64,000 nucleotides of DNA from Salinivirga cyanobacteriivorans (lineage in GTDB: Bacteria; Bacteroidota; Bacteroidia; Bacteroidales; Salinivirgaceae), in contig NZ_CP013118.1 of NCBI RefSeq assembly GCF_001443605.1, positions 2,909,501 through 2,973,500 of the forward strand, in the 5' to 3' direction. How positions within the stretch are numbered: position 1 is the stretch's first letter; every line of letters starts with the position of its first letter. Position numbers and translations under genes: made by a program. Of the stretch, positions 1 to 64,000 are shown in pieces. The notes below the pieces were generated by a model. That model did not search any database and had not been told where the DNA came from. It saw nothing but the letters and a program-made list of their open reading frames with translations.

Positions 1-1
1 A

Positions 2-151
2 AAGGAAAAACAAAGGCCGGAAAAATTATTGTATAATTCTCCGGAAAAACACAGCAAATCCAAAGCTGTTTTAAAACAGTCCAGAAAGCAAGGTTTTAAT
101 GCGAGAAAGGCAATTATTTATGCCACAATTATTAATCGAAAATATTCTTAA
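2..151 (+). CDS. possible 3' end of a gene cut by the window edge
   Basis: Frame 2 is open from the window edge to a TAA at 149-151, about 50 codons. The product tail is basic and hydrophilic and ends in N-R-K-Y-S. An open stretch of this length has a modest chance of arising randomly in AT-rich DNA, and no family is recognisable. The preceding sequence is needed to decide. Confidence 0.25.
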   Translation, partial: KEKQRPEKLLYNSPEKHSKSKAVLKQSRKQGFNARKAIIYATIINRKYS

Positions 152-264
152 GAAAATGTTAGAGGCATGTTAATTTTTCTTAAGCAATTTTTGGATTAAT
201 GGGTATTAAATATTTATATTTACCCTTTCATAATTAGGAAAGTTCTAAATAAAAATATGTGATT
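152..264 (+). promoter_or_regulatory. leader of the TonB receptor operon
   Basis: This AT-rich, non-coding stretch lies before the receptor start. It contains TATATTTA near 215, one base away from the Bacteroidota -7 box TAnnTTTG. No convincing -33 element, hairpin or binding site is visible. Confidence 0.25.
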
Positions 265-3200
265 ATGTTAAGAAAGATACTCTATGTAGTTCTTGCTCTG
301 ATTTCTGCGAGCGCTCTTTATGCCCAGTCCGGGTCGATTAAGGGTACTGTAACCGATGCAGAGAAAAATGAGCCGGTTCCCTTTGCCAATGTGGTGGTTG
401 AAAGAAACGGGAACCAAATTACGGGTACCATTACTGACGTAAACGGGAATTATACTTTGAAACCAGTTCCGGCTGGGCGTTTTACGGTATTGGTTTCCTC
501 AGTTGGTTACCAGAAAAAACAGATCAATGGTGTATTGGTTAATGCCGATAAAATACGCTTTCTCGATATTGAGATGGCTTCAACATCGGTAAAACTAGAC
601 GAAATTGAAGTTGTCGAATATAAGGTACCCTTGATTGATAAGGATAATACCCAAACTGGTGGAACTGTAACTTCAGAAGACATTGAAAAAATGTCGGGGC
701 GTTCTGCCGAATCAGTTGCAGCAACTGTTGGAGGTGTTTACCAGGAAGATGGTGAAGTAAAATCAGTTCGAGGTGCTCGTGAAGAAGCCACAACCTATTA
801 CATTGACGGTATTAAAGTCCGCGGGTCAAAAGGTCTTCCAAAATCAGCTATTGAAGAGGTTTCCGTTGTAACAGGTGGTTTAGCCGCCAAATATGGTGAT
901 GCTACAGGAGGTATCATTAGTATTACAACAAAGGGGCCATCACGCCAGTTTTTTGGTAGCGCTGAATTAATGACCTCTGTTGACGGTTATTTTGATAACC
1001 TCGCTGCTGTTAGTCTTTCCGGACCATTATTTTCCGTTAAAACAACAGACCCTAATGATCCTACAAAGGTTATTAAAAATACAATAGCAGGATATTTTCT
1101 CTCTGCTGAAGCTACATATACCAAAGACAGCAGACCTTTTGCAACAGACATATGGAAAGTTAAAGATGAAGTGATTGATGATTTGGTTCAAAATCCTATT
1201 GTACCAGATCCATATTCACCATCTACAATATTATCTGCACAATATCTTGACAAAGGCGATTTTGAAAAGATTGATGCCAAAGAGAATGCAGACAACTGGG
1301 GCGGTAACTTTTCGGGTAAAATTGATATTAAACCATTTGATGGTGCTAATATTACCCTTGGAGGAAACCTTACCTATAATGAAAGTAATGCCTTTGTTAG
1401 GTCTTATCAATTTATGAATTCAGATCAAAACCCACAAACTCATGACCTGACCTGGAGGGCATTTGGTCGCTATACACAGCGGTTTAAAAGCACAGAAGCT
1501 TCTGAAGACCAAAAGGCATCATTAATAAAGAATGCTTATTTTACAGCACAAGTCGACTGGACGCAACAAACAGGAGGCTTAGAACATGCTGAATATGGTG
1601 ATGACCTTTTTAAGTATGGTTATTATGGTGAGTACCAAATCCGCTCCATTAACTCTTATCAGTATGGTCACGATACAGCTTCTAATTATACTGGTTATAT
1701 ACATGATGGTTTCATCGAAACACTCGATACCGTTTTATCAACTCCTATTAATGAAGCAGCGGGCCGATATAATGAGCTCTATTACGAAAACTATAACTCT
1801 GCTAATAATATTATTCCAGGTTATCCAACCACTACAGATCTTCTTTTAGGTGGAGGTTATCTCAATGGAGATGGTTTCTCTGGTATTCAATTACCTGAAC
1901 TTGGTTCAATTGCTGTACCCGGAGCAGTTTATAATGACTATTATAAATATGACCAAAGGCAGCTTAGGGCAACAATTTCAGGTGCTGCAGATATTGGAAA
2001 CCATGAGATTAGCGTTGGTGGTGAATTTGAAATGAGGTTCGACAGGCAATATCGTGTTTCACCAACAGGACTATGGTCGCTTGCTCGCGGTTATATGAAT
2101 GACCATATTTCAGAGCTGGACCTGAATAATCCTGAACCCGGCTATGTTACAGATGCAAATGGCAACATAATTTATGATCCATATGGAAACCCGGTTTTTA
2201 ATGATACTGTGAACTATCCGCGCTTATTATCAACTGATAACCAGTATCTGTTCGACCTGAAATTCAGACAGGCAAACAGTCTTGAAGACACAGAATGGGT
2301 TAACATTGATGGATATGATCCTGAAGATATGGATATCGCCTATTTTAGTGCCGATGAGTTATATAATAATGGTAATAGCCTCGTTTCTTATTATGGATAT
2401 AATCATAAGGGAGAACAAATTGATCCCGATGTATCATTTAATGATTTCTTTACAGACTATTATATTGACGAGGTTGGCAACAGAAGATACAAAAGAGAAA
2501 TTCCTGTATATCAACCAATTTATGCAGCTGCATATATTCAGGATAAATTTGCCTTTAAAGACTTAGTATTTAATGTAGGTCTAAGACTCGATTATTATGA
2601 TCTAAACCAGAAAGTGTTAGAGGATAAATTTACATTTTTCGAAGCCTATCAGGTTGGAGATGCAGGTGTAGATCAGGATATTGCATCTGCTATTCCGGGT
2701 AATATTCCAGATGGAGCTACGATTTATGTGCAGGACTATGATGCTGAAGCAGGCAACATGAAATTAAATGGATTTAGAGATGGAGAAACATGGTATACCG
2801 CAACTGGAGAAATTACTAACTCCCCAGGTGTCATAGAAGGTGGAAAAGGTATTCAACCTTATCTTAAAAATCCTGCAGGTGATACCGTTGGAAGCCCCGG
2901 TTACCTGAACTCTTTTACAGATTATAACCCACAGTTTGTTCCAATGCCAAGGGTTTCGTTTTCATTTCCAATTTCCGATGAGGCATTATTTTTTGCACAT
3001 TATGACATTTTGACCAAAAGACCAAGTGATGGTTATGCACGGTTGAGTTACATTAACTACCTCACAATTTTTTCTCAAAGTGGTTCAGTATTAAGTAATC
3101 CTGACCTGCGACCAGAGAAAACCATCGATTATGAGTTAGGTTTCCAACAAAAATTAGGAAAAACCAGCTCGTTAAAAATTTCAGCCTTTTATCGTGAGAT

Positions 3201-3978
3201 GAGGGATATGATCCAGGTGAGAGCAGTTGAGGGTGCTTTCCCGGTTGATTATTTAACTTATGACAACCTTGACTTTGGTACAGTAAAAGGTTTTACTACA
3301 ACATTTGATTTAAGAAGAACCAATAATGTATCGCTGAGAGCATCATATACTTTACAGTTTGCCAAAGGTACAGGTAGCGATCCAACAACCGCCCTGGCTC
3401 TGGTACAGGCAGGTCAACCTAACCTTCGTACCATAAAACCTTTGGATTTTGACCAAACGCACGCTTTCGTTTTCACATTAGATTATAGATTCTCTGATGG
3501 AGATAACTATAATGGACCTAAGCTATTCGGTCAGGATATTTTGGCCAATGCTGGTGTTAATATTGTACTTAACACAGGTTCTGGAACACCCTATAGTTTA
3601 AGAAATGTTGCAAGCGGAACACTTATCGGACGTATTAACGGTTCAAGAATGCCATGGATGACCACCATGAATATGCGTGTTGATAAGGACTTTAGAATAA
3701 AATTGAATAAAGGAGAAGAGGATAATAATAAGCATATCAACATCAATGTTTATGCTGATATCAGTAATGTTTTAAATACTATGAATGTTACAGGAGTTTA
3801 CTCAAAAACCGGAAACCCTGATGACAACGGATATTTAACGTATGCTGGTAATCAGAGTGAAATAGAATCAAGGGTTAGTCCGGATTCTTTCAGAAACTAT
3901 TATAGATTATATATGGACAATCCATATAATTATAATATGCCCCGCAGATTTAGAGTTGGTGTAATGGTAAGCTTCTAA
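265..3978 (+). CDS. TonB-dependent outer-membrane receptor with N-terminal CarboxypepD_reg-like domain
   Basis: The product is a 1237-aa outer-membrane receptor. I chose ATG 265 over the in-frame GTG at 259 because it puts M-L-R-K directly before a clean signal peptide ending A-L-Y-A-Q. Residues about 22-110 form the carboxypeptidase-regulatory beta-sandwich (GSIKGTV, NGNYTLKPVPAG). A plug domain follows at about 120-230, with YYIDGIKVRG and GGLAAKYGDATGG, and then a long barrel ending in aromatic F (MVSF). The receptor motif ending in NPDLRPEKT is present near residue 950. SusC-like proteins are shorter and pair with SusD; no SusD lies nearby. Instead a huge secreted protein and a PorV-like barrel follow within 25-bp gaps. 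Substrate is unknown. A role in surface assembly or uptake of the secreted partner's ligand is inference. Confidence 0.93.
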   Translation: MLRKILYVVLALISASALYAQSGSIKGTVTDAEKNEPVPFANVVVERNGNQITGTITDVNGNYTLKPVPAGRFTVLVSSVGYQKKQINGVLVNADKIRFLDIEMASTSVKLDEIEVVEYKVPLIDKDNTQTGGTVTSEDIEKMSGRSAESVAATVGGVYQEDGEVKSVRGAREEATTYYIDGIKVRGSKGLPKSAIEEVSVVTGGLAAKYGDATGGIISITTKGPSRQFFGSAELMTSVDGYFDNLAAVSLSGPLFSVKTTDPNDPTKVIKNTIAGYFLSAEATYTKDSRPFATDIWKVKDEVIDDLVQNPIVPDPYSPSTILSAQYLDKGDFEKIDAKENADNWGGNFSGKIDIKPFDGANITLGGNLTYNESNAFVRSYQFMNSDQNPQTHDLTWRAFGRYTQRFKSTEASEDQKASLIKNAYFTAQVDWTQQTGGLEHAEYGDDLFKYGYYGEYQIRSINSYQYGHDTASNYTGYIHDGFIETLDTVLSTPINEAAGRYNELYYENYNSANNIIPGYPTTTDLLLGGGYLNGDGFSGIQLPELGSIAVPGAVYNDYYKYDQRQLRATISGAADIGNHEISVGGEFEMRFDRQYRVSPTGLWSLARGYMNDHISELDLNNPEPGYVTDANGNIIYDPYGNPVFNDTVNYPRLLSTDNQYLFDLKFRQANSLEDTEWVNIDGYDPEDMDIAYFSADELYNNGNSLVSYYGYNHKGEQIDPDVSFNDFFTDYYIDEVGNRRYKREIPVYQPIYAAAYIQDKFAFKDLVFNVGLRLDYYDLNQKVLEDKFTFFEAYQVGDAGVDQDIASAIPGNIPDGATIYVQDYDAEAGNMKLNGFRDGETWYTATGEITNSPGVIEGGKGIQPYLKNPAGDTVGSPGYLNSFTDYNPQFVPMPRVSFSFPISDEALFFAHYDILTKRPSDGYARLSYINYLTIFSQSGSVLSNPDLRPEKTIDYELGFQQKLGKTSSLKISAFYREMRDMIQVRAVEGAFPVDYLTYDNLDFGTVKGFTTTFDLRRTNNVSLRASYTLQFAKGTGSDPTTALALVQAGQPNLRTIKPLDFDQTHAFVFTLDYRFSDGDNYNGPKLFGQDILANAGVNIVLNTGSGTPYSLRNVASGTLIGRINGSRMPWMTTMNMRVDKDFRIKLNKGEEDNNKHININVYADISNVLNTMNVTGVYSKTGNPDDNGYLTYAGNQSEIESRVSPDSFRNYYRLYMDNPYNYNMPRRFRVGVMVSF

Positions 3979-4003
3979 AAAATTGAGAATAAAATATATC
4001 AAA

Positions 4004-7000
4004 ATGAAAAAACTGAACATCATATTAATATTGATTTTTATATTCTCTTTAGCTTGGAACAGGGGATTTGCAGAAAAATACCTGTATGCCAAAAAGGGAA
4101 ATAAGAAAGAGATTAAAAGCGTAGGAGCAGGGTGTTTGCCACCCACCTCCAGTCGCTACTTGCAGTTTAATAATGTAAAGGCGATGATTCACAATGGTGG
4201 TGATATGTGGTGGGACTTTAATAATGCCCAGTATTTTGTCCCCAAAAGTGGCCAGGCAAGTGCATTGTTCGCAGGTTCCATATGGGTCGGAGGAAAAGAT
4301 TCTAATGGACAGCTTAGGTTAGCCGGACACAGATTTAGAGGTGTTGGGGTCGATTTTTATCCTGGACCACTTGTGGCTGAGGGCCCGAACAAAGGGAATG
4401 TTTCAGCGGAAATTTGCACACGCTATGACAGGCAGTATTACATTACCAAATCAATGGTGTCAGAGTTCATAGCTTATAGCCAATCTGAGAATCCTGATGA
4501 GGAATTTCCCGAATATACGATTCCTGAAGTTATTACAAATTGGCCGGCACACGGACCAACAGAGGATCAATATGATTATTTCCTGGCCCCATTTAAAGAT
4601 GTAGATGGAGATGAAACTTATGATCCGGGAGCCGGTGATTATCCATATTATATATTCGACAGTCGTAATTACGACTGTAATACACGGCCTGTAAGGGAAG
4701 CCGAGGGTTTGACAAATGAAACTATGCAACTTTTTGGTGATGCAACACTTTGGTGGGTATATAACGACCGTGGAAATATTCACACAGAGACACAAGGAGA
4801 TGCCATTGGAATGGAGTTTAGGGCACAAGCTTTTGCCTTTGCCACCAATGATGAACTCAATAATATGACTTTCTATAATTATCAAATTATTAACCGGTCA
4901 TCATTTACCCTTAATGAAGCCTATTTTGGAGTCTGGACAGATGCAGATATGGGATACGCTTTTGATGATTTTGTCGGGACGGATGTCGTTCGTGGATTGG
5001 GGTATCTCTATAATGGCGAACTCGTTGATGGAGATGGAGAGGTTACTTCATACGGTGCGAATCCTCCAGCAATTGGTATCGACTTTTTTGAAGGACCATA
5101 CAAAGATCCAACATTCGAAGATGATCTTACAAACTGGAATCCAGATGGCGAATTGGATTGTGATATAGGTTATCGATATGATGCTGATGGTAATATGGAC
5201 ACCAGTGTAAATGGTAGTAATATCAAATTTAATGGTAACATTAACGGGCTCAATTTCGGAGATGGAATTGCAGACAATGAACGTTGGGGAATGCGCCGGT
5301 TTATTTATTTCAATAATGCAGGTGGAGATTATGGTGACCCGGTTTATGCGCACGAATATTATAAATATCTGACCGGTTACTGGAAGAATGGTAAAAGGAT
5401 GAACTATGGTGGTACAGGATACGATGGAACCACTGAAATTGATGCCGATTTCATGTTCCCCGGGCTTACTGATAAGTGTGATTGGGGTACTGGCGGCGAA
5501 ACACCGGCCAATAAAAACTGGACAGAACAATCGGAAAACAATACGGCAGACGATCGACGTTTTGTGCAATCAGCAGGTCCATTTACCCTGGAACCCGGTA
5601 ATGTTAATAACATCACCACCGGAGCTGTTTGGGCCAGATCTTATGAGAATTCTTTGTTGGCCAGCGCTGAAAAAGTAAGAAAAGCTGATGATAAGGCCCA
5701 GGCACTTTTTGAGAACTGTTTCCAACTTATTGATGGGCCTAATGCACCTGATTTAACTGTTATTCCGATGGATCAGAAATTCATTGTGCATATTTCTAAC
5801 CCAACTAATTCAAATAACTACCTGGAGCAATACGAGCAAGAAGATTATCTTAACATTGGTACTGAATATGAAGATAAATTTTACCGTTTCCAGGGATACC
5901 AGGTTTACCAGGTTAAAAATGAAGATGTAACCTTAGATCAATTGCGCGATCCCTCCTACGCTAAGATTGTATTTCAGTGTGACCTTAAGGATGAGGTTGG
6001 CGATCTTGTAAATTATACTTTTGACCAGGAAATTGGCGGCCATTATCCTACTGTTATGGTGAATGCAAACAATGATGGTATCAGACATACATTTGAAATT
6101 ACCAAAGACTTTTTTGCTGAATCTTCAGGCGGGCAATTAGTTAATAATAAAGAGTATTATTATGTTGCCATTGCCTATGCGCACAATAATTATAAGGACT
6201 ATAGCCAGACAGATACAGCAGGATTTGACGGGCAAACACAACCTTACCTGTCTAGTCGCAAGGCCACTACAGGTGAGATCCCTGTATATGATGTAATACC
6301 ACATCCACGAAATATGGACAATGGTGGTACAGAGCTTAATGCCAATTACGGTATACAGCCGGCAATTACAAAAGTTGAGGGAGCCGGAAACGGACAAAAT
6401 TACCTCAAACTTGCGGATGGAGTAGAAGACAGTATTGTTGCAGGATATGAACTTGACGGTATTCGTTACCAGCAAGGACACGGGCCGATTAATGTAAAAA
6501 TTATTAATCCGCTAAATATTACAGCCGGGACTTACTATGTAGGTATTTGCGCAGACTCTGTGCATTATCCTGCCCCTTTGGATGATTATTTCTACGAACA
6601 ATCCGGAGAGCAATATAACGCCAGCCCTTATGATGGTTTTATAAAGGACAGTAAGTGGTATATCGCACAAAGAAATAATTTTGGCGGCTTGGATACCATT
6701 GCAGTTTCCAATACCTGGATGTCAGAGAAAAACGAAATATTATTTGATAGTCTTGGTATTTCAATTGATATCAATCAATACGGATTCCCTTTGCATGATC
6801 ATATTAAAGATGTTAAGCTGAGACATCTGATTCAGTTCGATATCAATAATGGATTCCTCGGAGCTAATTTATATTACGAAGATCCAGAAATGCCATGGAT
6901 CAACTTTATTCAAGATCAGGAAGGCCAATCTTTCCTTAACTGGATCAGGGCTGGTAAAACAGTATACGATGATAATCCTGAATGGAGTGACGTCGCTGGT

Positions 7001-8173
7001 TTAGATACAGCTTCGTATTATGAAAATATCCTAAACAGAACTTGGGCACCATGGGCACTTGCAACCGACCATACCCACGGACCTCGTTTAATTGGTACTA
7101 GTTTCAGTCATACCAGTCAGGGTGTAGTGTTGCCTAGTGTTAATGTTGTAATTACAAAAAACCAGGAGAAATGGACAAGAGTACCGGTTTTTGAAATGTC
7201 AGAAAGTCCTTCAAATAGTGAAGGTGGTGCCGAAAGGTTTGAACTAAGGGCAGCCCCATCATTAAATAAAGCTTTAGAATCTTCTACAGCTACAGGACCT
7301 TCGCAAAACCCGGAAGATGCCAATTATGTTAGCGATTCGGGTTGGAGCTGGTTCCCGGGTTATGCAGTTGATGTTGAAACAGGAAAGCGGTTGAATATGG
7401 CATTTGGGGAATCAAGCTGGTTAGTCGGATATAACGGTCGCGATATGATTTGGAATCCGGTAGAAACCATTATCAGTGAAGATGGAACCTATGTGATGGG
7501 TGGTAAACATTATCTTTATGTGTTTGCTAGCGATAGCAGCAGCCTTGATGGCAGATATTTGCCACCATATGAAGGATTATTCGAATTTAGAGATAAGCTT
7601 GAGAGCTCACTACCTTCTTACAGGCCATTTGCGCAATGGATTTCAATGCCATATACCAGAACAGGAAAAGCATTTGATACATATGACGAAATGCCCGATA
7701 ATGATGTAAGAATCGAGTTGCGTACTGCTATTCCATTCAATCAGGGTTTGGGTAACGATGCTGTAGATAACCCAATGAACAGCAATTATCCACTCTACAA
7801 ATTTAATTTAGACGAATTTGTTCCGGTTGTGGGAAGTAAGTCCGTTGCAGAGGATGCTCTTGAAACCGTAAATGTAGTACCAAACCCCTATTATGGAGGT
7901 AATACATATGAAAGTGGCCAGGTCGACTATGTTGTAAAAATTACAAACTTACCACCAACATGTAGTATTGATATTTACAATATGGCAGGAACACTGGTTC
8001 GCTCATACGAGAAAGACAATGCCTCTACAATTATAGAGTGGGATTTGAAAAATAATTACAGAGTTCCAATTGCAGGTGGTTTGTATATTATACATGTTAA
8101 AGCCCCTGGAATAGGAGAAAAAACACTTAAGTGGTTTGGCGTACTACGTCCGGACGATCTTAGCTCATTCTAA
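4004..8173 (+). CDS. large secreted protein with a T9SS-like C-terminal sorting domain
   Basis: The product is 1389 aa. ATG 4004 is preferred to TTG 3983 because it gives a typical signal peptide (KKLNIILILIFIFSL). The mature part is rich in Asp, Gly, Asn and Tyr, with many D-x-D-G runs that could bind Ca2+, and it has no enzyme motif I recognise. The last ~95 residues look like a T9SS type-A sorting/FlgD-like fold: VVPNPYYGG, then DIYNMAGTLVRSY, then GGLYIIHVKAPG and KWFGVL. An extra tail R-P-D-D-L-S-S-F follows, which is unusual for that domain. The gene sits 25 bp after the TonB receptor and 25 bp before a PorV-like barrel, so the three are probably co-transcribed. Export by the T9SS encoded further along is inferred. 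Function is unknown. Confidence 0.85.
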   Translation: MKKLNIILILIFIFSLAWNRGFAEKYLYAKKGNKKEIKSVGAGCLPPTSSRYLQFNNVKAMIHNGGDMWWDFNNAQYFVPKSGQASALFAGSIWVGGKDSNGQLRLAGHRFRGVGVDFYPGPLVAEGPNKGNVSAEICTRYDRQYYITKSMVSEFIAYSQSENPDEEFPEYTIPEVITNWPAHGPTEDQYDYFLAPFKDVDGDETYDPGAGDYPYYIFDSRNYDCNTRPVREAEGLTNETMQLFGDATLWWVYNDRGNIHTETQGDAIGMEFRAQAFAFATNDELNNMTFYNYQIINRSSFTLNEAYFGVWTDADMGYAFDDFVGTDVVRGLGYLYNGELVDGDGEVTSYGANPPAIGIDFFEGPYKDPTFEDDLTNWNPDGELDCDIGYRYDADGNMDTSVNGSNIKFNGNINGLNFGDGIADNERWGMRRFIYFNNAGGDYGDPVYAHEYYKYLTGYWKNGKRMNYGGTGYDGTTEIDADFMFPGLTDKCDWGTGGETPANKNWTEQSENNTADDRRFVQSAGPFTLEPGNVNNITTGAVWARSYENSLLASAEKVRKADDKAQALFENCFQLIDGPNAPDLTVIPMDQKFIVHISNPTNSNNYLEQYEQEDYLNIGTEYEDKFYRFQGYQVYQVKNEDVTLDQLRDPSYAKIVFQCDLKDEVGDLVNYTFDQEIGGHYPTVMVNANNDGIRHTFEITKDFFAESSGGQLVNNKEYYYVAIAYAHNNYKDYSQTDTAGFDGQTQPYLSSRKATTGEIPVYDVIPHPRNMDNGGTELNANYGIQPAITKVEGAGNGQNYLKLADGVEDSIVAGYELDGIRYQQGHGPINVKIINPLNITAGTYYVGICADSVHYPAPLDDYFYEQSGEQYNASPYDGFIKDSKWYIAQRNNFGGLDTIAVSNTWMSEKNEILFDSLGISIDINQYGFPLHDHIKDVKLRHLIQFDINNGFLGANLYYEDPEMPWINFIQDQEGQSFLNWIRAGKTVYDDNPEWSDVAGLDTASYYENILNRTWAPWALATDHTHGPRLIGTSFSHTSQGVVLPSVNVVITKNQEKWTRVPVFEMSESPSNSEGGAERFELRAAPSLNKALESSTATGPSQNPEDANYVSDSGWSWFPGYAVDVETGKRLNMAFGESSWLVGYNGRDMIWNPVETIISEDGTYVMGGKHYLYVFASDSSSLDGRYLPPYEGLFEFRDKLESSLPSYRPFAQWISMPYTRTGKAFDTYDEMPDNDVRIELRTAIPFNQGLGNDAVDNPMNSNYPLYKFNLDEFVPVVGSKSVAEDALETVNVVPNPYYGGNTYESGQVDYVVKITNLPPTCSIDIYNMAGTLVRSYEKDNASTIIEWDLKNNYRVPIAGGLYIIHVKAPGIGEKTLKWFGVLRPDDLSSF

Positions 8174-8198
8174 TACGTAAAAAAGAAACTTATTGATT

Positions 8199-9245
8199 AT
8201 GAAAAACATAACATTAATAATAATAACTGTAATCGGCTTAACGATTATTGCTCCTAAAATGTACGCTGGAAATGAAGAGCGTGCAGGTGAAGCTGGAGCC
8301 AGTGAGTTACTTTTTAATCCATGGGCTGCATCTTCCGGTTTTGGTAACGCCAATGTGGCTTCAATTGAAGGGTTAGAAGGGATTTTCCTCAATGTTGCAG
8401 GAACTGCTTTTACAAATAAAACCGAATTAGGGTTTACATACACAGACTACCTTTCCGGGGCTGGTATTGGAATCAATTCCTTTGCTTTCTCTCAGCATGT
8501 CGGTGAATCCGGAACCCTTTCGGGAGGCGTTGTCGCCTATGATTTTGGGGATATTGAACGCACAACCGTTGAGCTTCCTGATGGCGATGGTACAACCTTC
8601 GATCCTTCGTACACCAATATCACACTGGCCTATGCTCGTGAGTTTTCGAATTCAATTTATGGTGGTGCCGCAATTAAGGTTATAAACGAAGGGGTTTCAA
8701 ATGCTAAAGCTACTGGTGTTGCTATTGATGCAGGTATTCAGTATGTGGCAGGAGAAAATGATCAGTTGCGCTTCGGTATCACAATGCAAAATGTTGGTCC
8801 TACTATGAGTTTCAAAGGCGATGGACTTTCATTTAAAGGTTATACACCCAGTGGTACCTTGCAAACAATCGAATTTAGAGAACGTGAATTTGAGCTTCCC
8901 TCCTTAATCCGAATGGGTTTGTCATATGATATTTTCCTTGCAGAAGACCATAATTTATTAGTTGCTGCAGCATTTACTTCAAACTCCTTTACCAAAGATA
9001 ACGGACACCTGGGGTTTGAATATGGTTTTAGTAATTATTTGCGTCTTCGCGGTGGTTTTATATACGAAAAGGATATTTTTAGCGAAGCAGACAGAGAGAC
9101 TATATTTACAGGATTCAACGGTGGTTTATCTGTAATGATTCCAATCAATAAAGAGAGTGGATCAAGATTTGCAGTAGATTATTCATATAGATCCACAGAA
9201 GCATTTGATGGAGTACATTCCATTGGAGCACGAATTATACTGTAA
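8199..9245 (+). CDS. PorV/PorQ-family outer-membrane barrel protein
   Basis: The product is 348 aa. ATG 8199 is used rather than TTG 8193. It has a signal peptide (MKNITLIIITVIGLTII), then GASELLFNPWAASSGFGNAN and a SIEGLEGIFLNVAGTA segment, the N-terminal pattern of the PorV/PorQ family (UPF0164-like). Alternating beta strands run to a C-terminal ARIIL. PorV proteins shuttle T9SS cargo from the translocon to the attachment complex. This copy follows a cargo-like protein directly, suggesting a dedicated export partner, but it could also be a structural barrel for that protein. A terminator follows at 9264. Confidence 0.8.
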   Translation: MKNITLIIITVIGLTIIAPKMYAGNEERAGEAGASELLFNPWAASSGFGNANVASIEGLEGIFLNVAGTAFTNKTELGFTYTDYLSGAGIGINSFAFSQHVGESGTLSGGVVAYDFGDIERTTVELPDGDGTTFDPSYTNITLAYAREFSNSIYGGAAIKVINEGVSNAKATGVAIDAGIQYVAGENDQLRFGITMQNVGPTMSFKGDGLSFKGYTPSGTLQTIEFREREFELPSLIRMGLSYDIFLAEDHNLLVAAAFTSNSFTKDNGHLGFEYGFSNYLRLRGGFIYEKDIFSEADRETIFTGFNGGLSVMIPINKESGSRFAVDYSYRSTEAFDGVHSIGARIIL

Positions 9246-9263
9246 TTATTACAATTAAATATT

Positions 9264-9300
9264 AAAGAAAAGGATCTCATTTCTGAGATTCTTTTCTTTT
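9264..9300 (+). terminator. rho-independent terminator after the PorV-like gene
   Basis: The stem 9264-9279 pairs with 9284-9299 with 15 of 16 positions matching. The loop is TTTC and the 3' arm is U-rich. It closes the receptor/secreted protein/PorV operon. Confidence 0.8.
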
Positions 9301-9319
9301 CTTTTAATTCCAGAATTTT

Positions 9320-9344
9320 CCTATCCTTGTGGATAGGTTTTCTT
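9320..9344 (+). terminator. second small hairpin before greA
   Basis: CCTATCC (9320-9326) and GGATAGG (9331-9337) form a perfect 7-bp stem with loop TTGT, followed by TTTTC. It may be a back-up terminator or a greA leader hairpin. Confidence 0.45.
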
Positions 9345-9406
9345 GTTTTAAAAACATCTTAGAAAAAAAACTGTTTGAAAGGATTATAAATTAAAAGTTG
9401 ACGAAA

Positions 9407-9886
9407 ATGTCGAAGTTGAATTATTTAACAGAAGATGGGTTAAAAAAACTTAAAGAAGAATTAAACCATCTCAAAACTGTAGAAAGACCCAAAGCATCGC
9501 AGGCTATTGCAGATGCGCGTGACAAAGGAGATTTATCTGAGAATGCAGAATACGATGCAGCTAAAGAAGCACAGGGGCTTTTGGAACTTAAAATTTCTAA
9601 AATGGAAGAATTAGTTCAAAACTCACGTGTTATTGATGAGTCAAAAATTGATTATTCTAAAGTACAGATAATGACTAAAGTTAAAATCAGAAACACTAAA
9701 AACAAAGCGGAAATGCAGTATTCCATTGTTTCTGAATCGGAGGCAGACCTGAAAAAAGGTAAAATAGCCGTTAATACCCCCATTGCAAAAGGGTTACTTG
9801 GGAAAACTGTCGGAGAGAAAACTATTGTTCAGGCTCCTGCAGGAAATATGGAATTTGAAATCTTAGAAATTTCACCAATGACATAA
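9407..9886 (+). CDS. greA: transcription elongation factor GreA
   Basis: The product is 159 aa from ATG 9407; the TTG at 9398 would add three residues and is less likely. The N-terminal coiled coil carries the family signature YLTEDGLKKLKEEL and the acidic tip ARDKGDLSENAEYDAAKE, which enters the RNA-polymerase secondary channel and stimulates cleavage of backtracked RNA. The C-terminal FKBP-like half contains ISPMT at the end and GLLGKTVGE. Length is standard. The HIT-protein gene follows after 12 bp and is probably co-transcribed. Confidence 0.97.
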   Translation: MSKLNYLTEDGLKKLKEELNHLKTVERPKASQAIADARDKGDLSENAEYDAAKEAQGLLELKISKMEELVQNSRVIDESKIDYSKVQIMTKVKIRNTKNKAEMQYSIVSESEADLKKGKIAVNTPIAKGLLGKTVGEKTIVQAPAGNMEFEILEISPMT

Positions 9887-9898
9887 AACTTATTTATT

Positions 9899-10291
9899 AT
9901 GGAAACAATTTTCAGTAAAATAGTTAAAGGAGACATTCCTTCACATAAAGTATACGAGGATGATAATTTCCTTGCCTTTTTGGATATTGCCCCTTTAAAG
10001 AAGGGACACACGCTTGTAATACCCAAAAGAACTGAAGACTATCTTTTCGACCTGGATGATTCAGAGCTTGCAGAAATGATGATTGTTTCTAAAAAAGTTG
10101 CCAAAGCAATAAAAAAAGTTTTTCCTTGCGAAAAGGTTGGTGTAGCAGTACTTGGACTGGAAGTTCCACATGCTCACATACATTTAGTTCCGTTGGAGTC
10201 TGAGCAGGATATAAATTTCGCTAACCCAAAACTTCAACTTTCGCAAGAGGAGATGGCTGATATTGCTGCTAAACTGCAAGCACAGGTATAA
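9899..10291 (+). CDS. HIT-family nucleotide hydrolase
   Basis: The product is a 130-aa histidine-triad protein. The catalytic H-x-H-x-H motif lies at residues 91-95 (VPHAHIHLVP), and the N-terminal half has the family pattern IFSKIVKGDIPSHKVYED. Such proteins hydrolyse nucleotide phosphoramidates or act as Ap4A-type hydrolases in the cytoplasm. The physiological substrate is uncertain. It sits 12 bp downstream of greA, a pairing that recurs in Bacteroidota to my knowledge. Confidence 0.95.
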   Translation: METIFSKIVKGDIPSHKVYEDDNFLAFLDIAPLKKGHTLVIPKRTEDYLFDLDDSELAEMMIVSKKVAKAIKKVFPCEKVGVAVLGLEVPHAHIHLVPLESEQDINFANPKLQLSQEEMADIAAKLQAQV

Positions 10292-10341
10292 AAAAATTCC
10301 TCAAACTGTAATTCTTTTCCTGTAAATGCTTATATTGTATC

Positions 10342-10358
10342 TTAACTGATACAGTTAA
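10342..10358. promoter_or_regulatory. perfect 7-bp inverted repeat, possible operator
   Basis: TTAACTG and CAGTTAA flank a 3-nt centre, between the HIT gene and the 305-aa secreted protein gene. Helical spacing of the half-sites suits a dimeric repressor. No U-tract follows, so a terminator is unlikely. Confidence 0.3.
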
Positions 10359-10495
10359 TGCACTTATAAAGGAATTGTGCAAATTTTAGGCTCGTAAAGC
10401 GTGGAAAAATTCTTTTTTTGAATTGTTATATGCTTTTCAAGCTATATAAATCGCAAATATTTATTTTGTATTTAAATAAAGTAAAACTTAGGTCG

Positions 10496-11413
10496 ATGAA
10501 AAATATTTACCTGGTAGTTTTTATGGTTTTCCTCTTTTTTGGTGGTTATGGTCAGGGTATAAATACTGATTATTATAAATACGGTGCAAGTCCTTCTGAT
10601 CTACCTGATTTTTTGCTCCAATCAGTGGAAACAGAACCGCTTATTTTAGGGATTTCTGATCCTGATATGGATTCAACTAAAGCGGCTAAACAAGCTATAG
10701 AGAGGGCCAGGTCACTACTTTATTTATCTCAGAATGCACGGGTTCGGTCGTTGTTCGATTATTATATGGGAGAGGAATACTCCGGAAGTGGGGGCACTTT
10801 TCAGTCTTTCGTGCAATTGGCTGTTCACGACTCAGTTTTTCCAGAATATATTGTTCTTGACACTTTTTATACCCGATTTCAAGAGGCAATAGTACGTATA
10901 CGTCCCAGATCTGATGATTTGGAGTTTGGCTTTACAATTGGCAAATCTTATGATATTCGTATGGAAAAATTCCGGTTGGAATATGAGTGGGGAGGAGCCG
11001 CAGAATTTCAGGATCAAACAGAAATGGAAATACAATTTTTTGATAGTATAACTAGCTCTGATTTAATATCTGTGTATAAATATTCACATCAATTTGAAGT
11101 ATATAGCGCAGCAGATGGAGAGGAACGTTTTTTCCCCACTTTGCGATACAATTATGTACAACCCAATGCGGGGCAACAGCAATATTTCAAATATGGGTTG
11201 TGGGTACACATTATGGACAGGTTTATACAAGAAATTGCCAATGAATCTAAACGCATGCGTGAACTCGTTAAAAAAACCGGCGAAACCTATGAGTCTAGCA
11301 CAACCTTGAGCCAGGGTGTAACCTCTAACCTGGTAACATTCCAGATTAGAGATATAAACCTGGTTGATGGTGAGGTAGAAATCTCTCTTGAGGTTGAATT
11401 CCTCGAATATTAA
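10496..11413 (+). CDS. secreted protein of unknown function
   Basis: The product is 305 aa from ATG 10496. The upstream in-frame start at 10418 would bury the signal peptide (MKNIYLVVFMVFLFFGGYGQ). The mature protein is acidic and aromatic, contains no Cys or membrane segment, and has a helical stretch near residues 55-80 (KAAKQAIERARSLLYLSQ). A second helical part at 240-270 (DRFIQEIANESKRMRELVKK) follows. No family is recognised. It lies alone on the plus strand and converges with gltX, only 10 bp away. The long leader (10292-10495) suggests its own promoter. Confidence 0.75.
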   Translation: MKNIYLVVFMVFLFFGGYGQGINTDYYKYGASPSDLPDFLLQSVETEPLILGISDPDMDSTKAAKQAIERARSLLYLSQNARVRSLFDYYMGEEYSGSGGTFQSFVQLAVHDSVFPEYIVLDTFYTRFQEAIVRIRPRSDDLEFGFTIGKSYDIRMEKFRLEYEWGGAAEFQDQTEMEIQFFDSITSSDLISVYKYSHQFEVYSAADGEERFFPTLRYNYVQPNAGQQQYFKYGLWVHIMDRFIQEIANESKRMRELVKKTGETYESSTTLSQGVTSNLVTFQIRDINLVDGEVEISLEVEFLEY

Positions 11414-11423
11414 CTACAAAGCT

Positions 11424-12941
11424 TTAATTACTGAGCTTTTCTAGTGCCAATTCAATTCTTTCTAATGTTCGGTCTCTACCTATAATTTCTATAATCTTAA
11501 ATAGATCAGGGCCTTTGGCACCACCCACAATTGATAGCCTCAAACCATTCATAACCGCACCAAATCCTAACTCGTTTTGATTGATGTAATCAGAAACTTT
11601 TTGTTTGAGGTCACCGGCATGCCAATTATCTGCTTCAGCCAATATCTCTTTAATATTTGCAATGGCTTCTGGTACTTTGTTCTTCCATCTTTTTTTAACA
11701 ACCTTGGGATCATAAAATTCAGGATTTTGAAAAAAGAAATATGTTTGTTCCCATAATTCATGCACAAAGTTTACACGTTCTCGGACCATGGCCACAATTT
11801 CTGTCAGCATATTAAAATCACAACTTATCCTTTTTTCGTCTAAGATTTTCGAAAAAGCTTTTGTTATTTCTTCAACTGGTTTACTTTGTAAGTACTGATG
11901 ATTAAACCATTTTGCTTTTTCAGGATCGAAGCGTGCCCCGGCTTTTTGAACTTTATTCAAATCAAAAAGCTCTATTAACTCCGTCTTGCTTAATATCTCC
12001 TGCTCTGTGCCGGGGTTCCATCCCAATAAGGCCAACATATTGATAAATGCTTCATGAAAATATCCATCTTCACGATATCCTGCTGCAACGCCGCCTTCTT
12101 TATCCTGCCACTTTAGTGGAAACACTGGAAAGCCCATTTTTTCACCATCACGTTTACTAAGTTTACCTTTACCCGTTGGTTTTAGTAATAGGGGGAGGTG
12201 GGCAAACTTCGGTTGATTCGCTTGCCAGTCAAGCGCCTCGTAAAGTAAATAATGAAGTGCCAGTGAAGGCAGCCATTCTTCTCCACGAATCACATGGCTG
12301 ATTTCCATTAAATGATCATCTACTATGTTAGCCAGGTGATAAGTAGGTAAACCGTCAGATTTAAACAATACTTTGTCATCCAGGGTATTGGTGTTCACTT
12401 TCATACTTCCCCTTACAATATCATGCATCTCCACAATACGGCCTTCAGGCATCTTAAATCTTATAACATATGGCTCGCCGTTTTCTATTTTTTCCTTAAC
12501 AATATCTTTTGACAATGTAAGGGAATTGGTCATTTTTTTTCGCTCTTCCTGGTTGTATGTGAAAGTCTTACCCTCAGATTCATAGGTGTTTCTTCTTTCT
12601 GCTATTGCCTCCGGGGTATCAAATGCATAGTAAGCCATTCCATTATTTATGAGCTGTTCTGCATATTCACGGTAAATCTTTTTACGCTCTGATTGTTTGT
12701 AGGGGCCTTTTGCTCCGCCTTTTGTATAACCTTCATCAATCTCAATGCCGCACCATTCGAGGGATTCAACAATGTAGTCCTCTGCACCTTCTACGTAGCG
12801 GCTTTGGTCGGTGTCCTCTATTCTTAAGATAAAGGTACCATTATGTTTTTTCGCAAATAAATAATTGAATAATGCTGTTCTTACTCCTCCAATATGTAAT
12901 GGTCCTGTTGGACTTGGGGCAAATCTTACACGTACAGTCAT
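11424..12941 (-). CDS. gltX: glutamate-tRNA ligase
   Basis: The product is a 505-aa class I aminoacyl-tRNA synthetase charging tRNA-Glu. The HIGH signature is present as PSPTGPLHIGG at residues 9-19 and the KMSKS loop as KLSKRDG near residue 260. FILRIEDTDQSR is the typical glutamate-specific segment. The anticodon-binding C-terminal domain follows and length is normal. The gene lies 13 bp downstream of the PBP1A gene on the same strand and is likely co-transcribed with it. Confidence 0.98.
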   Translation of the reverse strand: MTVRVRFAPSPTGPLHIGGVRTALFNYLFAKKHNGTFILRIEDTDQSRYVEGAEDYIVESLEWCGIEIDEGYTKGGAKGPYKQSERKKIYREYAEQLINNGMAYYAFDTPEAIAERRNTYESEGKTFTYNQEERKKMTNSLTLSKDIVKEKIENGEPYVIRFKMPEGRIVEMHDIVRGSMKVNTNTLDDKVLFKSDGLPTYHLANIVDDHLMEISHVIRGEEWLPSLALHYLLYEALDWQANQPKFAHLPLLLKPTGKGKLSKRDGEKMGFPVFPLKWQDKEGGVAAGYREDGYFHEAFINMLALLGWNPGTEQEILSKTELIELFDLNKVQKAGARFDPEKAKWFNHQYLQSKPVEEITKAFSKILDEKRISCDFNMLTEIVAMVRERVNFVHELWEQTYFFFQNPEFYDPKVVKKRWKNKVPEAIANIKEILAEADNWHAGDLKQKVSDYINQNELGFGAVMNGLRLSIVGGAKGPDLFKIIEIIGRDRTLERIELALEKLSN

Positions 12942-12954
12942 AAAATGATTTTTT

Positions 12955-15324
12955 TTAATTGAAAAACTCTTCGTTTAATGTCTCTTTATCTATTGTGGTT
13001 TCACCATCTTTTTCTCCGCAATCAAGGTCCATATAGAAATTTTCTGGAACAGCGAACGTATCTTTTGGTGAAATATGTAATTCCTCATCAGCAAACACTT
13101 TTTGCATAAATAGTCCATATACAGGCAGTGCCATGTTAGCTCCCTGGCCGAGTGATATGCCATCGAAATGAATTGACCGTTCTTCACCACCTGTCCAAAC
13201 ACCGGCAACCAATTCCGGAACTACACCCATGAACCATCCATCAGACTGGTTGTTTGTTGTACCCGTTTTACCTGCAATTTCTCCTTCAAGTTCATATTTG
13301 TATCTGAGCCGGATACTTGTACCCTCATTTACTACATTTTGAAGCAGATTAAGCATTAAATATGCTGCATTTTCAGATATGGCTTCGTTTTTTCGTGCTT
13401 TGAAACTTGCAAGTTCATTTCCGTTCTTATCTTCTATGTGCGTTACGAATAAGGGTGTTGTGTGTATACCTTTATTGGCATATGTGGTATAAGCACTTAC
13501 CATTTCGTAAAGACTAAGATCTGCCGAGCCCAGTGCAATTGATGGAACTTCAGGAATATGGCTTTTTACACCCATCAAGCGTGTGATGTCAATTACCGCC
13601 TTGGGTTTAAATTGCTGAATTAACCAGGCCGAGAGATTGTTGATAGAATGAGCAAGGCCAGTTTTCAATGTAATATTTTTCCTTTTGAACCGATCTGGCC
13701 CTACACTTTCAGGGGTCCATGTTTCGCCTGTCGGAAGAGTAATAGTTACCGGAACATTAGGAACCCTGTAACAGGGCGAATAACCCTCTTGCATAGCCAG
13801 GGTGTATAAGAAAGGCTTAAAGGTTGATCCCACCTGCCTTCTTCCGCCTGTAACGTGATCAAATTTGAAGTGTTTGAAATTAATCCCACCTACATATGCT
13901 TTTACATGTCCATCGTGCGGATCAACTGCCATAAAGCCACTGTGGAGGTAATATTTATAATAAAGTATAGAATCCCAGGGTGTCATTGTGGTGTCAATTT
14001 CGCCATCGTAGCTGAATACCGACATTTCAACGGGTTTGTTGAAAGCTGCTTTAATCTCTTTTTCTGATTTTCCGCGGCTTTTCATGTTCCAGTATCTGGC
14101 ACTTCGGCGCATTGAGTTTTTCATGATCTGATCAATTTGCTCCTGCTCCAGGTCTTTGCTAAACGGCCCTTTTTGGTTATACTTTTTTTCTTCGAAAAAT
14201 GCTTTTTGCAAATCCTGACTTAAATGTTCCCGCATTGATGCCTCTGCATATTTTTGCATGCGTGAATCAATAGTTGTGTATATTTTTAAGCCGTCTTTAT
14301 ACAAATTGTAAGGTTCTCCATCGGGTTTAAAATTTTTGTTACACCAACCATACACCGGATCATCTACCCATTTGGCTGAATCTTTTGAGAAATTATCCTC
14401 ATTGGTATATTCCTCTTCAAAGGGATTTGGTTTGTTGAGCTTCAGACGTAAGTATTCGCGTAAATAAGTTGCCAAACCAACATTATGATCCTGCACTTTA
14501 AATTCCAGCTCTACCGGCTTTTGAGAGAGTGTGTCATAGGTTGCCGGTGAAATAAACTCATATTTACGCATTTGGTTTAGTACAATGTTACGACGATGCT
14601 TTGCACGATCGGGATGCCTTACCGGGCTATAGTAAGATGGCGCTTTAAGCACGCCTACCAGAGTTGCAGCTTCGTTTAAAGCAAGCTTTTTAGGGGTTGT
14701 GTTGAAAAAGGTTTTTGCGGCTGATTTAATGCCGTATGAATGGTATCCAAAATATACCGTATTGAGGTACATCACAAGAATTTCTTCTTTGGTGTAGTTT
14801 CTTTCAAGTTTAACCGCGGTTACCCATTCTTTAAACTTGGTAAGTGTAAGGTTAGCATAATACGAAAACTTTGACCCATAGGAAGTGGTGTCCCTGGGGA
14901 AAAGGTTTTTAGCCAATTGCTGAGTGATTGTGCTGCCTCCACCTTTGTGCGAACCCGTCATCACACCGTACAAAACGCGCATTAATGCAATACCATCAAT
15001 ACCTGCATGTCGCTCAAAACGGTAATCTTCCGTTGCTATAAGGGCATTTACCATATTGGGCGACAAATCATCAAAATTAATATATGTTCTGTTCTGGTAG
15101 TAATAGTTACCCATTGCAACCTTATCAGCAGAATATACCTGCGACGCAATATTGTTCTCCGGGTTTTCAAGGTCCTCAAATGTGGGCATAAAACCCATTT
15201 TACCTGTGGCTATCAAAGTAAAAAAAATGATAAAACCCACAATTGGCACTATAATAATGGACCAGAAAATGATAATGTATTTCTTGAAATTGGGTTTTGA
15301 TTCGGGTTGATGCTCTTGTGTCAT
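12955..15324 (-). CDS. penicillin-binding protein 1A (GT51 transglycosylase + transpeptidase)
   Basis: The product is 789 aa, started at ATG 15324 rather than TTG 15333. It is a bifunctional peptidoglycan synthase anchored by one membrane segment at about residues 18-42. The glycosyltransferase domain shows TEDYRFERHAGID (catalytic Glu), GGSTITQQLAKNLF and MYLNTVYFG. The transpeptidase domain carries the SxxK serine motif (GSTFKPF, near residue 500), S-I-N and KTGTTN near residue 687. It acts in the periplasm in cell-wall elongation. It is first in an operon with gltX. A -7-like box on the minus strand lies at 15421-15428. Confidence 0.96.
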   Translation of the reverse strand: MTQEHQPESKPNFKKYIIIFWSIIIVPIVGFIIFFTLIATGKMGFMPTFEDLENPENNIASQVYSADKVAMGNYYYQNRTYINFDDLSPNMVNALIATEDYRFERHAGIDGIALMRVLYGVMTGSHKGGGSTITQQLAKNLFPRDTTSYGSKFSYYANLTLTKFKEWVTAVKLERNYTKEEILVMYLNTVYFGYHSYGIKSAAKTFFNTTPKKLALNEAATLVGVLKAPSYYSPVRHPDRAKHRRNIVLNQMRKYEFISPATYDTLSQKPVELEFKVQDHNVGLATYLREYLRLKLNKPNPFEEEYTNEDNFSKDSAKWVDDPVYGWCNKNFKPDGEPYNLYKDGLKIYTTIDSRMQKYAEASMREHLSQDLQKAFFEEKKYNQKGPFSKDLEQEQIDQIMKNSMRRSARYWNMKSRGKSEKEIKAAFNKPVEMSVFSYDGEIDTTMTPWDSILYYKYYLHSGFMAVDPHDGHVKAYVGGINFKHFKFDHVTGGRRQVGSTFKPFLYTLAMQEGYSPCYRVPNVPVTITLPTGETWTPESVGPDRFKRKNITLKTGLAHSINNLSAWLIQQFKPKAVIDITRLMGVKSHIPEVPSIALGSADLSLYEMVSAYTTYANKGIHTTPLFVTHIEDKNGNELASFKARKNEAISENAAYLMLNLLQNVVNEGTSIRLRYKYELEGEIAGKTGTTNNQSDGWFMGVVPELVAGVWTGGEERSIHFDGISLGQGANMALPVYGLFMQKVFADEELHISPKDTFAVPENFYMDLDCGEKDGETTIDKETLNEEFFN

Positions 15325-15420
15325 ATTACTCAATTTTGGCTAAATATTCAACTAAACACTTAAGAAAAGTGTTAGCTGTCAGATTAAGAATATAATTGGT
15401 TTTTTTAATCATTGATAATG

Positions 15421-15428
15421 CAAAAATA
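15421..15428 (-). promoter_or_regulatory. candidate -7 box of the PBP1A-gltX operon
   Basis: The minus strand reads TATTTTTG, an exact match to the Bacteroidota -7 consensus TAnnTTTG, about 97 bp upstream of the PBP1A start. No good -33 TTTG is seen, so support is moderate. Confidence 0.4.
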
Positions 15429-15542
15429 AGTCTAAAAAGTAATATCTGACTATAATGAAATGAAAAAATCAATGTTTATAGCCCTTTTACCACTATCTAT
15501 GGGCAATCTAAACAGCTTATAAAAGTGTAAAAAAAAATAAAA

Positions 15543-15575
15543 TTTGATAAGACTAATTGTTTTCTGTTATTTTTG
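15543..15575 (+). promoter_or_regulatory. Bacteroidota-type promoter of topA
   Basis: A -33 box TTTG (15543-15546) and a -7 box TATTTTTG (15568-15575) are separated by 21 nt. This matches the phylum's sigma-ABfr consensus. Transcription would begin near 15582, leaving a short leader to topA at 15610. Confidence 0.65.
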
Positions 15576-15609
15576 TGCCCTGAATTGATAACGTAATTTG
15601 GCTTAATAT

Positions 15610-17925
15610 ATGATTAAAAACCTGGTAATTGTCGAGTCACCGGCTAAAGCAAAAACAATAGAGAAGTTTCTTGGAAAGGACTTCACTGTAAAAAGTAGTT
15701 ATGGTCATATCCGTGATCTGGCTAAAAAAGATCTGGGTATAGATAAAGACAAAGGTTATAAACCAAAATATCTGCAATCACCCGATAAGAAGAATGTGAT
15801 TAAAGAGCTCAGAGACGCAAGCAAAGAGGCCGAGATGGTATGGCTTGCTTCCGATGAAGATCGGGAAGGAGAAGCAATTGCATGGCATCTGTTTGAAGTT
15901 TTAAAGCTCGATAAAGAAAAAACACGCCGTATTGTTTTTCATGAGATTACACCTAAAGCAATAAAAAATGCCATCGAAAACCCACGGGAAATTGACTATA
16001 ATTTAGTCAATGCTCAACAAGCTCGTCGTGTTTTAGATAGGCTGGTTGGATTTGAGCTCTCGCCATTACTTTGGAAAAAAGTTAAACCCTCTCTATCAGC
16101 AGGGCGGGTTCAGTCTGTTGCAGTTAGGTTATTGGTTGAACGTGAACGAGAAATTATTGCATTTAAGCCTGATTACGCCTACAAAGTTCAAGCAAATTTT
16201 TCTGATAAACAGCGTAAATATAAGCTTAATGCAGAGCTGAATAAGCGGCTGCCTAATCATGATGATGTAAAAGACTTTTTTGATAAAATTAAGTCGCAGC
16301 AATTTCAGGTTTCAAGTGTGCAAAAGAAACCAGCGCAAAAGTCCCCGGCTGCACCATTCACAACATCTACACTTCAACAGGAAGCTGCAAGAAAGTTCGG
16401 CTTTTCTGTTTCACAAACAATGACACTTGCCCAGCGACTTTATGAAGCCGGTCATATTACCTATATGAGGACCGACTCAGTTAACCTCTCAAATGATGCC
16501 ATTGCTGCAGCAGCAGAACAAATTAACCAGCTCTATGGCGAAAAATATCAGAAGACAAGAAAATATGCCACCAAATCAAAAGGAGCTCAGGAAGCTCACG
16601 AAGCCATCAGGCCAACATACCTGCAAAAGCAGGAAATTGAGGCAGGATCTGGTGAGCAAAGACTCTATTCATTGATCTGGAAAAGAACTGTCGCTTCGCA
16701 AATGTCGAATGCAAAACTTGAGAAAACCACAATAAATATTCCGGTAGAACACATTAATTCCTATAAATTCGTTGCACAGGGTGAGGTGCTCCTATTTGAC
16801 GGTTTTTTAAAAGTTTACATGGAATCACGCGATGATGAGGAGCAACAGGAAGATAAAGGTTTGCTTCCTCCGGTAAAAGAGCAGGAAAGCCTGGATTTAA
16901 TGCATGCACGAGCTCAACAGCGCTATTCATCGCAACCGCCCCGATATACAGAGGCGAGTTTAGTCAAAAAACTTGAGGAGCTTGGCATTGGAAGACCATC
17001 GACATATGCACCCACAATTTCAACAATACAGAAGCGAAATTATGTAGTCAAGGAAGATAGGCCCGGGAAAGAACGAACAATCAACGAAATTGAACTTAAA
17101 GACCAAAAAGTTACCTCGCAGAAAAAGCAGGAAACATATGGTAGCGAGAAAGGTAAGCTGTTTCCAACCGATGTTGGTATGGTTGTGAACGACTACCTTA
17201 TGGAGTATTTCGACAATGTGATGGACTATAGTTTTACTGCACAGGTTGAAAAAGAATTTGATAGTATTGCAGAAGGTAATCGTAAATGGAGTGCGATGAT
17301 AGATGAGTTTTATAAACCATTTCATCATAAAGTAGAGTATGCCGAAGAAAATTCCGAGCGCAAAGCAGGTGAACGAATTTTAGGAGAAGATCCTAAATCC
17401 GGAAAACCCGTAATGGTTAGAATTGGTAAATATGGTCCAATGGCACAAATCGGTACTGTAGATGACGAGGAAAAGCCTCAATTCGCATCACTTCGAAGCA
17501 ATCAACATTTAGAGACCATAACTCTTGAAGAGGCGCTCGATTTATTTAAACTCCCCCGAAATCTTGGTGAACTTGAAGGTAAGACAGTTACCGTTTCTGT
17601 AGGCCGTTTTGGCCCATATGTGCGTCACGATGGCCTTTTTGCCAGTCTCAAAAAAGAGGATGACCCCTATACAATTGAATTCGACAGAGCAGTCGAGCTC
17701 ATCAAAGATAAGCGAGAAGCTGATGCAAAAAAACTTATCAAATCATTTGATGAAAAAGAAAAAATAAAAGTTCAGAACGGGAAATACGGACCTTATATCA
17801 CACATAAACGAAAAAACTATCGTATACCAAAGTCTGTAGATCCTGAGAAGCTTACATATGAGGATTGTTTGGAAATAATTGATAAGGGCAAAAATAAAAA
17901 GACAAAGAAAACGAAGAAAAAATAG
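15610..17925 (+). CDS. topA: DNA topoisomerase I
   Basis: The product is a 771-aa type IA topoisomerase that relaxes negative supercoils. The N-terminal Toprim domain starts NLVIVESPAKAKTIEKFLG and carries the acidic metal site in LASDEDREGEAIAWHL. The catalytic tyrosine is Y285 in ITYMRTDS. Instead of zinc ribbons, the C-terminus has topoisomerase C-terminal repeats (KYGPMAQIG, RFGPYVRHDG, KYGPYITHKRKN) and a Lys-rich tail, as is usual in this phylum. It is followed after 37 bp by the arginase-fold gene and then the T9SS operon. Confidence 0.97.
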   Translation: MIKNLVIVESPAKAKTIEKFLGKDFTVKSSYGHIRDLAKKDLGIDKDKGYKPKYLQSPDKKNVIKELRDASKEAEMVWLASDEDREGEAIAWHLFEVLKLDKEKTRRIVFHEITPKAIKNAIENPREIDYNLVNAQQARRVLDRLVGFELSPLLWKKVKPSLSAGRVQSVAVRLLVEREREIIAFKPDYAYKVQANFSDKQRKYKLNAELNKRLPNHDDVKDFFDKIKSQQFQVSSVQKKPAQKSPAAPFTTSTLQQEAARKFGFSVSQTMTLAQRLYEAGHITYMRTDSVNLSNDAIAAAAEQINQLYGEKYQKTRKYATKSKGAQEAHEAIRPTYLQKQEIEAGSGEQRLYSLIWKRTVASQMSNAKLEKTTINIPVEHINSYKFVAQGEVLLFDGFLKVYMESRDDEEQQEDKGLLPPVKEQESLDLMHARAQQRYSSQPPRYTEASLVKKLEELGIGRPSTYAPTISTIQKRNYVVKEDRPGKERTINEIELKDQKVTSQKKQETYGSEKGKLFPTDVGMVVNDYLMEYFDNVMDYSFTAQVEKEFDSIAEGNRKWSAMIDEFYKPFHHKVEYAEENSERKAGERILGEDPKSGKPVMVRIGKYGPMAQIGTVDDEEKPQFASLRSNQHLETITLEEALDLFKLPRNLGELEGKTVTVSVGRFGPYVRHDGLFASLKKEDDPYTIEFDRAVELIKDKREADAKKLIKSFDEKEKIKVQNGKYGPYITHKRKNYRIPKSVDPEKLTYEDCLEIIDKGKNKKTKKTKKK

Positions 17926-17962
17926 TGTTTTCTGCAAATTCCATTATTGAAATAAACATCAG

Positions 17963-19003
17963 ATGCAATTACATGAATTCATCAAACCCGCTGTAGCCAG
18001 TGGAAACTATAAGAAAAACCAACTGGGAAGCAGGATTAAACAATGGAATAGGAAAGCACTTCCTGAAAATGCAATAGTCATATTGGGAGTCAGTAATTAT
18101 GAAGGGCAGACCAATAATTTGGATGTAATTAGATCTGAATTACACACACTTTTCGCAAACGGAAACAATAGAGAGATAATAGATCTTGGTAATATCATTT
18201 CACTTAATGAACAAGATCAGAGTGATGTGATAGCTTTCTTGCTAAATGAAAACCAAAAAACTAATTCTTTGCTCATTATTTTAACAGAGGAGCAACAGTA
18301 CCTTTCTTCCTACTACAGGCACTCAATAAGCAAAGATTTATTAATAATTTCAGAGAAATTAATTACCAATTCAAAGGAAGAACAGCTATTAAAAAAGAAA
18401 AACAGTAACTTATATTATTTGGGGGTGCAATCCTATTATTTAGACCCTGAACTCTGCAAAAAAGGCCGACCTGTAGTTTGTCGACTGGGGCAAATAAGAG
18501 ATGGTCTTTATGATACTGAACCTTATTTTCGTATGGTTACCGCAGCAGAAATTGACCTGAATGCAGTCAGGTTCAGTGATTTTCCTCAAGGTGAAAATCC
18601 AAATCCCAATGGTCTGTATGCAGAGGAGCTATGTCAACTGGCATGGTTTGCAGGCAATAGTGAAACCTTAAATTGTGTGGTTTTAAATGGATACACTCAT
18701 GAACTTAGCGCATCTGAGACGAGTTTAAGACTTGTTGCTCAGGCTATTTGGCATATACTTAGCGGTGCTGAGAGTCGTCAGGATTATTTGCCAACCAAAA
18801 ATCCTGAAAAATTTAAAGAGATTCACCTTCAAAACACCAAAATTCCCGAACAAATAATTGTTTATAAAAGCAAATTAAACGGAAAACACTGGTTGAAATT
18901 CGGGAAAGATGACAAAATTATTCCATGCACATCCAAAGATATGGACGAACTTCTACAAAATAACATTAATGATCGCATATGGAGCTTAATGGGTTTATTG
19001 TAA
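17963..19003 (+). CDS. arginase/formimidoylglutamase-fold protein, probably lacking the metal site
   Basis: The product is 346 aa and resembles the ureohydrolase (arginase/agmatinase/formimidoylglutamase) family annotated next to topA and gldK in other Bacteroidota. The metal-ligand motifs appear lost. Where the family has G-G-G-H-D/E this protein has LIILTEEQQY (near residue 110), and the S-x-D-x-D motif is AAEIDLNAVRFSDFP near residue 193. The spacing of strands and the AIWHILSGAESRQDYLP segment agree with the fold. I therefore infer a non-catalytic or altered protein. Its constant position beside T9SS genes hints at a structural or regulatory role, but that is speculation. Confidence 0.65.
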   Translation: MQLHEFIKPAVASGNYKKNQLGSRIKQWNRKALPENAIVILGVSNYEGQTNNLDVIRSELHTLFANGNNREIIDLGNIISLNEQDQSDVIAFLLNENQKTNSLLIILTEEQQYLSSYYRHSISKDLLIISEKLITNSKEEQLLKKKNSNLYYLGVQSYYLDPELCKKGRPVVCRLGQIRDGLYDTEPYFRMVTAAEIDLNAVRFSDFPQGENPNPNGLYAEELCQLAWFAGNSETLNCVVLNGYTHELSASETSLRLVAQAIWHILSGAESRQDYLPTKNPEKFKEIHLQNTKIPEQIIVYKSKLNGKHWLKFGKDDKIIPCTSKDMDELLQNNINDRIWSLMGLL

Positions 19004-19299
19004 GCTGATTTTATGGTTTTTAAATTAGACCTGTTTTGCTTTTATGTAAGGTTTGTTTGATGTTTCGGAAAGGTTTATTATATTTACTAATCAAACAATT
19101 AAAATTATTTTACCCGGTTTTTATAAAAAATTATAGCATAATAAAACAAGTTGAGATTTATTACGTAAATCTTTTCATGCTTAAACAATGCAAAAACTTA
19201 AGATTTAAAAAAGTATTTAATTTGTTTGGTTTAATGATTTTTATTTATTTTACCTCTTTAAAGGCTCATGGAAAAGCCTGAGATTAGATAAATAAAAGA
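19004..19299 (+). other. AT-rich gap before the T9SS operon
   Basis: About 296 bp of very AT-rich sequence. An 81-codon open frame (19036-19281, TTG start) is Lys/Leu/Phe/Ile-rich with no family resemblance and is probably not a gene. The gap most likely carries the porP-gldKLMN promoter, but I cannot point to an exact -7/-33 pair. Confidence 0.4.
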
Positions 19300-20229
19300 A
19301 TGAGAATAATTTTTGTCTTAATAATTTTAACTATATCCACTTGGTCAATGGCACAAACCATACCACATGCGACATTATTTCAGTACAATCACATGATGGT
19401 TAATCCCGGGTATTCAGGCATGAATGATGGGATTACGGTCAATACTGTTGTAAGAAATCAATGGATGGGATGGGAAGGTGCTCCAAATACTCAGAATTTT
19501 AATGTGCACATGCCATTTAAGCTTTTTGGTGCTGAACACGGAGCCGGATTAACCCTTATGAACGACGAAGCCGGATTTGAAAATAACATTGCCATTGGGC
19601 TGAATTATGCCTACCGACGCGATATTGCTGAAGGTACAATGGGTATTGGTGTTGGTTTTGGTTTTTATAACCAATCCCTTAGTGGCACATTCGATCCGAT
19701 TGAGGAAGGAGATGGACTAATTCCGCAAGGTGAAGATGAGGCACTTTTTTTTGACCTAAATATTGGAGGTTTTTATAAGACAGACAAGCTATATTTTGGT
19801 TTTTCAGTTAATCATTTAACAGCACCGGAAGTAAAATATAAAAACAGTACCGGGGGAAGTTATCCTTATTACCAAAGAGCAGCATTTTTAACCGCCGGAT
19901 ACCGTTATCAACTAAGTAATCCACTATTTGAGTTAGAACCCAATATAATGGTTTATACTACAGGCTCTTCAACGCAGGCAGCATTTAATGCAATAATGCA
20001 TTATAAAAGCCGTTTTTGGGGAGGAGTTGGATACAGGGTTATAGATGCTGCATCAGTTATGGCTGGTGCCGAAATAATTGAGGGTTTAAATATAGGTTTA
20101 GCCTATGATATACCCACATCGCAGGTAATTAATGCCACAGCAGGTTCGTTTGAATTTACTGTGCAATATATTTTTAAGGTCGATCTTGAAAAGGATGACC
20201 GGATTTATAGAAGTGTTAGATTTTTGTAA
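19300..20229 (+). CDS. porP: PorP/SprF-family T9SS outer-membrane protein
   Basis: The product is 309 aa with a signal peptide (MRIIFVLIILTISTWSMAQ). The family hallmark follows: FQYNHMMVNPGYSGMNDGI, then RNQWMGWEGAPNTQNFNVH. The rest is beta-barrel sequence with a repeated GVGFGFYNQ/GFSVNHLTAPE pattern. PorP-type proteins are needed for T9SS secretion or, as SprF, for export of a specific partner. Position directly upstream of gldK copies the porP-porK-porL-porM-porN order of Porphyromonas, so I prefer PorP over SprF. Confidence 0.93.
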   Translation: MRIIFVLIILTISTWSMAQTIPHATLFQYNHMMVNPGYSGMNDGITVNTVVRNQWMGWEGAPNTQNFNVHMPFKLFGAEHGAGLTLMNDEAGFENNIAIGLNYAYRRDIAEGTMGIGVGFGFYNQSLSGTFDPIEEGDGLIPQGEDEALFFDLNIGGFYKTDKLYFGFSVNHLTAPEVKYKNSTGGSYPYYQRAAFLTAGYRYQLSNPLFELEPNIMVYTTGSSTQAAFNAIMHYKSRFWGGVGYRVIDAASVMAGAEIIEGLNIGLAYDIPTSQVINATAGSFEFTVQYIFKVDLEKDDRIYRSVRFL

Positions 20230-20246
20230 ATTAATGATATCTAAAT

Positions 20247-21632
20247 ATGGGCAATATGAAAAAACTAATTGTTTTATTAACTGCAGCGACACTATTAAGT
20301 GCTTGTAATACTGGTGGAGACGGTGAGTTGACCGGCGTTGATGGGCGTGCACCAGGTTACGATCAAACTCCTTACGGAATGGTTTTGGTTGAGCAGGGAA
20401 GCTACACTATGGGGCCATCAGACGATGATGTACCTTGGGCGCTGAATGCACAATCTAAAACAGTTTCAATTTCATCTTTCTGGATGGATGAAACAGAAAT
20501 TACCAATAACGAATACAGACAATTTGTACATTGGGTAAGAGATTCACTGGCCTACCGCATGCTTGGTGAACAAATAGATGAATACCTGATTCGTGAAAAT
20601 GAATTCGGAGAAGAGATAGATCCCCCATATATTAACTGGAATGAACCTATTGTTTGGGACGGACAAGAAGAACAAGAGATTCTTGCAGATCTTTATTATC
20701 CGGAAAATGAAAGGTTTTTCCGCATGAAGACGATAGATCCCAGAAAACTTGTATACCATTACTATTGGGTAGATTACAAGCAAGCAGCGGAAAAATTTAC
20801 TTTTGATAACGAAGTAAGAAGAAGATATAATTATGAAACAGGCCAATATGATGGCGAGTTATACAATGAAGAAGGAATAAAAGAAGAGGTGCAGGACAGG
20901 TCCTCATTTATTATGGAAGAGTCTACTCCAATATATCCGGATACATTGGTTTGGATAAGTGATTTTTCCTACTCATACAACGAACCAATGGCCAATTCTT
21001 ACTTCTATCATCCTACATATGATAATTATCCTGTTGTTGGCGTAAATTGGATTCAAGCCAAAGCTTTTGCCGTTTGGAGAACGAATTTACTTAATGCGGC
21101 ACAATCACGCAGAGGTGAACCTAGTGTTCAGGATTATCAACTGCCAACAGAAGCACAGTGGGAAAGAGCTGCCAGAGGTGGTTTAGATCTAGTTCCATAC
21201 CCATGGGGAGGATATTATACCAGAGATGGTGAAGGATGTTTCCTTGCCAACTTCAAACCACTCCGCGGTGATTACACAGAAGATGGAGCACTTCGCACGC
21301 ACGAAGTAGCTGCTTACAATCCTAATGATTTTGGTCTGTATGATATGGCTGGTAATGTTGCAGAATGGACTCGTAATGCCTTTGACGAATCGGCCTACAC
21401 ATTTACTCACGATATGGATCCGGAATATGAATACAGGGCCCTGGATAGTGATCCACCAGTATTAAAGCGTAAAGTTGTCCGGGGTGGCTCATGGAAAGAT
21501 ATTGGATATTATTTGCAAAACGGAACACGTGCCTACGAATATCAGGATACAGCAAAATCTTACATCGGTTTTAGATGTGTACGCTCTTATATGGGTAGTG
21601 GTCAAGACGCCCCTAGTTCTAATGTTTACTAA
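20247..21632 (+). CDS. gldK: T9SS ring lipoprotein GldK/PorK
   Basis: The product is a 461-aa lipoprotein with lipobox LLSAC; an alternative ATG at 20256 removes three residues and fits the signal peptide equally well. The C-terminal two thirds is an FGE-sulfatase/SUMF1-like fold: MVLVEQGSYTMG, SFWMDETEITNNEYRQFV, LPTEAQWERAARGG, YPWGG, AGNVAEWTRNAF and VVRGGSWKD...YIGFRCVRS. GldK/PorK forms the periplasmic ring with GldN/PorN beneath the outer membrane. An acidic/aromatic insertion at about 110-230 is characteristic of PorK versus catalytic FGE enzymes. It is co-transcribed with porP (17-bp gap) and gldL (10-bp gap). Confidence 0.95.
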   Translation: MGNMKKLIVLLTAATLLSACNTGGDGELTGVDGRAPGYDQTPYGMVLVEQGSYTMGPSDDDVPWALNAQSKTVSISSFWMDETEITNNEYRQFVHWVRDSLAYRMLGEQIDEYLIRENEFGEEIDPPYINWNEPIVWDGQEEQEILADLYYPENERFFRMKTIDPRKLVYHYYWVDYKQAAEKFTFDNEVRRRYNYETGQYDGELYNEEGIKEEVQDRSSFIMEESTPIYPDTLVWISDFSYSYNEPMANSYFYHPTYDNYPVVGVNWIQAKAFAVWRTNLLNAAQSRRGEPSVQDYQLPTEAQWERAARGGLDLVPYPWGGYYTRDGEGCFLANFKPLRGDYTEDGALRTHEVAAYNPNDFGLYDMAGNVAEWTRNAFDESAYTFTHDMDPEYEYRALDSDPPVLKRKVVRGGSWKDIGYYLQNGTRAYEYQDTAKSYIGFRCVRSYMGSGQDAPSSNVY

Positions 21633-21642
21633 ATTTTAGGTT

Positions 21643-22929
21643 ATGACATTATCGGAATTTGTTGAAAGTAAAACGTATAAGACAATAATGAAATATGTAT
21701 ACGGCTGGGGCGCATCTGTCGTGCTAGCTGGTGCATTGTTCAAAATCCAGCACTACCCTGGTGCAGGCGCTATGCTTGTAGCCGGTATGAGTACTGAGGT
21801 ATTGATTTTCTTTTTGTCTGCTTTCGAGCCTTTGCACGAAGAACCAGACTGGACGCTGGTTTACCCTGAATTGGCTGGAATGACTAATGACCTGGACGAT
21901 GATTTGCCCCGTCAGGATTATGGTATCCAACGTGATAGCAGATTGTTTAATGTTTCAGAAGCACCACCACCAGCTCCTACACAAGCTGCACCTACACAAC
22001 AAGCTCCTGCTCCTCAAAGAAGTGGCGAAGCTCAGCCACAGGGTGTAGCCCCAGCTGGAGGAGGCTATCCGCCGGCAGGTGGGCAAAAAACATATGCGCT
22101 TGAGCGATTTGATGAGCTTCTTGAAAAAGCTGAACTCGGGCCGGATCTCTTTGTTAAAATGGGTGAAGGAATACAAAGGCTTTCAAATACCGCAGAAGAC
22201 CTGAATAAAATGCAAGATGTTGTTGCTGCCAATGAAAATTATGCTGCAAATATGCATAATGCATCAGAATCAGCACGACAGCTATCCGAAACATTTAATT
22301 CATCGAGTGATGTGGTTCAAAGCTCTACCAGCTCAATGAGTGAAGCTTCATTGAAAGCAGCCGAGAAAATGGAACAAACAGGAGATGACTTATCCAGTGC
22401 TGCAAGAGAAAGTGCTGAAACTATTAAGCATTCCTTTACAGAAGCTTCGAAAAACAGTGCAGCAAAAATTGAACAATCATTTGATGGCTTCTCTGATGCT
22501 GCTAAATCGAGCTCCGAAAATCTTGCCCAAAATGCCGAGAAAGCCGGACAGCATCTATTAGATGCAGCTAATGAAACCGGTAGCGTATTGAGCCAAAGCT
22601 ATCAGCAGCTCATATCTGAGATGGAATCCAGTATGCAAAACCTGAAATCAGGTAATCAGTCCTATATTGAGCAGATAGATGTTCAAAATAAACATCTTAC
22701 AGCCCTAAATTCAATATATGAACTGCAAATGCAAAATCTGAATCAACAGAATGAGCAATCTCAGGAGCTTTATAATAAAGCTAATCAGGCAATAGAAAAC
22801 ATGAGTGCTGCAGTTGGTGACACTCAAAAATATAAAGAAGAATTGAATAAATTAAATGATAATCTTGCCGCATTGAATAATGTTTATGGTAATATGTTAT
22901 CATCATTCAATCTTAACGTAAACGAATAA
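21643..22929 (+). CDS. gldL: T9SS motor protein GldL/PorL with extended coiled coil
   Basis: The product is 428 aa, long for the family (about 215 aa in Flavobacterium, about 310 aa in Porphyromonas). Two membrane helices span about residues 20-36 and 41-62. They retain the charged residues K34, H37 and E52 in FKIQHYPG and STEVLIFF, which fit the proton-path positions described for GldL. After a conserved FEPLHEEPDWTLVYPEL segment, a Pro/Ala/Gln-rich linker covers about 106-148. A Ser/Ala/Glu-rich coiled coil then runs to the C-terminus. GldL and GldM form the inner-membrane rotary motor driving T9SS. The extra coiled coil should project into the cytoplasm. Confidence 0.95.
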   Translation: MTLSEFVESKTYKTIMKYVYGWGASVVLAGALFKIQHYPGAGAMLVAGMSTEVLIFFLSAFEPLHEEPDWTLVYPELAGMTNDLDDDLPRQDYGIQRDSRLFNVSEAPPPAPTQAAPTQQAPAPQRSGEAQPQGVAPAGGGYPPAGGQKTYALERFDELLEKAELGPDLFVKMGEGIQRLSNTAEDLNKMQDVVAANENYAANMHNASESARQLSETFNSSSDVVQSSTSSMSEASLKAAEKMEQTGDDLSSAARESAETIKHSFTEASKNSAAKIEQSFDGFSDAAKSSSENLAQNAEKAGQHLLDAANETGSVLSQSYQQLISEMESSMQNLKSGNQSYIEQIDVQNKHLTALNSIYELQMQNLNQQNEQSQELYNKANQAIENMSAAVGDTQKYKEELNKLNDNLAALNNVYGNMLSSFNLNVNE

Positions 22930-22941
22930 GCTTATTGTATT

Positions 22942-24552
22942 ATGGCAGGTGGCAAAGAAACTCCCCGGCAGAAGATGATAGGAATGATGTATTTATTCCT
23001 CACGGCAATGCTTGCATTGAATGTTTCAAAGGAAGTTTTGCACTCTTTTGTACTTGTAAACGATAGCCTTTCCGCAACAGTAGATAATTTTACTGAAAAG
23101 AATAAAAGTATTTATAATGATTTCGAGAAACAAGCCTCTATGAACGAGGAGAAGGTTGGTAAGTGGAGAGATCTGGCCAATCAGGTTAAGGCAAAATCTA
23201 ATGAAATCAATGAATACATAAAAGAGTTGAAAGTTGAGGTTGTGCAGGCCGCTGATGGAGAAGATGCTCCCGCTATTACTGAAGATGGTGATATTATTGC
23301 CGAAAAAATTGAGGCAAAGGACAATCTTGACGTTGGTGGCGAAGTTATGGTTGTCAAAGGTCGAGGCCCCGTTCTTAAAGAGAAAATTATTGAGTTTCGG
23401 GAATTTTTGCTCGAAAATACAGATCCGAGCCATACTTTTATTAGAAAGTCTATTAATAAGAATTTAAATACCGATGATCCGCCGGCAGAAGAAGGTGCTC
23501 AGGTCTCCTGGACTTCACACCATTTTTCGCATATGCCGCTTGCTGCCGTATTAACTATGTTAACTAAAACGCAGTCGGATATTCGTAATGCCGAAGCAGA
23601 CATATTACGTTACTTTTACGGGCAGATAAGCGCTCAGGATTTTAAATTTAATGATCTTGAACCTGTTGTGCTGCCTACAAAGAGTAATTATGTACTCAAA
23701 GGCACAGAATATGAGGCAGAAGTGTTTATTGCCGCTCAGGATACAACGCAAAAGCCCAGTATTTATATTGGTGAATACCAACAAGATGAGAATGGTAGAT
23801 ATAGTATGGTTGGTAGTTATGATTCACTGGAGATTAAAAACGGACGTGGAATTTATCAGGTTAGAGCAAATACAAGAGGTGATAAGGAATGGGGTGGACT
23901 TATAGCTATGCGGGCTCCGGATGGTTCAATACAGCAATTCCCATTTGAGGCACAATATAAAGTAGAGGTGCCGACAGCTATTATTAGTGCTAGTGCGAAC
24001 CGGGTATTCTATTATGGTGTTCCGAATCCTTTGGAAGTTTCAGTTCCTGGCTTGCGGAAAGATCAATTAAAGCCGACAGCTACTAACGCACGAATTGTAT
24101 CCCATAGGGGAGGTTTAGCTGTGAAACCAAGTAAAAAAGGTGGAAAAATTAAGGTGAGCCTTTATGCTGATATCGATAACCAGAGAAAATTCATAGGTAG
24201 TAGTACCTTTAGTGTGAAGCAAATTCCCCCACCAACTCCCGTATTGCAACCCATTAACGTTAAATTTGGAGATATTGCAAAAGGAGAACTTGGCTTTGCA
24301 GACCGCGTTGATGCTAAACTAGAAGGCTTTATAATGGAAGATATTAAATATAAAGTTATAAGTTTTACTGTCAGCACTACTGATGAAGGATTTACTGTGG
24401 ATGAAGAAATTAACGGTGATCGGTTCAATCAGGCTGTAACACAGATGATTCAGAAAGCCAGTCGTAATCAGAAGATTACTTTTGAAGATATTAAAGCTGA
24501 AGGACCTGATGGTATTAAGGAGTTGAGCCCCATGGTCTTCACTATTAAATAG
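22942..24552 (+). CDS. gldM: T9SS motor protein GldM/PorM
   Basis: The product is 536 aa. It starts MAGGKETPRQKMIGMMYLFL, the near-invariant GldM N-terminus with a single membrane helix (about residues 12-32) that packs in the GldL bundle. The periplasmic part contains successive beta domains (GTEYEAEVFIAAQD, GVPNPLEVSVPG, PPTPVLQPINVKFGD). It reaches the GldK/GldN ring and couples the proton-driven motor to secretion. The final FEDIKAEGPDGIKELSPMVF is family-typical. It lies 12 bp after gldL and 41 bp before gldN. Confidence 0.96.
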   Translation: MAGGKETPRQKMIGMMYLFLTAMLALNVSKEVLHSFVLVNDSLSATVDNFTEKNKSIYNDFEKQASMNEEKVGKWRDLANQVKAKSNEINEYIKELKVEVVQAADGEDAPAITEDGDIIAEKIEAKDNLDVGGEVMVVKGRGPVLKEKIIEFREFLLENTDPSHTFIRKSINKNLNTDDPPAEEGAQVSWTSHHFSHMPLAAVLTMLTKTQSDIRNAEADILRYFYGQISAQDFKFNDLEPVVLPTKSNYVLKGTEYEAEVFIAAQDTTQKPSIYIGEYQQDENGRYSMVGSYDSLEIKNGRGIYQVRANTRGDKEWGGLIAMRAPDGSIQQFPFEAQYKVEVPTAIISASANRVFYYGVPNPLEVSVPGLRKDQLKPTATNARIVSHRGGLAVKPSKKGGKIKVSLYADIDNQRKFIGSSTFSVKQIPPPTPVLQPINVKFGDIAKGELGFADRVDAKLEGFIMEDIKYKVISFTVSTTDEGFTVDEEINGDRFNQAVTQMIQKASRNQKITFEDIKAEGPDGIKELSPMVFTIK

Positions 24553-24593
24553 TAAGAATAGTTAAAGAAAATTAAAAATTAAACGATAAACAC

Positions 24594-25439
24594 ATGAAAA
24601 AATTAGTGCTTTTCTCATTTACATTTGCCTTATTATTTTCTTTATTACCTACAAATGAGGCAAAAGCACAGGTTCTTGATGGTATTTATGAGAAAGAACA
24701 CGTGCCTAGCAGACGTCCTGTTCCATATTCACAACTGCGCGAAGCAGATGTGATGTGGAAAAAACGAGTATGGCGTTGTATTGATTTACGTCAAAAAATG
24801 AATTTTCATTTTTATTATCCGATCAATCGCATCAATGAGCGTATGAACCTTACAAACCTACTGGTTTATGGACAAACCCATGAAGGAGTAGTCTTGTATG
24901 ATGCTGACGAAAACGATCGTTTCACAACAATTCTTACAACCTCTGAAATCGAAGGAAAATTCGATGCAGGGACACAAGAGCGCAAGATCGTGCAGGATGA
25001 CGGTACTGAGATAGTTAAGGAGTTTTACCAGCCAATTAATTATGCTGAGGTAAAACAAATATGGCTAAAAGAGGAGTGGTTTTTTGACAGGCAACGCTCT
25101 AAAATGGAAGTACGCATTCTTGGAATCATGCCTATACGCTTCACCGAAGATCCAAATACCGGCGAATTGCAAAAAATACGCTTATTTTGGGCATACTATC
25201 CTGCAGTAAGACCAATTTTAGCCAATCATGAGGTGTTTAATCGTTTTAATGATGCAAAACGTCGTACATACGATGATATTTTCTTCAAAAGATTTTTCGA
25301 TAGCTATATCGTAAAAGAATCGAATGTATATGAAGATAGGCGTATTGCAGAATACCGTGATGGCCGGATGGCATTGTGGGAAGCACAAAAAATTAAGAAA
25401 GAGATGTTTAATTATGAGCAGGATCTCTGGTCATATTAG
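24594..25439 (+). CDS. gldN: T9SS ring protein GldN/PorN
   Basis: The product is 281 aa with a signal peptide (KKLVLFSFTFALLFSLL...EAKAQ). It has the GldN pattern LREADVMWKKRVWRCIDLRQKMN followed by FYYPINRINERMNLTNLL and FFKRFFDSYIVKESNVYEDRRI. GldN/PorN is periplasmic, binds GldK/PorK and contacts GldM. It is the last gene of the operon, followed by a strong bidirectional terminator at 25454. Confidence 0.96.
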   Translation: MKKLVLFSFTFALLFSLLPTNEAKAQVLDGIYEKEHVPSRRPVPYSQLREADVMWKKRVWRCIDLRQKMNFHFYYPINRINERMNLTNLLVYGQTHEGVVLYDADENDRFTTILTTSEIEGKFDAGTQERKIVQDDGTEIVKEFYQPINYAEVKQIWLKEEWFFDRQRSKMEVRILGIMPIRFTEDPNTGELQKIRLFWAYYPAVRPILANHEVFNRFNDAKRRTYDDIFFKRFFDSYIVKESNVYEDRRIAEYRDGRMALWEAQKIKKEMFNYEQDLWSY

Positions 25440-25453
25440 AATATATTAAAGCT

Positions 25454-25482
25454 AAAAAAAGGCCCTGTACGGGCCTTTTTTT
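25454..25482. terminator. bidirectional terminator between gldN and manC
   Basis: Seven A plus GGCCC (25454-25465) pairs perfectly with GGGCC plus seven T (25471-25482) around a TGTAC loop. It can end transcription from both the T9SS operon and the opposing manC operon, and it overlaps the manC stop codon. Confidence 0.9.
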
Positions 25483-26563
25483 ATATATTTTCCTCTCCCT
25501 TTTTAAATTTAATATCATTTACAATTTCCCGAATCTTATCTTCCTCAGACCGTTTACATATTAATAAAGAATCATAAGTCTCGGCAACCACATAATCTTC
25601 TAAACCCTGAATGGCTGTGATTTTATTATCTGTAGTAGTTATTAGTGTGTTGTGTGTGTCGTATGTGAGAATATTTTGATGGTTTGTAACGTTGTGGTCA
25701 TCGTCTTTCTCTTTATTGTCAAAAAGATTGCTCCAGGTGCCCAGGTCCGACCAGCCAAAATTCGCACAATAGACATATACGTTTTCGGCCTTTTCCATTA
25801 TTCCGTAGTCAATCGATATGTTTTTGCAACCGGAATAAATTCTGCTAATAAAATTTTCCTCTTCATCAGTATTGTATGCTTCTCTGTTCTCTGCAAAAAG
25901 CTCTTGTATTTCCGGTAAGTGGAGTTCGAAAGCGGATGTAATATCTTTTAATTTCCATATGTAAATACCGGCATTCCAGAAAAATTCGCCACTCTCAATA
26001 AAGAATTTAGCCAACTCTTTGTCAGGCTTCTCTGTGAAATTTTTAACTTTTACTATTCCTTCATTTTGTGACGTGTCTTCAATTTGGATATAACCATAAT
26101 TCGTTTCCGCTCTGGAAGGATTTATGCCAATTGATAGTAACGCATCTTCCTTTTCAATAAAGGTTATTCCGTCATTAATTACTTTTACAAATTTATCTTC
26201 ATTTAAAATCAGGTGGTCAGCCGGGGTTACAATAATTGAGGCTTCCGGATTGATAGCTCTAATTCGCTCATTGGCAAAAGCAACACATGGTGCTGTATTG
26301 CGCCTTGTTGGTTCAATAAGGATCTGACTATCGTTAATCTCTGGTATTTGTTCTTGCACAAGATCTTTAAACAGGAATCCGGTGACAATTAATATGTTTT
26401 CTCTGGGGCAAACCTTTGCCATTCTGTTGTATGTCATCTGGAGTAGCGTAGAACCCGTATCTAATAAGTCGATAAATTGTTTGGGGCGATTTTGTCTGCT
26501 TAATGGCCAGAAGCGCCTGTCAATGCCACCTGCCATAATTACGCAAAAAAGATTATTATTCAT
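25481..26563 (-). CDS. manC: mannose-1-phosphate guanylyltransferase
   Basis: The product is a 360-aa enzyme making GDP-mannose from GTP and mannose-1-phosphate for surface glycans. It shows the family motifs FWPLSRQNRPKQF, the central RRNTAPCVAFA, PADHLI, and FTEKPDKELA, with NAGIYIWK and FGWSDLGTW in the second half. The nucleotide-binding loop is odd: where the family has G-G-x-G-x-R this protein has G-G-I-D-R-R, so the second conserved Gly is replaced by Asp. It overlaps the upstream 174-aa gene by 8 bp on the minus strand. Confidence 0.92.
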   Translation of the reverse strand: MNNNLFCVIMAGGIDRRFWPLSRQNRPKQFIDLLDTGSTLLQMTYNRMAKVCPRENILIVTGFLFKDLVQEQIPEINDSQILIEPTRRNTAPCVAFANERIRAINPEASIIVTPADHLILNEDKFVKVINDGITFIEKEDALLSIGINPSRAETNYGYIQIEDTSQNEGIVKVKNFTEKPDKELAKFFIESGEFFWNAGIYIWKLKDITSAFELHLPEIQELFAENREAYNTDEEENFISRIYSGCKNISIDYGIMEKAENVYVYCANFGWSDLGTWSNLFDNKEKDDDHNVTNHQNILTYDTHNTLITTTDNKITAIQGLEDYVVAETYDSLLICKRSEEDKIREIVNDIKFKKGEENI

Positions 26564-27080
26564 TGTCTTTTTTATTTTTCGTACTACTATTTACATCCTC
26601 TACCTCTTCTTCTTTCATGAATGTTTTCATTAGGAGAATTGTCCAGCCCGTGTTTCTATTATACCCAAGTCTTTGCATCCTTATTTGTTTTTTCTCGAAA
26701 TAAATTTTCATAAAAATACTTCGGTAGGTGTTATTGCCCGTGCCTTCCCAGGCTTTCAGCGCATTAACATTTTCGACTATATCAAAGGGCTTCCGAAGCA
26801 TATTGAATCTATGATCATAACTTACCAGGCAGCTGTTTCCTGCCGAATCCAGAATGATTTGAAGTGCCAGAATACCTTTAAGTCTTTGGATGTGTTTTTT
26901 TTCAGCCCCATCCATAATATCCATGATCAATAAACTATCCCCTTTTGTGTATTCTAATGTTATGGATTTGTCTTCGAGCTGAAATTGAGGCGAGCAATTC
27001 TCAAGTTTGTGTTTGTACATCTTTTGGGCCTGAAGTGCAGTACCCGATAATGCAATTATAAGAACCAGTAAAGTCTTCAT
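26556..27080 (-). CDS. small secreted protein of unknown function
   Basis: The product is 174 aa with a signal peptide (KTLLVLIIALSGTALQAQ). It has a beta-rich middle, one Cys pair (C29, C99 approx.), and a charged tail (KEEEVEDVNSSTKNKKDNE) that overlaps the manC start. I recognise no family; phrases such as ALQIILDSAGNSCLVSYD resemble TonB-C-like or energy-transducer-like modules but not convincingly. It is the first gene of the manC operon, with a good minus-strand promoter just upstream. Confidence 0.7.
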   Translation of the reverse strand: MKTLLVLIIALSGTALQAQKMYKHKLENCSPQFQLEDKSITLEYTKGDSLLIMDIMDGAEKKHIQRLKGILALQIILDSAGNSCLVSYDHRFNMLRKPFDIVENVNALKAWEGTGNNTYRSIFMKIYFEKKQIRMQRLGYNRNTGWTILLMKTFMKEEEVEDVNSSTKNKKDNE

Positions 27081-27102
27081 TGATTAATATTTTCTAATTA
27101 AA

Positions 27103-27134
27103 CAAAGGTAATGTTTTCTGAAAGCTAATGCAAT
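27103..27134 (-). promoter_or_regulatory. promoter of the small secreted protein-manC operon
   Basis: Read on the minus strand there is a -7 box TACCTTTG (27110-27103). A -33-like ATTG (27134-27131) lies 20 nt upstream. Transcription would start about 15 bp before the ATG at 27080. Confidence 0.5.
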
Positions 27135-27428
27135 TTTCAATAAGTCAAAGGGCTGATTGCTCTTTTCAACCTGTATTAACTGTATATCAGGGTGAGGGCC
27201 TTTTTTTAGATTAAGTAAAAATTACCATTATTTTTATATCTCTACATATTTCGAACACCGCATATTTAAAACGATTTGCTTGCATAGAGTAAATTAGTGT
27301 CCGAATATCCGTTTTTTAGATTCGCTTTTACGCAGTATATTTGATATAACAAATATATTACAGAGAATCTTATTGAAATTCATGCTTGTATTTTTAAAAA
27401 TTGAAAATTGAATTAAAGCAGTTATCCA
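27111..27428 (+). promoter_or_regulatory. intergenic regulatory region of the sulfur operon
   Basis: This divergent gap of about 350 bp holds no gene I can see. A -7 box TATATTTG lies at 27336-27343 with a T-run 19 nt upstream at the -33 position. Immediately after it, an AT-rich imperfect palindrome (TTGATATAACAAATATATTA, 27341-27360) could bind a regulator. The leader to the cytochrome ATG at 27429 is about 80 nt. Confidence 0.45.
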
Positions 27429-29003
27429 ATGAAAAAACTAATCCATATTTTATTCATTGTTCTAGTACCGCAAATAATAATTGCGGTATTAATTTACAAC
27501 TATCAGAATATTAAGAATGAAGGTAATCTTGAAGAATTGCAAGAGGCATACGCACAGGTTCCTCAGTCATCAGTAGATCATGCTGAGTTTGCTGTTCTGC
27601 AGCAAGATTTTGAAACGCCACATGAGGTAACTGAGGCATGTTTGTCATGTCATACTGAACGGGGGCAGGAGTTACTTAAAAGCTCACATTTTAAGTGGGA
27701 AAGAGAGACGTTTATACCCGGCAGAGGTGTTGTTTATTTGGGTAAAAATAATTTGATCAACAACTTTTGTACAGGTATAGCCGGAAGTGAACAAACATGT
27801 ACGCGTTGCCATGCTGGATTTGGATATTATGATACAACGTATAATTTTCATAATGAAAAGAACGTAGATTGCCTGGTATGTCATGATAATAGCGGGATCT
27901 ATAAAAAAGCCAAGGGTAGTGCAGGATATCCTGCAATGGGAGAAAATGCGCCGGATTATGGTGCTATAGCCCACCATATTGGAAGGCCAAACAAACAAAA
28001 TTGTGGAGTCTGCCATTTTTATAGTGCCGGAGGAAATAATGTAAAGCACGGGCAACTTGAAAAAGCCTTGCTAAACACCACAAAAGATGTGGATGTACAT
28101 ATGGCTCAAAATGGACTAGACATGGAGTGTGTGGACTGCCACAGTGCTGAAAATCATGTGATGAAAGGTCGTTATTATGGTATTTCATCCAGGGATTATA
28201 ACCGGGCAACCTGCGAGCAATGTCACAATGAGCGACCACACGAAGACGACATTATAAATGAGCATACTATTAAAGTAGCTTGCCAGACCTGTCATATACC
28301 TGAATATGCCAAGGTAAATGCAACTAAAATGTATTGGGATTGGTCTACAGCTTGCGATTTAAAAGATGGTAATCCATACTATGAACTCGATTCAATGGGC
28401 AATAAAGCCTATCTTTCAATTAAGGGTAGTTTTACATGGAAACGAAATGTAAAACCCGATTATACGTTCTTTAACGGAACAGCAGATCATTATTTATTAA
28501 CCGATGTCGTTGATACTTTCCCTGTACAAATCAATACACTTTTTGGTTCTTATGACGACAGAGAATCGAAAATTTGGCCGGTGAAAATTCACCGGGGCAA
28601 ACAACCTTATGATCCCCAGCAAAAACGTATACTGCAGGCTAAACTGTGGGATCCTGAACCGGGAAATGGTGCTTTGTGGGTCGATTTTGACTGGGATGCT
28701 TCGCTTAAAGCAGGTATGGAATATATTGGCCTGCCATATAGCGGTGAATACGAATTTGTTGAGACAGAAATGTATCTTCCATTGAACCACATGGTATCGC
28801 CTGCCACCAAATCGGTTTCATGTGCAGAATGCCATAACCGTGATAATAGCCGTATGGCAGGGTTGAGTGGTTTCTATATGCCCGGAAGAGACCGAAATAA
28901 CATGCTCGATTTAATCGGATGGATACTGGTACTGGGTTCCCTGGCAGGAGTACTTGTGCATGGAGGAATTCGAATTGCAATAAATAGAAAACAAAATCAT
29001 TAG
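27429..29003 (+). CDS. octaheme c-type cytochrome, tetrathionate reductase (Otr) family
   Basis: The product is 524 aa with exactly eight CxxCH haem sites, at C71, C124, C148, C192, C234, C262, C285 and C465. The segment VYLGKNNLINNFCTGIAG before the second haem is the signature of the Otr-type octaheme family. The Lys in GKNN (K106) is a candidate for the lysine ligand of the catalytic haem known in Shewanella Otr. Unlike soluble Otr it has membrane helices at both ends (about 5-24 and 492-515), so it should sit on the periplasmic face of the inner membrane. Otr reduces tetrathionate, nitrite or hydroxylamine in vitro. The true substrate is uncertain, and the five following genes point to sulfur. 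Confidence 0.93.
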   Translation: MKKLIHILFIVLVPQIIIAVLIYNYQNIKNEGNLEELQEAYAQVPQSSVDHAEFAVLQQDFETPHEVTEACLSCHTERGQELLKSSHFKWERETFIPGRGVVYLGKNNLINNFCTGIAGSEQTCTRCHAGFGYYDTTYNFHNEKNVDCLVCHDNSGIYKKAKGSAGYPAMGENAPDYGAIAHHIGRPNKQNCGVCHFYSAGGNNVKHGQLEKALLNTTKDVDVHMAQNGLDMECVDCHSAENHVMKGRYYGISSRDYNRATCEQCHNERPHEDDIINEHTIKVACQTCHIPEYAKVNATKMYWDWSTACDLKDGNPYYELDSMGNKAYLSIKGSFTWKRNVKPDYTFFNGTADHYLLTDVVDTFPVQINTLFGSYDDRESKIWPVKIHRGKQPYDPQQKRILQAKLWDPEPGNGALWVDFDWDASLKAGMEYIGLPYSGEYEFVETEMYLPLNHMVSPATKSVSCAECHNRDNSRMAGLSGFYMPGRDRNNMLDLIGWILVLGSLAGVLVHGGIRIAINRKQNH

Positions 29004-29026
29004 GCAATAACCTGAAAGGCAAAAAA

Positions 29027-29698
29027 ATGAAAAAAGTATATATCTATAAAAGTTTTGAACGTTTTTGGCACTGGTCCCAGGCCATGTTAATTATTTTTCT
29101 CGCCATTACAGGCTTCGAAATACATGGTTCGCTGGATTTATTTGGTTTTGAGCTGGCGGTAAAGTATCATAATGTTGCTGCAATTGCTTTCATTATTCTG
29201 ATTGTTTTTACCATTTTTTGGCATTTTACAACCGGTGAATGGAAACAGTATTTACCCACAACTAAAAATCTCCAGGCCCAAATACGTTACTATATTACCG
29301 GAATATTTCAGAATGCACCGCACCCGACACGAAAAACTACCCTTAGCAAACTTAATCCACTACAAAGGCTGGTTTATCTGGGATTGAAGGTTTTTATAAT
29401 TCCTTTGATGGTTGTTTCCGGATTGTTGTTTTTGTTTTACCGTTACCCGCAAAAGGGCGATATTGAATATATAAATGTGGACGGGCTTGAAAATATAGCT
29501 TATCTGCATACTTTTGGCGCCTTTCTGCTGCTGGCCTTTTTAGTTGTACACCTTTACCTTATTACTACAGGCCATACAGTAACATCGAACTTAAAAGCAA
29601 TGATTACAGGTTATGAAGAGCTCGAAGAGGAAGGTGAAGATATGGTCTCGGGCACAGAAACAGAAGCAAAAACTGAGGAAAATAATTCTAAATCATAA
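29027..29698 (+). CDS. membrane cytochrome b (b561/thiosulfate-reductase type)
   Basis: The product is 223 aa with four membrane helices at about 18-36, 46-66, 110-133 and 155-178. His residues in FWHWSQ, KYHNVAA, FWHFTTG, LHTFGA and VVHLYLITTGH are suited to bind two b haems. It belongs to the cytochrome b561/Ni-Fe-hydrogenase b/PhsC-like group that links the quinone pool to periplasmic redox proteins. Directly behind the octaheme cytochrome (23-bp gap), it is the obvious quinol partner. The C-terminal tail is strongly acidic (EELEEEGEDM). Confidence 0.9.
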   Translation: MKKVYIYKSFERFWHWSQAMLIIFLAITGFEIHGSLDLFGFELAVKYHNVAAIAFIILIVFTIFWHFTTGEWKQYLPTTKNLQAQIRYYITGIFQNAPHPTRKTTLSKLNPLQRLVYLGLKVFIIPLMVVSGLLFLFYRYPQKGDIEYINVDGLENIAYLHTFGAFLLLAFLVVHLYLITTGHTVTSNLKAMITGYEELEEEGEDMVSGTETEAKTEENNSKS

Positions 29699-29702
29699 TA
29701 CC

Positions 29703-30761
29703 ATGAAGAAACTATTCATATTCATACTGATTATTGCTGCTTTTGCGGCATGTCAGACTGAAAACAAATCAAAAGACAATAGTGCTGAATCAGCTGACCG
29801 GTTCAGTATTGTGATGAGCTATCTGGAAAGTAACGGAAATTATATAAACAGTGCTTCCATACCATCAATTATAAGCGCAAAAAAGCTTTATGGGCTTTTG
29901 GATCGCAATACACTGGTAATTGATATTCGCAAAGAGCCTCATTACCAGGATGGACATATTGCGGGAGCTGTAAATGTTAAATATAGCAACCTGTTAAATT
30001 ATTTTGAAAAGAATATTGACCCAGCTTCATTTGATGTGATAGCAATCGCATGTTATTCGGGCCAATCTGCCGGCTTTGCTACAAGCTTGCTGAGGCTTTT
30101 GGGCTACGACAATGTTTATTCGCTTAAATGGGGTATGAGTTCGTGGAAAAAGAAATTTGCTGACATGAAGTGGTCCAAAAAGACCAGTAACAAATATTTG
30201 GATGCCATTACAACAGAAAGTAAACCAAAAGCTGAATTTGGAGAATATCCTAAAATTATGTCCGAAGACAGCATGGCTTACAATATAATTCGTAAGAGAG
30301 CGCATAAAATGTTTAAAAATGGTTTTCGTCATTATGCAGTCAAGAATAATGTACTGTTTGAACAACCTGAATCATTTTATATAATCAACTACTGGCCGGA
30401 GAAGTTTTATAAAAAAGGACATATTCCCGGAGCCATACAGTATACACCAAAAAAATCATTAGACAGGGCTTCGTATCTTCAAACATTGCCCGTTGATAAA
30501 CCTGTTGTTCCTTATTGTTTTACAGGCCAGCACAGTGCTTATGTTACCGCATATTTAGCATTGATAGGGTATGAGGCCAGGACACTGCTATACGGTGCAA
30601 ATGGCTTTATGCATGATATGTTGGTTAATGAAATTGGTCATGCCTTTACCGAAAAGCAGGTAATGGATTATCCAACAAGTAAAGACCAATCGCAGACCAG
30701 GCCAAAAGCAAAGAAAGAAGAGAAATCAGAATCTACCGTCAGTGTTTCGGGTGGATGCTAA
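29703..30761 (+). CDS. lipoprotein with tandem rhodanese domains and C-terminal SGGC tail
   Basis: The product is 352 aa. ATG 29703 is chosen because it gives a lipoprotein signal with lipobox AAFAAC (C17); the longer frame overlaps the cytochrome b gene. Two rhodanese domains follow. The first has DIRKEPHYQDGHIAGAVN and active loop CYSGQSAG (C117). The second has KKGHIPGAIQYTP and CFTGQHSA (C272). Both catalytic cysteines are kept. A charged linker (about 325-345) leads to the final V-S-V-S-G-G-C, with Cys as the last residue. Rhodaneses move sulfane sulfur as a persulfide. The two downstream rhodanese proteins share the tail, which suggests a swinging sulfur-carrier arm (inference). Confidence 0.88.
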   Translation: MKKLFIFILIIAAFAACQTENKSKDNSAESADRFSIVMSYLESNGNYINSASIPSIISAKKLYGLLDRNTLVIDIRKEPHYQDGHIAGAVNVKYSNLLNYFEKNIDPASFDVIAIACYSGQSAGFATSLLRLLGYDNVYSLKWGMSSWKKKFADMKWSKKTSNKYLDAITTESKPKAEFGEYPKIMSEDSMAYNIIRKRAHKMFKNGFRHYAVKNNVLFEQPESFYIINYWPEKFYKKGHIPGAIQYTPKKSLDRASYLQTLPVDKPVVPYCFTGQHSAYVTAYLALIGYEARTLLYGANGFMHDMLVNEIGHAFTEKQVMDYPTSKDQSQTRPKAKKEEKSESTVSVSGGC

Positions 30762-30773
30762 AATAAAACTAGT

Positions 30774-31292
30774 ATGAGTCAACAAGGAAAAAAATACATG
30801 AACCCATACCTGGCAGGAGTGTCCTTAGGATTGCTCCTGTTGGCCATTTTTTATATTGCGGGGCATGGTTTGGGCGCAAGTGGCGCTGTTAAGCAATTTA
30901 CGGTTGCTGCAGTAGATGAGGTAGCGCCTGCACACACAGCAGATAATAGCTTTTATGCACCCTATGCCGGAGAAGATTACAGCATGTGGGATAACTGGAT
31001 TGTTTTTATGTTTATGGGCATGGTGATCGGTGGTTTTATTTCAGGCGCTGTATCAGACAGGTTAGGATTTAAAATAGAGAAAGGACCACGCATTGGCAAC
31101 GCGACCAGGCTACTGTTTGCGCTAATCGGTGGAGTACTGTTCGGAATCGGATCGCAGCTTGCCAAAGGGTGCACCAGCGGTGCGGCATTGAGCGGTATGG
31201 CGGCCCTGTCGGCATCTGGTTTTATAGCCATGCTGGCCATTTTTGGAGTAGGCTTTATTGTATCAATATTTTTTAAACGTCTTTGGAAATAA
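30774..31292 (+). CDS. YeeE/YedE-family half-transporter (first half)
   Basis: The product is 172 aa with four predicted membrane helices. It carries the family cysteine motif AKGCTSGAAL near residue 127. YeeE/YedE (TsuA) proteins import thiosulfate through a path lined by cysteines. The family is usually one ~350-aa chain of two related halves. Here the halves are separate genes, this one followed after 9 bp by the second. Neighbouring rhodanese and Otr genes support a sulfur role. Confidence 0.87.
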   Translation: MSQQGKKYMNPYLAGVSLGLLLLAIFYIAGHGLGASGAVKQFTVAAVDEVAPAHTADNSFYAPYAGEDYSMWDNWIVFMFMGMVIGGFISGAVSDRLGFKIEKGPRIGNATRLLFALIGGVLFGIGSQLAKGCTSGAALSGMAALSASGFIAMLAIFGVGFIVSIFFKRLWK

Positions 31293-31301
31293 ATTTATAA
31301 T

Positions 31302-32525
31302 ATGGGACCATTAATACCTTATGGAATTATAAACCCGGAATGGACAATGCCGATCATTTTTTTAATTGGTTTAGGCTTTGGAATGATTCTGGAACAGGCA
31401 GGTTTCTCATCGTCGCGAAAACTTGTTGGTACATTCTTCGGATACGACTTTGTTGTGCTGAAAGTATTCTTTACAGCGGCCATTACAGCGATCATTGGTA
31501 TCATTTTTATGGACTTTTTCGGTTTATTAGATACTTCAGTGATTTTCGTACATTCCAATTTTTTAAACAGCACGCTTGTTGGTGGAGCAATTATGGGTGC
31601 TGGCTTTTTGCTGGGTGGATTTTGCCCGGGCACCAGTGTAGCTGCAGGATCAATCGGTAAAGTTGATGCGCTTGTTTTTATTGGAGGTCTTTTTATTGGT
31701 GTGTTTATTTTTGGCGAGTTTTACGGAACTTTTGATGGGCTGTTTTCAGGCCACTATTTTGATCGCGAAAAAATATACACCCTGATCGGATTGGACAAAG
31801 GCACATTTGTATTCTGGCTAATTATTATCGCACTTTTTGCTTTTGCCATTGCAGGTTTCCTTGAAAGTAAAGTAAGCAACGAAGCATTAAAACCGGCCGA
31901 TGTAAAATACGAGGGCTATGGACTGGAAGTACTTTTATTGTTTGCCATTGCTGTTACCATTGCTTTTATGCCCGGTAAGTCGGTAAATACTTTTAATGAA
32001 CTTGATGAAAGCAAGGTGTATCAAAAGAGTCTTAACGATGCCCACAGAGTAAGTAGCGAAGAGCTTGCGTTTAATATTTTGCACGAAGTTGATGATATAA
32101 ACATCATTGATGTACGCAGCGAAGCAGATTTTAACCAGTTTCATTTACCCGGGGCCATAAATATTCCTTATCCCGAAATTACTAAAGCTCAATTTGCAGA
32201 AACTTTTAACAATATAATGGGTAAAAACATCCTGGTGTCGAATGGTGGGGTAACGGCAGAAAAGGCATGGCTCATTGTCACCAGAATGGGCTTTCAGCAT
32301 AACTATGTGCTCAACGGAGGTTTAAATAAGTTCATTAACGATATTTTTAATGCGCCAAAGCCCGACCCTGATGTAATTAAGATGGAAATTCACCATCAGT
32401 ACCGATTCCGTCAAAGAGCGGCTAAAGTATTTAAAGAAGGCGAAGCTAAAAAGATCGTTTCTGATAAAAAAGTTGAGGTACCCCAGAAAAAGCAACAACC
32501 AGTGCAGATCAGCGGTGGGTGCTGA
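31302..32525 (+). CDS. YeeE/YedE half-transporter fused to a Cys-less rhodanese domain with SGGC tail
   Basis: The product is 407 aa. Residues 1-220 are membrane helices of the second YeeE/YedE half, with LEQAGFSSSRKLVG and the cysteine motif GGFCPGTSVAAG. Residues about 245-350 form a rhodanese domain (NIIDVRSEADFNQFHLPGAI, LNGGLNKF). Its active loop reads LVSNGGVTAEKA, so the catalytic Cys is missing. A Lys/Gln-rich linker ends in V-Q-I-S-G-G-C. The only cysteines are the one in GGFCPG and the last residue. I infer that the tail supplies the sulfur-accepting thiol next to the channel exit. Whether that side is periplasmic or cytoplasmic depends on topology I cannot settle. Confidence 0.88.
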   Translation: MGPLIPYGIINPEWTMPIIFLIGLGFGMILEQAGFSSSRKLVGTFFGYDFVVLKVFFTAAITAIIGIIFMDFFGLLDTSVIFVHSNFLNSTLVGGAIMGAGFLLGGFCPGTSVAAGSIGKVDALVFIGGLFIGVFIFGEFYGTFDGLFSGHYFDREKIYTLIGLDKGTFVFWLIIIALFAFAIAGFLESKVSNEALKPADVKYEGYGLEVLLLFAIAVTIAFMPGKSVNTFNELDESKVYQKSLNDAHRVSSEELAFNILHEVDDINIIDVRSEADFNQFHLPGAINIPYPEITKAQFAETFNNIMGKNILVSNGGVTAEKAWLIVTRMGFQHNYVLNGGLNKFINDIFNAPKPDPDVIKMEIHHQYRFRQRAAKVFKEGEAKKIVSDKKVEVPQKKQQPVQISGGC

Positions 32526-32555
32526 TATTATGTTTATAAAAAAAATATGTAAATT

Positions 32556-33143
32556 ATGAATAGTCTAAGAAGTACCAGCCTTGTAATATTTGCACTCATC
32601 ATATTAGGTGCAATTATACGCAGCCTGATTCCTGCTAATTATGATGTCACAGCAGAAGAGACTGTAAGTCACGACGCTAAAAAGGCAGCGATGAGTTACC
32701 TTGCATTTTACAAAAAGTATAATAGCAAACAAATAAACCAATATCAAATCATTGATATTCGCGATAAATATGCTTTTGATAAAGATCATATTCCCGGGGC
32801 TGTCAATATTCCTTATGCAGAACTGTTAAAAAAATCGGGCCTTACGCAAATAAATAAAAAACCAGTGTTGGTATATGGCCAACAAGAAGCAACAAGCGCT
32901 GCAGCTACGCTGATGTTGTTTCAACTTGGGTTTGAAAATGTAAATTATTTGCCCGGTAATTTTCAAACAATAAAGCAATTTGTACTTGAGGAATTTGATC
33001 CGGTTCACAGTTTTTACAGTGCCGAAAAGAAGCAATACAATTATCAAAACTATATTCGCACCAATCAGCAAGCGGCTGGGCAGGCACCACAAAAACAAAC
33101 CGGGGCCCCTGAAGAAACAATTAATGTATCGGGGGGATGCTAA
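32556..33143 (+). CDS. membrane-anchored rhodanese-like protein with SGGC tail as its only cysteine
   Basis: The product is 195 aa with an uncleaved N-terminal anchor (about residues 8-25). A rhodanese domain follows at about 45-150 (IIDIRDKYAFDKDHIPGAVN, YLPGNFQTI). The active loop is LVYGQQEATSAAA: Gly occupies the place of the catalytic Cys. The whole protein has a single cysteine, the final residue of I-N-V-S-G-G-C after a Gln/Ala/Pro-rich flexible linker. Conventional sulfurtransferase chemistry is therefore impossible in this domain. A sulfur-carrier role of the tail thiol, as in SoxY, is the simplest reading. It is the last gene of the operon. Confidence 0.85.
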   Translation: MNSLRSTSLVIFALIILGAIIRSLIPANYDVTAEETVSHDAKKAAMSYLAFYKKYNSKQINQYQIIDIRDKYAFDKDHIPGAVNIPYAELLKKSGLTQINKKPVLVYGQQEATSAAATLMLFQLGFENVNYLPGNFQTIKQFVLEEFDPVHSFYSAEKKQYNYQNYIRTNQQAAGQAPQKQTGAPEETINVSGGC

Positions 33144-33171
33144 ACTGAGGCGCTTTTTCGGAGAATTATTT

Positions 33172-34479
33172 TCAGATATGATAATTTGTATTGGGATTAG
33201 TTGCTATGCGCAGCAGGTAGAAATATAAGAATACATTAAAACCAACACTTACCAGGCTAAACAGCCCGACGGTAATTAAAACATGATCGAACCATAATAT
33301 TCCGGCACCCAATGCCAGCATGCGACCTATAAGAAGTGCAAGTTGGTATAGTGTGCCGGCTTTTTGTTTGTTGAGCATCGTCAGCAAGCTTGTAGCCGGG
33401 TTATTAATAAAACTGATAAAGTAAAAGGGCACGAGTACCTGGGTCATAAAACCTGTGGACATATAATCATCTGAAAGGACCAAATCGAACAGCCAGGGGG
33501 CTGTAAAGAGTAAAAATGCAAAGGGTATAAGCCCTATTCGGAACATATTGCGGTACATCTTTTTAACAAATGCCTTTAAATCGCGCCCGCCATGCATTAT
33601 ATCCGATGTTTCGCGATAAAAAACCTGACCTACAGAGTTGGCCACCATGCCCATTGGGGTATTCACAATTTTATTAGACATACCAAAATCACCCGAAGCC
33701 CCGGCACCAAAAAAGCGCGTAAGCATGAATACCGGTAACTGGCTGGAGAGGTTATTCAAAAAACTAATAAGTGTATCGTACAGCGGCATGTCTTTATAGC
33801 GCCGGGCTAACCGGCCAATATCTCCCCTGGCATATACAAAGCAGGCAGGGTCGTTTTTCATTGTATAAAAAATCAGCAATGCTGCACTTATAACCTGTGC
33901 AATGATAAGTCCGTAAAGCAATCCGTCTGCAGTAAAACCTAAAAAACCAAACAGGCTTTGTGTTACAACTAAAACCACACCTTTCGAAATACGGCCATAA
34001 GTTATTTGGCGATATTTTTTCAGCCGGTTTAAATAAAACATGAAAGTTTCAAAAAGCCCCAACAAAAAGGTGCTGATGGGCACAAAATAAAGCCAATCGG
34101 CCAGGTTGGGATTTTCGATCAGTTTGCTTACAGCGGGGTGTATGGCCAATATGATGAGGAAAAGTAAAACGGATACACCAAGGCTGATAAAAGTGTTAAA
34201 TGCCAACAGCGCCCTTGCGTCAGACTCTTTTTTAGGAAGCAGCAGGGCATAATGGTATTGCAGATTGGAAATAATTTTGGTGAGTAAAATTATGCTGGAA
34301 TAAATGAAATATACGTCGAAAATTATTTTTGGATATATGCGTGTAAGCAAGGGGAAAATGAGAATGGGCAAAGCCTGTCCGATCGCTGTACCACTAAACA
34401 AGCTGCCAACATTGCGCCAGAATGGATCCTGTGCGGCTTTTCTGATTTTCTCCCTGAAGTATTGCACCATTGCACGCAT
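33172..34479 (-). CDS. polysaccharide flippase-like membrane protein (MOP superfamily)
   Basis: The product is 435 aa from ATG 34479; ATG 34470 is also possible, and the TTG at 34521 only adds a basic stretch. About 12 hydrophobic helices follow, with an N-terminal GSLFSGTAIGQALPILIFPL that is typical of Wzx-like oligosaccharide flippases. GASGDFGMSNKIVNTPMGMV in the middle supports it. Such proteins flip lipid-linked sugar units across the inner membrane. No glycosyltransferases are nearby, so the substrate is unknown. It converges with the sulfur operon, 28 bp apart. Confidence 0.85.
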   Translation of the reverse strand: MRAMVQYFREKIRKAAQDPFWRNVGSLFSGTAIGQALPILIFPLLTRIYPKIIFDVYFIYSSIILLTKIISNLQYHYALLLPKKESDARALLAFNTFISLGVSVLLFLIILAIHPAVSKLIENPNLADWLYFVPISTFLLGLFETFMFYLNRLKKYRQITYGRISKGVVLVVTQSLFGFLGFTADGLLYGLIIAQVISAALLIFYTMKNDPACFVYARGDIGRLARRYKDMPLYDTLISFLNNLSSQLPVFMLTRFFGAGASGDFGMSNKIVNTPMGMVANSVGQVFYRETSDIMHGGRDLKAFVKKMYRNMFRIGLIPFAFLLFTAPWLFDLVLSDDYMSTGFMTQVLVPFYFISFINNPATSLLTMLNKQKAGTLYQLALLIGRMLALGAGILWFDHVLITVGLFSLVSVGFNVFLYFYLLRIATNPNTNYHI

Positions 34480-34652
34480 TTTGACGAAAATACGCAAAAT
34501 TTGTCTAATCCCGCAAATCAAACGAATGCTATTGCATGTCGTTTAAAGCTACCTGTAAGCTATTGATCGCGCTATATACCCTGCCCGGGACTTATAAAAA
34601 AGAGTAATTTAGCAGCTGCTTAATCCCACCATACTAATAAATGAGAAATCTG

Positions 34653-34660
34653 TATATTTG
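34653..34660 (+). promoter_or_regulatory. candidate -7 box of the two-component operon
   Basis: TATATTTG matches TAnnTTTG, 35 bp before the histidine-kinase ATG. The -33 position has no clear TTTG. Confidence 0.4.
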
Positions 34661-34695
34661 ATCATTTACAATACATCTAATATGTATATTCAAAA

Positions 34696-35766
34696 ATGGA
34701 AAAAGCAACCCAAAATACAAAAAGAGTAACGATTGAAATAATCTTCTGGCTCTTATTGCTGGGGAGCAATTTCTCTTTTTTAAATCAATTTATGGAATGG
34801 CATCAGGCACTGATACGCGCTTCTGTAGTGGTGGCTTTGTATGCTTCATTTGCTTATTTTAATATGTTACTGCTCATCCCCCATTTTTTAAACCGCAAAG
34901 GGTTTGTATGGTATGGCTTAATTGTGGTATCGTTTGTTCTGATTATGCAATATTTGTTAGGTGCATCCGACCTTCTTTTTTCGTCGAATTTCTCTTTGGA
35001 ATTTCATTCTGTGCGTAATTCTGATATGGAATCCGGAATCGTGAAAACAGACGAACAGATAAAATCTTTTATTGCCATTATCATTTCGCTGCTTATCGTT
35101 TTAATCAGCACTTCGTACAAATTAATTTTAGATTCAATAGCGCGACAAAAAGCCAAACATAAGCTTGAAAAACAAAAAATGGAGGCGGAAATGAACATGT
35201 TGAAAAACCAGATTAATCCGCACTTTTTTTTGAATGCATTGAATGGATTGTATGCCTACAGCCGGCTATCCCCGCAAAAAACAGGAGAATATATTACAAG
35301 GCTTTCGGATATGCTGCGTTACAGCACTTACGCTGCAAAGCAACCATCCGTAGCCATTAAACAAGAAATTGACTACATAAAAGATTATATTTATTTTCAG
35401 CAAATTAAGGATGATGATATTGCTGTTGAAGTTAACGAAGATATTCCTAATGAAAATTTATTAATTGAACCGCTGCTTTTGATCCCCATAATCGAAAATG
35501 CGTTTAAACACAGTTATGATGAAAGCAATGTCAAAGAACGAACCATCATAATTGATATCCATCAAAAAGAATCTACGTTGTTTTTCGAGTGCAAGAACAG
35601 CTTGCCTGAAAACCGGATTAGCGATACAAAATCAAAATATAGCGGCATTGGCCTTGAAAATATTATGCTGCGCCTTGAAACAAAATATAAGGAGAGACAT
35701 CATATTCAATATGGAGAAGAGAATGGATTTTTTAATTTATCCTTAAAATTGAATTTAGATGAATGA
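34696..35766 (+). CDS. LytS-type sensor histidine kinase
   Basis: The product is 356 aa. Four membrane helices occupy about residues 10-140, followed by a coiled coil (RQKAKHKLEKQKMEAEMNML). The His_kinase domain has the LytS phosphoacceptor motif NQINPHFFLNALNGL (H176) and an ATPase N-box IIENAFKHS (N268) with GIGLENIMLRL. There is no periplasmic sensor domain, so the input is probably sensed in the membrane. It overlaps the response-regulator gene by 8 bp, and an RND efflux operon lies directly downstream as the likely target. Confidence 0.95.
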   Translation: MEKATQNTKRVTIEIIFWLLLLGSNFSFLNQFMEWHQALIRASVVVALYASFAYFNMLLLIPHFLNRKGFVWYGLIVVSFVLIMQYLLGASDLLFSSNFSLEFHSVRNSDMESGIVKTDEQIKSFIAIIISLLIVLISTSYKLILDSIARQKAKHKLEKQKMEAEMNMLKNQINPHFFLNALNGLYAYSRLSPQKTGEYITRLSDMLRYSTYAAKQPSVAIKQEIDYIKDYIYFQQIKDDDIAVEVNEDIPNENLLIEPLLLIPIIENAFKHSYDESNVKERTIIIDIHQKESTLFFECKNSLPENRISDTKSKYSGIGLENIMLRLETKYKERHHIQYGEENGFFNLSLKLNLDE

Positions 35767-36484
35767 TGCAAATACAATAAAATGTGCTATTGTTGATGAT
35801 GAAAAGCTGGCAAGAGACCTACTACAAGACTTAATTAAATTGGATGACAATTTAGAGCTGAAAGGAAAATTTAAAAATACGTATGAATTAAAAGCATTTC
35901 TGAAACATTCATCAATTGATTTGTTATTTCTCGATATACAAATGCCCGCAGAAACGGGTATGGAGTTTTTAAAGAAAACACGTATCTCACCAAAAGTAGT
36001 TTTCACCACGGCTTATACTGAATACGCTGCTGAAAGTTATGAACTGGAGGTGATCGACTATTTATTGAAACCCATTACCGAAGAACGCTTCCTGAAATGT
36101 ATGGAGAAAGTACACAACGTGTTAGAAACCGAAAAAAAAGCAAAGGCTTATGAGATTAGTATCAATAAGCACGAAAGCGATTTTTTTTATTTAAGGTCTG
36201 GTGCCCGGCAATACAAAATTGCCTATGCCGAAGTAATATTATTTGAAGCTGACGGAGAATATATCGTATATCATACAATACATGAAAAGTATATGATTTT
36301 GGGTTCATTAAAAAAGTTAGCTTTAGAATTACCGCAGGATAAATTTCTTCAGGTGCATCGTTCATTTATTGTCCCTTTTTCAAATATCAAGGGGCGCGAA
36401 AAATATACTTTGCTCCTGGGTGATGGCCAAAAAATTCCGATAGGTAAAACGTTTCGCACTGAAGTACTGAAAAAGTTATCTTAA
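35759..36484 (+). CDS. LytTR-type response regulator
   Basis: The product is 241 aa. The receiver domain has the acidic pair DDE near residue 13, phosphoacceptor D59 in LLFLDIQMP, T in TTAYTEYA and the conserved Lys in YLLKPI. The C-terminal LytTR DNA-binding domain shows FEADGEYIVYHT and VHRSFIVPFSNIKGRE. It partners with the overlapping LytS kinase. A perfect inverted repeat overlapping the efflux promoter 75 bp downstream is a candidate control site. Confidence 0.96.
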   Translation: MNDANTIKCAIVDDEKLARDLLQDLIKLDDNLELKGKFKNTYELKAFLKHSSIDLLFLDIQMPAETGMEFLKKTRISPKVVFTTAYTEYAAESYELEVIDYLLKPITEERFLKCMEKVHNVLETEKKAKAYEISINKHESDFFYLRSGARQYKIAYAEVILFEADGEYIVYHTIHEKYMILGSLKKLALELPQDKFLQVHRSFIVPFSNIKGREKYTLLLGDGQKIPIGKTFRTEVLKKLS

Positions 36485-36557
36485 ATTTTCCTTTCGCTGA
36501 TTATACCTTTCCATTAATTGAATATGTCACAAGTTTGATTGATTTGCGGCTACCGCA

Positions 36558-36589
36558 CGATACTTTTGCTTCCAAATTTAAAAGTATCG
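36558..36589 (+). promoter_or_regulatory. efflux-operon promoter overlapped by a perfect 10-bp inverted repeat
   Basis: CGATACTTTT (36558-36567) and AAAAGTATCG (36580-36589) are perfect inverted repeats around a 12-nt centre. The left arm contains the -7 box TACTTTTG (36561-36568). TTTG at 36534 is a distant -33 candidate with 23-nt spacing. The right arm ends 3 bp before the adaptor ATG. It could be an operator or a hairpin over the ribosome-binding region. Confidence 0.5.
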
Positions 36590-36592
36590 ACA

Positions 36593-37732
36593 ATGAACAA
36601 AATAAATAGTTTTAGCCGAAAATTAAGTGTTATTATAGGCTTTGTAATAATTGTGGCAGGTATTGCACTTGGGGTTTTCCTTATTAAAAATCCAAAACAA
36701 AAAGCCCCTGTCACCAGCAATAATGACTTTGAGATACCTGTAGTGAAAACAAAAACGGTAGAATTAGCGGCAATTACACCATCGCACGAAACCACCGGCA
36801 AGGTAAATGCCAGAAACCAGGTTGAAGTTTACGCAGATGCCACCGGGACGTTACTTGCAAGTGACAACCCTTTTAAAAAGGGTGTTATTGTTCAAAAGGG
36901 CGATACCCTGATTCAACTCGATAAGCGCGAAAAAGAACTGTTAATAAAATCCAGCAAAGAAGATTTTTACAGCCTTCTTGTAAGTTTGTTGCCAACCATT
37001 AAGAGCGATTACCCGGAAAGCTTTCAACAATGGAAAGATTATGTAGATAATTTCTCAAATACCAAATCCATTGCAACACTACCAAAACCCAAAAGTGAGC
37101 AGGAGAAATATTTTTTGGCTGCTAAAAAAGTCAGAAACCTTTATTTATCAATTAAAAGCAGTGAGGCCAATCTTGAGAAGTACACCATTTTGGCGCCATT
37201 TAATGGCGTAATAACTAAAGGAGAACTCAATCCCGGCACGTTGATACGTGCAGGTCAGATGCTTGGAGAATTAATGGAGTTGGGGAAATTTGAGATTCAG
37301 GCTGATATTCCTTTAGCAGAAGCCAGTATAATTCATGCCGGAGCCCCAATTACCATCACATCTGATGCATTTCAGCAGCAACTTAAAGCCAATATAACGC
37401 GAATCGGAAAAATTGTTGACCAAAATACCCAAACCATACAGTTCTATACAAATATTAATAACAGAAGCGTTCTGAAAAACGGCATGTTTGTAAATATTAC
37501 TGTACAATTACCACAAATAGAAAATGCATTTTTAATTAACCGGAAGTACCTTACAGAAGATGGCCAACTTTTACAAGTTCGCGATTCGACATTGCATCTT
37601 ATTTCCTGTACCGTTAAAGGATACGATGGAAATCAAGTAATTGTAACACAAGTACCTTATGGCATTGAAGTGGTAAACCAGTTGCTCCCCGGCGCATCAG
37701 AGGGAATGCAGGTTAAAATCTTAAACAAATAA
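36593..37732 (+). CDS. RND efflux periplasmic adaptor (membrane-fusion protein)
   Basis: The product is 379 aa from ATG 36593, chosen because the frame's earlier start at 36539 lies upstream of the promoter elements. One N-terminal membrane anchor (SVIIGFVIIVAGIALGVFLI) precedes split lipoyl halves (VEVYADATGTLL and KYTILAPFNGVITKGEL) flanking a helical hairpin. Beta-barrel and membrane-proximal domains follow. It links the RND permease 2 bp downstream to the TolC-type channel encoded three genes later. Confidence 0.94.
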   Translation: MNKINSFSRKLSVIIGFVIIVAGIALGVFLIKNPKQKAPVTSNNDFEIPVVKTKTVELAAITPSHETTGKVNARNQVEVYADATGTLLASDNPFKKGVIVQKGDTLIQLDKREKELLIKSSKEDFYSLLVSLLPTIKSDYPESFQQWKDYVDNFSNTKSIATLPKPKSEQEKYFLAAKKVRNLYLSIKSSEANLEKYTILAPFNGVITKGELNPGTLIRAGQMLGELMELGKFEIQADIPLAEASIIHAGAPITITSDAFQQQLKANITRIGKIVDQNTQTIQFYTNINNRSVLKNGMFVNITVQLPQIENAFLINRKYLTEDGQLLQVRDSTLHLISCTVKGYDGNQVIVTQVPYGIEVVNQLLPGASEGMQVKILNK

Positions 37733-37734
37733 CT

Positions 37735-40700
37735 ATGAAGAGCATTGTAAAATATTTTATTAAATATCCCATTGCGGCCGATTTACTTATTTTCTTGTTC
37801 AGTATCATCGGTATTATGTCCATATTACAGATGACCAAAAGCCGCTTCCCTGAAATTGAAAGCAAGATTGTAACCATTGAAACAGTGATGCCGGGCGCTT
37901 CACCTGTTGAAATGGAGCGGGGCGTTACTATGAAAATAGAAAATCAGCTCCAGGGAATTACAGGTATTAAAGAAATCAATTCATCTTCACAAGAAAATGT
38001 GTCAATTGTTAATGTGGAGCTAAAATCAAAAGCGAATAAACAAGAAGCTTTATCTGACATAAAAAATGCTGTTGATGGTATAGGCACTTTCCCTGAAGAT
38101 ACTGAAACTCCATCTGTGCACCTGCAAGAGATGAAAGATGTAGCTTCCACACTAATGCTTACGGGTTCGGTTACGCACCGTCAGCTTAAAAATTATGCTG
38201 ATGATATCAAGCAACAATTGATTGTGAAAAAAAACATTGCCGATGTAGCCTTGACCGGTAACAGACCGGAGGAAATTGAAATTGCTTTACATGAAACCAG
38301 TCTAAATCGGTACAATCTTACATTCAATCAGGTCGCACAGGCGGTTTCCGGTGCAAACATTGATGTAACCGCCGGAACAGTTGAAACGGACGGGCAGCAA
38401 ATAACAGTTCGTGCACTGGGTAAGAAGTATAGTGCCGATGAAATTGATGATATTGTAGTAAAGACCACACCCTCCGGAGGCAAGGTATTGCTAAAAGATG
38501 TAGCCGAGGTTAAAGAAAAATTTGAAAAGGGTAGTACGGAAATAATGCTTAATGGCAAGCCAGGCATTAAGTTAGAGGTAATGACCACATCAAAGCAAGA
38601 CATAACCAATGCTGTAGACATGGTTCACAATTACATCGATACGTTCAACACACAAAATACCACCTGCCAATTAGCAATGGTAGAAGATGGAAGTATTGTT
38701 GTAAACCAGCGAATAAACCTGCTGTTAGAAAACGGGCTAATGGGTATGCTGCTTGTGCTGCTGGTACTTGGACTTTTTCTGAATATCAGGTTAGCATTTT
38801 GGGTAGCAATAAGTATTCCGGTATCCATGCTGGGAATGTTCATAATTGCACCCGGGTTTGGGGTTAATATCAATATGTTTTCGCTTTTTGGTTTAATCCT
38901 GGCTTTAGGTCTGCTGGTTGACCACGGAATAGTAATTGCCGAAAATATTTATACAAAATATGAAAAAGGCCTCCCTGCAAATCAGGCAGCCTGGGAAGGG
39001 TTAAAAGAAGTTGGCTCTCCGGTATTAATTTCAGTGGTTACAACGTGTCTGTTTTTTCTAATATTCTTTTTTCTTGAAGGAACAATGGGCGATTTAATTG
39101 CCGATGTTGGTTATACAGTGCTAATCATATTGATTGTTTCATTAGCCGAAGCATTTCTTATTTTACCCGCCCACATCGCTCATTCAAAAGCATTAAAAAG
39201 GGGTAAAAAGCCAGGCAAAGTTGAAGCTTTTACCAATAACATTTTTGAGACCATACGGCTAAAGGTTTATAAACCGGTACTCTCGTTTTCATTGAAATAC
39301 AAGTTACCTGCTTTTGCCTTTTTTATGGTCGCATTTCTCCTTTCAGTTGCTTTACTCTCGGGTAAACATTTGCCCTTTACTTTTTTTCCGGTAGTAGATG
39401 AAGATACTCAGAGTATTCAACTCGAGATGCCCCCCGGAACTTCTAAAAGTAAAACGAAGCATGTAATCAAAATAATACAATCGCAGATTGAACCTGTCAA
39501 TGAATATTATAAGTCAAAGAGAGAAGATGGCAAAGATGTCATTCAGGACTACATACTTCAAATGGGACCCAATGATAATGAAGCTACCATTACGTTGTAT
39601 CTGTTAAATGGAGAAACAAGGAATCTTGAAGGCTTCCGGATTGTGAACACCATAAGAAACAGGGTTGGTTCGCTATCGGAAGCTGCTTATGTTAACTATG
39701 GTACCCCTTCTTTTTTTGGGGCAGCATTATCTATTGAGTTAACCGGAACGAATTTCAATGATCTAAAACGCGCTGCAGAAGAAATATACAAAGGCCTGAA
39801 AACAATGCCTGAACTAAAGAGTATCCAAAAAGACGATGAGGAAAGCGGAGAAGAATTAATTGTGCAGCTTACCCCGGAAGCTGAGGCACTTGGTGTTTCG
39901 CTGCGTGACATTACAGAACAATTACGTTCAGGTATTTTAGGTTATGAAATACAGACCTTACAGCGAGGCAATGAAGAAGTTGCCATTAATTTAAGATATG
40001 CAAATAAAGACCTTAATAGTTTTGAAGATATTAAAAACCTTAAAATAAAAGTCAGCAATCCTGAAAGGGTCTGGGAAACTACTGAATACAGCTTAAAATC
40101 AGTAGCGAAATTAGTGTCAACCAGGAGTACAAAAGTAAAAAAGCATGAAAATGGATTGCCAATTGTTACTGTTACGGCCGAGCAGGTCAACCCTAATGAG
40201 CCAACTCCTGAAATCCAGGAAAAAGTTGAAAAAGAATTGCTCAAACCGATAATGCACAAATACCCTGACATAAATTATAAATTTGGGGGGCAATCCGAAG
40301 CAGCTAATGAGACTATTGCTTCAACGCGCGCAGTTACGCCTATAATTCTTTTACTTGTTTTTTTTAGCATTGTAATTAATTTCAGGTCATTCAGGCAAGC
40401 GATTATAGTATTTATATTGATTCCTTTTACTTTTATTGGTGTTGCAGTGGGTCATCTTATACATGGCCTTCCATTATCTATGCTTTCTTTTTACGGGATT
40501 ATTGCGGTGGCCGGTATTGTGATTAATGATTCTTTGGTATTCGTAACCCGGTTTAACCAGCTATTGCAGACTGGTGTGCCTTTTAACGAGGCCGTTTTTC
40601 AGGCTGGCAATTCCCGTTTTAGAGCTGTTGTACTAACATCTTTAACAACTATTGCAGGCCTGGCGCCATTAATATTTGAAACAAGTTTACAGGCACAATT

Positions 40701-40911
40701 AATTATTCCTATGGCAATTTCATTATCATACGGCCTTATAGCATCTACGCTAATTATGCTCATCCTGTTGCCTTTATTATTGAAATTCCATAACAGTATA
40801 TCAATTTGGTTTTATTGGCTATGGAATGGTGAAAAAACAGCACCAGAAACAGTAGAACCTGCGGTTAAAGAACTAAAACAATTAAAAGAACAAAACGAAA
40901 ATGATGAATAA
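37735..40911 (+). CDS. RND-family efflux permease
   Basis: The product is 1058 aa. Twelve membrane helices in two halves flank two large periplasmic porter loops. The fourth helix has a single Asp in ALGLLVDHGIVIAEN (D396), fitting the proton relay, and the second half has FYGIIAVAGIVINDSLVFV. The start MKSIVKYFIKYPIAADLLIF is typical of HAE-1/AcrB-related pumps of Bacteroidota. Substrate is unknown. It sits 2 bp after the adaptor, and its end overlaps the DUF2141 gene by 11 bp. Confidence 0.96.
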   Translation: MKSIVKYFIKYPIAADLLIFLFSIIGIMSILQMTKSRFPEIESKIVTIETVMPGASPVEMERGVTMKIENQLQGITGIKEINSSSQENVSIVNVELKSKANKQEALSDIKNAVDGIGTFPEDTETPSVHLQEMKDVASTLMLTGSVTHRQLKNYADDIKQQLIVKKNIADVALTGNRPEEIEIALHETSLNRYNLTFNQVAQAVSGANIDVTAGTVETDGQQITVRALGKKYSADEIDDIVVKTTPSGGKVLLKDVAEVKEKFEKGSTEIMLNGKPGIKLEVMTTSKQDITNAVDMVHNYIDTFNTQNTTCQLAMVEDGSIVVNQRINLLLENGLMGMLLVLLVLGLFLNIRLAFWVAISIPVSMLGMFIIAPGFGVNINMFSLFGLILALGLLVDHGIVIAENIYTKYEKGLPANQAAWEGLKEVGSPVLISVVTTCLFFLIFFFLEGTMGDLIADVGYTVLIILIVSLAEAFLILPAHIAHSKALKRGKKPGKVEAFTNNIFETIRLKVYKPVLSFSLKYKLPAFAFFMVAFLLSVALLSGKHLPFTFFPVVDEDTQSIQLEMPPGTSKSKTKHVIKIIQSQIEPVNEYYKSKREDGKDVIQDYILQMGPNDNEATITLYLLNGETRNLEGFRIVNTIRNRVGSLSEAAYVNYGTPSFFGAALSIELTGTNFNDLKRAAEEIYKGLKTMPELKSIQKDDEESGEELIVQLTPEAEALGVSLRDITEQLRSGILGYEIQTLQRGNEEVAINLRYANKDLNSFEDIKNLKIKVSNPERVWETTEYSLKSVAKLVSTRSTKVKKHENGLPIVTVTAEQVNPNEPTPEIQEKVEKELLKPIMHKYPDINYKFGGQSEAANETIASTRAVTPIILLLVFFSIVINFRSFRQAIIVFILIPFTFIGVAVGHLIHGLPLSMLSFYGIIAVAGIVINDSLVFVTRFNQLLQTGVPFNEAVFQAGNSRFRAVVLTSLTTIAGLAPLIFETSLQAQLIIPMAISLSYGLIASTLIMLILLPLLLKFHNSISIWFYWLWNGEKTAPETVEPAVKELKQLKEQNENDE

Positions 40912-41323
40912 ATTACTAATAGTATTAGGTCTAAGTTTGCTAGGTCAGGTTTTATTGGCTCAAAACTATGATATAACTATTGAGATTACAGGGTTTAAGA
41001 GCCATAGCGGCAATTGCATTGTCACCCTTTTTGATAACTCACATTGTTTTAGCGCTAATGATAAGGGTATTTCACAGGTAAAAAAAGCCATCACAAAAGC
41101 TAAAACATGTACTGTCACATTTAAAAATATACCTAAAGGGAATTACGCAATAATAGCCTTTCATGATGAGAATACAGATGGTGCATTAAATAGGAACCTA
41201 CTGGGCATGCCGAAGGAGGGCGTTGGTAATTCAAATAATCATAAAGGCAAGCCTTCTTTTGAGAAATCAAGGTTCATTTTGCTAGCCAACAGATCAGTAA
41301 AAATAGAAATTAAATACCAATAA
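40901..41323 (+). CDS. DUF2141 secreted protein
   Basis: The product is 140 aa with a signal peptide (NKLLIVLGLSLLGQVLLAQ). The DUF2141 pattern is clear: ITGFKSHSGNCIVTLFD, FKNIPKGNYAIIAFHDENTDGALNRNLLGMPKEGVG. These are small periplasmic beta proteins of unknown role. Translational overlap with the permease suggests it works with this efflux system, perhaps as an accessory subunit. That is inference. Confidence 0.9.
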   Translation: MMNKLLIVLGLSLLGQVLLAQNYDITIEITGFKSHSGNCIVTLFDNSHCFSANDKGISQVKKAITKAKTCTVTFKNIPKGNYAIIAFHDENTDGALNRNLLGMPKEGVGNSNNHKGKPSFEKSRFILLANRSVKIEIKYQ

Positions 41324-41325
41324 TT

Positions 41326-42648
41326 ATGATTAAACATAGGTTAACATTATTTTTAGTAAGTATCATAAACGCTATATCGGTTAATGGACAGGATACTGTT
41401 AATTACAATCTTGATAAACTTATTGAGATTGCTGTTAAGCATAATCATAACGTCCAAATTTCAAGAAATAATGTAGATATTGCAGAAAACAATGCAAGTT
41501 TAGGTAATGCAGGTATATTACCCGAAATATCACTTACAGGAAATGCTTCCTTGTCCAGTAATGATACAAAAGCCGAATTTAGCGGAAATATCCCTACATC
41601 AGAGCAGGACGGTGCTAAATCAATAAATTATGGCGGTGGGGTTGAAATGTCAAGAACGCTTTTCCAGGGATTTTATTCAGTCAATAAATATAAAAAACTA
41701 AAATCACAGGCAGAATTATCGGGCATTAAGCTACAAACAGAAATTGAAAATACAATTGTTGCAGTTACAAGGTCTTATTACACATACCTTTCAATTGTAA
41801 AAGATCATAATATTGCTATAGAGAATCTGACAATTTCAAAGGAAAGATTAAAAAAAGTTGAAAATAACTTGCTTTTTGGGCAAAGCAACAAAAACGAACG
41901 CTTAAATGCACAAAGTGCCCTAAACGCAGATTCAATTCAATTGCTTAACCTGGAAAACCAACGAAAAAAAGCTTATCATGATTTACTCAAATCCTTAGGA
42001 AAAGAAATCAAAAATATAGCAGATATAAAATCCCAAAAATTGCCACTTGATTTATTACTTTTGAATTATAATCAATTAAAATCGAAATTAGAAGAAAACA
42101 ACAAAAGCTTAAAACAAGCAAAAACCAATATAGGAATTTCACAGTTAGAATATAAAATGACCAAAGCCAGCCGTTTCCCTAATATAAAGCTCTCAACAGG
42201 ATATGGTTATAATCAGCAGGAGTTTGATGTAGGGGTACTGACATATAATAGAACTTTAGGTTTTGATGTGGGCATCTCTCTTAGCTACAATTTATTTGAT
42301 TTTGGGCAGAGAAGAAAAAATATTCAAAATGCGAAAATAGCGTTACAGAACGAAAAACTAAACATTGATAAAATAGAATTGCAGCTTAATCAGGATTTTG
42401 AAAAAGCATGGTCAGACTATACACTTCAATTAAAATCTATTGAGATTGAAAAGAAAAATTTAACAAATGAAAAAGCACGATTTCAAAATGTGAAAGATCA
42501 ATATTATTTAGGCCAAACCGATAACTTAACTTTTCGCGATGCTCAGCTTAGTCTTGCACGTGCAAAATCTCAATTATTTAATGCCCGAATTAATGCCAAA
42601 CTTGCTGAACTGGAATTGTTGAGAATATCAGGGGCGCTGGTTAAATAA
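41326..42648 (+). CDS. TolC-family outer-membrane channel
   Basis: The product is 440 aa. After a signal peptide ending SVNGQ it has duplicated long-helix sequence: LDKLIEIAVKHNHNVQISRNN, SLSYNLFDFGQRRKNIQNAK and KDQYYLGQTDNLTFRDAQLS. TolC trimers form the outer-membrane exit duct. It lies 2 bp after DUF2141 and completes the adaptor/permease/channel set. Confidence 0.95.
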   Translation: MIKHRLTLFLVSIINAISVNGQDTVNYNLDKLIEIAVKHNHNVQISRNNVDIAENNASLGNAGILPEISLTGNASLSSNDTKAEFSGNIPTSEQDGAKSINYGGGVEMSRTLFQGFYSVNKYKKLKSQAELSGIKLQTEIENTIVAVTRSYYTYLSIVKDHNIAIENLTISKERLKKVENNLLFGQSNKNERLNAQSALNADSIQLLNLENQRKKAYHDLLKSLGKEIKNIADIKSQKLPLDLLLLNYNQLKSKLEENNKSLKQAKTNIGISQLEYKMTKASRFPNIKLSTGYGYNQQEFDVGVLTYNRTLGFDVGISLSYNLFDFGQRRKNIQNAKIALQNEKLNIDKIELQLNQDFEKAWSDYTLQLKSIEIEKKNLTNEKARFQNVKDQYYLGQTDNLTFRDAQLSLARAKSQLFNARINAKLAELELLRISGALVK

Positions 42649-42723
42649 ATCAACCTTTTTCATTGTACGCATAAGATTTTAGTTAGTATCGAATTATTAC
42701 GAATCAAGAAAAGAAGATTTATT

Positions 42724-43224
42724 ATGAGAAAACTCACCCCTAAACAAACCAAATTATTAAAAAGTATTCATGTTTTAGCGGCCGGTGTTTGGATAACCAC
42801 TGGCTTAGTTATGTTATCATTTGAAACTTTTATGCCTGAAAAAATTCAAACAGGAGAACATTTATATATGGCCAATTATATTTTGTATTTTATCGATACA
42901 AAAATATTGCCTCCGGCAGCTATCACTTGCTTGCTTACAGGATTAATATATTCCGTTTTTACCAAATGGGGTTTCTTTAAACATAACTGGATTATATTTA
43001 AATGGATTGTAACTATTGTTCTCATTCTTTTAGGCACATTTGCTTCAGAGCCATTAATTATAAAAATGCTAGAATTATCTAAAGCTGAAGGGATAACGGC
43101 ACTGAATAATAGTTATTACGAATTAATTTCAAATGGGCAGTTTATACTTGGTCTGGTGATGTTATCAACACTCATAGTAACGGTTTTTATTTCAGTTTTT
43201 AAGCCTTTAAAAAAAAGGAAGTAG
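42724..43224 (+). CDS. small four-helix membrane protein, DUF2269-like
   Basis: The product is 166 aa with four hydrophobic helices. His in SIHVLAAGVWITTGLVM resembles DUF2269/CopD-like proteins that may carry haem or metal. It lies 75 bp after tolC on the same strand and may be part of the efflux operon. Function is unknown. Confidence 0.75.
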   Translation: MRKLTPKQTKLLKSIHVLAAGVWITTGLVMLSFETFMPEKIQTGEHLYMANYILYFIDTKILPPAAITCLLTGLIYSVFTKWGFFKHNWIIFKWIVTIVLILLGTFASEPLIIKMLELSKAEGITALNNSYYELISNGQFILGLVMLSTLIVTVFISVFKPLKKRK

Positions 43225-43341
43225 TCAACTTTAATATTTTGATTAGTTTATCCATCTTTCCTTTGCCAGTGCATAAAATATTTTAGTAATAATTTGCGAA
43301 TGGTTGAGTTATTCGATACTTTTATAAAATATCTTCTAAAT

Positions 43342-44133
43342 ATGAATGCAAAAAAATATATAAAATACCTGTTATCTATTGAAAACTATTCATTCTCAGT
43401 CGATGAGGTTGTACAGGCTACTGATGGTACCAGAAATTCTCTAAAATTCGAACTACATAGATTATCAGAAAAAGGAGAAGTTATAAATCTACGTAAAGGA
43501 TTTTATTTGATTATAACGCCCAGATATTCTTCTGCAAAGAAACTACCTATTCAACTTTATTGCGAAAAGCTATTCAACTATCTGAACAGAAAATACTACA
43601 TTGGATTATTCTCTGCAGCAAAATTTCATGGAGCGGGCCATCAACAAGTTCAGCGAGATTATTTGATAACAGAGCAACCCAAATTTAACGATATATCAAA
43701 AAGCACAATAGATATCCGTTTCTTCACAACAAGGAACTGGCCTGCAAAAAACATTCAAATAAAAAAATCTGATGCAGGAATTTATAAGATGTCAAGTCCT
43801 GCGCTTACAATTGTTGACTTAATACATCATCAAACGAAGTTAGGAGGGATAAACCGCATGCTTACTACCATAGAGGAGCTGGTGGAGGAGATGACTAGTG
43901 ATGATTTGGAAGAATTACTGGATTGGTATGTGAATATCAGCACCTTGCAACGATTTGGTTTTTTATTAGAAGAACTTGAATTAAATGCCGATTTTCAGGA
44001 AATGATTTTTAGTAAACTAAAATCCGTAAAATTCTTTCCTGTTTTGCTATCTCCAAAATCAAAAGAAAAGCCAGGTGCTGTTGATAATAAGTGGAAAGTT
44101 GATGTGAACGTAAAATTAGAAAGAGATTTATGA
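43342..44133 (+). CDS. AbiEi-family type IV antitoxin
   Basis: The product is 263 aa from ATG 43342; ATG 43300 would add 14 residues. An N-terminal winged helix (VDEVVQATDGTRNSLKFELHRL, LRKGFYLI) represses the operon in this family. A C-terminal domain follows (SSPALTIVDLIHHQTKLGGINR) that counteracts the nucleotidyltransferase toxin. Its stop overlaps the toxin start (ATGA), the usual translational coupling. The antitoxin looks intact although the toxin is interrupted. Confidence 0.9.
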   Translation: MNAKKYIKYLLSIENYSFSVDEVVQATDGTRNSLKFELHRLSEKGEVINLRKGFYLIITPRYSSAKKLPIQLYCEKLFNYLNRKYYIGLFSAAKFHGAGHQQVQRDYLITEQPKFNDISKSTIDIRFFTTRNWPAKNIQIKKSDAGIYKMSSPALTIVDLIHHQTKLGGINRMLTTIEELVEEMTSDDLEELLDWYVNISTLQRFGFLLEELELNADFQEMIFSKLKSVKFFPVLLSPKSKEKPGAVDNKWKVDVNVKLERDL

Positions 44134-44921
44134 TACCAAAACCATATATAGCCAAATGGCAGGAACATGCTCCCTGGAATGAATTCTCACAAGTGGAACA
44201 AGATTTAATTATCTCACGAACACTGGTTGAGATATTCTCTGATGATTTTCTGAGAGATAACCTCGCATTTAGAGGAGGTACAGCTTTACACAAGTTATAC
44301 CTGAAGCCTGCTCCGCGATATTCTGAGGATATTGATTTAGTACAAATAAAGGAAGGGCCCATTAAACCAATAATGGAGCGATTAAAAGAAGTGATTACTT
44401 TTTTTGAAGAACCCAGAAATACAAAAGTGAAAGGTCATGGAGCAAAAGCCCTTTATCGTTTCACATCTGAATATGAATAAATACGAATGCGCATGAAATT
44501 AGAAATAAATTGCAAAGAGCATTTCAATGTGTTGGGTTGGGTAGATTTTCCATTTGAAATTGAAAGTGAATGGTTTTCTGGTAAAGCACAAATAAAAACA
44601 TACAATATAAACGAGCTTTTAGGAACAAAATTTAGAGCATTGTATCAAAGAAGTAAAGGGCGTGATTTATTTGATTTGGATTATGCCCGACTGCATATGA
44701 AACTTGATACAGATCAGATAATCCAATGCTTTAAGGAATATACAAAGTTTGCTACAGGCAAAAGACCTCCGGGTAAAAAAGAATTTTTATTAAACTTTAA
44801 GGAGAAACAGAATGACCCTGATTTTATAGGAGATATGGAAGCTTTATTAAGAACTGGTGTACATTATAATCAGGAAGAGGCAAATAGGTGGGTAATAACT
44901 GAATTGATTGAAAATATATAA
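44130..44921 (+). pseudogene. AbiEii-type nucleotidyltransferase toxin interrupted by an in-frame stop
   Basis: The frame from 44130 encodes an AbiEii toxin start with the nucleotidyltransferase core GGTALHKLYL and YSEDIDLV, and stops at TAA 44478-44480. The same frame resumes with no shift (ATG 44487) and continues through INCKEHFNVLG, LLGTKFRALYQRSKGRDLFDLDYA to 44921. The stop separates the DxD active site from the KGRDLFDL motif, so the product is probably dead unless the halves associate or the stop is read through. Together the halves match the family's usual length (about 260 aa). Confidence 0.87.
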
Positions 44922-45332
44922 ATCGGATAACAGGATGAAACCTCCATGACAAGACTTTTAACACACTGCGCCTTTGCGTAGCTTTCGCTTCCCTTCGGTC
45001 GCCATAGGCTTGCCGCAGGTGAAACGCTATAGCTTCAGCGAACGCGGACGGCGGAGCAAGGCACGTGCATGATTAATTGGAGTATTACAGGTAAACAACT
45101 GAATATCAGTCGTAGTAGGTTCCATCCCGATTGTTCATCGGGACAGGTACTGACCACTAAAATCAAAATTATAAACAGATGAATCGAGCCATGATCCTCC
45201 GGTTGACGAAACACCATCCAGATAATTATAATGAAAGTTAAAACCATGTGTGGCGGGAATTTGATTCATTATGGCGAGCTCCCCCGCCTTTTGCGGGGCA
45301 GGCTATCCCGATTGGATCGGAACAGATGACCA
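44922..45332. other. gene-free stretch with GC-richer repeat debris
   Basis: These 411 bp separate the AbiE locus from the FabZ fragment. A locally GC-rich block at 44960-45060 resembles filler sequence (CGCCTTTGCGTAGC) seen between Bacteroidota genes. Two copies of a dispersed repeat (45124 and 45305) and a small hairpin CCCCGC/GCGGGG (45282-45299) are present. No ORF or RNA gene is recognisable. Confidence 0.6.
45124..45185 (+). repeat. dispersed palindromic repeat, copy 1
   Basis: The copy starts ATCCCGATTGTTCATCGGGA, a small hairpin, followed by CAGGTA and ATCAAAATTATAAACAGATGAAT. It aligns over about 62 bp with copy 3 at 54370, with few mismatches and two 1-bp indels. Confidence 0.75.
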
Positions 45333-45345
45333 TTGAAAATAAAAG
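45305..45345 (+). repeat. dispersed palindromic repeat, partial copy 2
   Basis: ATCCCGATTGGATCGGAACA followed by GATGACCATTGAAAATAAAA matches the first ~40 bp of copy 1. It runs into the first codons of the FabZ fragment, so the apparent start codon there lies inside the repeat. Confidence 0.6.
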
Positions 45346-45638
45346 AAAAAGGTGTTGCACCTAATTTCGACCTTAATAAAGAACCTGTTTACGATGTTGT
45401 TAAAGTCCAGGAAACATTGCCGCACCGCCCGCCATTCCTTTTTGTCGATAAAGTATTGCACCTGGACCAGGAGCGTGTAGTTGGCATGAAAAATGTAACC
45501 ATGAATGAGCCGTTTTTTGTAAGTCATTTTCCGGGTGCGCCTGTAATGCCTGGAGTGCTGCAAATAGAAGCCATGGCACAAGTGGGAGGTATTCTCGTGC
45601 TCAATACGGTGGATGATCCGGAGAATTATTTGACTTAA
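45333..45638 (+). pseudogene. FabZ-domain fragment of an LpxC-FabZ fusion, cut at both ends
   Basis: The 101 codons encode the linker and start of the dehydratase half of the Bacteroidota LpxC-FabZ fusion: [20 protein letters not shown], then [19 protein letters not shown] with the catalytic His and Glu. The entire LpxC half is missing and a repeat lies at the 5' junction. The last third of FabZ is missing too, and the stop codon is inside the terminal inverted repeat of the IS element. It is probably a relic of recombination plus insertion, with an intact copy expected elsewhere. Confidence 0.8.
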
Positions 45639-46672
45639 CGTGAGTTCGACGTAAGAAAACAGTAATTTTATTGGAATAAAAAGAGGTTTTTGATTATATT
45701 TAAGTAACTAATAATCAAATGCTTAAAACCAAAAACCGCCCTTCAAATGGTGGATAAAATTACTGAAATATTCTGTTTAATCGATGATTTTTGCAAAGAA
45801 TATTACAAAGCCGAGGAGGGACATATCCTTGATGAAAAAGGCGCTCAAAAACCTCGAAAACGCAAATTTAAGATGGATGACAGCGAGGTGATTACGATAC
45901 TTGTAATATTCCATTTAAAACAATACAGAAACCTTTAGCATTTCTATATCAACTATGTACAAAAGTACATGAAAAAGGAATTTCCCGAAACAGTCTCTTA
46001 TAACAGATTTATCGAACTTCAGAAAAAAGCTTTCTTACCAATGTGCGTTTTTCTTCAAACATGCTGCCTGGGTGAATATACAGGGGTTTCCTTTATTGAT
46101 TCTACTCCCCTGATAGTCTGTCTCTGTCATATAAAAAGAGAAAAGCAACATAAAGTATTTGATGGGTATGCTACAAAAGGCCATTGTTCAATGAGTTGGT
46201 TCTTTGGTTTCAAGCTTCATATCGTTATCAATGACAAATGAGAGATCATCGATTTTTTGTTTACCCAAGGTAATATTGACGATAGAGAACCATTGAAAAA
46301 CAAGAACTTCCACCAAAAAGTATTTGGGAAGCTTTTCGGAGACAAAGGGTATATCAGTCAAACATTGTTCGAAAAGCTCTTTATTGAAGGTATACACCTG
46401 GTCACTAAAATACGTAAAACATGAAAAACAGTCTTATGCAAACATCCGATAAGTTTTGTTACGTAAGAGGGCTCTTGTTGAAGCGGTAAACGATGAATTG
46501 AAAAATACTTACCAGATCGAACACACAAGACATAGAAGCGTTGATAACCTCCTGTCAAATTTGATTTCTGGCCTAATTGCCTATCACTTTTTACCCAAAA
46601 AACCATCCCTTAATTCAGAAGTCGTTGACGAAAAGAGGGTTAGAAAAGCTGCTTAGATCGAACTCACGTTAA
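45635..46672 (+). mobile_element. IS982-type insertion sequence, transposase inactivated
   Basis: A perfect 15-bp terminal inverted repeat bounds the element: TTAACGTGAGTTCGA at 45635-45649 and its exact complement at 46658-46672. Length is 1038 bp. The transposase inside is IS982-like but broken. The insertion truncated the FabZ fragment on its left. No obvious target-site duplication was identified. Confidence 0.88.
45747..46656 (+). pseudogene. IS982-family transposase, decayed
   Basis: The reading starts MVDKITEIFCLIDDFCKEYY and meets an in-frame TAG at 45936-45938 (Lys expected in YRNLKHFYINYV). It resumes through SYNRFIELQKK, FIDSTPL and CSMSWFFGFKLHIVINDK to a TGA at 46239 (Gly expected). 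GNIDDREPL and GDKGYISQTLFEKL are still readable. Two frameshifts follow near 46410 and 46455, before the end [15 protein letters not shown]...[11 protein letters not shown]. With two stops and two shifts it cannot make a working enzyme. Confidence 0.88.
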
Positions 46673-47228
46673 TAATAGTCTCATGTGCCATCCAAACTAT
46701 TTCTGTTTGTTTCTACAGCCTGCAAAATATCTACATCCTGTGCATTGATTAATGGGAGGCTTGATGATAAAAACATAGGGTTGTTTGTCACAAGGTCGAA
46801 CAAATTGTTTTCTTTTACATATTCTAGTGAAGCCCCTATTGAAACTAAATTTTTCTTATTGATTGAATAATTGGATTAAAGATTTTGTTTGATTGTGAGG
46901 GGTTTTGCTTTTCAGGGTGTTTGGAATGGTTATCACTCACAAAGGAGTTTAAAATGCTGCTGGAGTAATTATCGAATTCCATGTGTAAGCGAAGATTTTG
47001 ATACGAGTGATGGGCCTGATATTATTCCCAGTGAAAAGTATAGCGATGTTGGCTGGGGCGACCTCCGTACAATTCTCACATCTAATCCAGGAAGCAAAAA
47101 GAATAAAGAATCCTTAAAGAGAAAAAAAGCTAATGATTTTTGGTGGAAATAAGCGCGTGCCCTAACAGAAACGAATGAGATTTTGCCTTGCTGCTGCTGG
47201 ACGGGCTACTGGGTTTATGTCTGAACCG
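46673..47228. other. remnant region between IS and the reductase gene
   Basis: No intact gene is recognised in these 556 bp. On the minus strand, 46681-46875 is open for about 64 codons ending LDGT-stop. It has amino-acid usage that looks coding (LVSIGASLEYVKENNLFDLV), perhaps a gene tail. On the plus strand, 46889-47152 encodes an 87-codon frame ending SDVGWGDLRTILTSNPGSKK...FWWK, possibly the C-terminal relic of another gene. Both are unassigned. Confidence 0.35.
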
Positions 47229-48104
47229 CTATACCATATCCCTCAGCGCTTTTTGAAAGGATCTGTTTTGGAAGCCAAAGTCATGGATGGTTTTTTTGGC
47301 AGAAAAGTTTGAACAGGCCGGGCGGGGCGCCTGGTTGGCAAACGTATCCGAATGTACCGGTGTAATGAGTTGGCTGTCCAATTCAAACACATTGGCTACC
47401 TGCAGCGCCATTTCATGCACACTTAGGTAATCGGCTCCGCAGGCATGGTAAATACCCCTTTGGGGTTTTTGAGCTGCCTGCAGACAAAGCGCAGCCAAAT
47501 CTTTCACATAAGTTGCCGTCCGCATATGGTCTGAGGTTACCTGAATGGCTTTGTCGGCTTCTAACGCGGATTTTACCCATAAAACCAGGTTGGAACGGGT
47601 GCCGGACAGCACCGGGCCAAAAATCAGCACCGGGCGAATGATGGTACTTTGCGGGCAAATACTTTGCACATACAATTCGGCCATCTCTTTGGTGCGGCCA
47701 TAGTAATTCACCGGATTGGTTTTGTCATTTTCTGCAACAGGTTCATTTTTACCCGGAAAAACAAAATCACTGCTGAGGTGAATGAGGTGGGTACCCGTTT
47801 GCCGGCAGGCTTTAGCGATTTGCCGGGTAGCTTCCACATTGATTCTGAATGCTTCTTCACGGTGTTGTTCACAATAATCGACGTGCGATAGTGCTGCAGT
47901 ATGAATCACAGCATCAAAAGGCGCCACCATTTCAGGTGTGATGTCATTCTCCAGTAAATTAATGGTTTTAAAATCGTTACAATAATTGTGTATTGCACCG
48001 CGCTTCGACCATCCTGTGAGGTGCATATTGGGTATTTTGCTGGCCTGTGCAGCAATGTGTTGGCCCAGAAAACCATTGCTACCTGTTAGAAGTATTTTAG
48101 TCAT
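47229..48104 (-). CDS. RmlD-like sugar-nucleotide reductase (extended SDR)
   Basis: The product is 291 aa. The Rossmann motif GSNGFLGQ is at residues 8-15. HTAALSHVDYCE (near 68), LSSDFVFPG and the catalytic YxxxK as YYGRTKE (near 145) are those of dTDP-4-dehydrorhamnose reductase-like proteins. RPVLIFGP and TYVKDLA follow. No other rml genes are adjacent, so the exact substrate is open. The gene overlaps the TrkA-like gene upstream by 8 bp on the minus strand. The region is richer in G+C than the island to its left. Confidence 0.88.
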   Translation of the reverse strand: MTKILLTGSNGFLGQHIAAQASKIPNMHLTGWSKRGAIHNYCNDFKTINLLENDITPEMVAPFDAVIHTAALSHVDYCEQHREEAFRINVEATRQIAKACRQTGTHLIHLSSDFVFPGKNEPVAENDKTNPVNYYGRTKEMAELYVQSICPQSTIIRPVLIFGPVLSGTRSNLVLWVKSALEADKAIQVTSDHMRTATYVKDLAALCLQAAQKPQRGIYHACGADYLSVHEMALQVANVFELDSQLITPVHSDTFANQAPRPACSNFSAKKTIHDFGFQNRSFQKALRDMV

Positions 48105-48813
48105 TGCAGGCTTTTATTAAATCGCGCATTGTCTGAATTTGTGCAGGAGTACCTAAAACAAGCAGTATATCCTGGTTTGTAACCTCAATTGAGGGGGCCG
48201 GATTGTGAATAAAATCGCCTCCGGCCTTTTTTATACCCACCACATTTACCCCGGCTTTTTGTCGCAGCTCCAATGATGCAATGGTAGTTTCTTTGCCATC
48301 GGGTACTGATAAACATTGAATTTCATCGAGATTCACATCCTCGGTAGATTGCAGCAGCAGCGTATCGAGAAATTCAATTAAGTCGGGGCGGGTAACCAGC
48401 TGGGCCATGTGAGAACCTCCCACCTTGTCGGGCATAATTACCTCATTGGCTCCGGCTTCGAGTAATTTGTCAATATTTACTTCCTCCGATACGCGACTGA
48501 TAATTTTTAAATCAGGGTTGAGCGCTCTTGCCGTAACGATCACGAAAAGATTGTCGGCATCGCTGGGAAATGTGGCCAGAAGAGCCCGGGCACTTCTGAT
48601 GTTGGCTTTTTCCAAAACTTCATCTTCAGTGGCATCGCCATTAAGGTATTGAAATTGCTGGTTCTCCTTAATTTGATCGATTACACGTTCATCTCTTTCC
48701 AGAATTACAAACTTCTCATAATGATTGAGCAGGTCTACCGAGGCCTGTTTGCCTACGCGGCCGTATCCACACACAATGATGTGCTTTTCTGTTAGATCGA
48801 AGTTTTGTTTCAC
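48097..48813 (-). CDS. TrkA-type NAD-binding (RCK) protein without a channel domain
   Basis: The product is 238 aa. The TrkA-N Rossmann fold has HIIVCGYGRVGKQASVDLL and YLNGDATEDEVLEKANI. A TrkA-C domain follows at about 150-235 (TIASLELRQKAGVNVVGIKK). RCK domains gate K+ channels or Trk transporters in response to NAD(H) or ATP. In similar Bacteroidota proteins two membrane helices and a selectivity filter usually precede this part. Here translation begins right at the RCK domain and the 102 bp upstream contain no helices, so it is either a stand-alone regulator or a shortened channel. Confidence 0.85.
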   Translation of the reverse strand: MKQNFDLTEKHIIVCGYGRVGKQASVDLLNHYEKFVILERDERVIDQIKENQQFQYLNGDATEDEVLEKANIRSARALLATFPSDADNLFVIVTARALNPDLKIISRVSEEVNIDKLLEAGANEVIMPDKVGGSHMAQLVTRPDLIEFLDTLLLQSTEDVNLDEIQCLSVPDGKETTIASLELRQKAGVNVVGIKKAGGDFIHNPAPSIEVTNQDILLVLGTPAQIQTMRDLIKACND

Positions 48814-48915
48814 TATAGGTTAGCTTATATTATTTACTCAACTTAATCAAGGTTATTAAGCCAGTTTTTAAAAGTATGAAATTCGAAACTGATTCAGAAA
48901 CAAATCTAGGTAAAA

Positions 48916-48946
48916 TTGTTTTTAGCAAGCATTTCTTTTACTTTTG
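48916..48946 (+). promoter_or_regulatory. promoter of the yifB/comM-like gene
   Basis: A -33-like TTG (48916-48918) and a -7 box TACTTTTG (48939-48946) are 20 nt apart. This places the start of transcription about 10 nt before ATG 48964 and supports that start over the earlier in-frame codon. Confidence 0.5.
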
Positions 48947-48963
48947 ATCAAAAACAAGTTTCA

Positions 48964-50499
48964 ATGTTAGTAAAAACATATGGCTCTGCGGTTTTTGGAA
49001 TAGAAGCAACTACCATTACTATTGAAGTGAGTATTTCGCAAGGCTTTGCCTTTTTTCTGGTAGGATTACCCGATAGTGCTGTTAAAGAGAGTCAGCAGCG
49101 TATAGAATCGGCCCTTCGCAGCAATAACCATAAAATGCCTGGTCGCAAGGTAGTCATCAATATGGCACCGGCCGATATTCGCAAAGAGGGCTCAGCCTAC
49201 GACCTTCCTTTGGCAATTGGTATTTTAGCAGCTGATGAGCAATTGAATGACCAAAAAATCGGTGACTATATCATTATGGGAGAATTGTCGCTCGATGGCT
49301 CCATATTGCCCATTAAAGGCACCTTACCAATTGCCATACAGGCCCGCAAGGAGGGTTTTAAGGGCTTTATTGTACCTGCTGAAAATGCCCGGGAGGCGGC
49401 TGTGGTTAATAAGCTTGATGTGTATGGTGTATCAGATATTAAACAGGTAATCGATTTTTTCGAAGGGCGCGGGAACCTTAAACCCACCGAGGTCGATACC
49501 CGGGCCGAGTTTTACAATGCTGTGGCCGATACAGAACTAGACTTTGCCGATGTAAAAGGACAGGAGAAAGTTAAACGTGCCCTGGAAATTGCTGCAGCCG
49601 GGGCGCATAATGCAATTATGGTAGGTCCTCCCGGTGCCGGAAAAACAATGATGGCCAAACGTTTACCTGGCATTTTGCCACCCCTGACCTTGCAGGAAGC
49701 GCTGGAAACTACTAAAATACATTCGGTTGTGGGTAAAATAGACCGCAATACTTCATTGATGACCAGCCGGCCTTTTCGCTCCCCACATCATACCATATCT
49801 GACGTCGCGCTGGTCGGGGGCGGTGCATTTCCGCAACCCGGAGAAATTTCACTGGCACACAATGGGGTGCTTTTTTTAGATGAATTGCCTGAGTTTCAAA
49901 GAACCGTATTGGAGGTGCTCCGGCAACCGATTGAAGACCGGCGCATTACCATTTCCCGCGCTAAATTTACCGTAGACTACCCGGCTAACTTTATGCTCGT
50001 CTCATCCATGAATCCTTGTCCCTGCGGTTATTTCAATCACCCAACAAAAGATTGCGTGTGCTCGGTGCCGGTGCGCCAGCGCTACCTGAACAAAATCAGC
50101 GGGCCGCTGCTTGACCGTATTGATATTCACAGCGAAATTACACCCGTGCCTTTTGAAGATCTTTCGAAACAACCCACCGCAGAAACCAGCGCCGATATTC
50201 GAAAGCGGGTGATAAAGGCACGCGAAATACAACAAAAACGCTTCGAAGGAACCGACATTTATGCCAACGCGCAAATGTCATCCCGGTTGCTCCGGCGCCA
50301 TGTGGAGATCGATGAGGGAGGCAAACAGATTTTGAAAACTGCCACCGACCGTCTGGGCTTTAGTGCCCGCGCTTATGACCGTATTCTTAAGGTTTCCCGT
50401 ACCATTGCCGACCTGGAAGGCAGCGAAAAGGTACAAACCCATCATTTGGCAGAAGCCATAAATTATCGCACCCTGGACCGGGAGAATTGGGCAGGGTGA
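48964..50499 (+). CDS. YifB/ComM-family Mg-chelatase-like AAA ATPase
   Basis: The product is 511 aa from ATG 48964. The N-terminal Lon-like domain starts MLVKTYGSAVFGIEA. The AAA core has Walker A GPPGAGKT near residue 221, Walker B VLFLDELPEF, and sensor SSMNPCPCGY. Four Cys in the insertion (CPCGYFNH...DCVCSVP) may bind zinc. Members related to ComM are hexameric helicases that extend branch migration during natural transformation. Length matches the family. Confidence 0.95.
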   Translation: MLVKTYGSAVFGIEATTITIEVSISQGFAFFLVGLPDSAVKESQQRIESALRSNNHKMPGRKVVINMAPADIRKEGSAYDLPLAIGILAADEQLNDQKIGDYIIMGELSLDGSILPIKGTLPIAIQARKEGFKGFIVPAENAREAAVVNKLDVYGVSDIKQVIDFFEGRGNLKPTEVDTRAEFYNAVADTELDFADVKGQEKVKRALEIAAAGAHNAIMVGPPGAGKTMMAKRLPGILPPLTLQEALETTKIHSVVGKIDRNTSLMTSRPFRSPHHTISDVALVGGGAFPQPGEISLAHNGVLFLDELPEFQRTVLEVLRQPIEDRRITISRAKFTVDYPANFMLVSSMNPCPCGYFNHPTKDCVCSVPVRQRYLNKISGPLLDRIDIHSEITPVPFEDLSKQPTAETSADIRKRVIKAREIQQKRFEGTDIYANAQMSSRLLRRHVEIDEGGKQILKTATDRLGFSARAYDRILKVSRTIADLEGSEKVQTHHLAEAINYRTLDRENWAG

Positions 50500-50738
50500 A
50501 GGAGTTTGGAGTGTGCGTAGCGAGTGCAGAGTTTGAGTGATGAGTGTGGAGAGTAGTAGCGCTATAAAATTATTTTCCATAAGGGATGGAAATGCGCTGA
50601 ATAGCCGAAAGGTCGTTCGTCCCGATTTTAAATTAGCGCAAAAAAAAATAATGATTTTTTGAAAAATTACTTTAAATTATATTTTGTTATATCGATTATT
50701 ATTATTATTATTGAGTGTTTAATTTTAAATACTGCAAT
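50500..50738. other. low-complexity gap with short repeats
   Basis: A G/A/T-rich stutter at 50505-50560 repeats GAGTGTG/GAGTGATGAG-like words. A trinucleotide (ATT)n run occupies 50697-50712 just before the lipoprotein gene. No gene or clear promoter is seen. Confidence 0.45.
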
Positions 50739-51227
50739 ATGAAAACATTAATCAGTTATTTTTTATTAATATCACTACTAGTTAGTGCATGTGAAAAGTT
50801 AGAAGATCAAACCTCTGTTAACTATGATCAACCATTTTCAACAAAGGTTTTTATTTATGATAAAGGTAAATTTAATGCAATAAGTAAAAAAGACTTTCTG
50901 AAGAAATGGGAGCAACAAGTTTATGAGATGAAAGGCATTAATTTGACCCTTGAAAATCCTAAAATTGTAAAACAGGAAAATGGCACTTTAATTTTAGTTG
51001 CAAAAAGTACTGACGGAGCTACAAAAATGGCTACTGTTGTGACCCTTGAAAACGGGCAGATAAAATCTAATAATAGTTCTACCTGTACATGCACAGGTTG
51101 TGCGGAAGGTTGTAATCCTGAGTATATTAGTGGAAACAAGTGGAGGTGTACACCGTGTAGTGATATAACTGAAGACTGCGAAAAAAGTGTTACTGCCACT
51201 ACTGAGCCTACCCCAGAGGGTGAATAA
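50739..51227 (+). CDS. small lipoprotein with a cysteine-rich C-terminus
   Basis: The product is 162 aa from ATG 50739, whose signal peptide ends in lipobox LLVSAC (C18). The middle is a lysine-rich alpha/beta domain (SKKDFLKKWEQQVYEM). Near the end a dense cysteine cluster appears: STCTCTGCAEGCNPEY, then WRCTPCSDITEDC, eight Cys within about 37 residues. Spacing does not match CxxCH haem sites. It could bind metal or form disulfides as a knottin-like cap. I recognise no family. A strong terminator follows, so it is monocistronic. Confidence 0.8.
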   Translation: MKTLISYFLLISLLVSACEKLEDQTSVNYDQPFSTKVFIYDKGKFNAISKKDFLKKWEQQVYEMKGINLTLENPKIVKQENGTLILVAKSTDGATKMATVVTLENGQIKSNNSSTCTCTGCAEGCNPEYISGNKWRCTPCSDITEDCEKSVTATTEPTPEGE

Positions 51228-51250
51228 GAAATATTAATTAGTAATTTTAG

Positions 51251-51280
51251 AGCCTAAAATTGATTTTTTAGGCTTTTTTT
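51251..51280 (+). terminator. rho-independent terminator of the Cys-rich lipoprotein gene
   Basis: AGCCTAAAA (51251-51259) pairs perfectly with TTTTAGGCT (51266-51274) around a 6-nt loop, followed by a run of seven T. Confidence 0.85.
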
Positions 51281-51353
51281 ATCTTGAAAAACTACGTTTT
51301 TTAAGAATATTTAGGTATAAATATTGATGTGAATTTCGGGCTTTAAAAAAACA

Positions 51354-51968
51354 ATGGAACAAATTTTAAACTACATAAGTATTGGCGGTTCGTTTGCCCT
51401 GGCTATTTCAGGGTCGTTGAAGGCCATGGGCAAAAAGTTCGATCCGTTCGGGATTTTAATTATTGCTTTTGTAACGCCTGTGGGTGGTGGTACGTTGCGT
51501 GATATTTTGCTCACCGAGAAATCGGTTTTTTGGCTTAAAGAGACGCCCTACATCTATTTCATCATAGCCGGAACGATAATGGCGCTTATTTTTCGCAAAA
51601 GACTGACCTATTTTCATAATACCCTGATGTTTTTCGATGCTGTTGGATTGGCGCTTTATACGATTACTGGTGTTCAAATTGGCATCGATAATGACCTGAG
51701 TTTTATCAATTGTATTATTCTGGGTACGCTTACCGGTGCTTTTGGAGGTGTGGTGCGCGATATTTTAGTTAATGAGGTACCGGTGATCTTTCACAAGGAA
51801 ATTTATGCTACTGTGAGTATTGTAGGGGGAATATTTTACTGGGCTCTTGCTCGGTTTAATGTTTCGAATCCTTTTTTGCAGATTGCACCTATTCTGTTTA
51901 TTATAGCCGCTAGAATTCTCATAACGTATTATAAGCTAGCATTCCCATCGATTTATGGAAAAAAATAA
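51354..51968 (+). CDS. TRIC-type cation channel protein (UPF0126/YadS family)
   Basis: The product is 204 aa with seven short hydrophobic helices. Two repeats each carry the family motif: VTPVGGGTLRDILL near residue 42 and GTLTGAFGGVVRDILVNEVP near residue 128. Prokaryotic TRIC homologues form trimeric K+-permeable channels with the pore lined by these glycine-rich kinks. No operon partner is seen. A MITE-like element starts 2 bp after its stop codon. Confidence 0.93.
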   Translation: MEQILNYISIGGSFALAISGSLKAMGKKFDPFGILIIAFVTPVGGGTLRDILLTEKSVFWLKETPYIYFIIAGTIMALIFRKRLTYFHNTLMFFDAVGLALYTITGVQIGIDNDLSFINCIILGTLTGAFGGVVRDILVNEVPVIFHKEIYATVSIVGGIFYWALARFNVSNPFLQIAPILFIIAARILITYYKLAFPSIYGKK

Positions 51969-51970
51969 AA

Positions 51971-52265
51971 AAGAGGGGCTGTCTAGAAAGTCAAAAGTCG
52001 TCGTCATTCCGAGAGGCAAAAATTTTTAAATGTAGTAATGCAGAATGATGTATAACTTTTTCAGGTTTATAATTGAAATTTATATTCTAAATCTTTTAAA
52101 TTATTTCACGCCACGATCGCCACGAAAAATACGCAACGAACGCTAGGAGTACAACGTTGCAGTCGCTGCGTCTTCGTTGCGAACGTTGCGTGAAACTTTT
52201 TTAGATACGTTGGTAGGAGGTACGACGAAGGAATGACGGTTTCAAACCTTTTTAGACACTCTCTT
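51971..52265. mobile_element. MITE-like palindromic element
   Basis: This 295-bp element has no ORF. Its ends are imperfect inverted repeats: AAGAGGGGCTGTCTAGAAAG (51971-51990) against CTTTTTAGACACTCTCTT (52248-52265). CGTCATTCC (52002-52010) is repeated inverted as GGAATGACG (52230-52238). An inner GC-rich inverted pair begins TTTCACGCCACGATCGCCAC on the left and ends GCGAACGTTGCGTGAAAC on the right. The ends resemble IS5/IS1182-type termini. It is probably a non-autonomous derivative. Confidence 0.7.
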
Positions 52266-52271
52266 CTTTTT

Positions 52272-53335
52272 GTGTGCCGTGCATTCTAATAACTAGGTGG
52301 TGTAAGTCCACTATGGGGGGGGGTATAGTCGCCAATCATTAACCCAAAGCAAGGGTGTCCATCGTGAGGTGGAATCTGAAAGAATCTGGCGGTAAAACTC
52401 TGCCCCGAGGAACACGAATCGTATCAGGCATATCCAGATGGATGAGATTGCAAAACAAATCGAAGTCCCAGGACTATACGAAATCTGGAGTGTAAATGCG
52501 GCGGGAACATGGAGAGAAAGTATATTGTCTTACCATGGGAGGTTTCAAAGACATGTGGAAACGGAGTATGAAGCATTGTTGAAATAAGATTTGCTGTTAG
52601 AACCGTAGCGAAGCGGAGCTCATGACCGTAGAGAATAACTCAGCCGAAGCCATAGTATCCCGATACTTCTAATTAGGAGAAGGGCAGAACCTTAGGTACC
52701 AAATTAATGAAGATTACCAAATGAATGATGGAAAGCAGAAAATATCGAAAGATAGCTACCATCAAAAAGTTGGTGCGGAACATCGAGGATATGATGAAGT
52801 GCCGATTTCCATTTGGATAACTGAAAATAATGAAGAAACACCATTACAGGAGGACGGATTATTTAGGAGAGATACTCAATCCTTATAATTTGAACAGGGC
52901 TTGTTTACGAGTAGTTCGAAATAAAGGGATTTATGGTGTCGACGGAATGGAAGGCCCTAGGCTTAAGGAGTACCTAAAAAGCAAACGGTTCTGACCTGAT
53001 AAAAACCATAAAATCCGGCAAATACCGTCCAAATCCGCTACGCAGGGTAGCAATACCCAAGACAAAACAGGTAAACGACCGTTGGGTATTCCCACAGTCG
53101 TAGACCGCTTTGTCCAACAAGCCATTCACCAGGTACTATCACCAATTTACGAGAATGAATTTTCTGATAACAGCTTTGGATTCCGACCAAAACGAAGTAC
53201 GCATAAAGCCTTACACAGATGTAAGCTTTACATATCTGAAGGATATAACTATGCTATCTCCAGGTGAGGGTGGGTTAAGGAACCGCCGTATACCGATAGC
53301 AAAGCGCATCGGGACGTACGATTGTGTAAGAGGTC
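52272..53335 (+). mobile_element. degraded group II intron
   Basis: A 5' GTGTG at 52272 begins a long structured, non-coding stretch with group II-like words (GGTGGTGTAAGTCCAC, AACTCTGCCCCGAGG, GACCGTAGAGAATAACTCAG). Next comes a reverse-transcriptase fragment at 52840-53267. The 3' part GGAACCGCCGTATACCG...GGGACGTACGATTGTGTAAG (about 53280-53330) resembles domain V and its flank. At 1.06 kb it is less than half the usual length, so most of the intron-encoded protein is deleted. Exact ends need RNA-structure modelling. Confidence 0.78.
52840..53267 (+). pseudogene. group II intron reverse transcriptase fragment
   Basis: Three frames together rebuild the RT N-terminal region. GEILNPYNLNRACLRVVRNK and GIYGVDGMEGPRLKEYLK stop at a TGA near 52996. 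SGKYRPNPLRRVAIPK follows in another frame, then GIPTVVDRFVQQAIHQVL with FSDNSFGFRPKRSTHKAL. The sequence ends right after EGYNYAI, before the YADD catalytic core, maturase and endonuclease domains. Frameshifts plus the deletion make it non-functional. Confidence 0.85.
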
Positions 53336-53371
53336 GGAAAATAAAATAGGAGGAAAACTATTTTATTTTCC
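53336..53371. terminator. 14-bp perfect hairpin, terminator of the minus-strand barrel gene
   Basis: GGAAAATAAAATAG (53336-53349) and its exact complement (53358-53371) flank an 8-nt loop. It lies 31 bp beyond the end of the minus-strand barrel gene, at the 3' edge of the intron remnant. The stem is AT-rich. Confidence 0.55.
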
Positions 53372-53401
53372 TCCTACTCGATTGTTTAATCAGATTGAAT
53401 C

Positions 53402-54169
53402 TTAAAACATGAATCCAATACTACCAATAACCTGCGATTGGCGCTGGTCTGTTTTAAATGAATTGTCACCAATATTTACTTCGTCTCCCAGCTTACTTAA
53501 TGGGAATTCATAGCGAACATCTACGGTAACTTTTTTCAAAATATCGATACCTACACCAACTGTCCCACCAAAAGTGGCCAGCTCAGTGGCATCAGAAAAT
53601 GAGGTCAGTCCCTCTTTAACCTCTGCCTTGGCTCCCTCAACATTCGGGTCTAATTTGAAACTGGCTACCGGCCCCAGGTTAAAGCGTGCCGGTCCTAGTT
53701 TCATACCCACTAAAACAGGGATGTCAAAACTATTGTATTTTATCGTTGCTGTTGATGATTCTAATTCGCCGGCTAAATTATCAGTGTCACTGAAGTCGAT
53801 AGATGCCTCCGCATGTGAGAATATCAATTCAGGTTGAATATAAATTCCCAACACTTTTAAGCGTGCAAATGCACCAAAGTGATAACCCATCTCATAAGAT
53901 TTTGGCTCAAATTTGATCCCCGGTCTGTTTATGGCCTGTGGATTAATGACCTCCTGTCCATCAACAGTGATTATAAGATCATCTTCATTGGGCCCGCCAG
54001 GCAAATAATCTGGCTTAATTGTAATGTCATTTTCAATACTAAAATCATCAAAACTAACTTTTGTAGAGTTTACACCAGCTTTTACACCCCATGTAAAGAT
54101 TTGGGAGAATGATGCTTGAGCAACAAGCATTACGCCTATTAGGAATACAAGTTTTTTCATAATATTCAT
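53402..54169 (-). CDS. outer-membrane beta-barrel protein (PorT/OMP_b-brl family-like)
   Basis: The product is 255 aa; ATG 54160 would shorten it by three residues. A signal peptide (KKLVFLIGVMLVAQASFSQ) precedes WGVKAGVNSTKVSFDDF. Alternating strands follow (GYHFGAFARLKVLGIYIQPELIF, FDIPVLVGMKLGPARFNLGPV, VTVDVRYEFPLSKLGD), ending in aromatic F (GSIGFMF). Such eight-to-ten-strand barrels are widespread in the phylum with varied or unknown roles. It is isolated by a terminator and by repeats. Confidence 0.85.
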   Translation of the reverse strand: MNIMKKLVFLIGVMLVAQASFSQIFTWGVKAGVNSTKVSFDDFSIENDITIKPDYLPGGPNEDDLIITVDGQEVINPQAINRPGIKFEPKSYEMGYHFGAFARLKVLGIYIQPELIFSHAEASIDFSDTDNLAGELESSTATIKYNSFDIPVLVGMKLGPARFNLGPVASFKLDPNVEGAKAEVKEGLTSFSDATELATFGGTVGVGIDILKKVTVDVRYEFPLSKLGDEVNIGDNSFKTDQRQSQVIGSIGFMF

Positions 54170-54554
54170 ATTTTGGTTCTATGGTAAAAGTAATAATTTA
54201 AAAAGACCCGTACATATTTTTTCAGCAACTTTTCGGTTAATGCATCAATATAAAATATGAAACCTCTATGTTTAACCATTAAACACATTTATACTAAGCT
54301 TGTCGAAGTACACGAATGGTTATTCGGAGAAGTTACAGTAAAATGCTTACTGGCAAAAAGAGAAGTTTTATCCCGATTGGTATCGGGACAGGTAATCACT
54401 ACGAATATCAAAATTATAAACAAATGAATGTCACTTCCTTAAGTAGAAAAATTCTTCTTTAGTATGTTTTTCTATTGTTTTAGCTCATTAAAATATTGTT
54501 GAGGTCGTTGAATTAATTTATGCTTCGGTATGGGTTTTGTTTTAATTATATATC
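54170..54554. other. gap with dispersed repeat copy 3
   Basis: The 385 bp hold one copy of the palindromic repeat (54370) and AT-rich sequence. No gene is seen. Promoters for the two divergent neighbours must lie here, but none is clear. Confidence 0.5.
54370..54430 (+). repeat. dispersed palindromic repeat, copy 3
   Basis: The copy starts ATCCCGATTGGTATCGGGAC, then AGGTAATCACTACGAATATC and AAAATTATAAACAAATGAAT. It matches copy 1 at 45124 over its whole length. The core ATCCCGATTGGTATCGGGA forms a small hairpin. Confidence 0.75.
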
Positions 54555-55256
54555 ATGTGGATTCAAAATAAAATGCGATTGAGATTTTTGGGCTGGCTGG
54601 TTCTGGTTTTCATAATATTTGCCGGAACTCCCTCTAATGCAGCCCATATCGTTATTGACAGTACAGAGAGCAGCGATGAAATTGATTCTTTAAAAAAAGT
54701 TTATCAACAAATTGAATATGAGGGCCCGTACACAACCAGTTTTTATACAGCGCTTAGTGCTTATCCTGAATTAAAAAACACGGCCATTCATTTCAACCGT
54801 CGCAACATAAAAACCACTATGCAGTGCAGACCCAAAATTTTTTCTGTTTTCAGGAAACCCGATAAACGGGAGTTTATGATGGTATTTAATCGTAATCAGG
54901 GAAAATCACGTGGGGTGCCAATCGGTGAGCTGAGCTTTAATGCAAGGGTGGGACTTTTTGCGCATGAAATAGCCCATGTGGTAGATTATGTGAAGATGTC
55001 CAGCGGGCAGACCATCGGTCAGGGATTTAAGTATCTTACCCGCAGAGGTAAAATTGCTCTTGAGCATAAAATTGACCGGATGGTAATCTGGAAGGGTTTT
55101 GGGCATCAAATCTATCAATATGCCCATGAAGTGCTTAGCAGCGAATCTATAACAGATGACTACAGGTTAAGACGAAAACGCATATATTTGCAACCTGCAG
55201 AAATTAAGGCGCTTGTTGACATTGTTGAAAACCCATCATTAAATGTTAATAGATAG
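54555..55256 (+). CDS. putative secreted zinc metallopeptidase (HEIAH motif)
   Basis: The product is 233 aa with an N-terminal signal segment (LGWLVLVFIIFAGTPSNA). The zinc-binding HExxH motif is HEIAHVVDY, with H137, E138 and H141. The preceding ARVGLFA resembles the strand before the motif in zincin proteases. A third ligand is not certain; a downstream Glu or His (EHKID, YAHEVLSSES) may serve. No family is recognised. It is probably periplasmic or on the surface. Confidence 0.75.
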   Translation: MWIQNKMRLRFLGWLVLVFIIFAGTPSNAAHIVIDSTESSDEIDSLKKVYQQIEYEGPYTTSFYTALSAYPELKNTAIHFNRRNIKTTMQCRPKIFSVFRKPDKREFMMVFNRNQGKSRGVPIGELSFNARVGLFAHEIAHVVDYVKMSSGQTIGQGFKYLTRRGKIALEHKIDRMVIWKGFGHQIYQYAHEVLSSESITDDYRLRRKRIYLQPAEIKALVDIVENPSLNVNR

Positions 55257-55292
55257 CCTTTAATTTTTAGATTTCATCAGAACAAAACGGCC

Positions 55293-55300
55293 TATTTTTG
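55293..55300 (+). promoter_or_regulatory. candidate -7 box of dnaE
   Basis: TATTTTTG exactly matches TAnnTTTG, 87 bp before the dnaE ATG. The -33 region is weak. Confidence 0.4.
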
Positions 55301-55386
55301 CATTAATAAATTCAGGGAAATGAAACCACCAATTTTAGTACGCATGCACCCCCTGAAAGTTTGAATTATTGCAATAATAGTCTGAT

Positions 55387-58300
55387 ATGTCAAAGTTTAC
55401 ACACCTCCATGTGCACACACAATACTCCATTCTCGATGGAGCTTCTAAGATTAATGAACTTTTGCAAAAGGCGAAAGATGATGGAATGCCGGCAGTAGCC
55501 ATTACAGACCATGGCAATATGTTTGGCGTTAAAGATTTTTGGGACCAGGCGCAAAAAGTTGGTATTAAGCCTATTATCGGAATCGAAACATATGTGGCCG
55601 CAAATGGACGGCATGTAAAGGAGAAAGGTAAAGGTAACCGTGGATATCACCTCATTTTGTTGGCAAAAAATGCAACCGGATACAAAAACTTAATGAAGCT
55701 AAGTTCAATTGGCTTTACAGAGGGGTTTTATCACAATGCACGCATCGACCATGAGTTGCTCGAAAAATACCACGAAGGTATTATTGCCAGCTCGGCATGT
55801 TTGGGCGGAGAAATCCCTCAATATATTTTAATGAATCAGCCAGAAAAGGCTTATGAGCGCGCAAAATGGTTTAAAAACCTGTTTGGCGACGATTTTTACC
55901 TTGAGCTGATGCGGCATCCGGCCAAAGCCCCTCAGCAGAGAGAAGAAATATATGACCGCCAGCAACTCGTAAATAACGAGTTGATAAAAATGTCAAAAGC
56001 GTTAGACATTAAACTAATTGCCACAAACGACGTGCATTTCACGAATGGTGAAGATGCCGAAGCTCATGACAGGCTCATCTGCCTGGTTACAAATTCTCCG
56101 GTCGACGATCCAAAACGCATGCGCTATACCAAGGAGGAGTATTTTAAAACTACAAAAGAAATGCAGGAACTTTTTGCCGATGTTCCTGAAGCAATTTCCA
56201 ATACCGAAGAAATTGTAAACAAAATAGAAGACCTTGAGCTCGATAGTGAACCCATTATGCCGGATTTTAGCCTTCCGGAGGGGTTTGATAATGAAAATGA
56301 CTACCTCAGGCATATAACTTATGAAGGAGCAAAAGAGCGATGGGGCGATGATCTGTCTGAAAGTACAACAGAACGTCTCGATTTTGAGTTGAACACCATA
56401 AAGGATATGGGTTTTCCCGGATATTTTCTCATTGTGTGGGATTTCATTAAAGCAGCCCGGGAAATGGGGGTAATCGTTGGCCCCGGTCGTGGATCCGCAG
56501 CCGGATCAGCAGTTGCATACTGCCTTAAAATTACCAATATCGACCCCATAAAATATGATTTGCTTTTTGAGCGTTTTCTGAATCCCGACCGTATATCAAT
56601 GCCCGATATCGATATTGATTTTGATGATGATGGACGGCAGGAAATCCTCGATTGGGTTGTAAATAAATATGGCGAAGACAAAGTGGCACATATCATCACC
56701 TTTGGAACTATGGCCACGAAATCTTCTATACGTGATGTGGCCCGTGTGCAGGAATTTCCGCTCAAAAGAGCCGATGAAATTGCCAAACTTGTGCCCGAAG
56801 CACCCAAAATGAATTTTAAAAAGGCCTATAAAGAAGCACCTGAGCTCAAAAAATTACGTAAAGAAGGAAACCCCGAAGAGCAGGCAGTGCTTCAATATGC
56901 CGAGAAACTAGAGGGGTCGGTGCGTCAGACAGGAGTACATGCCTGTGGTATAATTATTTCTAAAGATAGCCTCACCGAGTATATTCCTGTTTGTACCGCA
57001 AAAGATGCCAACCTCTTGGTTACCCAATACGACGGTAATTTTGTGGAGCCCGTGGGTATGCTTAAAATGGACTTTTTAGGGCTTAAAACACTTTCTATCA
57101 TTAAAGAAGCACTTGAATATATTCAGGATTCCAAAGGTTTTGCGCCCGATATAGAACAGGTACCACTGGATGATGCCAAAACATTTGAACTTTATGCACG
57201 TGGCGAAACCACTGCGTTGTTCCAGTTTGAGTCGCCCGGTATGAAAAAGCACCTGCGTGCACTCAAGCCCGACCGTTTTGAGGATCTCGTGGCTATGAAC
57301 GCCCTCTACCGGCCAGGCCCAATGGGCTACATCCCTTCATTCATTGATCGTAAGTATGGACGTGAAAAAATAGAGTACGACCACCCGATGATGAAAGAGT
57401 TTCTGGAAGATACCTATGGAATTACCGTCTTTCAGGAGCAGGTGATGTTGCAATCGCGCAAACTGGCAAATTTTAGTCGGGGCCAGTCAGACAGTCTTCG
57501 AAAAGCTATGGGTAAAAAGAAAAAGGCACTCATGGCTGAACTGAAAGTGAAATTTCATGAGGGTGCCCTGGCCAATGAGAAGTTTATTGAAGGCTGCAAG
57601 CAGGTAAATAAGGAACCTGAAAAGCTTATAGAAAAAATTTGGAAAGATTGGGAAGCATTTGCAGAATATGCTTTTAATAAATCTCATTCAGTTTGCTATG
57701 CCTATGTATCGTATCAAACAGCTTACCTTAAAGCACATTACCCGTCGGAGTTTATGGCTGCGGTACTCACCCGTAACCTGTCAGACATTAGTAAGGTTAC
57801 CACCTTTTTAGATGAAACCCGTCACATGGGAATTGAGGTGCTCGGTCCCGATGTCAACGAGAGTGTATACAAATTTCGGGTAACACCAAAAGGGGACTTG
57901 CGTTTTGGCCTGGGAGCTGTGAAAAATGTCGGAAGTAATGTGGTAAACCATATTATTGAAGTACGGCAGGAGCAGGGTAAGTTTCAGGATATCTACGATT
58001 TCGTGGAAAAAGTAGATATGCACATAGTCAATAAGAAAAACATGGAAGGCCTTGCCTATGCAGGTGCTTTTGATTGTTTCGATATAGAACGCCACAACTT
58101 TTTTGCAACCGACGAAAAAGGGCAAACCCTCATAGAGCAGCTCATTAAATACGGGAACCGCATGAAAGAGGAAAGTGCCAGTGCACAGCAATCACTTTTT
58201 GGCGGAGCAGATGAAGGTTTTAAAGTTGCAAAACCAACGGTTCCTCAGGGTGAATCATGGACAAAAATGGCCCGCATGAACATTGAGAAGGAGTATGTAG

Positions 58301-58914
58301 GAATATACCTTTCGGAGCACCCGCTTGATGATTATAAACTTGAACTTGAACATATCTGCAATGCCCGGTTCATTGACCTGCAGCAAGACATGGAGTCTTT
58401 GGAAAATAAGGAGGTGACCGTTGGGGGCATGGTCACAGAAGTCAGGCACCTCACAACAAAAAATGGCAAGCCATGGGGCAAACTCACAGTGGAAGATTTT
58501 AGTGGTTCCTATTCATATGCACTTTTCGGTCGCGATTATATGAACTTTAAACCCTATATGGAGAAAGATTGGTACTTGCTTATTAAAGGCAGGGTACAGA
58601 AAAGGGAATGGGGAGATACCAATGAACTGGAGTTTAAAATTAAAGAAATAAGCAACCTTGTTGATGCAAGGGATGAAAAAATTAACAGCATCAACATTAA
58701 AATACCAATTGATTCACTTACTGAAGATTTGGTGACAGAAATGTATGATATTATGGAGCAGGGTAAAGGTAAAAAGGAGTTACAGTTTATGGTTTTCGAT
58801 CCCAGGAAAGATATTGTAATACCAATGTTTTCGAGAAATATAAGTGTTGATATTTCAAAGGAGCTGGTCGAATACCTAGACAGGTTTCCTGAACTTGAAT
58901 ATAGTTTGAAATAA
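55387..58914 (+). CDS. dnaE: DNA polymerase III alpha subunit
   Basis: The product is 1175 aa, the replicative polymerase. The N-terminal PHP domain starts FTHLHVHTQYSILDGASKI with AITDHGNMFG. The palm contains PGRGSAAGSAVAYCLKI and the catalytic acids D407 and D409 in PDIDIDFDDDGR. The fingers and thumb include QTGVHACGIIIS, LYRPGPMGYIPSFI and YAFNKSHSVCYAYVSY. A helix-hairpin-helix, an OB fold (VTVGGMVTEVRHLTTKNGKPW) and a C-terminal tau-binding region follow. Length is normal for DnaE1. Thioredoxin follows after 49 bp. Confidence 0.98.
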   Translation: MSKFTHLHVHTQYSILDGASKINELLQKAKDDGMPAVAITDHGNMFGVKDFWDQAQKVGIKPIIGIETYVAANGRHVKEKGKGNRGYHLILLAKNATGYKNLMKLSSIGFTEGFYHNARIDHELLEKYHEGIIASSACLGGEIPQYILMNQPEKAYERAKWFKNLFGDDFYLELMRHPAKAPQQREEIYDRQQLVNNELIKMSKALDIKLIATNDVHFTNGEDAEAHDRLICLVTNSPVDDPKRMRYTKEEYFKTTKEMQELFADVPEAISNTEEIVNKIEDLELDSEPIMPDFSLPEGFDNENDYLRHITYEGAKERWGDDLSESTTERLDFELNTIKDMGFPGYFLIVWDFIKAAREMGVIVGPGRGSAAGSAVAYCLKITNIDPIKYDLLFERFLNPDRISMPDIDIDFDDDGRQEILDWVVNKYGEDKVAHIITFGTMATKSSIRDVARVQEFPLKRADEIAKLVPEAPKMNFKKAYKEAPELKKLRKEGNPEEQAVLQYAEKLEGSVRQTGVHACGIIISKDSLTEYIPVCTAKDANLLVTQYDGNFVEPVGMLKMDFLGLKTLSIIKEALEYIQDSKGFAPDIEQVPLDDAKTFELYARGETTALFQFESPGMKKHLRALKPDRFEDLVAMNALYRPGPMGYIPSFIDRKYGREKIEYDHPMMKEFLEDTYGITVFQEQVMLQSRKLANFSRGQSDSLRKAMGKKKKALMAELKVKFHEGALANEKFIEGCKQVNKEPEKLIEKIWKDWEAFAEYAFNKSHSVCYAYVSYQTAYLKAHYPSEFMAAVLTRNLSDISKVTTFLDETRHMGIEVLGPDVNESVYKFRVTPKGDLRFGLGAVKNVGSNVVNHIIEVRQEQGKFQDIYDFVEKVDMHIVNKKNMEGLAYAGAFDCFDIERHNFFATDEKGQTLIEQLIKYGNRMKEESASAQQSLFGGADEGFKVAKPTVPQGESWTKMARMNIEKEYVGIYLSEHPLDDYKLELEHICNARFIDLQQDMESLENKEVTVGGMVTEVRHLTTKNGKPWGKLTVEDFSGSYSYALFGRDYMNFKPYMEKDWYLLIKGRVQKREWGDTNELEFKIKEISNLVDARDEKINSINIKIPIDSLTEDLVTEMYDIMEQGKGKKELQFMVFDPRKDIVIPMFSRNISVDISKELVEYLDRFPELEYSLK

Positions 58915-58963
58915 ATGGCAAAATAATTGCTAAATTTAATCCAAAATTTTAAAACTGAATATT

Positions 58964-59281
58964 ATGGCTATTGAAGTAACTGAATCGAATTTCGACGAAA
59001 AGGTAATACAATCAGACGTGCCTGTAGTAGTAGATTTATGGGCAGAATGGTGTGGCCCCTGCAAACTGCTTACTCCTATTATGGAAGAGATGACCACCGA
59101 CTATGAAGGAAAAGCACTTATTGCGAAGGTTGATGTTGACAGCAACCCTGGAATCGCTGCCAAATTTGGTGTGCGGAATATTCCAACAGTACTTTTCTTC
59201 AAAAATGGAGAAGTTGTAGATAAGCAGGTCGGAGCTGTTCCGAAAGACAAATTGACAGAAAAGCTGGATACATTGATCTAA
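58964..59281 (+). CDS. trxA: thioredoxin
   Basis: The product is 105 aa. Active site WCGPCK (C30, C33) follows VVDLWAEW. The cis-proline is in RNIPTVLFF and the C-terminal helix in VGAVPKDKLTEKLD. It reduces protein disulfides in the cytoplasm. A strong terminator follows at 59307. Confidence 0.97.
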   Translation: MAIEVTESNFDEKVIQSDVPVVVDLWAEWCGPCKLLTPIMEEMTTDYEGKALIAKVDVDSNPGIAAKFGVRNIPTVLFFKNGEVVDKQVGAVPKDKLTEKLDTLI

Positions 59282-59306
59282 ATGTGTAAATTAAAGATAT
59301 TTTAAC

Positions 59307-59338
59307 AGGCTGTTCAACAAATTGAACAGCCTTTTTTT
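59307..59338 (+). terminator. rho-independent terminator after trxA
   Basis: AGGCTGTTCAA (59307-59317) pairs perfectly with TTGAACAGCCT (59322-59332) around a CAAA loop, followed by a seven-T tract. Confidence 0.92.
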
Positions 59339-59369
59339 GTTACTTTGTCATGAGGGAAAATGTTTTGTT

Positions 59370-60299
59370 ATGACCGATAAAATTACCGTAGAGAAAATAC
59401 AGGAAGTTCGACACCTCAACAGCCTTGATTTTTTTGCACGCCAAATAGTAGAAGGCTTTATTACTGGTCTGCACCGAAGTCCATTTCATGGTTTTTCAGT
59501 AGAGTTTGCCGAACACAGAGCCTACAATAACGGCGAATCTGTGCGTTTTATAGATTGGAAACTTTATGCACGAACAGGGAAGCTTTTCGTAAAGCGATTC
59601 GAAGAGGAAACCAATTTGCGCTGTCAGATTGTTATTGATACTTCGTCGTCAATGTTTTTTCCGACCGAAAAAAATGTGAATAAACTACAGTTTAGTGCAT
59701 ATGCATCTGCAGCGCTTATTCATATGCTCAACAGGCAGCGCGATGCCGCCGGACTCTCACTTTTTGATGAGCAACTGCAGTTTCATACACGAGCCAGAAT
59801 GAGCAAGAATCATATTCAAACTTTATATGCCAGGCTGGATGAGCTTCTTAAGCTTAAATATGAACCAAAGCAAAGAAAACAAACCCGTATTTCAGATGTA
59901 TTACACCAAATTGCTGAAGCAGCACATAAAAGATCTTTGATTGTGATATTTTCAGATATGTTTGAAAACGAAGATGCTGCAAACCTTTTTAATGCACTTG
60001 AGCACCTGCGATACAATAAACATGAGGTTATTGTGTTTCATGTACATGACAGGCAATATGAGGATGCTTTAGTATTAGAAGACAGGCCTCACAGGCTTAT
60101 TGATATGGAAAACGGTGAAGAAATGAAGCTTAAGCCCCAGGAGGTAAGAAAACTTTATGGTGAGCAAATGCGGGCTTTTTATGAGCAGATAAGAAAGAAA
60201 TGTTTACAGTATAAAGTTGATTTTGTTACAGCTGATATTAATGAACCTTTTGATAAGGTACTAACATCATTTTTAGCCAGAAGAAGTCGTATGTTTTAA
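59370..60299 (+). CDS. DUF58 domain protein
   Basis: The product is 309 aa from ATG 59370; the earlier in-frame start at 59322 lies inside the trxA terminator. It has the DUF58 motif GESVRFIDWKLYART and a von Willebrand-A-like fold with a MIDAS-type start VIDTSSSMFF. DUF58 proteins usually pair with MoxR ATPases and Bat proteins in stress or assembly roles. Neither is present here, so this copy is an orphan in this window. Confidence 0.9.
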   Translation: MTDKITVEKIQEVRHLNSLDFFARQIVEGFITGLHRSPFHGFSVEFAEHRAYNNGESVRFIDWKLYARTGKLFVKRFEEETNLRCQIVIDTSSSMFFPTEKNVNKLQFSAYASAALIHMLNRQRDAAGLSLFDEQLQFHTRARMSKNHIQTLYARLDELLKLKYEPKQRKQTRISDVLHQIAEAAHKRSLIVIFSDMFENEDAANLFNALEHLRYNKHEVIVFHVHDRQYEDALVLEDRPHRLIDMENGEEMKLKPQEVRKLYGEQMRAFYEQIRKKCLQYKVDFVTADINEPFDKVLTSFLARRSRMF

Positions 60300-60311
60300 A
60301 AAAGAATTCAG

Positions 60312-62561
60312 GTGAAGCAGCTACTTGTCCTTATTCTTATAATTTTTTTTACTCCTTTATTACTATCGGGGCAAAGCCCGGTCAATGATTCCACCCATAG
60401 GCCCAAAATAGGGTTAGTGCTAAGTGGTGGTGGTGCAAAGGGTATGGCTCACGTAGGCTTTCTTAAAGTAATGGAGCAAGTCGGTATTGAACCCGATTAT
60501 ATTACCGGAACTTCAATGGGTAGCATTGTGGGTGGTCTTTATTCTATTGGTTATTCCGCCGACGAAATTGGCGATTTACTCAGAAACCAGAACTGGAATG
60601 AGGTACTTTCAAATGACATTAAACTCTCTGATATAAGTATAAACGAAAAAGATAGTTACGGGCAGTATTTCGCAGAATTTCCAATTCAGGGTATTGAAAT
60701 AAAACTGCCTAAAGGGCTCATATTTGGACAGCGTGTAATGGAATTGCTAAACCATTATACCCTGCCCGCCTACAATATTCATAATTTTGATTCATTACCA
60801 ATCCCGTTTAAATGCGTTGCCGCCGATATTACCAACGCCGAACCCGTGGTGATGGATACCGGAAACCTTGCAATGGCAATGCGTGCAAGTATGGCCATAC
60901 CCACCGTTTTTACACCTGTATTGTGGGGAGACAGGTTACTTGTCGATGGAGGGTTAAGCCGTAATTTTCCGGTAGAAGAGGTGAAAAGTATGGGAGCTGA
61001 TATCGTTTTAGGGGTTTATACAGGCGGTGTACTTAAGGACAAAGAGTCATTGAATTCCATGATTGATATCCTGACTCAATCTGCATTTTTTATGGGTATA
61101 TTCGATGCAGAAGAGCAAAAGAAAATGGTCGATATTTATATTGAACCCGATCTTAATGGATATACTGCAGCAGACTTCGTTCAGGTCGATTCTATTATTC
61201 ACAGGGGTGAACAGGCAACGCTAAAGGTATATCAACAATTAGACTCTCTCCAGCAATCGCAAAAACAATATAAACAGATACCGGAACGAAAAAGCTTGTC
61301 TTTGCCTGATAGTATTGTGATTCAGAAAATTATTACACGTGGTATAGCTCCCAAATATTCTGCATTTGTAAAGGCACGTTTAGGTGTTGAACCTAACAAG
61401 CCCTTTCATATCAATCAACTTGAAGATGGTATAAATCGAATTTATGGTAGTCGATATTTTTACAGGGTTTATTATGGTTTTGAGGATGCTGATGATGGCG
61501 GGCAGGTGTTAGTGATATATGCAGAAGGTAAGCCGACTGGTTTTTTGGGTGCAAGTGTGCACTACGACTCAGAAAAACGAGCTGCTTTATTGCTTAATGC
61601 AACATTTCGCGATTTAGTGATACCATCGAGCCGGTTGAGCTTAACTGCCAACTTATCTGAAAACCCTGGCTTTCAGGTAGATTTTTTTAAATATTTTGGC
61701 CGAAAACGACGATATACCATTGGTACGCAGTTTAATACAGATGCCTTTGATGTGCCGGTTTACACGATGGGTGATTTAAGCAGATTGTATAAATACAACT
61801 ATACTTCTTACGAGCTTTATACACGATATGCACTTACCAATGATTCACGAATTAGCGGGGGAGGCATGTTCGAGCGTACTTCTGTAAAGCCTAAGGTGCA
61901 CAACACCAATGATTTTAAACGTTGGCTTGTCAAGAACAAACAGCTGTACGCTTCTTTTGAGCTAAATACCACAAATGCACGATATTTCCCCACACGGGGA
62001 CTGGATTTATCTTTAAGGTATGAGTATAACTTTGATTTGAATTATGACATTACGCTGGAAGATACCATATCTAATTTTGAGAGTGAAATGTTCAATAAAA
62101 CATTTGGAAGTCTTAAGTTTCATCTGGATTATTATCAACCTGTGTGGGATCAGTTCACTTTTCATGCTTATTCTCATGCAGGCCTCACGTTTGGTGAGAA
62201 TTTCACCCTGGTAAAACAGTATATGGCCGGGGGTATTTTTACAGCCTATTCTTATCTGATTCCGTTTACAGGATTTAATGAATTGGAATATACAGCATTG
62301 CAAATTTTGTCAGGTGGTAGTGGTTTGCAATATGAGTTGTTTACAGATGTTTTTATAGAACCCCGGGTAAATATCTTACTATCGGCAGATTATATTGAGG
62401 ATTTTATTAATACATCGCTTGAGGAAAGGTTTATTCTTGGTTATGGACTTAAGTTGGGATACTCATCAATTATTGGCCCTGTTGTGGTGAGTGTTTCTTC
62501 AAACACTTACAACAACAAAGTCCGTTCTTTTTTTAATTTGGGTTACCGTTTCCGGTTTTAG
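60312..62561 (+). CDS. patatin-like phospholipase fused to POTRA/beta-barrel (type Vd-like)
   Basis: The product is 749 aa with a GTG start that gives a signal peptide (KQLLVLILIIFFTPLLLSGQ). The patatin domain (about 30-260) has the oxyanion loop LSGGGAKGMAH, the nucleophile S68 in GTSMGS and catalytic D212 in DGGLSRNFP. A POTRA-like segment (about 330-400, FHINQLEDGINRIYGSRYF) and a BamA/TpsB-type barrel to the C-terminal RFRF follow. It should release a lipid-cleaving domain through its own barrel, as PlpD does. Lipid substrate is unknown. It overlaps ung-like gene ends by 4 bp. Confidence 0.93.
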   Translation: MKQLLVLILIIFFTPLLLSGQSPVNDSTHRPKIGLVLSGGGAKGMAHVGFLKVMEQVGIEPDYITGTSMGSIVGGLYSIGYSADEIGDLLRNQNWNEVLSNDIKLSDISINEKDSYGQYFAEFPIQGIEIKLPKGLIFGQRVMELLNHYTLPAYNIHNFDSLPIPFKCVAADITNAEPVVMDTGNLAMAMRASMAIPTVFTPVLWGDRLLVDGGLSRNFPVEEVKSMGADIVLGVYTGGVLKDKESLNSMIDILTQSAFFMGIFDAEEQKKMVDIYIEPDLNGYTAADFVQVDSIIHRGEQATLKVYQQLDSLQQSQKQYKQIPERKSLSLPDSIVIQKIITRGIAPKYSAFVKARLGVEPNKPFHINQLEDGINRIYGSRYFYRVYYGFEDADDGGQVLVIYAEGKPTGFLGASVHYDSEKRAALLLNATFRDLVIPSSRLSLTANLSENPGFQVDFFKYFGRKRRYTIGTQFNTDAFDVPVYTMGDLSRLYKYNYTSYELYTRYALTNDSRISGGGMFERTSVKPKVHNTNDFKRWLVKNKQLYASFELNTTNARYFPTRGLDLSLRYEYNFDLNYDITLEDTISNFESEMFNKTFGSLKFHLDYYQPVWDQFTFHAYSHAGLTFGENFTLVKQYMAGGIFTAYSYLIPFTGFNELEYTALQILSGGSGLQYELFTDVFIEPRVNILLSADYIEDFINTSLEERFILGYGLKLGYSSIIGPVVVSVSSNTYNNKVRSFFNLGYRFRF

Positions 62562-63277
62562 ATACCTCGCCAATCGATTAGGTGTTTTGTTTCGTCCAGC
62601 GTGTTTACTTCTCCAAATAAAAAATCGTTTTTCCGTTTAGCAGAGCACATCATAGGGTGGTGAGACAGTGTTTTGTTTTTAATATCCAGGTTCTCTGTTA
62701 TTTTTTTTGCATGTCCGCCCCAAAGAATCCAAACGAGATCCGGGTATTGGTAATTAATAAATCCGAGTAAGTTTTGTGAAAATTCCTGCCATTGTTTACT
62801 ATGACTGTTAGACAACCCGGTTTCGCAGGTAAATGCAGTATTGAGCAATAAAACACCTTGTTGCTCCCAGTTTCTAAAAAGTTCTTGTGGGCCGGCTATG
62901 AATTTATTATCGGTATTCCAATCCACAATCTTTTTATATGGAAAAATTTCTCCATAATAGGTTTTGTAGATAAGCCGAATGATATTTTTTAAAGAAACAT
63001 TACGGAAAGGATGATTCCAGTCTTTAAGTGTGCCAACTTCAAAAGCTCTTCCCGTAGCAACACCTGCCCGGGGGTAGGGGTCCTGTCCAAGGATAATGGT
63101 TTTTACATTGCTCAACGGAACCGTTAAAAAATGTAAAACCCGCGAAGCCGGAGGAGTGAAATCATTTTGGGTAGTTTTATCTGCTATGCTTTTAAGAAGT
63201 TTTTTGTTTTCTGCATTCAGGAAATCTGTCCATTCAGGAGCAACAGGCGTATGTAAATTATTTAAAAATATTGACAT
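62558..63277 (-). CDS. ung: uracil-DNA glycosylase-like protein
   Basis: The product is 239 aa. The water-activating motif is present as LGQDPYPRAGVATGRAFEVG near residue 64, and LLLNTAFTCETG near 147 matches the family. VWILWGGHAKK and a late His are also family-like. The second motif differs: SHHPMMCSAKR replaces the usual HPSPLS. Uracil excision in base-excision repair is likely but the altered loop could change specificity. It lies 3 bp downstream of the peptidase-like gene on the minus strand. Confidence 0.85.
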   Translation of the reverse strand: MSIFLNNLHTPVAPEWTDFLNAENKKLLKSIADKTTQNDFTPPASRVLHFLTVPLSNVKTIILGQDPYPRAGVATGRAFEVGTLKDWNHPFRNVSLKNIIRLIYKTYYGEIFPYKKIVDWNTDNKFIAGPQELFRNWEQQGVLLLNTAFTCETGLSNSHSKQWQEFSQNLLGFINYQYPDLVWILWGGHAKKITENLDIKNKTLSHHPMMCSAKRKNDFLFGEVNTLDETKHLIDWRGI

Positions 63278-63280
63278 AGG

Positions 63281-64000
63281 TTAGTAAATCTGTGTACGAT
63301 AATTTTTCATTTCTTTTTCAATATGCGGAGCTTCAGGCATAATTGAATACAGTAGTTTTTTAAAACCACTGCCATGATTTGGATGTATGGTATGGCAAAG
63401 CTCATGAATTATTACATAATCGATCATTCTGGTCGGCAGCCGCATTAATTGAATATTCAGGCTGATGTTCCCTTTGGTAGAGCAACTGCCCCAGCGGGTT
63501 TTATTGTTTCTGAAACTAAGATTGTTGTAGCGGAATTTAAACTGTTTGGCCAGTTCCTGGGTTCTTTTTGGAAGGTATTTAGAGGCTTCATCTTCGAGCA
63601 CAAAATCAATAATATTTTTTATCCCCTGTTGGAAAGCCGGATTTTTGATATCGATTTTTTGAGGTACAGCAATCACATATTCAGGCTTCTTACCCATTAG
63701 GCGAAGCCGGTCGGTGTCGTTTTGTTGAATGGTAAATTGGTTGAAGAAGGTCTCAATAGTTGTTTGATGTTCAAATACTGTTCTTTTTTGCTCAATCGAC
63801 TTGTTGTAAGCTTGTTTTTCCAGAATCCATTTTTTCTTGCGTTCGATAACGCGGGCAATTTGTTTTTGCGAAGCCGAAGCAGGCGAAGAAATGGTCACAA
63901 TATCGAAGGGTTTAAGGCGTATATTGAAGTTTTTCAGTCCGTTTTTAGGGACTATTTTAATTTTACCTATCTCTTTATCTTCCAGATAATAGTATTTCGC
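63281..64000 (-). CDS. YgjP/WLM-type zinc metallopeptidase, 5' end beyond the window
   Basis: The reading frame is open past the apparent GTG at 63898 to the window edge. Its first visible residues are AKYYYLEDKEIGKIKIVPKN, so the true start lies outside. At least 239 aa are visible. The family motifs are RWGSCSTKGNISLN and the zinc site HELCHTIHPNHG with a following helix. These DUF45/YgjP proteins are cytoplasmic putative proteases, often near restriction systems. Here it is beside a uracil-DNA glycosylase. Confidence 0.9.
   Translation of the reverse strand, partial: AKYYYLEDKEIGKIKIVPKNGLKNFNIRLKPFDIVTISSPASASQKQIARVIERKKKWILEKQAYNKSIEQKRTVFEHQTTIETFFNQFTIQQNDTDRLRLMGKKPEYVIAVPQKIDIKNPAFQQGIKNIIDFVLEDEASKYLPKRTQELAKQFKFRYNNLSFRNNKTRWGSCSTKGNISLNIQLMRLPTRMIDYVIIHELCHTIHPNHGSGFKKLLYSIMPEAPHIEKEMKNYRTQIY

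Follow-up and report, generated by a model that had tools for sequence, protein, structure and literature searches.

The operon and its genes

The window, a stretch of 64,000 nucleotides of the Salinivirga cyanobacteriivorans genome (contig NZ_CP013118.1), contains an operon at 27429-33143 with the gene order OTR, CYB, RhdA, YeeE1, YeeE2-Rhd and RhdC (Table 1). Searched against the PDB at 1e-5, the OTR protein has a sole match, 1sp3 (386 bits), which is the octaheme tetrathionate reductase of Shewanella; the two are homologous over residues 56-473 of 524 and share the TIGR04315 family. The window operon differs in that it adds a b-type cytochrome, two YeeE halves and rhodaneses with a cysteine-tipped C-terminal arm (the armed proteins). 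CYB is presumed to be the quinol link to OTR.

Table 1. Genes of the operon and their SGGC tails, with positions in the window.
Feature	Position	Strand	Support or sequence
OTR, octaheme c-type cytochrome, tetrathionate-reductase family	27429..29003	+	TIGR04315, 548 bits (cutoff 375)
CYB, b561-type membrane cytochrome	29027..29698	+	PF01292, 103 bits
RhdA, two rhodanese domains, C-terminal SGGC	29703..30761	+	PF00581, two stretches
RhdA tail, S-G-G-C	30747..30758	+	TCG GGT GGA TGC, then TAA
YeeE1, half-size YeeE/YedE sulfur-transport protein	30774..31292	+	PF04143, 74 bits
YeeE2-Rhd, second YeeE half, rhodanese domain, GGC tail	31302..32525	+	PF04143, PF00581
YeeE2-Rhd tail, S-G-G-C	32511..32522	+	AGC GGT GGG TGC, then TGA
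RhdC, N-terminal membrane helix, one rhodanese domain, flexible C-terminal arm	32556..33143	+	PF00581, 53 bits
RhdC tail, S-G-G-C	33129..33140	+	TCG GGG GGA TGC, then TAA

RhdA is probably a lipoprotein; its start was placed as in Table 1 rather than in a longer frame from 29613 because a lipoprotein-like signal begins there. Both of its domains align with a catalytic Cys (CYSGQS and CFTGQH). The other two armed proteins of the window, YeeE2-Rhd and RhdC, lack the catalytic rhodanese Cys, and the terminal Cys of RhdC is the sole Cys of the protein. Pfam finds PF04143 in both YeeE halves. The single Cys of YeeE1, in KGCTSG, would be the channel Cys, and the YeeE half of YeeE2-Rhd has a conserved Cys in GGFCPG (Cys108, invariant in 17 aligned YeeE2-Rhd proteins). 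None of the three armed proteins was matched by PADLOC, and a reading of the operon as a defence system was dropped.

The SGGC tails

The sequence-only reading had reported that RhdA, YeeE2-Rhd and RhdC all end in S-G-G-C-stop with different codons, and both statements hold. Its further description, a V-x-[VI] in front of the SGGC, stands for operons linked to an octaheme cytochrome, where it is typical; the tails linked to molybdoenzymes are mostly Lys/Glu-rich or Gly-rich. In the organism's own genome the pattern [ST]-G-G-C-stop has 14 matches and a backward control pattern has nine. Three of the 14 end long frames (195, 382 and 407 codons), and these are the three operon genes; the remaining 11 belong to short frames (5 to 34 codons), of which one has TGG where the stop should be. 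The three SGGC ends in one operon are not a product of chance. Four other rhodanese proteins were found in this genome and none ends in SGGC. One of these four ends in C-S-K-C.

Conservation of the terminal Cys

Four classes of homologues were recognised by HMMs whose training excluded the last 30 residues. Before counting, ORFs with an open 3' end were left out, copies with identical last 150 residues were removed (347 to 302) and then 90 % near-copies (302 to 283), which left 283 non-redundant proteins: 66 RhdB, 35 YeeE2-Rhd, 77 RhdC and 105 RhdA. The named loci are the best 80 of 445 from a contig scan, and one homologue search had full-length RhdC, tail included, as its query.

A Cys occupies one of the last three positions in 66/66 RhdB, 33/35 YeeE2-Rhd, 71/77 RhdC and 70/105 RhdA proteins, counts that include a few probable stray rhodaneses, for example a pair in L052, of which one, ending in GGCGD, is counted as tailed. 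Among 330 other full ORFs from 40 neighbourhoods, none ends in Cys and four have a Cys in the last three residues. Of the 283 homologues, 213 end with GGC followed by at most one residue. Codon usage in these 213 is mixed: Cys is TGT in 119 and TGC in 94, and all four Gly codons are used. The stop that follows is TAA in 149, TGA in 33 and TAG in 31, which rules out a selenoprotein whose stop codon is a hidden Sec.

The sequence-only reading would have been in difficulty if neighbouring homologues lacked the terminal Cys at random, and the class counts given above do not have that pattern. The 35 RhdA proteins without a tail Cys belong to the class that keeps its own catalytic Cys. Of the six RhdC exceptions, four form one Draconibacterium-like group, one has a Cys five residues from the end and one is probably a stray rhodanese; the tail-less YeeE2-Rhd proteins are those of L049 and L058. 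A frameshift origin was rejected for nine exceptions: translated in three frames around their ends, they showed no hidden GGC end, so in these nine the losses look real (two of them, L077 and L080, have C-D ends and are counted as Cys-bearing).

The Gly-Gly, rather than the Cys, might be the working part of the tail. Carriers of the ThiS/QbsE type end in a Gly-Gly thiocarboxylate, which the G-G in front of the last residue resembles, and clipping of the Cys would leave such an end. We regard this as very improbable, since it is the Cys that is constant: EGC (12) or DGC (1) replaces GGC in 13 of the 66 RhdB proteins, all of which still have the Cys, three loci have a GGLC tail, and Pfam finds no E1-like activating partner among the operon's proteins.

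Rhodaneses without a catalytic Cys

The classes that keep the terminal Cys best have lost the catalytic one in nearly all their members. By alignment column, the catalytic Cys is present in 2/66 RhdB, 0/35 YeeE2-Rhd and 2/77 RhdC proteins. In RhdA it is present in 98/105 (domain 1) and 96/105 (domain 2), the latter count being inflated because one of the two RhdA peptide patterns used in the contig scan held the second catalytic Cys. With the catalytic Cys lost and the terminal Cys kept, RhdB, YeeE2-Rhd and RhdC look like dead rhodaneses in which the thiol has moved onto a flexible arm. Another Cys, often part of a C-x-x-C, is present within the active-site loop or close to it in 23 of the 77 RhdC proteins and could be the working residue there.

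The AlphaFold2 model of RhdC has a mean pLDDT of 86, falling to about 55-63 over the last 35 residues, and a fold search with it returned rhodanese-domain proteins as the top listed PDB matches. The model is consistent with a flexible C-terminal arm. The YeeE2-Rhd model (mean pLDDT 64) is unreliable in its membrane part and has a low-confidence tail; its rhodanese domain and tail were used.

Because of its terminal position, the tail might also be a sorting or anchoring signal, and the sequence-only reading had itself named a cleaved sorting signal as an argument against carrier arms. It is hard to credit such a signal, because an anchor already exists at the other end: all but two of the 77 RhdC proteins and 64/64 RhdB proteins carry a hydrophobic segment or a lipobox-like motif at the N-terminus, and the RhdC model has no helix past residue 174. 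Of the 240 tailed proteins, moreover, 204 have no residue behind the Cys, 34 have one and two have two. Lipobox-like forms account for 9/77 RhdC and 71/103 RhdA proteins. Reductases of the Phs/Psr and OTR types sit in the periplasm, and from this together with the lipobox-like forms we infer that the rhodanese parts are extracytoplasmic.

Tails are shared within operons

Paralogues of one operon have similar, often identical, tails. Between RhdB and RhdC, tail similarity within molybdoenzyme operons (n=39) is 21.95 vs 5.26 when shuffled (0/5000 shuffles) and within OTR operons (n=22) 4.23 vs 1.09 (11/5000 shuffles), with the significance overstated by the shuffles because operons were dropped as copies only where the last 60 residues of the tailed proteins were identical; these type-specific tests exclude 43 of 131 operons, those without an assigned reductase. 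The matching in OTR operons is weak. The bodies of the paralogues are hardly more similar within than between operons, with own-operon ranks of 0.55 and 0.51 as against 0.95 and 0.67 for the tails. In a tree of 70 domains, built on few columns and with 27 of 67 forks open, the sampled paralogues cluster almost wholly by gene and not by operon. These two observations speak against gene conversion of whole paralogues; conversion limited to the last codons may be the source of the shared tails. In molybdoenzyme operons the linker at -9 to -20 is also more similar within the operon (ranks 0.71 and 0.73), so a general sequence style explains part of the tail matching. Since tails are shared and bodies are not, one common partner probably reads the tails of an operon's paralogues.

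V or I is found at -4 in 59/83 OTR tails and E at -3 in 63/114 molybdoenzyme tails, a trend in which ancestry and partner effects are mixed. A rule that hydrophobic tails go with OTR and acidic tails with molybdoenzymes was rejected; the tails in the 20 OTR loci inspected are often Lys-rich.

If the terminal Cys were structural or redox-active, either in disulfides that join the rhodaneses or in metal binding, the armed proteins of an operon would be expected to have matching ends, and their tails are indeed similar. This seems quite improbable to us. Minimal operons have a single armed protein, the tails listed hold no second conserved Cys, and the Cys lies at the extreme end, mostly after Gly-Gly, as in SoxY.

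Two unrelated reductases and the YeeE halves

The armed rhodaneses accompany OTR in some operons and an unrelated reductase, a Phs/Psr-type molybdoenzyme, in others. The operons with the latter (type 2) resemble those of Phs/Psr reductases (2vpw) in encoding catalytic, Fe-S and NrfD subunits, and differ in that they go on with YeeE halves and armed rhodaneses. Four type 2 catalytic proteins score 465 to 512 bits against NF012032, below its PhsA equivalog cutoff of 694, and the best PDB match of the one that was searched is 2vpw; they are therefore called Phs/Psr-like.

The most serious alternative is that the arms work in import and not in respiration, delivering sulfane sulfur to the YeeE1/YeeE2 pore for uptake into the cytoplasm, with the reductase a mere neighbour. 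YeeE2 has an armed rhodanese fused to it, and the minimal operon OTR-(CYB)-YeeE1-YeeE2-Rhd has the tail Cys in 12/12 such loci among the 20 OTR loci inspected. Six Draconibacterium-type loci, whose fetched stretches contain no homologue of OTR, Phs/Psr or NrfD, point the same way, as the RhdB beside YeeE is tailed in 6/6 and RhdC (4/4) and the neighbouring RhdA (6/6) are tail-less. There is also a precedent, excerpts of one paper proposing that SoxYZ passes sulfur to the YeeE-family protein SoxT1A (PMC11582611). However, tails persist where the stretch holds no YeeE, namely in OTR-CYB-RhdA (L211), in OTR-CYB-RhdC-like (L217) and in the molybdoenzyme operons L132/L240, L155 and L182 (the last two being short stretches). 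By analogy import is thus conceivable, and we consider it unlikely.

Proposed role and comparison with known systems

The sequence-only reading had proposed swinging thiol arms like that of SoxY, and at the level of sequence the conserved Cys and the non-random loss of tails support it. We think it likely that the armed proteins are carriers in a sulfur-respiration module, with arms that would be convergent with SoxY and not akin to it; the tail Cys probably carries sulfur between respiratory enzymes. The operon would be a periplasmic module in which RhdA is the working sulfurtransferase and YeeE2-Rhd and RhdC are carriers with the reactive thiol at the tip of the arm. RhdA or the reductase would load a sulfane or thiosulfonate group onto the arm Cys, and the loaded arm would swing into the reductase (OTR here, the Phs/Psr-type molybdoenzyme in other operons), which would split the S-S bond with quinol electrons and return the free thiol. 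The arm fused to YeeE2 may also give sulfur to, or accept it from, the YeeE1/YeeE2 pore. The sulfur on the tail Cys, its docking, its direction, the substrate, the extracytoplasmic side and the YeeE role are all putative parts of this scheme.

Rhodaneses that supply a Psr/Sre-type enzyme have a precedent in Sud of Wolinella and the Aquifex rhodanese, where sulfur sits on the rhodanese active-site Cys. The carriers proposed here would likewise feed such an enzyme, but they lack the active-site Cys and have the thiol on a C-terminal arm. The likeness to SoxY is a C-terminal arm with Gly-Gly and Cys, sulfur-carrying in SoxY. In excerpts of the literature the canonical SoxY arm is VTIGGC (PMC11237559) and the Cys of its GGCGG binds sulfur (PMC6067878). 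The armed proteins differ in having a rhodanese domain, in a Cys that is last or has one or two residues behind it, and in occurring several to an operon in linkage with a reductase. The Pfam domains of the armed proteins are limited to Rhodanese, Sulf_transp and a weak DUF6691, with no SoxY domain, and Pfam identifies none of the operon's proteins as SoxZ; a PF13501 (SoxY) search of the genome at 0.01 gave no match, and 0 of the 283 homologues end in GGCGG. In lucinid symbionts, according to excerpts of PMC11237559, otr adjoins soxZ and a divergent soxY (soxY-S3).

Other systems share single features. The half-size PmpA/PmpB and SoxT proteins (YeeE/YedE) also come as two halves with a conserved Cys each, as excerpted from PMC11582611, and the difference is that one half here has an armed dead rhodanese fused to it or encoded after it. 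LbpA of the Hdr-like sulfur pathway has a near-C-terminal Cys with Gly neighbours that has been compared to SoxY (PMC6067878, in excerpt), but LbpA proteins are lipoate-binding proteins and not rhodaneses. A Psr operon described in PMC12142623 encodes a secreted rhodanese of three domains. Nitrite and hydroxylamine are further possible substrates of OTR (PMC7887784, in excerpt; nitrite also in PMC11237559), which leaves room for a substrate other than sulfur.

The sequence-only reading held that this is not a described system, and a full-text literature search returned excerpts in which no description of a terminal-Cys tail on rhodaneses was found. The armed proteins may thus be an undescribed class of extracytoplasmic sulfur carriers with a SoxY-independent terminal-Cys arm, OTR and Phs/Psr-type enzymes using protein-bound sulfur and not free thiosulfate, tetrathionate or polysulfide, and the last residues being a docking code kept in step within each operon; for this broader proposal the arguments seem to us evenly balanced. 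If it is true, the swinging thiol arm would offer a clear example of convergent evolution, and a code in the tail sequence would make partner recognition testable. To our knowledge, there is no agreement on the physiological substrate of OTR, nor on that of many Phs/Psr-like enzymes. If these reductases use carrier-bound sulfur, assays with free tetrathionate or polysulfide would miss their physiology.

Distribution

Among 295 sampled genomes of the order, 63 have OTR, and the RhdC profile matches 61 of these 63 at 1e-12, a threshold that also catches other rhodaneses, and 53 at 1e-17. At 1e-17 ten OTR genomes have no match, and eight of them were inspected (the other two being G251 and G287): five have a tailed rhodanese beside OTR, one is cut by a contig end and two have none in the stretch. 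Operons encoding tailed proteins also occur in the genomes of Maribellus maritimus 5E3 and Draconibacterium orientale FH5. At a loose threshold the RhdC profile is met in 148 of the 295 genomes, so the module may be a common yet unnoticed part of sulfur metabolism in the Bacteroidota.

The operon in the window

The operon has six genes on one strand with short gaps between them, and minus-strand frames flank both ends. The sequence-only reading had held that three of its rhodaneses end in S-G-G-C, encoded by differing codons, and the sequences bear this out for RhdA, YeeE2-Rhd and RhdC, our handles for these rhodanese-domain proteins. The pattern [ST]GGC-stop occurs 14 times in the genome (GCF_001443605.1), and only these three tails end long frames; the remaining 11 matches belong to frames 5 to 34 codons long. 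None of the four other rhodanese proteins found in this genome ends in S-G-G-C. The genome encodes no SoxY, the sulfur carrier with a Cys in a C-terminal arm, and no close homologue of PhsA of the thiosulfate reductases (best match 22.5 bits).

Features of the window and loci with individual coordinates
Feature	Position	Description	C-terminal end
Operon	27429-33143	six genes
OTR	first gene	octaheme tetrathionate-reductase-family cytochrome; TIGR04315 548 bits, cutoff 375; PDB 1sp3
CYB	second gene	b561-type cytochrome (Pfam)
RhdA		probable lipoprotein, two rhodanese domains	S-G-G-C
YeeE1	fourth gene	YeeE family, half-size
YeeE2-Rhd		YeeE2 with fused rhodanese domain	S-G-G-C
RhdC		membrane-anchored, single rhodanese domain	S-G-G-C
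gld-like genes	21643-25439	three genes, which we take to resemble gliding/type IX secretion gldL, gldM and gldN
L092	same genome, C1:3086618-3086896	another rhodanese	different Cys-rich tail, GDGCHDCHGDCSKC
L052	15896-16405 (-)	rhodanese-like ORF outside the module	SSGGCGD, closer to SoxY GGCGG than the module tails
L060	9263-10300	RhdA lacking both catalytic Cys; apparently fully inactive, yet retained in its operon	no tail

Conservation of the tail

RhdC matched 75 of 295 genomes of the same order at 1e-8. Three sets of loci were sampled: 40 neighbourhoods fetched from this search, 79 named loci identified through an RhdA alignment, and 30 more contributed by a phylum-level search (395 genomes). 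The named-locus scan took in all bacterial and archaeal species available, and all 79 loci, from the best 80 of 445 relatives, are titled Bacteroidota or Chlorobi/Chlorobiota. Homologues were called with HMMs whose training left out the last 30 residues, and 283 proteins were counted once 90 % near-copies had been removed.

A Cys lies within the last three residues in 66/66 RhdB (the stand-alone counterpart of the YeeE2-fused rhodanese domain), 33/35 YeeE2-Rhd, 71/77 RhdC and 70/105 RhdA proteins; 204 of these 240 proteins end with that Cys. The first 40 neighbourhoods contain 330 other full ORFs of 120 codons or more: Cys is the final residue in none of them and falls within the last three positions in four. 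The C-terminal Cys tail is real, conserved, not due to chance and mechanistically informative.

One module, two reductases

Two operon types occur. Type 1 is OTR-CYB-(RhdA)-YeeE1-YeeE2Rhd-(RhdC), and type 2 is PhsA/PsrA-FeS-NrfD-YeeE1-YeeE2-RhdB-RhdC-(RhdA); among 131 distinct operon records, 39 are OTR-linked, 49 are molybdoenzyme-linked and 43 were assigned to neither, being cut, mixed or alone. For the type 2 catalytic subunit the best match is Thermus polysulfide reductase (2vpw), at 674 bits for one protein, and four such proteins score 465-512 bits against the PhsA model, under its cutoff of 694.

A co-occurrence of the tailed rhodaneses with OTR had been proposed as a check. Across the 295 genomes the RhdC profile is matched in 61 of the 63 OTR genomes at 1e-12 and in 53 at 1e-17. 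It is also matched in 87 and 65 genomes, respectively, that have no OTR. Twenty OTR loci, mostly picked for a weak or absent RhdC match, were inspected. Twelve have a minimal operon, OTR-(CYB)-YeeE1-YeeE2Rhd, with the tail Cys in 12/12; in three of these the tail reads GGLC with one further residue behind it. Of the others, two OTR-CYB loci have a tailed rhodanese without YeeE, five have no rhodanese in the stretch and one is cut by the contig end.

In L208, L212 and L218, OTR operons whose YeeE2-Rhd tail is GGLC plus one residue, the b-type cytochrome was not recognised. L133, L141, L173, L224 and L225 have OTR and a long cytochrome b protein (~440 residues) in a gene run without a rhodanese.

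Which partner may read the tail

Paralogues within an operon often have nearly identical ends, for example, KEEEEGGC three times, KEVEGGCG three times, or SGGGGGGC. Over the six residues preceding the two just before the Cys, and with operon kinship removed in part only, RhdB and RhdC tails score 21.95 versus 5.26 when shuffled in molybdoenzyme operons (n=39; 0/5000 as high) and 4.23 versus 1.09 in OTR operons (n=22; 11/5000). The rhodanese domains hardly share this likeness: against a chance value of 0.5, the own-operon rank reaches 0.95 and 0.67 for tails and 0.55 and 0.51 for bodies. The signal fades away from the Cys, with effect sizes in six-residue steps of 2.21, 1.03, 0.97, 0.46, 0.50 and -0.14 in molybdoenzyme operons and 0.52, 0.18, 0.21, 0.19, -0.21 and 0.27 in OTR operons. 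A tree built from 70 sampled domains sorts the paralogues almost wholly by gene (5 changes; minimum 4). Among 73 operons with at least two tails, 68 keep the Cys at one and the same distance from the end. A shared partner that reads the tail would produce such matching.

Tails persist at loci with no YeeE found in the stretch (L211, L217; L132/L240, L155, L182), which argues that YeeE is not the sole reader; that import through YeeE is the main role of the arms seems to us improbable. The RhdB tail is kept in 6/6 Draconibacterium-type loci that have no reductase homologue in the stretch, and it is absent there from RhdC (4/4) and the neighbouring RhdA (6/6). Outside these stretches, five of the six genomes encode OTR or a strong homologue of PhsA, and L159 has a weak one only. 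D. orientale FH5 has OTR-CYB-YeeE1-YeeE2Rhd ending in TGGCS, and Maribellus maritimus has a type 2 operon with RhdB ending in SGGC and RhdC in AGGC. These few loci suggest that the RhdB arm may serve both YeeE and the reductase, and the RhdC and RhdA arms the reductase. Overall, we consider it likely that the tails are sulfur-carrying swinging arms serving the reductase.

Comparison with known systems

The armed proteins differ from SoxY in that they have neither the SoxY domain nor GGCGG, and their operon has no SoxZ; they are rhodaneses, although by analogy they may work in a SoxY-like manner. Sud and the Aquifex rhodanese are further known systems for comparison. According to published reports, canonical SoxY has VTIGGC within its arm (PMC11237559) and binds sulfur through the Cys of GGCGG (PMC6067878), transfer from SoxYZ to the YeeE-family SoxT1A has been proposed and PmpA/PmpB are half-size proteins (PMC11582611), and a Psr operon contains a secreted rhodanese (PMC12142623). 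In lucinid symbionts, otr adjoins soxZ and a divergent soxY whose product has several arm changes, an independent instance of OTR accompanied by a SoxY-family carrier (PMC11237559). Literature listings and passages of the likeliest papers, outside supplements, preprints and most subscription papers, do not mention rhodaneses with a Cys arm at the C-terminus.

Loss of the catalytic Cys and predicted structure of the arm

The nucleophile column holds Cys in 98/105 first and 96/105 second domains of RhdA (the latter biased by the search pattern), in 2/66 RhdB (Ser in 54), 0/35 YeeE2-Rhd and 2/77 RhdC. The catalytic Cys is thus lost from nearly all members of the other three and mostly retained in RhdA, of which 35/105 have no tail. 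Where the domain offers no thiol for sulfur chemistry, the arm therefore supplies one. The tail Cys is the sole Cys beyond residue 45 in 43/66 RhdB and 37/77 RhdC, including that of the window; some Cys lies at most 7 residues after the nucleophile column in 23/77 RhdC, which complicates a simple loss. RhdC of L059, L060, L063, L075 and L079 has C-x-x-C right after the place of the lost nucleophile.

In the AlphaFold2 model of RhdC, a helix at the N-terminus precedes a rhodanese domain modelled with confidence (pLDDT 92-98 in blocks between residues 41 and 150); the end of the chain falls to pLDDT 55-63, with structure absent after residue 174. The top PDB fold matches of the model are rhodanese-domain proteins. 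By a simple motif 9/77 RhdC have a lipobox-like signal, and an anchor of this kind in place of a membrane helix would fit an extracytoplasmic domain. In L068, L071, L073, L074, L077 and L081 the start of RhdC resembles a lipobox signal and not a plain membrane helix.
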